From: an uncultured Pseudomonadota bacterium
Lineage (GTDB): Bacteria > Pseudomonadota > Gammaproteobacteria > Methylococcales > Methylomonadaceae
NCBI GenBank assembly: GCA_903918375.1
Contig: CAIXED010000079.1
Location: forward strand, 1-35,981
DNA: 35,981 nucleotides
Reading direction: 5' to 3'
The notes under the pieces were generated by a model that saw nothing but the letters and a program-made list of their open reading frames with translations, did not search any database and was not told where the DNA came from. Positions 1 through 35,981 of this stretch are shown piece by piece. How positions within the stretch are numbered: position 1 is the stretch's first letter; every line of letters begins with the position of its first letter. The position numbers were made by a program, and so were the translations under genes.

Positions 1-87
1 AAGAAATGGACTATGCCATTGCGTGACTGGAAAGCCGCTCTAAATCGGTTTACTATTCAATTTGAGGATCGGATGGTGAGCCGATAA
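1..87 (+). pseudogene. IS256-family transposase, C-terminal end (partial at window edge)
   Basis: The first 28 codons are an open frame entering from the left edge and ending at TAA 85-87. The translated end (KKWTMPLRDWKAALNRF, then TIQFEDRM) matches the C-terminal signature of Mutator/IS256-type DDE transposases, which typically end in a W-x-x-ALNxFxIxFxxR pattern. The rest of the gene lies outside the window, so whether the transposase is intact cannot be judged. The terminal repeat expected for this family follows at about 95-123. Confidence 0.7.
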
Positions 88-94
88 TTTAAAT

Positions 95-123
95 CCCGTT
101 TACACAAAATCTAGGACACCCTC
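95..123. repeat. Probable terminal inverted repeat of the IS256-like element
   Basis: Just after the transposase stop comes a stretch reading GTTTACACAAAAT and then GGACACCCTC. IS256-family ends typically have this form: a GAGGGTGTCC-like tip and an ATTTTGTGTAAAC-like inner part when read inward. The outer tip at 123 abuts the tatB stop codon (124-126). The left end is outside the window, so the inverted repeat and any target duplication cannot be confirmed. Confidence 0.55.
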
Positions 124-462
124 TTATATCGTTTTATTGGATTGAATTTCAGTTGCCTCAACTTCAATGATTTTCTGATCGCCAAAGGCATCGAACGCCG
201 CGTTAATTTCTAACACAGCGGCTTCGCTATCGCCGATAGTCTGCTGTAATTGTTCGGCAACCATGTTTTGTTGGCCGAGTTGCCGTAATTCTTCGGCTTG
301 TAACTGCAAACTGATTTCGGTTTTGACCTGATCAATTGTATTGCGGGTTTTGCCGATCCATAAGCCAGCAACTCTTGCCACGGTTGGTAGTTTTTGTGGG
401 CCGATTACGATTAACGCTACTACTCCAACCATCATTAATTCTGAAAATCCAACTTCAAACAC
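124..462 (-). CDS. tatB: Sec-independent protein translocase subunit TatB
   Basis: TatB is the single-span membrane subunit that, with TatC, recognises twin-arginine signal peptides of folded exported proteins. The 112-residue product has the diagnostic N-terminus: the MFEVGFSEL start, a hydrophobic span at about residues 7-21, then the [11 protein letters not shown] hinge and an amphipathic helix, followed by a polar, acidic helical tail. The start is GTG at 462, preceded by an AAGG Shine-Dalgarno; an ATG start would lose the conserved FEVGFSEL. The gene lies 24 bp downstream of the sigma-54 regulator on the same strand and may be co-transcribed with it. tatC, normally the next gene, is not visible, because IS256-like DNA begins directly after the stop codon. 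The last few residues may therefore differ from the ancestral C-terminus. Confidence 0.9.
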
Positions 463-486
463 AATTAACCTTTGATGCTGTTAGTT

Positions 487-1614
487 TTAATCATCGTGCG
501 TAATTGCCGATTGTTTACGCTGTGTATTCGGTAACATGCCATACAAACCAAGTTTGTGGCGTAACACGTTACGGCTAATGTCTAACAAACGCGCGGTTTG
601 CACTTGGTTTTCTTCGCAAAACTCAAAGGCGGTACGAATGACAGTTTCTTCGATTATTTCAAATAATTTGGGTGGTGCTTGTTCGCAGAGTTTTTGTAGC
701 GCAGTTTCCAATGAGCTAGTGGATATTGTTGGCACTGCTTCTGTGGGTCTTATCCCTGATAATTTGAAATCCTCAGGGCGTAAGCGATTACTGGGGCAAA
801 CTAATAAAGCGCGATGGATAGCGTTTTCTAGTTCGCGAATATTGCCTGGCCAGTCATAGTTAAGCAGGGTTAATTCCGTGGCGGGAGATAGTTTAATTTC
901 TCCATAGCCTAAGCGGTCACCGTAGATTTTCAAGAAATGTTGAGCCAACGGTAAAATATCGCCAGGGCGGTCACGTAATGGGCTTAACTCAATGGTGGCG
1001 ACGTTAAAACGGTAATACAAGTCGGCTCTAAAATGTGCCGCTGCCACGGCTGCTTCGAGATTGACGTTGGTGGCGGCGATGATGCGGACATCAATTGGCA
1101 CCGGTTTTCTTGAGCCGACTTTCACCACTTCTTGTTCTTGCAGAACACGCAGTAATTTAGCTTGTAGTGATAAAGGTAAATCGCCCACTTCATCCAAAAA
1201 CAAACTGCCTTTGTTGGCAGTTTCAAACCAGCCATCTTTAGTCGTCAATGCGCCGGTAAATGAGCCTTTTTCATGGCCGAATAATTCACTTTCAATCAAA
1301 TTTTCGCTGAGTGCCGCGCAATTTAAGGCGCCAAAAGTGTTTTTGCTACGTTTGCTTAAAGCATGAATGTGACGAGCCACCAGTTCTTTACCTGTACCGG
1401 TTTCGCCAATGATTAGTACCGTCGCATCGCTAGGGGCGATACGTTCAATTTGTTCTAATAATCGTTGTGAAACGGGGTCTTCAAAAACCATCGCTGTTGC
1501 CCGTAGCGACAAGGCTAGAGAGCGGGACTGCAGTTCATCAAAAGCAAGTAAGGTTGAGCTTGAACTGTTGTCTTTATAGTTGTTTGATACTTTGCGGCCT
1601 AACAATGATTCCAT
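487..1614 (-). CDS. Sigma-54-dependent transcriptional activator (AAA+ bEBP, Fis-type HTH)
   Basis: This 375-residue protein is a bacterial enhancer-binding protein that uses ATP hydrolysis to open sigma-54 promoters. Visible parts are a short N-terminal region without a receiver domain (residues 1-45), Walker A GETGTGKE (70-77), the sigma-54 contact loop as GSFTGA (117-122) after ELFGHEK, Walker B GSLFLDE (about 136-142), the arginine-finger region, the WPGNIRELEN motif, and a C-terminal Fis-like HTH (QTARLLDISRNVLRHKLGLYG region). The GAFTGA loop carries Ser at position 2; GSFTGA occurs naturally in functional family members. Without a receiver or recognisable sensor domain, control probably comes through its expression level or a partner protein. 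tatB follows 24 bp downstream. The target genes are unknown. Confidence 0.88.
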   Translation of the reverse strand: MESLLGRKVSNNYKDNSSSSTLLAFDELQSRSLALSLRATAMVFEDPVSQRLLEQIERIAPSDATVLIIGETGTGKELVARHIHALSKRSKNTFGALNCAALSENLIESELFGHEKGSFTGALTTKDGWFETANKGSLFLDEVGDLPLSLQAKLLRVLQEQEVVKVGSRKPVPIDVRIIAATNVNLEAAVAAAHFRADLYYRFNVATIELSPLRDRPGDILPLAQHFLKIYGDRLGYGEIKLSPATELTLLNYDWPGNIRELENAIHRALLVCPSNRLRPEDFKLSGIRPTEAVPTISTSSLETALQKLCEQAPPKLFEIIEETVIRTAFEFCEENQVQTARLLDISRNVLRHKLGLYGMLPNTQRKQSAITHDD

Positions 1615-2281
1615 ATAAATTGTGTATTGTTTGTAGCATTAATCGATTGAAGTGCTGATTGACTTCTTTTTGTTGTTTATTTAGCAAAAATGATGCCAGT
1701 TTCTATATTTTGGCGAAAATAATTTTTATGTTGTTGATTTTTTGTGTGATTTGATTGGATTTTGCTTAGGTTTTTTGCAGTGTACTCGATTTTTATTTGG
1801 AGGCACTGTTGAAATATCAGCAGAAGTTGTTGGTTTCATGTTGATATATCAGCAATTTTTGCTGAATATTGAACAGGTTGGCAGCATCAGGATTAAATTT
1901 TTGGATTATGCTGTGGCGGAAATGTGAAAAGGCTTTATGGGGATTTTGGTGTTATGTTGTGAGTGGGGGATTTTGTTCGATTGCTGAGCCGGTTTCGACC
2001 TGTTGCGGATTATCGCTCGTTCTGATTCATGGCAGCAGTATGGCTGTTACAACAAAGCAGTTCCAAAGCTATTTCTCGTTATGGTTGGCGTTGAGCTGCA
2101 GCTTTTGGTTGAAGATAACAAACCTTATTCGTATATAGCGCCATTTGCGTATTTCGTATAAATCTGATCTGATTTTTTTTCGCAACAATATTATTGGTTT
2201 AGTCTAATTATTAGGTTTTTTTAAAACTTTAAATTGGGGAAATAATTGGTATTTCCCCTTACATAATTGAATAACAATGAT
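1615..2281. other. 667-bp intergenic region, no supported gene
   Basis: This A+T-rich stretch separates the start of the sigma-54 regulator (minus) from the end of the slipin gene (minus). Short open frames occur on the plus strand, but they lack convincing ribosome sites and recognisable protein character. The only clear structure is the hairpin at 2236-2258. The region should hold the promoter of the sigma-54 regulator, but I could not pick one with confidence. Confidence 0.5.
2236..2258 (-). terminator. Hairpin downstream of the slipin gene
   Basis: A perfect 9-bp inverted repeat (GGGGAAATA, 5-nt loop, TATTTCCCC) lies about 25 bp beyond the slipin stop codon. On the minus strand it is followed by an A/T-rich run (AATTTAAAGTTTT) rather than a clean U-tract. 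A rho-independent terminator or a 3'-end stabilising hairpin is likely. Confidence 0.5.
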
Positions 2282-3052
2282 TTATGAAGCAGGTAAATCT
2301 TTGTTTATGGTTGAAATAGCATCTTGAACGGTTGTCATAAACTGGGCGGGAAAAATGATGGTTGAGTTTTTTTCTGTCGCGATTTCCGCCATGGTCTGTA
2401 AGGTTCTAAGTTGAAGGGCGACAGGGTGTTGAGCGATTAAATCAGCCGCTTCGCCCAATTTTACTGCCGCTTGAAATTCACCTTCTGCTGCGACTATTTT
2501 GGCGCGACGTTCGCGTTCAGCTTCGGCTTCTTTTGCCATTGCTCGCTGCATATTTTCGGGTAATGTAATGTCTTTAATTTCAACCGTTGTAACCTCGGCG
2601 CCCCAAGGTGCGGTGTGGCCGTCAATCACATTTTTTATTTGCAGATTAATATCGATGGTTCTTGAAAGCAGTTGATCAAGTGAAAATTGCCCGACAACGT
2701 TACGCACAGTTGTTTGACTAATTTGGTTAACAGCGTGAGTTATATCTTCGATGGCAATGACAGATTTTTGCGGATCAACAATCTTATAGTAAGCCACAGC
2801 GGCTATATCAATCGAAACATTATCTTTGGTGATAATTTTTTGCGACGGAATATTCATGGTAATGGTGCGTAGCGTCACTGAGGTCATTTGCTCCAAAATA
2901 GGTATTAATATAATCAGTCCAGGGCCTCTTACACCGGTGACTTTACCTAAGAAAAAAATCACCGCTCTGTCATATTCTTTTACTACGCGAATTGATAGCC
3001 CAAGAAAAATAACAAGAAAAAATCCCAGTATAATTAAGCTCGTTTGTTCCAT
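2282..3052 (-). CDS. Slipin / stomatin-like SPFH (band 7) membrane protein
   Basis: The 256-residue product has one N-terminal membrane span (about residues 5-23), then an SPFH/band 7 domain: VKEYDRAVIFFLGKV, RGPGLIILIPIL, the MNIPSQKIITKDNVSID core, and an ALKxIT-equivalent region ending with LPENMQRAMAKEAEAERERRAKI. That last segment starts the coiled coil typical of prokaryotic stomatins (slipins). Such proteins form large oligomeric assemblies on the inner membrane. They are often paired with an NfeD-type protein, but no NfeD gene lies next to this one, so this may be a stand-alone slipin. Length is normal for the family. The A+T content and codon use look like the adjacent small membrane genes. 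Confidence 0.88.
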   Translation of the reverse strand: MEQTSLIILGFFLVIFLGLSIRVVKEYDRAVIFFLGKVTGVRGPGLIILIPILEQMTSVTLRTITMNIPSQKIITKDNVSIDIAAVAYYKIVDPQKSVIAIEDITHAVNQISQTTVRNVVGQFSLDQLLSRTIDINLQIKNVIDGHTAPWGAEVTTVEIKDITLPENMQRAMAKEAEAERERRAKIVAAEGEFQAAVKLGEAADLIAQHPVALQLRTLQTMAEIATEKNSTIIFPAQFMTTVQDAISTINKDLPAS

Positions 3053-3142
3053 AAATATCCTTGTTGTTGGTATGAAAAATAAAATCTTATAGCATTGATG
3101 CAGTTTATGTTGTTTTTGTGGTCGTAAATCAATTTATAAAGC

Positions 3143-3446
3143 TCAAAAAAGATCAAATGATAAAACTAAGGTAATAATTGTCATGGATCCAAGTCCAATC
3201 AAGAATAGGATTTCCGCATAGGTTTCTAGTTTGCGAGTGATAGTTTGCTCTAATAGAAAGGAATGAAAGTAATGCACTGACCATGAATACCACGCTGATT
3301 ATCGCTAGCGCTTCGTCAATTAAGTAGTGGACAAAGTCAGGGGATAGGGTTTTGACAATCGTAATGACCATAATACACACGCCAACCATCGTCGATGAGT
3401 TGGGCAGAATATGATGAGATAAATCGTTTGAGTATTTTTGTTTCAT
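3143..3446 (-). pseudogene. Small conserved membrane protein gene with a probable frameshift
   Basis: From ATG 3446 the frame encodes HHILPNSSTMVGVC, a first hydrophobic segment and a second one (about residues 44-64), and ends at 3153 with an implausible tail (RNLCGNPILDWTWIHD). In the +1 frame the same DNA reads TRKLETYAEILFLIGL and then GSMTIITLVLSFDLF, ending at TGA 3143-3145. This is a charged turn followed by a third hydrophobic helix, as expected for a small multi-span protein. The switch fits a one-base insertion (or a two-base loss) between about 3230 and 3262. The start overlaps the upstream membrane gene by 4 bp (ATGA), so the pair is an operon. The function is unknown. Either the gene is broken or the sequence has an error here. 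Confidence 0.6.
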
Positions 3447-3910
3447 TTTGCTATCTTAAAAAAATCATGAATATAGGATTTAATTATTATGGATTTCTTA
3501 TAAATAGAGGTTTCAACTACTTTTCTATGTGCCCAGCCTAACCAACGACTGATTAGTGTATAAGTGGATTTTATAATTTTATAGGTGAGTAATTTCGGTT
3601 TAGTGAGTGAAAATACTCTTGAAATAAACAATGTGCCGAATAACTTTGCAATTACCTCTAACAAAATCCCTTGAAAAACCATTCCGTGAACCAGTAATCC
3701 CAGTGCCAATAGATTGATTGGCATGACCACTAATAATGGAATAACAAGGGCAATGACTGATTGTGCTGGTGATAGACTCATCAGCCAACGTTCAAAACCA
3801 TCGAGTTTTAATATCTTGACTAGTCTATGAGCAAGGTGGTTAAGCGCGTCCCAAAGCCATTCTTCAATAATGAGGATAACGGCTAATAGTGAAAGTAGTA
3901 ATTTCTTCAT
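3443..3910 (-). CDS. Conserved hypothetical multi-span membrane protein
   Basis: The chosen start is ATG 3910 (MKKLLLSLL), because a GGGG stretch lies about 6 nt upstream; an ATG 12 nt earlier has no ribosome site. The 155-residue product has hydrophobic stretches at about residues 3-17, 51-75 and 78-100, a conserved-looking IEEWLWD motif after the first one, and a strongly basic C-terminal tail with LTKPKLLTY and KSTYTLISRWLGWAHRK. I recall similar small membrane proteins in other proteobacteria, but none with an assigned function. It overlaps the following membrane gene by 4 bp, so translation is coupled. Confidence 0.65.
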   Translation of the reverse strand: MKKLLLSLLAVILIIEEWLWDALNHLAHRLVKILKLDGFERWLMSLSPAQSVIALVIPLLVVMPINLLALGLLVHGMVFQGILLEVIAKLFGTLFISRVFSLTKPKLLTYKIIKSTYTLISRWLGWAHRKVVETSIYKKSIIIKSYIHDFFKIAK

Positions 3911-3922
3911 GTGAAACCCCAT

Positions 3923-4601
3923 TTCATAAAAGAATTGAATAGTCTATATACACTTGCTGGGCATTGATAGGCTAGGCAAAAAATCAAGCCAGTCGGCTTT
4001 TTGCTAGGTTTTGAGGTATTTGGGCAAGTTGTTTGCTTGATTTTCACCGATTCCTGATGATATCGATGTACTGATTACCCTCGCAGCGCCGTATGGCATT
4101 TTGGATCAAGTTGAGGATGGTGTTACCTAGTTGCGGGGAGTAGCGGACCTTTTTATTCTATTGTCCATGTTACTGTTCATACGTTGAGCGTGGCAGTAAC
4201 ACCCAAAATGTCAGCTTGAACTTGCCGAAAAATAACAGTTTGTAATATGTTCAAACTGTTTCAAAGTCGGCGAAATTTTTGGATTAGGTTAATGAGTGTT
4301 GAAGTTAAGCGGTTAATTGTGGTTTTGGGTTGATGTGGGTGGGCTTGTGAGTGATTTGTCTAGCGTTGTGAGTGAGTTGTGAATGTTTTTGGGTTTTGTT
4401 AAATTGTAAGTCTGGTTTCGAGCTTAAGCAGGCTATCGATAAATTTTCCGAATTTCAGCATAGTACGAAAGAGTCTGCATTTTTAATCGCACAAGCATTT
4501 TATCTACGTTATACATAGGAAAGTTGTCCGCATTTGATCCGAAGCAAACGTTAATTAGGTAACTCCCAAAGAATCTACAGCAAATATAGGATCGGACAGG
4601 T
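3923..4601. other. 679-bp intergenic region at the left edge of accessory DNA
   Basis: This lies between the divergent membrane-gene operon (minus) and the ABC-3C operon (plus). No gene is supported. It contains the hairpin at 3975-4003 and a G/T-rich, simple-repeat-like stretch around 4315-4400 (GTGAGTGA and GTTGTGAGTGAGTTGTGA variants). It should hold the promoters of both flanking operons, but I cannot assign them. No copy of the tRNA-Thr att sequence is visible here. Confidence 0.45.
3975..4003. terminator. Imperfect hairpin with T-tract, possible terminator
   Basis: The sequence GCAAAAAATCAAGCC AGTC GGCTTTTTGC folds into an AAGCC/GGCTT stem extended by GCAAAA/TTTTGC around a small bulge. 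It resembles a rho-independent terminator, but it lies upstream of both flanking operons, so what it would terminate is unclear. Confidence 0.35.
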
Positions 4602-5738
4602 ATGAGCGGAAGCCAAACCAAAAATGCAGCGTTAACAACCGCTTTAGCGTTTCATTACCAAGTATTGATTGGCTTGGATAAGTGCTTTTCGCTTGAAGAC
4701 GGCCAGTCTGTGTGGTTCGAGAAAGACGGTGATGTCAGCTTGATTTCACCAGACGCGTTGGCATCAATACAAACTGAAGTGAAAGATTACTCATCGGCTC
4801 TCTCAGACCACCACGAAAATCTTTGGAAAACGCTAAAGAATTGGCTAGCACCAGAGTTTGACCACGCTCAATACGGTATTTTGGTGCTTCACACGACCCA
4901 AGCTTTTGGCACGACAAGTCGTCTAAAAGACTGGAATTCACAAAGTGCAGAACAACGCCTACAAGTCCTGAAAGATATTTTTGCGGAACGTACCGAAGTT
5001 CAACTTAACGACAAAAAGCAATCAGAAATAATAAGGCTGCAAAAAACGGTAATGCAAGATTCGTCCGACCATGAGTTGATGGCTGTTCTAGCTAAAGTCG
5101 TATTGCATGTGCAATCGGAAGATCTAGATTCTTTAAAAAAGGCTTATTACAATAAGTTAAGTGGTTATATTCCGCATTTAAATAGGCAAGCTTTTGCTGA
5201 AGGGCTGATTGGGTTTATATACGAACAAGCGAATAGGGATGAATGGGTAATTGAGAAGGCTACGTTTGATCAAAAGCGAGAGGCTCTAACCGCTAAATGG
5301 GGGCCTACACGATTTACTATTCCTGACTTTATAAATAGAGATGCAACGGAAGACGAAGTCGATGCATATATTACTGAACTGTTTGCTCAAAAAATTCTTG
5401 AGATTGAGTATGAAGCCGTGTTGCCAGAAGCAATAGGTAACTGGCTAGAGCTAAGGAACTCGTTGATTGAAGAGCTTAATGGTTACCCGCAATTTAGGGA
5501 AACCGTTAACGGATACCGAGAACAGTGGATTCGTGCTTTTTCCGCAAAGTACCGGATGGCGATCCGTAAGCAGGGTAGCTCTATCGAGAAATCACAAGAC
5601 TTGTATGATCAATTAATAAGCGAAACGCCATTTGGTATCGATGGCTATCAAAATCCAGATTTGGTCTTTAGAAACGGCCTGATACAGGACGCTATGGATG
5701 ATGAAAAACGTAAGCTGAAATGGAAGGTTGAGCCATGA
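4602..5738 (+). CDS. ABC-3C system protein with N-terminal Cap4-like (DUF4297-type) dsDNA nuclease domain
   Basis: First gene of a three-gene conflict operon; 378 residues. The N-terminus has the layout of the restriction-endonuclease-like DUF4297/Cap4 nuclease: LAFHYQVLIGLDKCF (residues 15-29), Glu40, Asp44 (WFEKDGDV), then Q57-T-E59-V-K61, giving an E...D...ExK metal-binding and catalytic set. The remaining ~300 residues are helical and charged, and should hold the C-terminal domain that docks this protein onto the other ABC-3C components. The inferred role is a DNA-cutting effector held in check until the ATPase senses invading DNA or a phage structure. The stop overlaps the next start by 4 bp (ATGA). 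The nuclease call rests on the motif pattern, not on an alignment. Confidence 0.72.
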   Translation: MSGSQTKNAALTTALAFHYQVLIGLDKCFSLEDGQSVWFEKDGDVSLISPDALASIQTEVKDYSSALSDHHENLWKTLKNWLAPEFDHAQYGILVLHTTQAFGTTSRLKDWNSQSAEQRLQVLKDIFAERTEVQLNDKKQSEIIRLQKTVMQDSSDHELMAVLAKVVLHVQSEDLDSLKKAYYNKLSGYIPHLNRQAFAEGLIGFIYEQANRDEWVIEKATFDQKREALTAKWGPTRFTIPDFINRDATEDEVDAYITELFAQKILEIEYEAVLPEAIGNWLELRNSLIEELNGYPQFRETVNGYREQWIRAFSAKYRMAIRKQGSSIEKSQDLYDQLISETPFGIDGYQNPDLVFRNGLIQDAMDDEKRKLKWKVEP

Positions 5739-6268
5739 GTAGCATTGTCGATACTCTATATGAGTTGAAGTATAACCCCTTCGAATTTGGGGCATATCTT
5801 GCTTCTTTCTACTCCAAGCTATGTGAGTCAGAAAATAATCTGTTACTCGCTCCTTTGGTGATCCCTCTTTGTAGCCATCCCTTTTTCTTACTAAAACTAA
5901 ATAATGCGAAACCTAATAGTTCTATATTTACCATATTTGGTGGTGAAACGATGCTCAACACTGAACGCGATAACAAAATCTACGGAGGATTTTCATGGAA
6001 GCCGCATCAAAAAAAAATTGTACATCAGGAACAATTATTTGACCTACAAGAACGCATAGATGGGTTTCAAGAATTAACAGAGCAATCCATTCAATACTGC
6101 TTGGTAAATGATTGGCTGTCTGTCGACGAGCAAAGTTTGACGTTTCGCGCATGTGATGTATCTAATTCAGATTTTACCAATCAAAAAAGTGCAGAGAAGT
6201 TAGGGCGTTTATTCAGCGGTCACTCAGTGGTCGAGATTTATGCGTTTTTGGGAGTAAAACCGCGTTGA
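5735..6268 (+). CDS. ABC three-component system middle component
   Basis: This 177-residue protein sits between the nuclease gene (4-bp ATGA overlap) and the DUF3732 ATPase gene (TTGA overlap), the usual place for the ABC-3C middle component. Supporting sequence features are an N-terminal helix with YNPFEFGAYLASFY, a hydrophobic LLLAPLVIPLCSHPFFL segment (about residues 47-65) like the conserved LPL..HP core of these proteins, and a C-terminal helical region resembling a winged helix, ending with KLGRLFSGHSVVEIYAFLGV. Middle components are thought to bridge the ATPase and the effector; the exact biochemical role is not established. An alternative would be a small antitoxin-like regulator, but the tight operon makes the ABC-3C role much more likely. 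Confidence 0.7.
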   Translation: MSSIVDTLYELKYNPFEFGAYLASFYSKLCESENNLLLAPLVIPLCSHPFFLLKLNNAKPNSSIFTIFGGETMLNTERDNKIYGGFSWKPHQKKIVHQEQLFDLQERIDGFQELTEQSIQYCLVNDWLSVDEQSLTFRACDVSNSDFTNQKSAEKLGRLFSGHSVVEIYAFLGVKPR

Positions 6269-7674
6269 AAACATTAATTCATGAAATTGGCGTCATTGAT
6301 AAGCAAGGTAACAAACATCCTGTTAATTTTAAAAAAGGGCTAAATGTTGTTACCGGTAAGTCATCGACTGGCAAAAGTGCCTTAATTGAAATATTTGATT
6401 ATTGCTTTGGCAGCAAGGAGAACACCATTCCAAAAGGTGTGATTACCGACAATGCCGCTATTTACTACGTAGCGCTTTCGGCTAATGAACAAGAAATGGT
6501 GATTGCGCGTAATCCTGACATAGCGACTAAGGCTTTTTTTCGTCGTGTTGAGTCGTTCAACTCTGGCGATATTGATCGCAATTATTTTAACAGTAGCTAT
6601 TTCCGCCCGTTAGATGTGTTTAATAAGCATCTAAGAGACTTTTTCTTAGATATCGATGATGTGGATGAATCTTTGGCTGTTAGAGCCAATCGTCCATTTA
6701 ATGCTAAGGCGGCTACCCCTTCAATACGCAGCTTTTCATCATTTATGCTTCAGCATCAAAATCTTATCGCCAATAAACATGCGCTATTTTACCGATTTGA
6801 TGAAAAGGAAAAGCGTGATCAGGCGATTGATCATACTAAGATATTTTTAGGCTTAGTTGATCAGAAATACTTTCACTTGTCACAAGAAAAAGAACGGTTA
6901 AGTGCCGATGTTAGACGTTTGGAGCGTCACAAAGAGACAAACAAACGTACCTCTCAAAACTACAAGCAAAACGTTGGTCCTGTTTTAAGCCAGCTGTATG
7001 CTTTGATGGGATTTAAAGATGAGCCGCTATCTTTGCAGGAGGTACTACGCCACCCACAAGACGCCAAAGACCAGCTAGATAGCATTATCGTGCCTGAAAA
7101 AATTAATCATAACTCTGATGCTGTTACTCAACGCTACAATCAACTTAAGTTGGATCGCACTCAAAAGACTGCCGAGCTTAGAAAGTTGCAGCGTCAAGCG
7201 GCGTCAATTAACAAACATATTCAAGAAGAAGAACGTTTTGTTGATAACGTAAAACAGTTTAGCTCGCCAAAGCATGTCCATATATCAGCTTCAGTCTGCC
7301 CGTTTTGCCATACTGAAAAAGACACATTGCGAGAAAGCGCAGAAAAATTACGGCAAGCTATTACGAAAGTATCCGGTAACCTCGCACAAGCTCGCCCAAT
7401 GAAAGCAAAGTTTCAATCGTCCTTGGTTGAAGTGCAACGTAACATTGAGGTTATTGATAAGGGGCTGACAGCACTAAACCAGCAAATAACGGACATAGAG
7501 AAAGTAGAAAAACAGTTGGCTGAACAAAAAAGTCTGTATGAGAGCATTTTGATGCAAAAGGCGAAGTTATATATGCTTTTAGATACCCTCAACATGGCCA
7601 ATGATGTAGAGCTTGATAAGCAAATTAAGGCGCTAAACGAACAGCTAGAAGCCATTGATAAAGATCTGAAATAA
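6265..7674 (+). CDS. DUF3732 ATPase, N-terminal half (Walker A, coiled coil, CxxC hook)
   Basis: Third gene of the ABC-3C operon; 469 residues up to the premature stop. It begins MKTLIHEIGVIDKQG with a beta-rich ABC start and has Walker A GKSSTGKS at residues 31-38 followed by ALIEIFDYCFGSKENTIPKGVI, which is characteristic of DUF3732 proteins. A long coiled coil follows (about 195-330 and 355-470), with a CPFC motif (Cys345, Cys348) between its arms, like the zinc hook of Rad50. The family is SMC/Rad50-like and is expected to bind DNA as a dimer and signal to the effector. The TTG start overlaps the middle-component stop (TTGA). Alone, this half lacks the signature motif and Walker B and could not hydrolyse ATP normally. 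Confidence 0.8.
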   Translation: MKTLIHEIGVIDKQGNKHPVNFKKGLNVVTGKSSTGKSALIEIFDYCFGSKENTIPKGVITDNAAIYYVALSANEQEMVIARNPDIATKAFFRRVESFNSGDIDRNYFNSSYFRPLDVFNKHLRDFFLDIDDVDESLAVRANRPFNAKAATPSIRSFSSFMLQHQNLIANKHALFYRFDEKEKRDQAIDHTKIFLGLVDQKYFHLSQEKERLSADVRRLERHKETNKRTSQNYKQNVGPVLSQLYALMGFKDEPLSLQEVLRHPQDAKDQLDSIIVPEKINHNSDAVTQRYNQLKLDRTQKTAELRKLQRQAASINKHIQEEERFVDNVKQFSSPKHVHISASVCPFCHTEKDTLRESAEKLRQAITKVSGNLAQARPMKAKFQSSLVEVQRNIEVIDKGLTALNQQITDIEKVEKQLAEQKSLYESILMQKAKLYMLLDTLNMANDVELDKQIKALNEQLEAIDKDLK

Positions 7675-7725
7675 TATGATGTTCAAAAAGGACTAGAAAA
7701 TGCATCTGCAAAAGTAAATGAATAT

Positions 7726-8277
7726 ATGGCTGAAATTGGCAGCAATTTTGAATTTGAAGCCAGCTATAAGCCAATCAACCTTCACTTCTCATTTGAGACA
7801 TTTGATCTGTACCACTTAACGCCTAATGGAAAAATCTACTTAAGATCCATGGGCAGTGGTGCAAACTGGTTATATTGCCATGTGACACTATTTCTAGCAT
7901 TGCACAAATATTTTGCTGAGTTGGGTGATAAATGCGCTATTCCATCAATACTATTTTTTGATCAGCCAACGCAGGTATATTTCCCTAATTTTAATCGAGA
8001 CAACTCTGAAACTTTTGAAGATCAAAAAAGCCAAGAGAAGCAGCAGCGTAAGATGCTAAATGTTGGTCAAAATATTGATGAAGACATTAAAGCTGTTGAA
8101 AATCTATTCAGTCAACTCTCGATTTATTGCAATGAGCTTGAGCAGAAGAATGGTTTTAGTCCACAAATCATCGTGACTGATCATGCGGACAATTTGACGT
8201 TGTCGAACGGGGTATCGTTTGAGTCTTTGGTTAACGGCAATAGATGGCGAATGCGCGGCTTAATTCATCCTACATAA
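7726..8277 (+). CDS. DUF3732 ATPase, C-terminal half (signature and Walker B)
   Basis: This is the same frame as the upstream half, starting at the first ATG after the premature stop; 183 residues. It holds the ABC signature-like SMGSGAN (residues 41-47), then the helix HVTLFLALHKYF and the Walker B region ILFFDQPTQVYFP (75-87), where a Gln follows the Asp as in DUF3732 proteins. A likely D-loop/H-loop segment (PQIIVTDHADNL) comes next. No Shine-Dalgarno precedes ATG 7726, so translation as a separate protein would be weak. It would complement the first half only if the two associate. Most likely this is the stranded C-terminus of a broken gene. Confidence 0.72.
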   Translation: MAEIGSNFEFEASYKPINLHFSFETFDLYHLTPNGKIYLRSMGSGANWLYCHVTLFLALHKYFAELGDKCAIPSILFFDQPTQVYFPNFNRDNSETFEDQKSQEKQQRKMLNVGQNIDEDIKAVENLFSQLSIYCNELEQKNGFSPQIIVTDHADNLTLSNGVSFESLVNGNRWRMRGLIHPT

Positions 8278-8530
8278 AAATAACTAACATGCAATTGGGT
8301 CAAGTCACGAGATTGGGGGTGCGAATTAAATAATGTCCGATTTTGGTTGTATTTGAACGGTTAGAGTAAGACGAGGGTAGCGTATAACAAAGCGCGAACT
8401 TGCCAAGCTTTACGAGATGATTAGTTGAGTCATCAGACGCAACAAGAGCCAGCTGACTACGGCGAGATTCGAAAATCAATTGAAAAGTCCACGATTGAAA
8501 AGCGTTTGGAATAATTGGAGCAAAACGACA
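8278..8530. other. Non-coding or decayed stretch between the ABC-3C operon and a small gene
   Basis: No intact gene is seen. Short fragments in different frames read as helical, charged peptide: KRELAKLYEMIS, ending in TGA near 8420, and then TQQEPADYGEIRKSIEKSTIEKRLE, ending in TAA near 8513. This looks like the remains of one small coiled-coil gene broken by frame changes, but the evidence is thin. Confidence 0.3.
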
Positions 8531-8695
8531 ATGGCTAGTTTATTAAATCGATTGGCAAAACTGGAACAATCCCACAAGTCTAAAGCCAAGCCAAAGCAGA
8601 TACTCATTGTAAAAGGTGATAAGTCAATCCCGCTGGAGGATTACAACAGTAATGAATGGTTGATATACCGACCAATGCGGATTGGATACACCTGA
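8531..8695 (+). CDS. Small hypothetical protein with N-terminal RLAKLE motif
   Basis: The start is ATG 8531, chosen because TTGGAG lies about 10 nt upstream; an in-frame ATG at 8480 has no ribosome site. The 54-residue product begins MASLLNRLAKLEQSHKSKAK, then a basic linker and a beta-like segment ILIVKGDKSIPLED. The MSxKxRLxKLE-type beginning and a short following beta strand are shared with two tiny genes at the right end of the neighbouring integrative element (14132-14350 and 14347-14526). It therefore probably derives from a related element. The function is unknown. Confidence 0.5.
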   Translation: MASLLNRLAKLEQSHKSKAKPKQILIVKGDKSIPLEDYNSNEWLIYRPMRIGYT

Positions 8696-8937
8696 TAATG
8701 GTGGGGCAGAATTAGGTTGTTCTTACGCTGCGTCATTGTCAGATTGATTGACGCACTAATTACGGCAACACTAGGCCAGCCAACACAGAAAGCAAACTAA
8801 CAAACCGAGGTGATAGATAGCAGGAAAAGAAATTTTCTGTAATAAGCGTATTTTTGCCAACTGCTGATTAAGTGCTTATTAGAAAATTGCAGATATAAAA
8901 AAAGCCTAGGTTTTTAAGCCTAAGCCTTTAATTTATA
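8696..8937. other. Intergenic stretch up to the left att site
   Basis: Between the small RLAKLE gene and the att repeat I see no gene. The only recognisable feature is the hairpin at 8898-8929, a diverged counterpart of the tRNA-Thr terminator at the right end of the element. Confidence 0.4.
8898..8929 (-). terminator. Diverged duplicate of the tRNA-Thr terminator beside the left att site
   Basis: On the minus strand the sequence forms a GCTTAGG/CCTAGGC stem followed by a run of seven T. It sits 8-10 bp beyond the att repeat, exactly as the terminator at 15203-15239 does at the other end. It shares the TAGGCTT core and the CCTAAGCCTTT arm but has a shorter stem. It is probably the original chromosomal terminator of the tRNA gene, separated from it by the insertion. 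Confidence 0.55.
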
Positions 8938-8984
8938 ATGGAGCTGGTGATGGGACTCGAACCCGCGACCGGCTGATTACAAAT
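8938..8984. repeat. Left attachment site (47-bp direct repeat of the tRNA-Thr 3' end)
   Basis: The 47 bp are identical to 15247-15293, which cover the 3' end of tRNA-Thr from the CCA end through the T arm and variable loop to the anticodon. After the repeat the sequence diverges (TTGAAGG here, CAGCTGC in the true tRNA), so this is a displaced partial copy and not a tRNA gene. Confidence 0.9.
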
Positions 8985-9101
8985 TTGAAGGCCCGCTATT
9001 TCCTGCTGATTACTCAACCTTAACGAACCTTTACAAACCGCAGCCTACAGCCTATCATTGCCTTAACGGTGCTACACCAAAAACGCTCATTTTTAACCGA
9101 A

Positions 9102-9123
9102 AGCGTAGCACCAGCGTAGCACC
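9102..9123 (+). repeat. Tandem 11-bp repeats near the left att site (candidate integrase arm sites)
   Basis: Two adjacent copies of AGCGTAGCACC lie between the left att and the integrase start. An inverted GGTGCTAC is nearby at 68-75 of the same kilobase (9068-9075). A matching tandem pair in the same orientation lies at the right end (15180-15201). Paired short repeats just inside both att sites are the usual form of arm-type binding sites for tyrosine integrases. Confidence 0.55.
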
Positions 9124-9141
9124 AGAAAACAAGGGCATTAT

Positions 9142-10359
9142 ATGGAAACGCATTTCAACTTTACAAAGCCGCAGCTTGAAGCACTGACAGAACCTAAACC
9201 CGGCGAGCGTGTCATTTATCACGACACCCACAAAAACGCCGCAGGCTTGCAACTTCGAGTTACCAACACCAGCAAAACCTTTTTCATTCAAAAGCGGGTG
9301 GACGGCAAGCCGGAGCGCGTTACCGTTGGCAAGTTTCCGGATTATTCGATTGAGAACGCCAGAAAGGAAGCGGCGAGACTTAGCGCGCTGATTGCCGAGG
9401 GAATCAACCCCAACACCGACGCCAGAGCGTTAAAGACTGAAACCACCCTGCAAGACTTGTTCGACGAGTTTCTAAAACATCGACGCAACAAGCGCGGCGC
9501 GTTTCTGTCGGAGAAAACCAAACGGAGTTACCGCTACGACTTCGGGCTGTACCTTGGCAAGTGGAGCGGGCGCAAGCTGTCACAGTTCAAAGATACCGAC
9601 TTCGGCAAGTTACATTCAGAGATCGGCAAAGAACACCCCACCACGGCAAACCGAGTAATAGCAATGGCGTCTAGTCTGTTTGGCTATGCCGCCGAGCGTA
9701 AGCTATTCAAAGGGGCGAACCCCGCCCACGGTATCAAGAAATACCCAGAAACCAAGCGCGACCGCTTTTTACAATCCGACGAATTACCGGCTTTTTTTAC
9801 CGCACTAGCCGAGGAACCCAACGACACTCTACGAGATTACTTTTTAATATCGCTGCTAACAGGTGCTAGGCGTTCCAATGTACAAGAAATGGAGTGGAGC
9901 CAGATCAACTTTGGCCGGGCAGAGTGGCGGATACCAACAACCAAAAACGGCGAACCGCAAACCGTAACCTTATCCGCCGAGGCGCTGGAAATACTACGCA
10001 ATCGGCAAAGCTGCGACCCTGTTTGGGTTTTTCCTGGCACTGGCTCAACTGGTCATTTAGTCGAGCCTAAGAAAGCATGGCGGCGCGTCTTAGATCGAGC
10101 GGGGATTGATAATTTGAGGATTCACGACTTACGCCGCACCCTTGGAAGCTGGCAAGCTAAAACCGGCGCATCGCTGGCGATAGTCGGCAAAAGCCTTAAC
10201 CACAAATCACCATCGACAACGGCAATCTATGCGCGCCTTGATCTTGATCCAGTGCGGGAGTCAGTAGACCGGGCAACCGGCGCAATGTTGGCCGCTGCTG
10301 GTGTTAAACCTGCCGGGGAAGTGGTAGAGATCAACATAAAGACAAGGAGCAAAAATTGA
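9142..10359 (+). CDS. P4-type tyrosine integrase (site-specific recombinase)
   Basis: This 405-residue enzyme integrates and excises the element at tRNA-Thr by strand exchange through a 3'-phosphotyrosine. It has the N-terminal arm-binding DUF4102 domain (about residues 5-85; PKPGERVIYHDTHKNAAGLQLRV and the DGKPERVTVGKFPDYSIENARKEA part), a SAM-like core-binding domain (about 100-190) and a catalytic domain. Catalytic residues visible are Arg243 (TGARRSN), His328-x-x-Arg331 (HDLRR), His354 (LNHKS) and Tyr363 (AIYARL), so it appears intact. It lies 157 bp inside the left att site and reads into the element. Its stop overlaps the TTG start of the next gene. Confidence 0.95.
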   Translation: METHFNFTKPQLEALTEPKPGERVIYHDTHKNAAGLQLRVTNTSKTFFIQKRVDGKPERVTVGKFPDYSIENARKEAARLSALIAEGINPNTDARALKTETTLQDLFDEFLKHRRNKRGAFLSEKTKRSYRYDFGLYLGKWSGRKLSQFKDTDFGKLHSEIGKEHPTTANRVIAMASSLFGYAAERKLFKGANPAHGIKKYPETKRDRFLQSDELPAFFTALAEEPNDTLRDYFLISLLTGARRSNVQEMEWSQINFGRAEWRIPTTKNGEPQTVTLSAEALEILRNRQSCDPVWVFPGTGSTGHLVEPKKAWRRVLDRAGIDNLRIHDLRRTLGSWQAKTGASLAIVGKSLNHKSPSTTAIYARLDLDPVRESVDRATGAMLAAAGVKPAGEVVEINIKTRSKN

Positions 10360-10928
10360 GACTTCCACCCATGCCAGCAGAATGGATAGACCTGCCAGTT
10401 GATGAGCTTGGGCTGAGGTTGTTGGCTTGGTGGATAGCCGCACAAGCCGAGAGAAAAGGCATAGACCCAACCGCAATACCTGAGCATATCGCAGAACAAA
10501 TTATCATTGCGACAAGGGGAATGGATGGCGACCAAGCACATATTGCAGCACTTGAAAAAGCACTAATCAAAGCTGCACAGGGGGAGTTTGCAAAAGCAGG
10601 AACCCTGCTTCATGGATATATGCAAATCGGAGCTGAATCGATGGCGGCAGCGGACTTAATTTCAAATCTCGAACCGGACACTAAGCGAGGCGGCAAGGTA
10701 CGGCGAGGCGCGAAAAGAGGACATGAATTAGTACACGGTGACTCAGTAACAAAAGAAACCAGACGCAGACAATATTTAGATCTAATGGACGAGATCAAAG
10801 CTAAAAACCCTTGTCTAACAGGGCAATCACTTCACAAAGCAGCTGAAAAACAATCATCTAAGGTGCTCGGAAAACGTGTTTCTTATAAAACCTTTGAGCG
10901 AACCGAAAAGAATGAACATCAAAAATAA
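10356..10928 (+). CDS. Hypothetical element protein downstream of the integrase
   Basis: The start is TTG 10356, overlapping the integrase stop (TTGA) and supported by AAGGAG 6 nt upstream. The 190-residue product is mostly helical: an N-terminal Trp-rich part (PAEWIDLPVDELGLRLLAWWIAAQAE), a middle helical part (about residues 60-110), a basic Gly/Arg/Lys linker (RGGKVRRGAKRGHE), and a C-terminal part (GQSLHKAAEKQSSKVLGKRVSYKTFER) that reads like a helix-turn-helix. A DNA-binding regulator or small-terminase-like protein is conceivable, but I do not recognise the family. Confidence 0.6.
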   Translation: MRLPPMPAEWIDLPVDELGLRLLAWWIAAQAERKGIDPTAIPEHIAEQIIIATRGMDGDQAHIAALEKALIKAAQGEFAKAGTLLHGYMQIGAESMAAADLISNLEPDTKRGGKVRRGAKRGHELVHGDSVTKETRRRQYLDLMDEIKAKNPCLTGQSLHKAAEKQSSKVLGKRVSYKTFERTEKNEHQK

Positions 10929-11009
10929 TTAGGACAGTCTCGCCACTGTCCCAAGTTGAAATCACCAAACTACGGCCATGTTTAACAAGAACCTATGGAG
11001 GTTCACAAC

Positions 11010-11222
11010 ATGGCAATATCTACACCCAACCCAACCAAAGATGAAATATTCGGCAATACCAGCGCCGCTGAATATATTGGCGTCACCCCTCGCACATTAG
11101 AAGTTTGGCGCTGCACCAAGCGTTATCAAATCCCGTTTATCAAAGTCGGTCGATTGGTGAAATACCGCAAATCGGCGCTTGATGCGTTTCTCGACTCTCG
11201 CACTGTCGGCGCGGAGGGTTAA
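11010..11222 (+). CDS. AlpA/excisionase-like helix-turn-helix protein
   Basis: The start is ATG 11010 (MAISTPNP) because GGAGG lies 8 nt upstream; the in-frame ATG at 10995 falls within that site's leader. The 70-residue product has one compact MerR-like winged HTH: NTSAAEYIGVTPRTLEVW, then YQIPFIKVGRLVKYRKSALDAFL. This is the layout of AlpA-type regulators and excisionases (helix-turn-helix domain, PF12728 group). In small islands such proteins control integrase transcription or steer excision. Its place between int and the replication genes fits that role. Confidence 0.82.
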   Translation: MAISTPNPTKDEIFGNTSAAEYIGVTPRTLEVWRCTKRYQIPFIKVGRLVKYRKSALDAFLDSRTVGAEG

Positions 11223-11226
11223 GAAA

Positions 11227-11733
11227 ATGACGGACAACAAAAAAGCCGCACCAGTCGGGCAACTGGGAACGGCTCAATTTCAAAACTCTCAAAACCATTT
11301 TAACAATATCGACGGCAAGCTAAGCAACTTTTTAGCAAAGCTGGAAGGCGTCAAAACCAACGGCTCGAATAAATGGCTTGCTAAGTGTCCGGCGCATTCT
11401 GACAGATCACCGTCGTTAGCAATCAAGCTGGCTGATGATCGAATATTGATACATTGTTTTGCCGGGTGCAGCGTGGACGCCGTGTTAGGCGCTGTCGGGC
11501 TGGATATGGCCGGTTTGTTTCCTGATCGTGTCGCCAACCCTGGCACACCTAAACCAAAGGCCCCACGTTTTAGTGCTTACGAACTTTTCCCGCTGTTGAT
11601 TCAGGAGGCGCTGATTCTGGCGATTGCCTTCGATGCTGTCGTTTCCGGCGATGTTATGGCAGACGTAGACAAGCAGCGCGCCACACAGGCGTTTAATGCA
11701 GTTATGCGGTTGAATAGCGAGGTGAGGCAATGA
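11227..11733 (+). CDS. CHC2-type zinc-finger primase-like protein
   Basis: The start is ATG 11227 after GGAGGG with an 8-nt gap, 4 bp after the previous stop. The 168-residue protein has a CHC2 zinc ribbon of the DnaG-primase type: Cys54-x2-His57 (KCPAHSDRSPSL) and Cys77-x3-Cys81 (HCFAGCSVDAVLGAVGLDM). Only the zinc-binding domain is present; no TOPRIM catalytic core follows. The C-terminal ~70 residues are helical. In such elements this protein is encoded directly before DUF3987 and probably forms the replication initiator/primase module with it. Its stop overlaps the DUF3987 start by 4 bp (ATGA). Confidence 0.8.
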   Translation: MTDNKKAAPVGQLGTAQFQNSQNHFNNIDGKLSNFLAKLEGVKTNGSNKWLAKCPAHSDRSPSLAIKLADDRILIHCFAGCSVDAVLGAVGLDMAGLFPDRVANPGTPKPKAPRFSAYELFPLLIQEALILAIAFDAVVSGDVMADVDKQRATQAFNAVMRLNSEVRQ

Positions 11734-13244
11734 GTTTAGAAGCCAAATTAGATCAAATCAACACGGCGCAAACAATGCCACCGGAACCACTCAGAGCATC
11801 ACTGCCACCATCAACGCCTTACCCGGTCGAGCAATTAGGCGATGTATTAGGCGGCGCTGCTCAGGCCTTACACGAAACCATCAAAGCACCTTTAGCCCTT
11901 TGCTGTCAGTCGGTACTTGCCGCGGCGGCGTTTTCTGCCCAGAGCCATTTTGATGTGGTTTTACCTTGGGGCGATAGAAAACCGCTCAGCCTGTTTTTGC
12001 TGACAGTGGCTGATTCGGGTGAGCGTAAATCTGCGGTCGATGACGCCGTGCTAGGTGCAGCCAAGGCACAAGAAAGGCTCGAAATGGCGAGTTACCAAAT
12101 CGAGTTTGAGCTTTACGAATCGGGGCTTGCTAAATGGAAAGCAGCCACCGACGCAGCCAATAAAAAGACCACAAAGCCCAAAAGCCAAGCCGCAGCCGAT
12201 TACACCCAAAACGAGGCGCACGAGATAGGCCCAAAGCCCAAGGCACCTATCATGCCCTTACGGTTCGTTACTGACCCGACAGTTGAAGGCCTTTATAAAC
12301 TGCTGGTCACGGCTCAGCCTTCCGTTGCGTTATTTTCTGACGAAGGTGGTTTACTGATAGGTGGCAATGCCTTGAATGGTGAGAACGCACTCAAGACCAT
12401 GGCGCGCTGGTGCAAACTTTGGGACGGCTCACCCTTTGACCGAGTAAGGGCTGGCGATGGCTCAGGATGCCTTTACGGGCGACGTATGGCAATGCACCAG
12501 CTCGCACAACCGGATGTTATGCAAAAGCTGCTAGGCGACCGCATGGCAAATGGGCAAGGTCTATTAGCACGGTGCTTGGTAGCGTGGCCCGAGTCCACTA
12601 TCGGCAAACGGCATATTCAAGCGTTTGAAAATCCAAAAGACCGGCACGAAGTTAAGCGACTGTTTGCAATCCTCAAAACATTGGCCGAAGCGACACCACG
12701 CGCAAGCGATGGCAATCCGCAGGAATTAGACCCTGTCGAGTTGCCATTGAACGCCGCCGCACATCAAATGGCGATTGATGCCGTAAATAAATTCGAGGAT
12801 TTAATGAAAGTTGGCGCTGACCTTGCCGAGCTTAAAGATAGAGCGAGCAAAGCCCTAGAGAATGCTTGCCGGATTGCGGGCATATTGTCGATGATTGAAA
12901 ACGGCATGGCCGCGCGTGAAATTACTAAAACCCACCTAGAACGCGGCCTGATCCTAATGCAGTGGTATTTAGCCGAATCGTTACGCATCCAGAGTGCGGC
13001 TATCGTTCCGCAGTCGGTACTAGATGCCGAATCATTATCGAGATGGTTAGCCAGTCGGGATATTCAGGAGTTCGCCACGCGCACCATATTAAACAAAGGC
13101 CCAAACCCGCTACGTAATAAGCCAAGACTAAATGCCGCTATCGGTGAACTTGTCGGCGCTGGTTACTTAGCCGCAAACGATCTCGGCGCGATGATTGAGG
13201 GGAAAAAAGCGAAACTATCATGGAGAGTTTTACATGTGGTTTAA
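11730..13244 (+). CDS. DUF3987 (YfjI-type) replication ATPase/helicase-like protein
   Basis: This 504-residue protein is typical of the DUF3987 family found in satellites and genomic islands. After a Pro-rich N-terminus (about residues 15-35) comes the domain core: YPVEQLGDVLGGAAQALHE, LAAAAFSAQSHFDVVLPWG, then PLSLFLLTVADSGERKSAVDD, whose SGERKS stretch is the family's P-loop-like site in place of a canonical GKS/T. Further on are VALFSDEGGLLIGG, a Walker-B-like acidic pair, and MAMHQLAQPDVMQKLLGD. Members are thought to act in element replication together with the preceding CHC2 protein; enzymatic activity is inferred, not shown. The downstream Cys-rich gene starts inside its last codons. 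Confidence 0.85.
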   Translation: MSLEAKLDQINTAQTMPPEPLRASLPPSTPYPVEQLGDVLGGAAQALHETIKAPLALCCQSVLAAAAFSAQSHFDVVLPWGDRKPLSLFLLTVADSGERKSAVDDAVLGAAKAQERLEMASYQIEFELYESGLAKWKAATDAANKKTTKPKSQAAADYTQNEAHEIGPKPKAPIMPLRFVTDPTVEGLYKLLVTAQPSVALFSDEGGLLIGGNALNGENALKTMARWCKLWDGSPFDRVRAGDGSGCLYGRRMAMHQLAQPDVMQKLLGDRMANGQGLLARCLVAWPESTIGKRHIQAFENPKDRHEVKRLFAILKTLAEATPRASDGNPQELDPVELPLNAAAHQMAIDAVNKFEDLMKVGADLAELKDRASKALENACRIAGILSMIENGMAAREITKTHLERGLILMQWYLAESLRIQSAAIVPQSVLDAESLSRWLASRDIQEFATRTILNKGPNPLRNKPRLNAAIGELVGAGYLAANDLGAMIEGKKAKLSWRVLHVV

Positions 13245-13872
13245 GCCCGCCGAATATCAAAAATCAAATCCTTTGGTAGTTGCGACAATTGCGAAAGCTG
13301 CGACAAAAACACCTGAAAACCCTCATTTGTCGCAAAAGTCGCGAATGTCGCAGCCCGTTACATTTTCGATTGAGGATTACGAGCAAGCCGAATCTGTCGC
13401 AGTTGTCGCAAAAGTCGCAAGGGGATTAGATACGGAAAACCGTCAAAAGCTGGTGGCCTACCTGGACGCTATCGGCGAAACAGATCAAGCCAGCATCGAC
13501 GAATATCTGACCGAGTGCGGCAAGGATGCCGAAACCCTGGCAAGGGAGTTACAACAGGCCGACGATTGCTTACAGATCAAAACCGGCGACTATAACGGGC
13601 TGGTGCAATGCTCAGGCTGTGTCTACCTGTCCGGCGATACCTGCAACCGTTACCGCTGGCGCGTGGTCGTCGATAAATGGCGGCGCTGTGCTGACCATGC
13701 CCAAAAATCGGAAACCATCACCTGCAAATCATGCGGCCATTTCCAGAGCTTTAACAATCATGGTGGCGGCGCTGGTGCGTGTCGTGCTGACGTTCAACCC
13801 TTCGGCGCTTGCTGGTGGGCTGATACTGTTCACGAATGCGACAAATATCAGACTTTGGAGGCTGGAAAATGA
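13234..13872 (+). CDS. Cys-rich hypothetical protein with two zinc-binding-like clusters
   Basis: The start is ATG 13234 (MWFKPAEYQKSNP), 5-7 nt after GGAGAG, overlapping the DUF3987 stop. The 212-residue protein has a low-complexity Ala/Val/Lys/Ser N-terminal part (about residues 15-70) encoded by the iteron-like DNA repeats, then a helical middle. Two Cys clusters follow: CSGCVYLSGDTC...CADH (about 125-155) and CKSCGHF...ACRADVQPFGACWW...CDKY (about 165-205). The second looks like a diverged copy of the first, each able to bind a zinc ion. Proteins of this type often follow DUF3987 in mobile elements, but the function is unknown. Confidence 0.65.
   Translation: MWFKPAEYQKSNPLVVATIAKAATKTPENPHLSQKSRMSQPVTFSIEDYEQAESVAVVAKVARGLDTENRQKLVAYLDAIGETDQASIDEYLTECGKDAETLARELQQADDCLQIKTGDYNGLVQCSGCVYLSGDTCNRYRWRVVVDKWRRCADHAQKSETITCKSCGHFQSFNNHGGGAGACRADVQPFGACWWADTVHECDKYQTLEAGK
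13281..13419. repeat. Nine TGTCGCA-like repeats in three 9-bp-spaced triplets (iteron-like, possible origin)
   Basis: Triplet A (inverted, TGCGACA) starts at 13281, 13290 and 13299. Triplet B (TGTCGCA) starts at 13328, 13337 and 13346. Triplet C starts at 13395, 13404 and 13413. The middle copies of A and B and the last of C differ by one or two bases. All lie inside the Cys-rich gene, yet A, B and C are translated in different registers or orientations (VATIAKAAT, LSQKSRMSQ, VAVVAKVA). Conservation is therefore at DNA level. Position directly after the CHC2-DUF3987 replication genes suggests an initiator-binding array. Confidence 0.6.
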
Positions 13873-14135
13873 GTAATGATTATCCCGTCGAGATAGACGC
13901 CGCAACGGGTAAGGTTTCGACCTCACCCCCACAGAAAGGCCAGCGCTATCGCTGCAAGCTGGACACCTTGCAGGATGTAAGGCGCGAGATGGCAAAAGTT
14001 TACAGAGAATCCCGGTCGGAATTAATCGACCCGGCAGCGGCTACAAAGCTGGTCTGGATGTTACAGGCTGTCGGCAAAGTTATTGAAGGCAGCGATTTAG
14101 AGAAACGTATCGAAGCACTCGAGAATAAACAATGA
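13869..14135 (+). CDS. Small hypothetical element protein
   Basis: The start is ATG 13869, 7-8 nt after GGAGG and overlapping the previous stop (ATGA). The 88-residue protein begins SNDYPVEIDAATGKVSTSPPQKGQRYRCKLDTL and continues with a charged helical region (DVRREMAKVYRESRSEL; TKLVWMLQAVGKVIEGSDLEKRIEALE). The arrangement suggests a small beta N-terminus and a coiled-coil C-terminus. The family and role are unknown. It is part of a tightly overlapping chain of genes that is translated together. Confidence 0.6.
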   Translation: MSNDYPVEIDAATGKVSTSPPQKGQRYRCKLDTLQDVRREMAKVYRESRSELIDPAAATKLVWMLQAVGKVIEGSDLEKRIEALENKQ

Positions 14136-14350
14136 GCATCAAAACCAGACTATCGAAACTAGAAGAGGCGAATACCAACGCCGAACCGGATAAGCGGCAA
14201 GCCGAAGCTATAACCAACACAAAGGCATGGCTTGCGGAAATATTAGCCGCTGCGGGCGGATCACAGCGCCAGTCTGTAAGCATTCCTTATCACGATCCTA
14301 AGCAATGGCTAGAAGATACCTTTAGGGCTATAACCGGAGATAGACTATGA
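14132..14350 (+). CDS. Small hypothetical protein with MSIKxRLxKLE start
   Basis: The 72-residue product overlaps the previous gene and the next by 4 bp each (ATGA). It starts MSIKTRLSKLEEANTNAEPD, a short coiled coil, followed by a helical segment (TKAWLAEILAAAGG) and PYHDPKQWLEDTFRAITGD. Its first 11 residues closely resemble those of the following gene and of the gene at 8531-8695, so the three form a small family. The function is unknown. Confidence 0.55.
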   Translation: MSIKTRLSKLEEANTNAEPDKRQAEAITNTKAWLAEILAAAGGSQRQSVSIPYHDPKQWLEDTFRAITGDRL

Positions 14351-14526
14351 GCATTAAACAGCGCGTCGCCAAACTGGAAAGCCAAAAGCCGCAGGTCGGC
14401 GTATGGGTACGGATTATCGTAGGCGTAGGCGAAAGCGAGGCCACAGCAAATTCGAAATGGTTGGCGGATAATCCCGGTAAGCCACTGCCGGCAAACATCA
14501 TCTATCGCGTAATGGTTGAGGCGTAA
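14347..14526 (+). CDS. Small hypothetical protein with MSIKxRVxKLE start
   Basis: This 59-residue product begins MSIKQRVAKLESQKPQVGVW, then a beta strand VRIIVGVGESEATA, a short helix (NSKWLADNP) and a final strand (IIYRVMVEA). The start overlaps the previous stop by 4 bp. Last gene of the element's rightward operon, with a terminator 15 bp beyond its stop. It shares its N-terminal motif with the gene just upstream and with the one at 8531-8695. The function is unknown. Confidence 0.55.
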   Translation: MSIKQRVAKLESQKPQVGVWVRIIVGVGESEATANSKWLADNPGKPLPANIIYRVMVEA

Positions 14527-14540
14527 ACCCTAGCCAAACT

Positions 14541-14561
14541 AGCCGGATAACGCCGGCTTTT
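14541..14561 (+). terminator. Rho-independent terminator of the element's main operon
   Basis: Stem AGCCGG/CCGGCT with a 6-nt loop is followed by a short T run, 15 bp after the last small gene and before the convergent lipoprotein gene. Confidence 0.65.
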
Positions 14562-14583
14562 GGCGATATTTAGTATTGCGTCT

Positions 14584-15054
14584 TTATTGATCGGCCAACA
14601 ATTTCTTTTTCAGGGCATCGAATTCTGTTTCCGTTATAGCGCCCGAATCTTTTAAGTCCTTTAGTTTATTTAGTTCGGTGTAGAGGTCTTTGGTTTTCGG
14701 GCTTGCCGTTGGCTGCTGGCGGATTGTCTGGTCAATCTCTATTCGCTGAGCCGGATTTTTAGCCGTGTCAAAATCCCCCTTGCGCCCGAAATTAGATACT
14801 TTGCCATCATGAATAGCCACGTAGTAATCTTGCGGAAAGTTGCCATCCGCAGCAATAACAGTTTTAACCCAGCTGTATTGCATGTATTCGATGCCTTCAT
14901 TTGCCGAAATTGATTTAGGCGGGCCGAGTATTGCTAGCACTTCCTGTTTGGGCATACCAATTGAAATTTTATTTAGTTGGTCAGCAGTCCCAAAAACCAT
15001 AGCCATGCATCCAGTTAAGGAGACGGCTATAACGATAACTAGTGATCTAATCAT
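14584..15054 (-). CDS. SHOCT-domain lipoprotein, antisense cargo at the right end of the element
   Basis: The start is ATG 15054 (MIRSLVIVIAVSLTGC), giving a lipoprotein signal peptide with the lipobox LTGC (Cys at residue 16); a longer in-frame start would bury this signal. The 156-residue product then has a SmpA/BamE-like segment (KISIGMPKQEVLAILGPPKSI, with the usual G-M-xxxEV-xxxLG-P pattern) and a C-terminal SHOCT motif (LYTELNKLKDLKDSGAITETEFDALKKKLL, about residues 126-155). It is the only gene of the element on the minus strand. It could be cargo acting in the cell envelope, perhaps in surface modification or phage exclusion; that is inference only. Confidence 0.75.
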   Translation of the reverse strand: MIRSLVIVIAVSLTGCMAMVFGTADQLNKISIGMPKQEVLAILGPPKSISANEGIEYMQYSWVKTVIAADGNFPQDYYVAIHDGKVSNFGRKGDFDTAKNPAQRIEIDQTIRQQPTASPKTKDLYTELNKLKDLKDSGAITETEFDALKKKLLADQ

Positions 15055-15179
15055 AAAAAACGCATGTGATAATGTAACAATCAGGCCGGGTAACACCGGA
15101 TTTTTTATTGCTTTATGGGGAGGAATTTTAGTTTTTTAGGCGGCAGAGGTTTAACCAAATACAGCTTGGTTTAATCGAA

Positions 15180-15201
15180 CCCGTAGCACTAGCGTAGCAC
15201 C
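15180..15201 (+). repeat. Tandem 11-bp repeats near the right att site (candidate integrase arm sites)
   Basis: A CCGTAGCACT copy is followed by AGCGTAGCACC, the same 11-bp tandem unit and orientation as the pair at 9102-9123. The pair ends 45 bp before the att repeat. See that entry for interpretation. Confidence 0.5.
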
Positions 15202-15202
15202 A

Positions 15203-15239
15203 AATAAAAAAGGCCTAGGTGAAAAACACCTAAGCCTTT
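15203..15239 (-). terminator. Rho-independent terminator of tRNA-Thr
   Basis: On the minus strand a 13-bp stem (AAAGGCTTAGGTG with CACCTAGGCCTTT, one G-U pair) with a 5-nt loop is followed by a T run. It begins about 8 bp after the CCA end of the tRNA. Confidence 0.75.
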
Positions 15240-15246
15240 GATTTAT

Positions 15247-15293
15247 ATGGAGCTGGTGATGGGACTCGAACCCGCGACCGGCTGATTACAAAT
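15247..15293. repeat. Right attachment site (47-bp repeat within tRNA-Thr)
   Basis: Identical to 8938-8984. It covers the 3' part of the intact tRNA-Thr gene, so insertion of the element restored a functional tRNA at this end. Confidence 0.9.
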
Positions 15294-15323
15294 CAGCTGC
15301 TCTACCAACTGAGCTACACCAGC
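15248..15323 (-). tRNA. tRNA-Thr (anticodon UGU)
   Basis: The 76-nt cloverleaf on the minus strand has acceptor stem GCTGGTG/CACCAGC, discriminator T and encoded CCA, D arm GCTC...GAGC, anticodon stem CTGAT/ATCAG around loop TTTGTAA (anticodon TGT), variable loop, and T arm CGCGGGTTCGAGTCCCATCAC with the TTCGA loop. The 3' half coincides with the right att site. A strong promoter lies just upstream (15333-15361). Confidence 0.96.
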
Positions 15324-15332
15324 AATTCGTTA

Positions 15333-15361
15333 ATTATACATAGCGACATTGTTTCTGCCAA
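15333..15361 (-). promoter_or_regulatory. Sigma-70 promoter of tRNA-Thr
   Basis: On the minus strand TTGGCA (-35) and a perfect TATAAT (-10) are separated by exactly 17 bp. The -10 box ends 10 bp before the tRNA 5' end. Confidence 0.8.
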
Positions 15362-15463
15362 GCTTTTTTTCAATTAATTGACTTTGATGACTTGGATAAG
15401 TTGTCTAATCAATCATGTATTATTAACAAGAAATGGTTTTTACAAAAAAATAGGTGGATTAAG

Positions 15464-15934
15464 TTGCAAATTTTTCTCAAAGATTCAGCTGAAACAGAAT
15501 GGTTAGGCGCCTTGCTTTGGCAGGTTTTGCCAGAAAAATGTTTGGTTTTTTTGTCGGGTGATCTAGGGGCGGGGAAGACCACATTGATAAGAGGTCTGCT
15601 AAGAGCTGCTGGACATAGTGGTGTGGTTAGAAGTCCTACTTATAGTTTGGTGGAAGAATATCGTTTTGCTGAGCGGAATGTCTTTCACTTTGATTTGTAT
15701 CGACTAAAAGACCCAGAAGAATTGGAGTGGATGGGGATGAGTGACTATTTGAACCAATCGAGTTTGTGTTGTATTGAGTGGCCTCAGATGGGTGACGGTT
15801 TTTTGCCGAAAGCGGATGTGACTATCGATATAGCGGTTCAAGCGGATGCTAGATTGATTGAAATCAATATCTTAGCGCCTGAAGTGAAAAATAAACTACA
15901 AGACCTCTGGAAAAACAAAGACATACTGATATAA
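15464..15934 (+). CDS. tsaE: tRNA threonylcarbamoyladenosine biosynthesis ATPase TsaE
   Basis: TsaE is the P-loop ATPase that works with TsaB-TsaD to form t6A at position 37 of ANN-reading tRNAs in the cytoplasm. The 156-residue product matches the normal length if TTG 15464 is the start, supported by AGGTGG 6 nt upstream; an ATG at 15392 would add a non-conserved 24-residue leader. Visible motifs are Walker A SGDLGAGKTT (about residues 34-43), SPTYSLVEEY with the conserved SPT, then HFDLYRLKDPEELEWMG and the IEWP motif. amiB follows 36 bp downstream, as in the tsaE-amiB order of many gammaproteobacteria. The adjacent tRNA-Thr gene encodes a t6A substrate, although the closeness may be coincidence. 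Confidence 0.92.
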   Translation: MQIFLKDSAETEWLGALLWQVLPEKCLVFLSGDLGAGKTTLIRGLLRAAGHSGVVRSPTYSLVEEYRFAERNVFHFDLYRLKDPEELEWMGMSDYLNQSSLCCIEWPQMGDGFLPKADVTIDIAVQADARLIEINILAPEVKNKLQDLWKNKDILI

Positions 15935-15970
15935 TCTAAACAACATTGTTATTATGGAATTGTATCGATT

Positions 15971-17449
15971 ATGCGTCGAATATCAAACATTGTCTGGCTG
16001 TTAGGGTTGATGTCGCCTGCTTTTAGTGTCGATGCGGGGCAAGATGCGGCTTTGACGTCGGTCACCTATTCCAATCAAGCATCGGATCGGCTGTTATTCG
16101 ACTTGTCCGCTAATGTTCATCATCGTTATTTCATGCTTAATAATCCAAATCGATTAGTGATTGATTTGGAGAACACTCATCTACAGCAAGCTTTATTGCC
16201 GCCACCTTCGAATCATCCCTTATTTGTTAATGTTAGAAGCTCTGCTCGTAATCAAAATGATTTAAGAGTGGTTATTGAGTTAAAAAATGACGCGGAAGTT
16301 AAAGCTGCATTAAATAACAAAGGCTCTGGGTCACAGTTACAAATTGATTTAGCGGTTAAAGATGCTGTAGCGAAAGCCAATAAAAGCTCGAATGTCGTTA
16401 AAGACAAGGTTGATAGCGTTGCTAGCCTAGAAAAAGCGCAGCCAGTAAAAGTCAGCAAAGCGAGAGGTCGCGATATTGTGGTTGCGATTGATGCTGGGCA
16501 TGGCGGTAAAGATGTGGGCGCTCAGGGCGCTAATGGTACGCAAGAAAAAGATGTGGTATTTGCAATTGCCAAGCGCTTGGAAGGTTATGTTAACGCTCAG
16601 CCTGGCATGAAAGCAGTCATGATTCGCAATGGTGATTATTTCGTGAAATTGCATCAACGAGTCAATATTGCCCGATCCTCTAAAGCCGATTTATTTGTTT
16701 CTATTCATGCTGATGCTTTCAATGACACCAGTGCTCATGGCGCTTCGGTTTATACCTTATCTAAAAAGGGTGCTTCTAGTGATTCAGCACGTTGGTTAGC
16801 GGATAGCGAAAATGCCTCTGATTCGGTTGGCGGCGCTGGTATCGATACTAAAGATGATGTTTTAGCATCGGTTTTGATGGATTTATCGCAAACGGCCGCG
16901 AAAGAAGCGAGTCAGAATGTCGGTAGTAAAGTCTTGAAGAATGTTAAAACCGTCAGTCATTTACATCGTGAGGCTGTGCAAAAAGCGGGCTTTGTGGTGT
17001 TGAAATCGCCCGATATTCCATCGATTTTGGTTGAAACGGCTTTTATTTCCAATCCTGATGAAGAGCAGCGTTTAAACACTAATGCCTATCAAGACAAAAT
17101 GGCTTCGGCATTGTTTAGAGGGATCGTTGCTCACTTCAAGCAATATGCGCCTGCTAATACCTTGATGGCGCAAATGTCAAAATCTGGCAAAGTTCAACAA
17201 TTGGCCAAGGCTGAGCCGGTTGAAGAAGCTTTTGTTGATTCGCGAGTTCGCGTTGTTCGGGCTGATGTTGATGATAGTTTCGTTGCAACAGCGACCTCAA
17301 AATCACAGCATGTCATTAATCAAGGTGAAACTTTATCCGGCATTGCTCAGCAATATGGCGTTTCGATGCGCGCCTTGAGAATGGCTAATGGTATGGATGA
17401 TGGCAACGTGCGAGTAGGGCAGGTATTGCAAATTCCACGAAATAGTTAG
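15971..17449 (+). CDS. amiB: N-acetylmuramoyl-L-alanine amidase (AmiB type)
   Basis: A periplasmic cell-wall hydrolase that cleaves the amide bond between MurNAc and the stem peptide, needed for daughter-cell separation. The 492-residue protein has a Sec signal peptide (residues 1-22), an AMIN domain (about 28-115; SDRLLFDLSANVHHRYFML and NPNRLVIDLENT), a linker, and an Amidase_3 catalytic domain (about 165-390). Zinc ligands are in DAGHGGKD, the Glu of QEKDVV and SIHADAF, with the catalytic Glu in LVETAFISN. A C-terminal LysM peptidoglycan-binding domain follows (about 445-490; INQGETLSGIAQQYGVSMRALRMANG). The tsaE neighbour and the LysM domain fit AmiB better than AmiC. Activation by EnvC/NlpD-type factors is likely by homology. 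mutL, often next, is absent here. Confidence 0.92.
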   Translation: MRRISNIVWLLGLMSPAFSVDAGQDAALTSVTYSNQASDRLLFDLSANVHHRYFMLNNPNRLVIDLENTHLQQALLPPPSNHPLFVNVRSSARNQNDLRVVIELKNDAEVKAALNNKGSGSQLQIDLAVKDAVAKANKSSNVVKDKVDSVASLEKAQPVKVSKARGRDIVVAIDAGHGGKDVGAQGANGTQEKDVVFAIAKRLEGYVNAQPGMKAVMIRNGDYFVKLHQRVNIARSSKADLFVSIHADAFNDTSAHGASVYTLSKKGASSDSARWLADSENASDSVGGAGIDTKDDVLASVLMDLSQTAAKEASQNVGSKVLKNVKTVSHLHREAVQKAGFVVLKSPDIPSILVETAFISNPDEEQRLNTNAYQDKMASALFRGIVAHFKQYAPANTLMAQMSKSGKVQQLAKAEPVEEAFVDSRVRVVRADVDDSFVATATSKSQHVINQGETLSGIAQQYGVSMRALRMANGMDDGNVRVGQVLQIPRNS

Positions 17450-17495
17450 TTTTACAATCTCTAAAATATGTCAAAAACCAGTAAGGCAGGTTGTT

Positions 17496-18311
17496 GTGGT
17501 TAATCAATCAGATAACCTGTTTGTTATTGCCGAATCTTGTTTGTTCAGTAGTGATGTTGAACAAAAACTCACGCTAACCCATCATGCCAAACGCTTGCTT
17601 GATACTAATCAATTAGATTTTCAGGCTAATTTAGCTGTAAAGCCGATCCAGCAAACCTGTTTCCCCGAAAAACCGCAGTTAATGCTTCCTCGTGATATGC
17701 CTCGGCGTCGAATGGATAGCGTTGAGGGTAAGGCGGCTTTTTTTCATGCCTTAGCGCATATCGAATTTGTCGCGATTTATCTGGCGTGGGACATTATTTA
17801 TCGGTTCCGCGATTTACCTGAGCAGTTTTATGCTGATTGGCTGAAAATTGCTGATGAGGAGGCGCAGCATTTTGCAATGATACGCCGGCATTTGCAGCAA
17901 TTTGGCATCGACTACGGTGATTTACCGGCCCACAGTGGTTTGTGGTGGCACGCTGAAGCGACTGCTGATGATATTTTGGCTAGATTGGCGGTGGTGCCAA
18001 GATGTATGGAGGCAAGAGGGTTGGACGTTACGCCAGGTATGATTGCTAAGTTTAAGCAATTGGGTGATGAAGCCAGCGTTGCCTTATTAACTCGAATTTT
18101 TAATGATGAAATTGGTCATGTTGAGCGTGGTTCTTATTGGTTTAATTTTCTCGCTAAACAACGTCAACTTGATCCAGAACAAGCTTATAAAGAATTAATT
18201 GTTGCTTGTTATAACGGTAAACCCAAAGGTCCCTTCAATCGAGATGTGCGTATAATCGCCGGCTTTACAAATAACGAAATCGATTGGTTAGAGGAACGAT
18301 TAAATGAATAA
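17496..18311 (+). CDS. DUF455 ferritin-like protein
   Basis: The 271-residue protein starts at GTG 17496 (AAGGCAGG ribosome site just upstream). It contains the DUF455 helical di-iron-like core: SVEGKAAFFHALAHIEFVAIYLAWD, DEEAQHFAMIRRHL, PRCMEARGLDVTPGM and NDEIGHVERGSYWF, with the Glu and His residues (AHIE, EEAQH, DEIGH) spaced like ferritin/rubrerythrin-type metal ligands. The cytoplasmic function is not established; a diiron oxidase-like or tRNA-modification role is possible but unproven. The stop overlaps the nnrS start by 8 bp, so the two are translationally coupled, which may hint at a shared role in nitrosative or oxidative stress. Confidence 0.85.
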   Translation: MVNQSDNLFVIAESCLFSSDVEQKLTLTHHAKRLLDTNQLDFQANLAVKPIQQTCFPEKPQLMLPRDMPRRRMDSVEGKAAFFHALAHIEFVAIYLAWDIIYRFRDLPEQFYADWLKIADEEAQHFAMIRRHLQQFGIDYGDLPAHSGLWWHAEATADDILARLAVVPRCMEARGLDVTPGMIAKFKQLGDEASVALLTRIFNDEIGHVERGSYWFNFLAKQRQLDPEQAYKELIVACYNGKPKGPFNRDVRIIAGFTNNEIDWLEERLNE

Positions 18312-19464
18312 TAAGCCTGTTTTTGAATATCCACTGTTTGCAATGGGCTTTAGGGTATTTTTTGCTTTGGCGGGTTTGTCAGCCTTAGCGTTGATTGCAG
18401 TGTGGAATAGAATTTCTAACGGCGCTTTGCATCTTGATAATTATTTTCCGGTTGCGCTTTGGCACGCTCACGAAATGTTGTTAGGTTTTACCTCGGCTGT
18501 TTTGGCAGGGATTTTGTTAACAGCGCTGAAAAACGTCAGTAAATCCGTGGTGATTAATTCTGATCAATTGGCAGCATTAAGTTTTGTTTGGATTTATGGT
18601 CGGGTAGTGCCTTTTTATTCGGATTTATTGCCTGATGTTTTGATTGCTGGTATCGATTTTGCTTTTTTACCTTTATTGATGTTTTGGTTGATTAAACCGA
18701 TATTAAATACAGGTAGTTATAAGTATTTTGCTTATTTATTGTTGGTTTTATTGATGGCTGTTGGTAATGCTTTAATTCATGCTCAAGTGCTTGGTTTTAC
18801 AGTGTTATCTGCCGATTTAGGGGTTAATCTTGAGATTGCCTTGATTGTTGTTGGTTTGGTGTTTAGTGCAGGTTGGGTATTGCCATCGGTGATAGAACGC
18901 AGTTTGTCGGGTGTGATTTATATTCAAAATCCATTGCTAGATGTGGTGGCGGTTGCATCAAGTATTGTCGCTTTCCTGTTTTTAATATTCGATATCTCAG
19001 GTTTTTTATTAGCATTAACTGCGTTGATTGCATTGGTGGTTAATGCGGTTCGATTAGCAACTTGGTTTGATCGGCGAATTTTATTTGTGCCTTTGCTTTG
19101 GGTTTTATATCTTGGATATGCATGGTTAGTTTTAGGCTTTGGTTTGTTAGCTTTAGCTGCTTATCAAGTGGTCGCTGTTTCTGTGGCTTTACATGCTTTT
19201 GCGGTGGGCGGTATTGCGGCGCTTAGTTTGGGGGTGATGTCGAGATTGGCTGTAGGGCAAGTGGGGCGCGCATTGAAAGCCTCGAACGTGATGGCGATTG
19301 CATTTATTTTGATTAATTTTGCTGCTTTGTTTTTAGTGTTACTGCCTGCGGTTTTACCGAATTGGTATGCTGGTTTTGTGGTGATTGCTTCTTATAGCTG
19401 GTTGGCGGCGTTTTCTTTATTTGTATTTTATTACGCGCCCAGTTTGATTGAATCTGAGCATTAA
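18304..19464 (+). CDS. nnrS: NnrS family haem/copper membrane protein
   Basis: A polytopic inner-membrane protein of 386 residues with about 12 hydrophobic segments. The family signature is visible near the N-terminus: LFAMGFRVFFALAGLSAL, then LWHAHEMLLGFTSAVLAGILLTA, with the conserved HAHEM haem/copper ligand motif at about residues 54-58. More His-containing segments follow (NALIHAQVLG; ALHAFAVGGIAALSLGVMSR). NnrS proteins protect cells against nitric oxide stress, probably by limiting dinitrosyl-iron complex formation. The start lies within the end of the DUF455 gene. A bidirectional terminator follows the stop. Confidence 0.9.
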   Translation: MNNKPVFEYPLFAMGFRVFFALAGLSALALIAVWNRISNGALHLDNYFPVALWHAHEMLLGFTSAVLAGILLTALKNVSKSVVINSDQLAALSFVWIYGRVVPFYSDLLPDVLIAGIDFAFLPLLMFWLIKPILNTGSYKYFAYLLLVLLMAVGNALIHAQVLGFTVLSADLGVNLEIALIVVGLVFSAGWVLPSVIERSLSGVIYIQNPLLDVVAVASSIVAFLFLIFDISGFLLALTALIALVVNAVRLATWFDRRILFVPLLWVLYLGYAWLVLGFGLLALAAYQVVAVSVALHAFAVGGIAALSLGVMSRLAVGQVGRALKASNVMAIAFILINFAALFLVLLPAVLPNWYAGFVVIASYSWLAAFSLFVFYYAPSLIESEH

Positions 19465-19478
19465 GAAATTAAAAGCAT

Positions 19479-19508
19479 AAAAAAGGCGGCTTATTAGCCG
19501 CCTTTTTT
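19479..19508. terminator. Bidirectional rho-independent terminator between nnrS and ispG
   Basis: A perfect 12-bp stem (AAAAAAGGCGGC, loop TTATTA, GCCGCCTTTTTT) lies between the two convergent genes and gives a T run on either strand. Confidence 0.9.
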
Positions 19509-19525
19509 GTATCTGATGGTTGTGC

Positions 19526-20746
19526 TTAGTTTGCGCTATAGTGCGATTCGATATAGCGCTCAACTAATGCGTGGAATTCAGCGGCAATATTGTCGCCTTT
19601 TAAGGTAACGGTTTTAACGCCATCTTCAAATACAGGTGCAACAGGGGTTTCACCAGTGCCAGGTAAGCTGATACCAATGTTGGCGTTTTTGCTTTCGCCT
19701 GGGCCGTTAACTACACAACCCATCACCGCCACTTCCATGTTTTCAACGCCTTTGTATTTGTCTTTCCAAACTGGCATTTGGTCGCGGAGATAGGTTTGAA
19801 TGTCTTGTGCTAAGCGTTGGAAATAATCGCTAGTGGTGCGACCGCAACCCGGGCAAGCGATAACCATTGGCGTAAAGGAGCGGAAACCCATGGTTTGTAG
19901 AATTTCTTGGCCGACAATTACTTCTTTGGTACGAGCAGCACCCGGTTCTGGTGTTAATGAAATACGAATAGTGTCGCCGATGCCTTGTTGCATCAAAACA
20001 CCTAAAGCGGCAGAGGAGGCGACAATGCCTTTTGAACCCATGCCAGCTTCAGTTAAGCCTAAGTGAAGTGCGTAATCGCAACGGCTGGCTAAGTCTTCGT
20101 AGATGCTGATCAATTCTTGAACATTGCTAATTTTGCAAGACAGAATGATTTTGTCTTTGCCTAAACCTAATTCTTGAGCTTTAGCCGCGCTTTCTAATGC
20201 AGATAAGACAATCGCTTCGCGGGTAATGGCTGGTAATGGTTTTGGGGTGTCAAGCTGTCTATTTTCATCAAGCAAGCGAGTTAAAACCGCTTGATCAAGG
20301 CTGCCACCGTTAACGCCAATTCGCACCGGTTTGTTATAACGAATAGCAAACTCAATCATTTGCTGGAATTGTGGGTCGCGAGCTTTACCTTTCCCAACGT
20401 TACCAGGATTGATTCGGTATTTTGATAAGGCTTCGGCGCATTCGGGATATTTTTCCAGTAATTTGTGGCCGTTAAAGTGGAAATCACCAACAATGGGTAC
20501 ATTGTAGCCTTGTTGAGTCAGTTGCTTAACGATTTCAGGAACGGCTTTTGCGGCTTCTTCGGTGTTAACCGTTACACGGACTAATTCAGAGCCAGCATTG
20601 GATAATTCAATGATTTGTTTAACGCTACCAGCTATATCGGCGGTATCAGTGTTGGTCATCGATTGAACGACAATCGGTGCGCCACCTCCCACTTTAACGT
20701 TACCGACTAAAACTTGTTGGGTGTGTTTTCTGGGGCGAATCGACAT
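19526..20746 (-). CDS. ispG: 4-hydroxy-3-methylbut-2-enyl diphosphate synthase (flavodoxin) IspG
   Basis: IspG (GcpE) is the [4Fe-4S] enzyme that reduces the cyclic diphosphate MEcPP to HMBPP in the MEP pathway of isoprenoid synthesis. The 406-residue product is full length for the bacterial two-domain form. Features are the N-terminal [32 protein letters not shown] part, a TIM-barrel (about residues 10-260; [31 protein letters not shown]) and the C-terminal cluster domain, with Cys ligands in CPGCGRTT and [11 protein letters not shown] and the conserved Glu of NGPGE. It is transcribed alone, toward the terminator shared with nnrS. A possible promoter lies at about 20812. Confidence 0.96.
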
Positions 20747-22432
<1,686 letters not shown>

Positions 22433-23632
22433 ATGTCGGCTAGAGATTTATTAGATAGCATAGAGCCGCATTTTACAAAGGGTGGTAAGCTTGAAAAGTA
22501 TTACGGTCTCTATGAGATGGTTGATACTTTCATCTACACACCATCCGATGTAACACGCGGTAAAACGCACGTTCGTGACGGTAACGACCTAAAACGGACG
22601 ATGACTTTTGTAGTTATTGCCACTGCATTTTGTATCTTGATGGCTTGGTATAACACCGGCTACCAAGCGAATCTTGCAATGCAATCTATGGGTGTTGATT
22701 CCATCGAAGGATGGCGCAGAATCCCAATGGTGCTGTTTGGCTACAATCCTTACAACCCTCTATCTTGCTTAGTGCACGGTATGTTGTATTTCTTCCCGAT
22801 TTACATCACCACTTTAGCAGTGGGTGGTGTTTGGGAAGTGCTATTTGCAACCGTTCGTAAACACGAAGTAAACGAAGGTTTCTTAGTTTCATCAATGCTT
22901 TACACCTTAATCTTGCCGCCTGATATGCCTTTGTGGCAAGTGGCGTTAGGTATCTCTTTTGGTATCGTTTTAGGTAAAGAAGTGTTTGGTGGTACTGGTA
23001 AAAACTTCTTGAACCCAGCTTTAACAGGTCGTGCGTTCTTGTTCTTTGCTTATCCAGCGTCTATTTCAGGCGACGCAGTTTGGGTTGCTGTTGACGGTTT
23101 CAGTGGCGCGACTGCGTTATCTTTAGCGTCAATGGGCGGTTTGGAAGCGATTCAAAACAGCTTCAGCTGGTTCCAAGCATTCTTCGGTTTTATCCCAGGT
23201 TCTATGGGTGAAACTTCAACTTTAGCTTGCTTGCTAGGTGCATCATTCCTACTTTATACCCGCGTTGCGTCTTATCGCATTATGGGCGGCGTATTCTTAG
23301 GTATGGTTGCCATGTCAACTTTGTTAAACGTTGTTGGTAGCACAACCAATCCAATGTTTGCGATTCCTTGGTACTGGCACATGGTATTAGGCGGCTTCGC
23401 TTTCGGTACTGTGTTTATGGCTACTGACCCTGTTTCAGCAGCGGTTACCGATACAGGTCGCTGGATCTACGGCGCGTTGATTGGTGTGATGATTATCATC
23501 ATTCGAGTTATCAATCCCGCTTTCCCAGAAGGTGTGATGCTTGCAATTCTTTTCTCAAACATGTTTGCACCATTGATTGATTACTTTGTTGTACAAGCAA
23601 ATATTAGAAGAAGGATTAAACGCCATGCTTAA
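22433..23632 (+). CDS. nqrB: Na+-translocating NADH:quinone reductase subunit B
   Basis: The large membrane subunit that carries covalently bound FMN and riboflavin and lines the Na+ path. The 399-residue protein has a soluble N-terminus ([27 protein letters not shown]) and about ten membrane spans. The FMN attachment motif DGFSGAT has its acceptor at Thr227. Other conserved parts are [28 protein letters not shown], and [19 protein letters not shown] near the C-terminus. FMN attachment requires ApbE, which is not encoded in this window. nqrC overlaps the last codons. Confidence 0.96.
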
Positions 23633-24488
23633 TGCCGAGAAAAAAACCTCTAAGTATAACGAGCAGCTCTGCCAATATTACGAGCAGTTTAAAGTTTACC
23701 GCGATAAAGTCTTGGTATTAAGCAATGACAGCTTGGAAAAAACCATTGCTGTTGCTTTAGCCTTGTGCTTGGTTTGTGCGGTATTGGTATCACTTGCCAC
23801 TGTTGCCTTAAGACCATTGCAAAGCTACAACAAAGCTTTAGACATGAAGAAAAACATTCTTGATGTTGCTGGCTTGTTACAAGACAACACCGATATCGAC
23901 CAAGCTTTTAAAGAAAGAATTGAAAGCAAAATTGTCGATTTAAAAACCGGTGAATACATCGATAGCATCAATGCGGATGATTACGATCAACGCAAAGCGG
24001 CTAAAGACCCAGCTCAAAATGAACTGATTCCAGTTGATAAAGATATTGCTAGCATTCGTATGAAAGCCAAATACACCAAAATTTATTTGGTGAAAAAGGG
24101 CGATCAATTGCAATCAATTATCTTGCCAGTCAATGGCTATGGATTATGGTCAACTATGTACGGCTTCTTGGCTTTAGAGCCAGATGCTCAAACCGTACAA
24201 AGTATTAACTTGTATGACCAAGCGGAAACACCGGGCCTCGGTGGTGAGGTTGTAAATCCAATTTGGCGCGCTTTGTGGAAAGGCAAAAAAGTCTATTCCG
24301 ACAAAGGCGACGTAGCATTGACCTTGGTTAAAGGTGGCGTAGATGAAAGCAGAGCCGATGCAGTGTACAAAGTTGACGGCTTAGCCGGTGCTACTTTGAC
24401 TAGTCGCGGTGTCAGCAACTTAGTCCAATATTGGATGGGTGCTGAAGGCTTCGCTACCTATCTAAACAAAATTAGAACAAAAGGCTAG
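23625..24488 (+). CDS. nqrC: Na+-translocating NADH:quinone reductase subunit C, extended N-terminus
   Basis: A subunit anchored by one N-terminal span, with a periplasmic FMN-bearing domain. The FMN motif DGLAGAT has Thr257 as the acceptor; its fourth position is Ala where Ser/Thr is usual. The start ATG 23625 overlaps the nqrB end and follows AAGGA. The 287-residue product is about 30 residues longer at its N-terminus than typical NqrC proteins: the family start (xNDSLxKT before the span) appears only at about residue 34, after [20 protein letters not shown]. The extension is a polar, helical, cytoplasmic leader. The rest is conserved, including [17 protein letters not shown] and HETPGLGGE-like [13 protein letters not shown]. 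Confidence 0.94.
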
Positions 24489-24496
24489 GTCTCAAG

Positions 24497-25165
24497 ATGG
24501 ATAAAGAAACTAAAAAAGTATTATTTGAACCCTTGGTCGATAACAACCCAATCACCTTACAGGTGCTTGGGGTGTGTTCAGCTTTAGCGGTTACCTCGCA
24601 AATGTCGACTTCATTAATCATGGCGTTGGCATTAACTTCAGTAACAGCTTGTTCAAGTGCGGCGATTAGTGCGGTACGTCAACACACACCTAGCAGCATC
24701 CGGATTATCGTACAGATGATCATTATTGCTTCGCTAGTAATCGTGGTTGATCAGTTGTTAAAAGCCTTTGCTTTCGATGTCAGCAAAAAACTATCGGTAT
24801 TTGTTGGTTTGATTATTACCAACTGTATCGTTATGGGTCGTGCTGAAGCGTATGCGATGAAAAACCCACCGTTACAAAGCTTCTTAGATGGTATTGGTAA
24901 CGGCATGGGCTACAGCTTGATTTTAATCATGGTTGCAGCTTTTAGAGAAACATTGGGTTCAGGCAAATTATTAGGTTTTGAAGTATTACCATTAGTTAAA
25001 GACGGTGGTTGGTACATTCCTAATGGTTTAATGCTGTTGCCACCTAGCGCGTTCTTTATTATCGGCTTGATTATCTGGGGCTTCCGTACTTTTAAACCCA
25101 ATCAAGTTGAACGTAATGAATTCAAAATCATGTCGATTTCTCATGGTGAAGGAGGGCATCACTAA
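24497..25165 (+). CDS. nqrD: Na+-translocating NADH:quinone reductase subunit D
   Basis: A six-span membrane subunit of the Nqr pump; with NqrE it forms a pseudo-symmetric pair that binds an intramembrane iron-sulfur centre. The 222-residue product has the expected [27 protein letters not shown] start, with a Cys in the first span, then [23 protein letters not shown] with the second conserved Cys. The C-terminus [16 protein letters not shown] is also typical. Its stop shares a base with the nqrE start (25165), so translation is coupled. Confidence 0.96.
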
Positions 25166-25773
25166 TGGAAGCCTATATCAGTTTATTTGTTAAAGCGATT
25201 TTCATTGAAAACTTAGCATTATCGTTTTTCTTGGGAATGTGTACTTTCTTGGCGGTGTCCAAGAAAATTTCCACAGCGATGGGCTTAGGGATTGCGGTAA
25301 TGGTTGTCCAAACCTTAACCGTTCCAGCTAATAACTTCATCTATCAAACATTATTGAAAGAAGATGCTTTAGCTTGGCTTGGCGTTACTGGCGTAGATTT
25401 AAGCTTTTTAAGCTTGCTAAGCTGTATCGGTATGATCGCGGCTATCGTACAAATCTTGGAAATGACTTTAGATAAGTTCTTTCCTGCTTTGTACAACGCT
25501 TTAGGTATTTTCTTACCTTTAATTACAGTTAACTGCGCGATTTTGGCGGGTAGTTTGTTCATGATTGAACGTGACTACAACTTCAGCGAAAGCGTAGTGT
25601 ATGGCGTAGGTAGTGGTTTTGGTTGGGCATTGGCGATTACCGTCATGGCCGGCGTCCGCGAAAAATTAAAATACAGTGATATTCCAACCGCCCTTCAAGG
25701 CCTAGGTATTACATTTATTACAGCTGGCTTGATGTCTTTAGGCTTCATGGCTTTCTCTGGAATTCAATTATAA
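25165..25773 (+). CDS. nqrE: Na+-translocating NADH:quinone reductase subunit E
   Basis: This 202-residue membrane subunit is the partner of NqrD, with six hydrophobic spans in inverted topology. Conserved segments include [31 protein letters not shown] with a Cys in the first span, [21 protein letters not shown] with the second Cys, and [18 protein letters not shown]. The Cys pairs of NqrD and NqrE jointly hold the membrane iron centre. The start overlaps the nqrD stop by one base. nqrF begins 10 bp downstream. Confidence 0.96.
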
Positions 25774-25783
25774 GGGTATCGTA

Positions 25784-27004
25784 ATGCTAGAAATTGCATT
25801 AGGAGTTATTTTCTTCACGGCTATCGTGATTGCACTGGTGTTTTTAATCATCGGTGCTAAGAACAAATTAGTGGCCTCTGGCGATGTGGAAATTCTGATC
25901 AACCATGAAAAGAAAATCCATGTGCCAGTGGGTTCTAAATTATTAACAGTTTTAGCTGACAACCAATTGTTCGTCTCATCAGCTTGTGGTGGTGGTGGTA
26001 CATGCGGTCAATGTAAAGTTAAAGTTCATGCTGGTGGCGGTGATATTCTGCCTACTGAGTTGTCACATATCAGCAAACGTGAAGCAGCAGAAGGTGAGCG
26101 GTTAGCTTGCCAAGTCTCTGTTAAACACGACATGGACATCGAAGTAGAAGACAGCGTATTCGGCGTTAAAAAATGGGAATGCACCGTTAAGTCTAACGAA
26201 AACGTTGCAACTTTCATTAAAGAGTTGGTGTTGGAATTGCCTTCTGGCGAAGCAATCGACTACCGCGCTGGTGGTTACATTCAAATCGAATGTCCTGCCC
26301 ACGTTTCTAAATATTCAGATATGAATATCGAAGAAGAATATCGCCCAGACTGGGATAAATTTAACCTATGGCGTTTTGTGTCAGACGTTAAAGAACCGGC
26401 TTTGCGCGCCTATTCAATGGCTTCATATCCTGAAGAAAAAGAAATTATGTTGAACGTCAGGATTGCTACTCCACCACCAGGCGCATCAGATGATGTTCCT
26501 CCAGGTGTGATGTCGTCCTTTATTTTCAACTTGAAACCAGGTGATAAAGTATTCGTTTCAGGGCCTTATGGTGAATTCTATGCCAAAGACACTGATAACG
26601 AAATGGTATTCATCGGTGGTGGTGCTGGTATGGCGCCAATGCGTTCACATATCTTCGATCAATTACGCAGATTAAAATCTAAACGTAAAATGACCTTCTG
26701 GTATGGTGCGCGTAGCAAACGCGAAATGTTCTATGTAGAAGATTTCGATATGTTGGCTAAAGAAAATGACAATTTTGAATGGCATGTGGCTTTGTCTGAT
26801 CCGCTTCCAGATGATAACTGGAAGGGTTATACCGGCTTCATTCATAACGTATTGTTTGAAGAGTTCTTGAAAAACCATCCAAACCCAGAAGATTGTGAAT
26901 ACTACATGTGCGGTCCTCCAATCATGAATTCATCAGTCATCAACATGCTAATCGCTAATGGTGTTGACCCTGAAAACATCTTCTTGGATGATTTCGGCGG
27001 CTAA
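25784..27004 (+). CDS. nqrF: Na+-translocating NADH:quinone reductase subunit F (NADH entry)
   Basis: The electron entry subunit: it oxidises NADH through FAD and passes electrons to its [2Fe-2S] cluster. The 406-residue product has one N-terminal span (about residues 3-24), a ferredoxin domain with Cys ligands in [12 protein letters not shown] and in RLACQV, an FAD-binding domain (RAYSMASYP) and an NADH-binding domain ([23 protein letters not shown]; terminal LDDFGG). It has full family length. It is last in the nqrABCDEF operon and is followed by a hairpin terminator at 27028-27064, with nqrM beyond it. Confidence 0.97.
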
Positions 27005-27027
27005 TTAAGTTAGTTAAAGCAGTCAAG

Positions 27028-27064
27028 AAACGAGGAGTAATCAAATGATTTCTCCTCGTTTTTT
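27028..27064 (+). terminator. Hairpin terminator between nqrF and nqrM
   Basis: A 10-bp stem (AAACGAGGAG with CTCCTCGTTT) around a 14-nt loop is followed by a T run. nqrM lies 29 bp beyond, so its expression needs read-through or a promoter of its own. Confidence 0.75.
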
Positions 27065-27092
27065 GTTTCTAAGTTTAAATAAGGAGCTAACA

Positions 27093-27272
27093 ATGACCTA
27101 TTTTTTAATAACCTTTGTTGTGATGTTGGTAGTGATTGCGATTATGGCGGTTGGCGTGATGTTTGGGCGTGGTGCGATTAAAGGTTCTTGTGGTGGTACT
27201 GGAAACTGTATTTGCAAAACTAAGTGCGACAAAAGAAAAAAGATTGAAGCTGAGCAAGAAATTAACGCTTAA
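27093..27272 (+). CDS. nqrM: Nqr maturation protein NqrM
   Basis: NqrM (DUF539) is a small membrane protein needed to deliver iron for the intramembrane iron centre between NqrD and NqrE. The 59-residue product starts at ATG 27093 after AAGGAG. It has one hydrophobic span (about residues 3-22), followed by the Cys-rich tail GSCGGTGNCICKTKCDKRK, with four Cys as expected for iron binding. Its position directly after nqrF is typical. A longer in-frame start at 27045 would run into the hairpin and is not supported. Confidence 0.9.
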   Translation: MTYFLITFVVMLVVIAIMAVGVMFGRGAIKGSCGGTGNCICKTKCDKRKKIEAEQEINA

Positions 27273-27304
27273 TCGATTTCCAATCTTGATGCAATTGGGT
27301 CATT

Positions 27305-29311
27305 GTGCAAAAACCATTCAAAATCCAAAGTCGTTATCAACCCGCTGGTGATCAGCCAACCGCGATTAAACAATTGGTCGAAGGCCTGAATCACGGTGAA
27401 TTGCATCAAACCTTATTAGGGGTAACTGGTTCCGGTAAGACCTTTACTGTTGCTAACGTTATTCAACAAACCCAGCGCCCAGCGATGATTATGGCGCCGA
27501 ATAAAACGCTTGCCGCGCAGTTGTACGGGGAAATGAAAGAGTTTTTCCCTGAAAACAGCGTTGAATATTTCGTTTCTTACTACGACTACTACCAACCGGA
27601 AGCCTATATTCCGGCCTCGGATACCTTCATTGATAAAGACGCTTCGCTAAATGAACATATTGAGCAAATGCGTTTATCAGCGACTAAAGCCTTACTCGAA
27701 CGCCGTGACACCATTGTAGTTGCCACGGTTTCCGCGATTTACGGTTTGGGTGAGCCTGAATCATATTTTCAAATGGTGTTGCACTTGGTGCGTGGCGATA
27801 TGGTGAAGCAGCGCGATATTTTGCGTCGCTTGGCGGAAATGCAATACACCCGTAATGACATCGAATTGCGCCGTGCGACCTATCGGGTTAGAGGCGAGGT
27901 GATTGATGTATTTCCAGCCGAATCCGAAGAACAAGCGCTACGAATTGAGTTATTCGATGATGAAATTGAACGCTTATCGATGTTTGACCCGTTGACTGGC
28001 GAAATTTTGCAGCGGATTTCACGCTTTACCATTTATCCGAAAAGCCACTACGTTACCCCGCGCGAACAATTATTGATTGCGGTGGAAAAAATCAAACTGG
28101 AACTGGCCGAGCGTCTGACTGAATTACGCGATAACCATAAATTAGTCGAAGCCCAGCGCTTAGAGCAGCGAACTTTGTTTGATATTGAAATGATTCTGGA
28201 AGTGGGTTATTGCTCAGGCATCGAAAATTATTCGCGGCATTTATCCAGTCGCGCTGATGGCGAATCACCGCCGACCATGTTTGATTATTTGCCGAAAGAT
28301 GGCTTGGTATTTATCGATGAAAGCCACGTTACCGTGCCGCAAATTGGCGCAATGTATAAAGGCGACCGTTCGCGAAAAGAAACTTTAGTCGAATATGGCT
28401 TTCGATTGCCATCGGCTTTGGATAATCGGCCTTTACGTTTTGATGAGTTTGAACAGATCGTTGGTCAGCGGGTTTATGTATCGGCTACGCCAGGATCCTA
28501 TGAGAAAGAACATTCCGGCGCAGTGGTGGAGCAGGTGGTTAGGCCAACGGGCTTAGTTGATCCATTAATCGAAGTGCGGCCAGCGACGACGCAAGTGGAC
28601 GATTTGTTGTCGGAAATCAATAAACGGGTAGCGTTGGAAGAACGGGTTTTAGTGACCACTTTAACTAAGCGCATGTCGGAAGATTTAACCGATTATCTGC
28701 TGGAACATGGCATCAAAGTGCGTTATTTACATTCGGATATTCAAACCGTGGAGCGGGTAGAGATTATTCGTGACCTGCGTTTGGGGGTGTTTGATGTGTT
28801 GGTGGGGATTAACTTATTACGAGAAGGTTTAGATATTCCCGAAGTGTCGCTAGTGGCGATTTTGGATGCCGATAAAGAAGGTTTTTTAAGATCGCAAGTG
28901 TCCTTGATTCAAACCATAGGCCGCGCTGCGCGAAATTCTAAAGGCAAAGCGATTTTATACGGTGACAAAATCACTCGTTCGATGCAACTGGCGATTGAAG
29001 AAACGCAGCGTCGTCGGGCGAAACAGGAAGAGTTTAATCAGCTGAATAATATTCAACCGAAAACCGTGTTTAAGTCGGTGACCGATATTTTGGAATTATC
29101 GATTCCCGGTTCGGGTGGCTCGATTGCCAGCACTCGGGCGAAAGTGGCTGAACCAGCGGCAGAATACAAACCATTAACCCCGAAACAAGCCGCTAAAACC
29201 CTGAAGCAGTTGGAAGATAAAATGTACCAACATGCTAAAAATCTCGAATTTGAGGAAGCGGCAAGGGTTAGGGATCAGATTAAATTATTACAAGCCGAGA
29301 TGGGTGTTTAA
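27305..29311 (+). CDS. uvrB: Excinuclease ABC subunit B
   Basis: UvrB is the damage-verifying helicase-like subunit of nucleotide excision repair; it is loaded by UvrA and recruits UvrC. The 668-residue protein starts at GTG 27305 with the conserved [17 protein letters not shown]. It has Walker A GVTGSGKT, the DNA-wedging beta-hairpin region [12 protein letters not shown], the VIDEFPAE-equivalent VIDVFPAES, helicase motif [17 protein letters not shown], motif [11 protein letters not shown], and a C-terminal UVR domain for UvrC contact ([24 protein letters not shown]). It has full length. It lies 32 bp after nqrM on the same strand. No SOS (LexA) box was identified. Confidence 0.97.
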
Positions 29312-29376
29312 ATATCTAAACATTCGGCTGGATTTATTATTACTAAGATTTAATAACATTATTTGAGGATTATTGC

Positions 29377-30696
29377 ATGGAAAGTAAAAAGATATTGGGT
29401 ATTGCTGGCAGTGTTGGTGCTGGATTAGTCATTTGGATTGGGGCTAGTCTTTATGCGGCAAAAAATACTGAGTCTGAAATTAAAGCGATGGTGGAAAAAA
29501 CAGCCACTGAATGTGATGCGCGAATTACTAATTTACAACATGAACAGGGTTTAATTGCATCAGCCGGTCAATTTTTAGTGCATATTGGTGATGAATGTAA
29601 TGCTGATCCTTCGCAACGAGATTGGCTAGTTGCTCAGGTTGATTACACAATTAATAATCTAATTTTGCCTGATGCAATATCGCGTTTCAATTGGAGCTTA
29701 AAACAGGTTTCTAGTGATATTGGTGAAATAGAGCCTGGGATTCAATTTGAAGGTTCTGGTAAAGTGTCGTTAACAAAAAAAATCTATTCGGATATTAAAT
29801 CATCTGAAATTGTAAGTTCATATGACGACCAAAATTTGCGAATAGAACCTTTTATAGGTGATGTTGAATGGGATATGAACTCGGTTGTTTTTAATTTAAA
29901 AACGCCGAGATTAGTCAGCCGTGGTGATGGAAGTGCAATTGAGTTACAAGGAGTAGGGGTTCAAGTTGATATACAAAATCGTCAGATTGGAACAGGCAAA
30001 TCCTCCTTCGCGATTGATAAAATGAGTACAAATACCGCTACTGCTGAAGGATTAAGTTTTTCTGGAGAAACTGTTGAAAATGCAGATCGTCTGGAAGCAA
30101 AGTTAACTTATGGGTTGCGACACAGCGAATCGTTTGGCTATAGCGTTAATGATTTACTGATGGAAGTTGCCGTTAAAGGTTTACATGCTGAAAGTATTAA
30201 AAAGCTAGTCGAAATAACAAATCAATCTTCATTTCAAGATTTGACTGCAGAGCAACAAAACCAATATCGAACCGCATTAAAGCAATTAATTGCACAAGGT
30301 ATGTCGATGGGTATTTCTAAATTGAGCGGCACGTTAAATAATGGTTCTGAAACCAGTATTGTTGATGGTAATTTAATGATTAACATTCACCCAGACTCCA
30401 ATCTTAATCAACAAAAAATACAATTAGCGAAAGTACTGGAGTCATCAGGGCAATTAATCGTTAATGGCAAAGTAATTGATCCTGTACAAAAACAACAAAT
30501 TGTTCAAATGGGATTTGCGACCGCTACGCCAGAAGGTTTGAAAGCTAATTACGAATATTCGGCAGGGATTTTAAAAACCAATGGACGCATCATTGATGCT
30601 GAGTATTTGACCGAAGGTTTAGATAAAATTGATAATCAGATTAATGATTTTTTATCTGGAACAGCAAATATTAATCAAGATATTTTAGAAAATTAA
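29377..30696 (+). CDS. DUF945 (YdgA-like) family protein
   Basis: The 439-residue protein has an N-terminal signal anchor (about residues 6-27) and then a long, beta-rich domain, probably periplasmic, typical of the DUF945/YdgA family. Typical features are a KNTESEI start after the span, repeated strands (SGKVSLTKKIYSD; DVEWDMNSVVFNL; ELQGVGVQVDIQNRQIGTGKSSFAIDKM) and a C-terminal segment with NGKVIDPVQKQQIVQMGFATATPEGLKANYEYSAG. No enzymatic motif is visible. Family members are abundant envelope proteins without a firm function. A bidirectional terminator follows it. Confidence 0.8.
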   Translation: MESKKILGIAGSVGAGLVIWIGASLYAAKNTESEIKAMVEKTATECDARITNLQHEQGLIASAGQFLVHIGDECNADPSQRDWLVAQVDYTINNLILPDAISRFNWSLKQVSSDIGEIEPGIQFEGSGKVSLTKKIYSDIKSSEIVSSYDDQNLRIEPFIGDVEWDMNSVVFNLKTPRLVSRGDGSAIELQGVGVQVDIQNRQIGTGKSSFAIDKMSTNTATAEGLSFSGETVENADRLEAKLTYGLRHSESFGYSVNDLLMEVAVKGLHAESIKKLVEITNQSSFQDLTAEQQNQYRTALKQLIAQGMSMGISKLSGTLNNGSETSIVDGNLMINIHPDSNLNQQKIQLAKVLESSGQLIVNGKVIDPVQKQQIVQMGFATATPEGLKANYEYSAGILKTNGRIIDAEYLTEGLDKIDNQINDFLSGTANINQDILEN

Positions 30697-30735
30697 TAAG
30701 CTTGTTTGGCAAAGCTTGTATAGAGCGGTTAAGGT

Positions 30736-30772
30736 TTTCGTGGAAAGTAATGCGGCTTTCCACGAATCTTTT
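30736..30772. terminator. Bidirectional terminator between the DUF945 gene and the RND permease gene
   Basis: A 10-bp stem (TCGTGGAAAG with CTTTCCACGA) around an 8-nt loop, with T-rich flanks on both strands, lies between the two convergent genes. Confidence 0.75.
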
Positions 30773-30779
30773 CTATCAA

Positions 30780-33700
30780 TTAAGCTAATTTTGACTTAAT
30801 TTCCATGCCCCAATTTTTCAAATCATCTAAATAACAATAAGCTACTGGAATCACCAATAAGCTTAAAAGCGTCGAAGTCACTAAACCACCTAATACAGCA
30901 ATCGCCATTGGGCTGCGGAACGAGGCATCGGCTTCGCCTAAGCTTAGCGCGATTGGCAACATCCCCGCACCCATAGCAATCGTCGTCATCACTATCGGCC
31001 TAGCACGTTTCAAACAAGCATCCAGCAAAGCTTCGGTGCGTGACAAACCGTGTTCTCGGCGGGCGACGATGGCGTATTCAACCAATAAAATCGAGTTTTT
31101 GGTGGCAATTCCCATCAACATAATCAAACCAATTAGCGACGGCATCGAAAAGCTTTTTCCCGCCAGTAATAAGGCCACAAAACCACCGCCAAACGATAAG
31201 GGTAGGGCGGCTAGAATGGTGATGGGTTGCAAAAAGTCTTTAAACAGCAAAATCAGCACGATAAAAATACACAACACCCCAGTCAACATCGCCACGCCAA
31301 AACTGGTAAACAGCTCGCCCATCATTTCCGCATCACCCACGCTGATTTGTTTCACGCCAGCGGGTAAGTTTTGAATACTAGGCAAAGCTTGCACTGCTTT
31401 AGTGACATCACCCAATGGCAGACCAGACAGCTCAATTTCAAAGTTGATGTTTCGCGAGCGGTCGTAACGATCAATCACCGCAGGCCCACTGGATAATTCC
31501 AGTTTTGCCACTTGACTGAGCATCACTGCCCCAGCGTTGAGATTGCTGGTCGGAATCGCTAAACGTTGTAACACGCTTAAATCCTGCCGACCTTCGCTTG
31601 CCAGTTTCACAACAATCGGAATTTGCCGTTGCGCCAAATTTAGCTTAGGCAAAGACATATCGTAATCACCCAGAGTAGCAATCCGTAAGGTTTCGGCAAT
31701 CGCCGCACTGGTCACTCCCAAATCAGCAGCACGGGCAAAATCAGGATGAACAGCGATTTCTGGTCTCACCAAAGCCGCGCTTGAAGCAACATTGCCCAAG
31801 CCAGGAATGGTTCTTAAATCACGCTCAACATTTCGAGCGGCAGTACTCAATGCTTGTGGATCATCGCCACTCAATACCAACACATATTTTTCCCCTGAAG
31901 CGGCTAAACCGACTTTGGTTCGTACCCCTGGCAAAGCTTGCAAGGCTTGGCGAATGTCTTGTTCAATCACTTGTTTACGCATCGGACGGTCTTGGCGATT
32001 GGCTAATAACACGGTTAAAGTGGCTTTTCGCACTTCGCCATTACCGGATTTATTAGCACTCATCGGATCGCTGCCTGCTGTACCCGCACCAATTGTGGTG
32101 TAAATGCTATTCACATAAGGCACCGCTTTAACTAACTGTCGCGCCGCCTCTGCCGAGGCTTGGGTTTGCGCCAAGGTCGAGCCGGGTGGCAGTTCCACAA
32201 ATACTTGAGTTTGTGGATTGTCATCGGGTGGAATAAAGCCAGTCGGTAACAGCGGAATCAATAAAATAGAGCCAACAAAAAACGCCCCAGCACCGAGCAT
32301 GGTGGTTTTGCGATGCTTTAAACACCAAGCCGCCATTTGCATATAAACCGTCATTAAACGGCCTTGAGCGGGCGCTTGATGATGATTGTTTTTCAATAAA
32401 TAAGCCGACATCATCGGCGTTAACATCCGCGCAACCACCAACGATGCCATAATCGCAAACGCTGCTGTCCAGCCAAATTGTTTGAAAAACCGACCTGCGA
32501 TCCCGCTCATAAAGGCCGTCGGTAAAAACACGGCCACTAATGAGAAGGTGGTAGCAACCACGGCAAGGCCAATTTCATCCGATGCTTCCATCGCTGATTG
32601 ATAAGCGGATTTACCCATTTGTTGATGGCGGACAATGTTTTCGACTTCCACAATCGCATCGTCAACCAAAATCCCAATCACCAACGATAAAGCCAGCAAG
32701 GTGACGACGTTCAAAGAAAAGCCCAGATATTGCATGCCTATAAAAGCCGGAATCACCGACAAAGGCAAAGCGACTGCCGAAATAAAAGTCGCTCGCCAAT
32801 CCCGCAAAAACAACCAAACCACCAAAACCGCTAATAAGCCGCCCTCGTAGAGCATGGTCATCGAGCCATGAAATTCTTCCGAAACCACGGTCACGAAGTC
32901 AAAAGCCTCGGTCATTTCAATATCAGGATTGTTGGCGCGAATCTCTGCCAAAGCTTTTTTCACGCCTTCGCCGACTTCCAATTCACTCGATCCACGGCTA
33001 CGCGTCACTTCAAAACCGACCACCGGCTTGCCGTTCAACATCGCTAAACTGCGTGGTTCAGCAACGCTGTCAGTAATGTTGGCGATTTGCTCCAAACGAA
33101 TTTTGCGGCCGTCGGCCAAAGCCAGTTGTATTGGCTTTAATTCATCGACCGAGCGGACATTGCCTAAAGTCCGAACCGGTTGCTCGCCACTGCCTAAATC
33201 GGTTCTGCCACCCGCGCTTTCTTGTTGCACTTGGCGCAGTTGGCGGGAAATGCTGGCGGCACTAATCCCCAAAGCTTGTAATTTCACTGGATCCAGCGCA
33301 ATCGATACCTCGCGGCTAACGCCACCCACTCGATTCACCGCACCAACACCGCGAACACTCAGTAAGCGTTTGGTAATCGTGTCTTCGACAAACCACGATA
33401 AAGCTTCAGTGTCGCGTTGCGATGAGGCGACGGTAAACGCCAAAATCGGCGAGCCAGCGACATCTAATTTACCCACCACCGGATCGCGCAAATCACTGGG
33501 CAAATCAGCGCGGACTTTTGACACCGCTGAACGGACATCATCAACCGCTTCTTGCACCGGTTTTTCCAAGCGAAATTCAGCGGTGATGCTCACGCTACCG
33601 TCTTGAACCTTGCTAGTAATATGTTTTAAGCCCTGCAAAGTAGCAATCGAGTTTTCGATTTTACGGGCAACATCGGTTTCTAATTGTGATGGCGAAGCGC

Positions 33701-33857
33701 CAGGTAAGCTGGCGGTGACGGTGACCGTTGGTAAATCAAGATCGGGGAAGTTTTGAATTTTCATTGACTGAAAACTCAACAAACCCGCGAAACTCAACAT
33801 CACAAACAGCATCACAGCTGGAATTGGATTGCGGATACACCAAGCGGAAACATTCAT
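30780..33857 (-). CDS. RND-family efflux permease (HAE1-type)
   Basis: The 1025-residue inner-membrane proton/drug antiporter has the duplicated RND layout: an N-terminal span (residues ~10-28), a large periplasmic loop (to ~330), six spans, a second loop and six more spans. Features include FPDLDLPTVTVTASLPGASPSQLETDVARKIE after the first span, the TM4 acidic pair in GILVDDAIVEVENIVRH (proton relay), and the second-half GIATKNSILLVEYA and RARPIVMTTIAMGAGMLPIALS motifs. Its length and the HAE1-like loop suggest export of hydrophobic compounds rather than metal ions, but the substrate is unknown. The start overlaps the adaptor gene by 4 bp (ATGA). No TolC-like outer-membrane gene is present here. 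Confidence 0.92.
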   Translation of the reverse strand: MNVSAWCIRNPIPAVMLFVMLSFAGLLSFQSMKIQNFPDLDLPTVTVTASLPGASPSQLETDVARKIENSIATLQGLKHITSKVQDGSVSITAEFRLEKPVQEAVDDVRSAVSKVRADLPSDLRDPVVGKLDVAGSPILAFTVASSQRDTEALSWFVEDTITKRLLSVRGVGAVNRVGGVSREVSIALDPVKLQALGISAASISRQLRQVQQESAGGRTDLGSGEQPVRTLGNVRSVDELKPIQLALADGRKIRLEQIANITDSVAEPRSLAMLNGKPVVGFEVTRSRGSSELEVGEGVKKALAEIRANNPDIEMTEAFDFVTVVSEEFHGSMTMLYEGGLLAVLVVWLFLRDWRATFISAVALPLSVIPAFIGMQYLGFSLNVVTLLALSLVIGILVDDAIVEVENIVRHQQMGKSAYQSAMEASDEIGLAVVATTFSLVAVFLPTAFMSGIAGRFFKQFGWTAAFAIMASLVVARMLTPMMSAYLLKNNHHQAPAQGRLMTVYMQMAAWCLKHRKTTMLGAGAFFVGSILLIPLLPTGFIPPDDNPQTQVFVELPPGSTLAQTQASAEAARQLVKAVPYVNSIYTTIGAGTAGSDPMSANKSGNGEVRKATLTVLLANRQDRPMRKQVIEQDIRQALQALPGVRTKVGLAASGEKYVLVLSGDDPQALSTAARNVERDLRTIPGLGNVASSAALVRPEIAVHPDFARAADLGVTSAAIAETLRIATLGDYDMSLPKLNLAQRQIPIVVKLASEGRQDLSVLQRLAIPTSNLNAGAVMLSQVAKLELSSGPAVIDRYDRSRNINFEIELSGLPLGDVTKAVQALPSIQNLPAGVKQISVGDAEMMGELFTSFGVAMLTGVLCIFIVLILLFKDFLQPITILAALPLSFGGGFVALLLAGKSFSMPSLIGLIMLMGIATKNSILLVEYAIVARREHGLSRTEALLDACLKRARPIVMTTIAMGAGMLPIALSLGEADASFRSPMAIAVLGGLVTSTLLSLLVIPVAYCYLDDLKNWGMEIKSKLA

Positions 33858-34960
33858 GGCGCCACCACCTTAACGCTATCGCCATCAGCTAAAAACCCCG
33901 CGCCACTGGCAACCAAACGATCACCGCTATTGATGCCGCTGATGATTTCTATGCGGTTATCCTGTCGCCGTCCTAATTGCACTTTGATTTGGTTGACTTT
34001 GGCCAAATCGCCATTTTGCTCTGACAAACGAAACACATAACTAAAACCCTCGCGCAACGACAAAGCTTCTTGTGGCACAGTCAAGGCATTGCTGCTGCTT
34101 AATTCAAATTCACCACGCGCGAACATGCCGGCTCGAAAACCTTGCTCAGCGGCATTGGCTAAATCGACGTAAACCAAACCGTTACGGCTTTGAAAATCCA
34201 AGCTCGGGGCTAAAGCGCGGACTTTGCCGATCACGGTGCCAACATCCGGCACGGTCACAGAAACCGCGAGCTCGGTTTTTAATTGGCTCATTTCAGACGC
34301 GGTGACTTCGCCGCGCCATTCCAAACGATTTTGGCGAATCAAACGAAATAATTCCTGACCCGGTGCGGCAACCGCGCCTAAAGTCGCGCTTCGACTGGAG
34401 ATAACCCCATCATCGCTGGCCAGTACTTTGGTGTGATGCAAACGTACCAATTGCGCGTCTAACGCTGCTTTTGCCGAAGCAACACGAGCTTCTGCGGTTT
34501 TTTCGCTGGTGAGATATTGGCCAACTTGCTGGGCGCTAAGGGCAATTGAACTGGAAATTTTGCGGGCGCGGTCGGCGTTTAAGCTGGCATCAGCATGAGC
34601 GGCTTGGGCTTCGGCTAATAATGCGCGGCTTTGTGCGACTTCGGCTTGGACGCTGTCATCGGCAAAGAGCGCCAAAACTTGACCTTTGCGAACCTTATCA
34701 CCGACTTGAGCATTAACAGAGGCTAATCGTAAACCGCTGACTTCAGCGCCAATAATCGCCTCTTGCCAAGCCATAATCGAGCCATTGGCTGCTAGGGTTT
34801 GCGGCAGGTTGCGTAATTCTGGCTCTATCACTGTCACGCTTAAAGTGGGGCGAATGTTAGTTGCTGGCTCTTTCTGGGGTTCTGATTTGCCGCAGCCAAC
34901 TGCAGCGGTAAGCACTAGGATTAATGGGATTACTGTGTAGAGAGACGATTGAATTATCAT
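33854..34960 (-). CDS. RND efflux periplasmic adaptor (membrane fusion protein), lipoprotein
   Basis: The 368-residue adaptor links the permease to an outer-membrane channel. The N-terminus is a lipoprotein-type signal (LTAAVGC, Cys at about residue 23). It is followed by the lipoyl-like first half-motif (GSIMAWQEAIIGAEVSGLRLASVNAQVGDKVRKGQVLALF), a helical hairpin (about 105-165; AQSRALLAEAQAAHADASLNADRARK), a second lipoyl half (ASDDGVISSRSATLGAVAAPGQELFRLI), a beta-barrel, and a membrane-proximal domain ending GDRLVASGAGFLADGDSVKVV. It overlaps the permease gene by 4 bp, a typical adaptor-permease operon. No regulator gene adjoins it. Confidence 0.92.
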   Translation of the reverse strand: MIIQSSLYTVIPLILVLTAAVGCGKSEPQKEPATNIRPTLSVTVIEPELRNLPQTLAANGSIMAWQEAIIGAEVSGLRLASVNAQVGDKVRKGQVLALFADDSVQAEVAQSRALLAEAQAAHADASLNADRARKISSSIALSAQQVGQYLTSEKTAEARVASAKAALDAQLVRLHHTKVLASDDGVISSRSATLGAVAAPGQELFRLIRQNRLEWRGEVTASEMSQLKTELAVSVTVPDVGTVIGKVRALAPSLDFQSRNGLVYVDLANAAEQGFRAGMFARGEFELSSSNALTVPQEALSLREGFSYVFRLSEQNGDLAKVNQIKVQLGRRQDNRIEIISGINSGDRLVASGAGFLADGDSVKVVAP

Positions 34961-34999
34961 AGTCCTTTAGCAATTGTCCTTGTTGAGAATGCAAAATTT

Positions 35000-35025
35000 A
35001 AGCCAGTATAAAACAAAGCTGGCTT
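35000..35025 (-). terminator. Possible terminator after the hypothetical gene at the right edge
   Basis: A 7-bp inverted repeat (AAGCCAG and CTGGCTT, 12-nt loop) lies between the stop of the 35-kb gene and the start of the adaptor gene. Its T run on the minus strand is weak. Confidence 0.4.
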
Positions 35026-35050
35026 TTAAATAATGACAAAAATACCCACT

Positions 35051-35981
35051 TTATTTTGCTGTTAAATATTTGCGTAACATTAAAATTAACAAGCTGAGCA
35101 GTAAAAACAATGCCGCGCTGTAACGATAAATAGGTTGATTAATAGCTGAAAATCGTTCAAGCCAGAGTCTTTTTTCTGCATCAGCAAAATTGGGAGCAGG
35201 GCATTCTTGACCAAATTTTGCGCCCCAACTGACATAAGGGCCTTGTTGTAAGTAACGCTGATAAATGGGGGCGGCATAGTTTGGTTCTCTAACCAATAGC
35301 CATTTGGACGCATCACATAAAACCGCTGCAAAAGCTTGTGATGAATGAGGTAATAAATCGGCGGCTTTAACCGCTAAATTACTGGCGATTAATCGATAAT
35401 GAAAACGCATATTGGGATTGGCTTGATGGGTTTTAATGCGTTGCTGTTCATCAGCGCTGATCATATTGTTAGATTGGTCAGCTAAGTTGTTATTTGAATA
35501 CCATCCACTGTAATCGCCATCAAAAATACTGTAATCGGGATCGAGTTCATAGCCCATTAATTCCATACCGTTGACGCGAGCGATGGTTGCCGCCTCGTAC
35601 AAGGCTTGTGCCTTGCTGGTATCGCTACGCCACCAGTCCTTGGTTTTTTGCAGCTTGTCGCGGTAGGTTTTAGCCAAGTTTTTAAAATCTTGATTATCAA
35701 AATACGCCAATGCTTCGTCATAGCGGTCTGCACGCATTAAGCGTCTGGCGAGCAGATGTCGAATTGCCGATTTCTCAGTGTTAACATTTTGATCAACAAA
35801 GTTTTTTAATTCATCCACTGTAAGCACTTTTTCAGCAACATAAGCCGCATCTGTCCAAAATAAATGGGCACCAGCTGAAAGATAACTAAGTGCTTCCATG
35901 TATTCAGATCGTGCCAATTTTAAAATGCCGCGCTCAGTATTAATTCGATAGCGGATTAAGGCGCTGTCATAAATTTGAACT
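35051..35981 (-). CDS. Hypothetical helical-repeat protein with C-terminal membrane anchor (5' end outside the window)
   Basis: The frame is open to the right edge (VQIYDSALIRYRINTERGIL before the first internal TTG at 35917), so the true start is outside the window. About 310 residues are visible. The protein is helical with TPR/Sel1-like elements (ALSYLSAGAHLFWTDAAYVAEKV; RADRYDEALAYFDNQDFKNLAKTYRDKL; LYEAATIARVNGMELMGYELDPDY). It contains the PYVSWGAKFGQECPAPNF segment and ends with a single C-terminal span (about the last 25 residues, AALFLLLSLLILMLRKYL). The soluble part is probably periplasmic. I do not recognise the family. Confidence 0.65.
   Translation of the reverse strand, partial: VQIYDSALIRYRINTERGILKLARSEYMEALSYLSAGAHLFWTDAAYVAEKVLTVDELKNFVDQNVNTEKSAIRHLLARRLMRADRYDEALAYFDNQDFKNLAKTYRDKLQKTKDWWRSDTSKAQALYEAATIARVNGMELMGYELDPDYSIFDGDYSGWYSNNNLADQSNNMISADEQQRIKTHQANPNMRFHYRLIASNLAVKAADLLPHSSQAFAAVLCDASKWLLVREPNYAAPIYQRYLQQGPYVSWGAKFGQECPAPNFADAEKRLWLERFSAINQPIYRYSAALFLLLSLLILMLRKYLTAK

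What the first reader, a model, noticed from the sequence alone, without database searches (positions are those of the whole stretch)
13281..13419. Three triplets of 9-bp-spaced TGTCGCA repeats inside a gene: candidate replication origin of the element
Nine heptamers fall at exact 9-bp steps in three groups of three. The first group is inverted relative to the other two. The groups are translated differently (VATIAKAAT, LSQKSRMSQ, VAVVAKVA), so selection appears to act on DNA rather than protein. They sit directly downstream of the CHC2 and DUF3987 replication-type genes, where an initiator-binding iteron array would be expected. A coding-embedded origin of this form in a small satellite-like element seems little described.
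Basis: partly seen in the sequence, partly recalled or inferred. Interest (0 to 1): 0.75.

Follow-up and report, generated by a model that had tools for sequence, protein, structure and literature searches.

The report
Helicase-matched DNA repeats mark satellite origin
A small mobile element carries, hidden inside the start of a gene, an ordered set of short DNA repeats that very probably is where its own replication helicase lands to start copying it, and across many bacteria the repeat sequence changes together with one amino acid of that helicase.

Summary
The array is real: nine heptamers at exact 9-bp steps, 13281-13419, in three triplets, the first inverted. It begins 36 nt past the stop codon of a DUF3987 helicase gene in a 6.3-kb element inserted in tRNA-Thr. 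Of 135 DUF3987 loci, 84 have the same design at the same place, against 21 of 1340 random places. The heptamer varies (mostly TGC[G/T]ANN), but step, place and convergent order persist, and the gap between direct and inverted triplets has a 10.4-bp period. Motif base 4 follows one helicase residue (455 here): R/N/H/K with G, Q/T with T, in 82 of 84 loci. A rule noted earlier was right in 57 of 58 later loci; 10 of 12 phylogenetically independent pairs agree, none oppose. Residue 455 lies in a predicted C-terminal winged helix. Relatives of the array gene beside DUF927 helicases carry other motifs. Best reading: iterons bound by the DUF3987 initiator, the element's origin, placed as for SaPI Rep and SCCmec Cch2. 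Binding and replication are inferred.

The parts
8938..8984 (.). attL: 47-bp perfect copy of the 3' part of the tRNA-Thr gene
   Evidence: direct repeat with 15247-15293; tRNA-Thr at 15248-15323 minus
15247..15293 (.). attR: 47-bp repeat at the tRNA-Thr gene; element about 6.31 kb
9092..9136 (.). probable integrase arm-type sites (two AGCGTAGCACC, 11-bp step)
   Evidence: 82% repeat of 15170-15214; function inferred
15170..15214 (.). probable integrase arm-type sites, other end
   Evidence: function inferred
9142..10359 (+). tyrosine integrase
   Evidence: PF00589 E 1.6e-23, PF13356 E 6e-16
10356..10928 (+). ORF (TTG start) overlapping int by 4 nt, placed like iolg of PICMIs
   Evidence: coordinates; no match in Pfam, PHROGs, NCBIfam or PADLOC
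10995..11222 (+). HTH_17 small DNA-binding protein, AlpA/excisionase type
   Evidence: PF12728 E 8.2e-8, above its cut-off
11179..11733 (+). CHC2 zinc-ribbon (primase type) protein
   Evidence: PF01807 E 1.3e-4, below its curated cut-off; phrog_6088 DNA primase E 1.6e-12
11730..13244 (+). DUF3987 helicase, proposed initiator
   Evidence: PF13148 E 5e-90; phrog_2373 DNA helicase E 2.6e-52; model pLDDT 92.4
13011..13241 (+). C-terminal winged-helix domain, residues 428-504; residues 451 and 455 (codons 13080-13082 and 13092-13094), and more weakly 449-450, covary with the heptamer
13281..13305 (+). triplet 1 (TGCGACA orientation): 13281, 13290, 13299
   Evidence: corresponds to the direct group of the family, whose first unit is at +31 to +61 from the first base of the stop codon in at least 65 of 81 loci; +39 here
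13328..13352 (-). triplet 2 (inverted, TGTCGCA on + strand): 13328, 13337, 13346; first unit 29 bp from the last unit of triplet 1
13395..13419 (-). triplet 3 (inverted): 13395, 13404, 13413
   Evidence: a second inverted triplet is also present in several relatives, such as L098, L104, L105
13234..13872 (+). 212-aa Cys-rich, probably zinc-binding protein whose N-terminal linker encodes the array
   Evidence: no match in Pfam, PHROGs or NCBIfam, a weak PADLOC match PDC-M20A E 0.0014; zinc binding inferred from the cysteines

Best explanation
The array is the replication origin of a 6.3-kb satellite-like integrative element. After excision the DUF3987 AAA+ helicase binds the heptamers with its C-terminal winged helix and assembles on the direct and the inverted triplets, which face each other on one side of the helix. 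It then melts or loads onto DNA there, with the CHC2 protein serving priming. The origin lies just 3' of the initiator gene and runs through the 5' coding region of the next gene, whose peptide there is a tolerated linker. Supported by tool results: array, place, design, coding overlap, covariation with residues 455 and 451, helical phasing, predicted winged helix. Inferred: binding, loading, origin activity, role of CHC2.
For: Place and design: 84 of 135 non-redundant DUF3987 loci pass the direct-plus-inverted test at the helicase stop, 21 of 1340 random places in the same loci do; in 62 loci with long flanks 41 pass at the stop and at most 3 at any of 23 other offsets. A detector without a preset motif gives 83 of 135 against 8 of 670. 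Among 30 loci step 9 gives 24 arrays with score 4 or more, 16 other steps 0 to 8, 150 shuffles none. Gap between direct and inverted groups: period 10.4 bp, R 0.80, n 73, null 99.9% 0.39; 38 collapsed values R 0.70 at 10.2. Code: base 4 against residue 455, MI 0.87 of 1.0 bit, z 25.4, best of 499 columns, next z 6.9; base 6 against residue 451, z 15.9. Held out: 57 of 58 covered loci. Tree without the C-terminus: base 4 changed at least 12 times on starred branches; 12 independent pairs: 10 same way, 0 opposite, 2 no difference, p 0.002. Module swap: five relatives (45-67% id) of the array protein beside DUF927 helicases have GTTCCC- or GTAACAC-type arrays instead. DNA-level constraint: heptamers 3 of 63, linker 40 of 103 sites differ, p 3e-7. 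Precedent: SaPI Rep recognises iterons directly downstream of its gene through the C-terminal domain, and the Cch2 C-terminal domain binds a putative origin in that place (PMC7581432, passages).
Against: No binding or replication data. 51 of 135 loci fail the test, partly truncated genes or one-way arrays, but also a YfjI-like group of viral contigs (L217, L218, L220, L223, L227) with no TGC array found. L177 breaks the code; L216 has K with T; Psychrobacter L259, outside the set, has N by my reading with TGCTTAA units. The motif assignments of L236 and L244 are doubtful. The covarying residues lie in predicted helix 450-456, not in helix 464-476, the usual recognition helix of a winged helix. 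No clear AT-rich unwinding stretch: the spacer is 44.1% AT against 41.8% locally, higher in 46 of 81, with a rise of 3 to 6 points over +0 to +150. In three of the five DUF927 loci the array score is under 4 (2.9 to 3.2).
Confidence: 0.82

Rival explanations
1. The DUF3987 protein does bind the array, but the array is a copy-number, incompatibility or regulatory site rather than the start point of replication.
For: The covariation shows pairing with the helicase, not the outcome. No marked AT-rich stretch was found.
Against: Passes of the array test at other offsets are few (at most 3 of 62 loci, against 41 at the stop), so no second site of equal standing is seen. SaPI and SCCmec sites in this place are origins or putative origins (PMC7581432 passages).
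Confidence: 0.1
2. The repeats are a peptide-level linker (Val-Ala-Thr-like repeats) and the DNA repeat follows from codon use.
For: 75 of 81 arrays lie in an open frame of at least 80 aa, and 9 bp is three codons. Many exact hits of the heptamer pattern in viral contigs are plain peptide repeats such as GATGATGAT or VAPVAPVAP. In 43 of 75 both groups start at the third codon position.
Against: In 26 of 75 the direct and inverted groups are read in different codon phases, and 6 of 81 arrays are not in a long frame. Group spacing has a 10.4-bp period. The heptamer covaries with a residue of another protein.
Confidence: 0.02
3. The repeats are arm-type sites of the integrase or sites of the HTH_17 excisionase.
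For: The element has an arm-binding integrase and an HTH_17 protein.
Against: A separate repeat pair with 11-bp steps lies beside both att sites (9092-9136, 15170-15214), where arm sites are expected; the heptamer array is about 1.8 kb from attR. The motif tracks the helicase residue.
Confidence: 0.03
4. The Cys-rich protein encoded by the array gene binds its own coding sequence.
For: It is the gene that carries the array; the Cys pattern suggests zinc binding.
Against: Five relatives at 45-67% identity sit with other motifs where the upstream helicase is DUF927, and arrays occur at DUF3987 loci of many bacterial groups.
Confidence: 0.03

Closest known systems
SaPI Rep and its origin (SaPIbov1 Rep is related to DUF927 Cch; SaPI5 Rep to Cch2)
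   Same: Initiator helicase with a C-terminal domain that recognises short iterons directly downstream of its gene (PMC7581432 passages).
   Different: Helicase family is DUF3987, not DUF927 or Primase_Cterm; 9-bp-step convergent triplets; origin inside a coding region; a residue-to-base code can be read from nature.
SCCmec Cch2 and its putative origin
   Same: Three iterons downstream of the helicase gene; the isolated C-terminal domain binds there (PMC7581432 passages).
   Different: Different helicase family; AAGTG iterons; intergenic site; staphylococcal host.
PICMI satellites of Vibrionaceae (PMC10803314)
   Same: About 6 kb; int, a gene overlapping int by 4 nt, an AlpA-type regulator and a primase gene, found with DUF3987 or DUF5906 profiles; the text says that deleting prim lowers circular copies.
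   Different: Inserted in tRNA-Thr, not downstream of fis; Methylomonas-like host; CHC2 on a separate gene. In that paper's main text 'iteron' occurs 0 times and 'origin of replication' once, in the introduction; which profile PICMI115 prim matches was not seen.
Satellite P4 alpha protein with its ori and crr iterons
   Same: Primase-helicase with a sequence-specific DNA-binding part and iterons (recalled, not tested here).
   Different: Different helicase family and iteron; compared from memory only.

Membership tests
SaPI-type Rep/ori module | iterons directly downstream of the initiator-helicase gene | tested here: met
   array begins 36 nt past the DUF3987 stop codon; 84 of 135 DUF3987 loci have one at the stop
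SaPI-type Rep/ori module | C-terminal domain of the helicase determines iteron recognition | tested here: met
   by covariation only: residue 455 with base 4, residue 451 with base 6; binding not tested
SaPI-type Rep/ori module | helicase belongs to the DUF927 or Primase_Cterm/D5 family | tested here: not met
   only DUF3987 matched in Pfam at E 0.01 or better
SaPI-type Rep/ori module | autonomous replication from the site in vivo | not testable with these tools
   needs a plasmid-maintenance or copy-number test
PICMI satellite | int, AlpA (PF05930 or PF12728), primase (DUF3987 or DUF5906), element near 6 kb | tested here: met
   PF00589, PF12728 and PF13148 matched, 6.31 kb against the model in PMC10803314
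PICMI satellite | integration next to fis in Vibrionaceae | tested here: not met
   att is in tRNA-Thr; the best named relative is a Methylomonas MAG (85% id)
PICMI satellite | induction and packaging by a helper phage | not testable with these tools
   needs an infection experiment; the window DUF3987 protein has no match in 50,697 phage records at E 1e-5
Iteron plasmid (RepE/TrfA type; features recalled) | Rep initiator that is not itself a helicase and recruits host DnaB | tested here: not met
   the adjacent gene matches a DNA-helicase family and AAA+ structures; recruitment not tested

The most novel reading that the evidence does not exclude
DUF3987 proteins are a further large family of self-loading initiator helicases, built like MCM or ORC (AAA+ plus winged helix). 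They assemble as two opposed rings on convergent, helically phased triplets hidden in the next gene. Their origin specificity is set by a few residues of one helix (455 reads base 4, 451 reads base 6), so that satellites split into many origin-compatibility types and exchange initiator and origin as a module at this junction.
Probability: 0.4. Interest if true: 0.85.

Novelty: new variant of a known kind. Interest (0 to 1): 0.74.

Why it matters
DUF3987 (YfjI) proteins are widespread: the window's one has relatives in 43 of 301 genomes of its order and 37 plasmid records, and the profile helps to define PICMI satellites. They were predicted, not shown, to be helicases (PMC5862659 passages). 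This gives them a candidate origin at a predictable place and a natural residue-to-base code, so that initiator-origin compatibility can be read from sequence and tested with natural protein pairs. It would also explain Val-Ala-Thr-like linkers in unannotated proteins downstream of such helicases as the translated trace of the repeats (inference).

Tried and rejected
The exact pattern TGTCGCANNTGTCGCANNTGTCGCA alone is a poor marker: 64 viral-contig stretches had it, but many are peptide repeats (collagen-like GAT, VAP), so no count rests on that scan.

A search for relatives of the array protein in viral contigs gave none (69 candidate stretches, none confirmed), nor did plasmids. The DUF3987 protein had 37 plasmid records and no phage record. 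A sequence search of solved structures with the DUF3987 alignment gave none.

An AT-rich unwinding element between the triplets was sought and not found; only a small rise was seen over +0 to +150.

A control for DUF927 loci was wrongly oriented (50 of 232) and is discarded; redone: 12 of 29 at the stop, 12 of 232 elsewhere (one of the 30 loci was dropped because the stop lay too near the end).

Of 161 DUF3987 loci fetched (L097-L126, L127-L206, L207-L227, L228-L257), 135 were kept: L251 without a hit, incomplete reading frames, proteins under 150 aa, copies with identical last 200 residues and loci with under 150 nt downstream were dropped; the numbers per reason were not printed. The 80 genome loci are the best 80 of 476 found. 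The anchored test presets [TCG]GC[GT][AG], so it cannot see A or C at base 4; the detector without a preset motif found 7 of 83 arrays without GC[GT][AG], two of them low-complexity. Three of 84 loci had no direct group of two followed by an inverted unit, and 8 of the 81 left had gaps over 60 bp and were kept out of the period test. L236 and L244 have doubtful motifs; without them the code holds in 80 of 82, and the held-out rule in 55 of 56 (arithmetic). The split R/N/H/K against Q/T is post hoc for H and K. N, R, Q and T were written down, when the motifs of L127-L227 had been printed but not their C-termini.

PICMI paper, a point against: the text says that deletion of prim lowers circular copies, but the legend names only the int, iolg and alpA deletions as significantly different.

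Full report
WHAT IS THERE. The window holds a 6.31-kb integrative element between two perfect 47-bp repeats (8938-8984 and 15247-15293), the second lying in a tRNA-Thr gene. In order it has an integrase (9142-10359), an ORF overlapping it by 4 nt (10356-10928), an HTH_17 protein (10995-11222), a CHC2 zinc-ribbon protein (11179-11733), a DUF3987 protein (11730-13244) and a 212-aa Cys-rich protein (13234-13872); further ORFs follow up to attR. Nine heptamers lie in the 5' part of the Cys-rich gene, in three triplets with exact 9-bp steps, the first inverted. Six are exact. The heptamer itself is not rare (10 against 5.19 expected); its arrangement is.

IS IT DNA OR PEPTIDE. The three groups are read as VATIAKAAT, LSQKSRMSQ and VAVVAKVA. 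Against the relative L068, which has the same array, the nine heptamers differ at 3 of 63 sites, the rest of the linker at 40 of 103 (Fisher p 3e-7) and the rest of the gene at 130 of 470 (p 2e-5). Across relatives 75 of 81 arrays sit in an open frame of 80 aa or more, and in 26 of these 75 the direct and the inverted group are in different codon phases. A warning: a 9-bp step is also three codons, and the bare pattern finds many ordinary peptide repeats in viral contigs.

THE SAME DESIGN IN RELATIVES. DUF3987 loci came from three searches of genomes and one of viral contigs; 135 of 161 were kept. With a motif-anchored test 84 of 135 have direct and inverted units at the helicase stop; 21 of 1340 random places more than 900 bp away in the same loci do. 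With a detector that presets no motif it is 83 of 135 against 8 of 670; 7 of those 83 motifs lack GC[GT][AG], two of them low-complexity. Step 9 stands out among 17 steps tested on 30 loci: 24 of 30 score 4 or more, other steps 0 to 8, 150 shuffles none. The first direct unit is 31 to 61 nt from the first base of the stop codon in at least 65 of 81 loci. The 48 loci of the 84 that come from genome contigs include Alpha-, Beta- and Gammaproteobacteria, Desulfuromonadia, Myxococcota, Chlamydiota and Deinococcota, by the record titles.

HELICAL PHASING. The distance from the last direct to the first inverted unit clusters at 18-22, 29-30 and 38-41 bp. The best period from 6 to 16 bp is 10.4 bp (R 0.80, n 73; the 99.9% level of a uniform null is 0.39); collapsing related loci with equal distance leaves 38 values with R 0.70 at 10.2 bp. 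That is the pitch of DNA and expected for proteins bound on one face. In the window this distance is 29 bp.

A RESIDUE-TO-BASE CODE. The heptamer has the form NGC[G/T][A/G]NN and differs among loci: TGCGACA, TGCTAAT, TGCTACT, TGCGAAA, CGCTACA and others. Base 4 covaries with one column of the helicase, residue 455 of the window protein: MI 0.87 of 1.0 bit, z 25.4, the best of 499 columns; the next is its neighbour at z 6.9. Counts: R-G 26, N-G 10, H-G 3, K-G 3, Q-T 32, T-T 8, exceptions R-T 1 (L177) and K-T 1 (L216). Base 6 covaries with residue 451 (z 15.9): R goes with C in 31 of 35, A or S with A in 20 of 23, N, T or V with T in 14 of 18. I noted the rule N,R to G and Q,T to T from L097-L126 before the C-termini of later loci were printed. 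On the 64 later loci it covers 58 and is right in 57; on the 45 of them under 50% identical to every earlier locus it covers 42 and is right in 41. On a tree of residues 20-430, without the C-terminus, base 4 changed at least 12 times on starred branches (21 on the best tree); of 12 independent pairs residue 455 goes the same way in 10, the other way in none (p 0.002). Shared ancestry therefore does not explain the link.

STRUCTURE. The AlphaFold2 model of the window DUF3987 protein has mean pLDDT 92.4. Its C-terminal domain has the order of a winged helix (H428-442, E447-449, H450-456, H464-476, then strands); folded alone it gives the same elements at pLDDT 85, and Foldseek lists winged-helix domains among the first hits, but none at E 0.001 or better (best 0.014). 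The whole model resembles MCM and ORC chains best (E 4.8e-6, but TM-scores of 0.2 to 0.4 and large rmsd, so no more than a hint). The covarying residues lie in helix 450-456, not in helix 464-476, so the way it binds is open.

WHICH PROTEIN OWNS THE MOTIF. Relatives of the array-bearing Cys-rich protein also occur behind DUF927 helicases: five of five upstream proteins scanned (L070, L071, L073, L074, L078) match DUF927, two of them also the Cch helix-turn-helix domain below its cut-off; the Cys-rich proteins are 45-67% identical to that of the window. There the arrays are of GTTCCC or GTAACAC type, again with 9-bp steps, with scores of 2.9 to 4.8. The motif thus goes with the helicase and not with the gene that contains it. 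DUF927 loci of the order have arrays scoring 4 or more after the stop in 12 of 29, against 12 of 232 places elsewhere.

A FREE CIRCLE. NZ_CP043577.1, a 19,249-bp circular record from Pseudomonas putida, has a DUF3987 (YfjI) gene as its only annotated gene of replication-initiator type; it also has an integrase and a DEAD/DEAH helicase next to an HNH endonuclease (the gene table of that collection is incomplete). After the DUF3987 stop it has an inverted triplet of TGTCGCC at +111, +120 and +129 (detector score 3.5); its residue 455 is R by my reading of the C-terminus printed there, as the code predicts for base G.

HOW IT PROBABLY WORKS. [quoted passage not shown] Cch2 binds a putative origin in the same place, also by its C-terminal domain (PMC7581432, passages). 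PICMIs, satellites of about 6 kb with int, an overlapping gene, AlpA and a primase gene found by DUF3987 or DUF5906 profiles, are said to make fewer circular copies when prim is deleted, although the figure legend names only the other three deletions as significant (PMC10803314, passages). DUF3987 was predicted to be a helicase of mobile elements (PMC5862659, passages). By these analogies the array is the element's origin and DUF3987 its initiator. Shown here are the array, its place, its design and its covariation with the winged helix. Binding, melting and origin activity are inferred.

NOVELTY. Ten papers of the library hold DUF3987; I saw passages of two of them and only the listing of the others. 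Searches on YfjI, PICMI, PF13148 and iterons and on P4, SaPI, satellite and coding-embedded origins gave no listing that points to iterons or an origin for DUF3987 systems; PMC7145576, seen in passages, concerns another initiator, RepA_N. The library is open-access only. The principle is known from SaPI and SCCmec. New, as far as these searches go, are the helicase family, the 9-bp convergent grammar inside a coding region, its breadth, and the natural code.

Noticed in passing
window 4602-8277: A Lamassu-like defence cluster left of attL: LmuA (E 3e-37), LmuC (E 1e-14) and an LmuB split over two ORFs, 6265-7674 and 7726-8277.
   Followed up: partly
window 9092-9136 and 15170-15214: Paired repeats of AGCGTAGCACC type with 11-bp steps beside both att sites, probably integrase arm sites.
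   Followed up: partly
L271, L273-L276, L279, L284, L286: DUF927 (SaPIbov1 Rep/Cch family) loci have an array grammar of their own after the stop: a direct pair, one inverted unit 30-32 bp after the first unit, and a direct triplet starting 63 bp after it; motifs of GTAAC or GTTCC type.
   Followed up: partly
L156, L166, L180, L182: DUF3987 loci of Rickettsiales-like or other alphaproteobacterial contigs have no TGC units but one-way triplets of TTTAG-type units; the conserved G-P after residue 456 is changed in all four.
   Followed up: no
L236, L240, L241, L243: A distant DUF3987 group has arrays of another motif, CGCACAA or CGCAAAC.
   Followed up: no
L259 (Psychrobacter pA37P2), after 9210: Many GCTTAA-type units after a DUF3987 gene on a plasmid that also has RepM; by my reading N at the residue-455 position with T at base 4, an exception to the code.
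   Followed up: no
L206 (Meiothermus luteus): The best array of the same motif in the whole locus lies about 4.5 kb upstream of the DUF3987 stop, besides the one at the stop with the same score.
   Followed up: no
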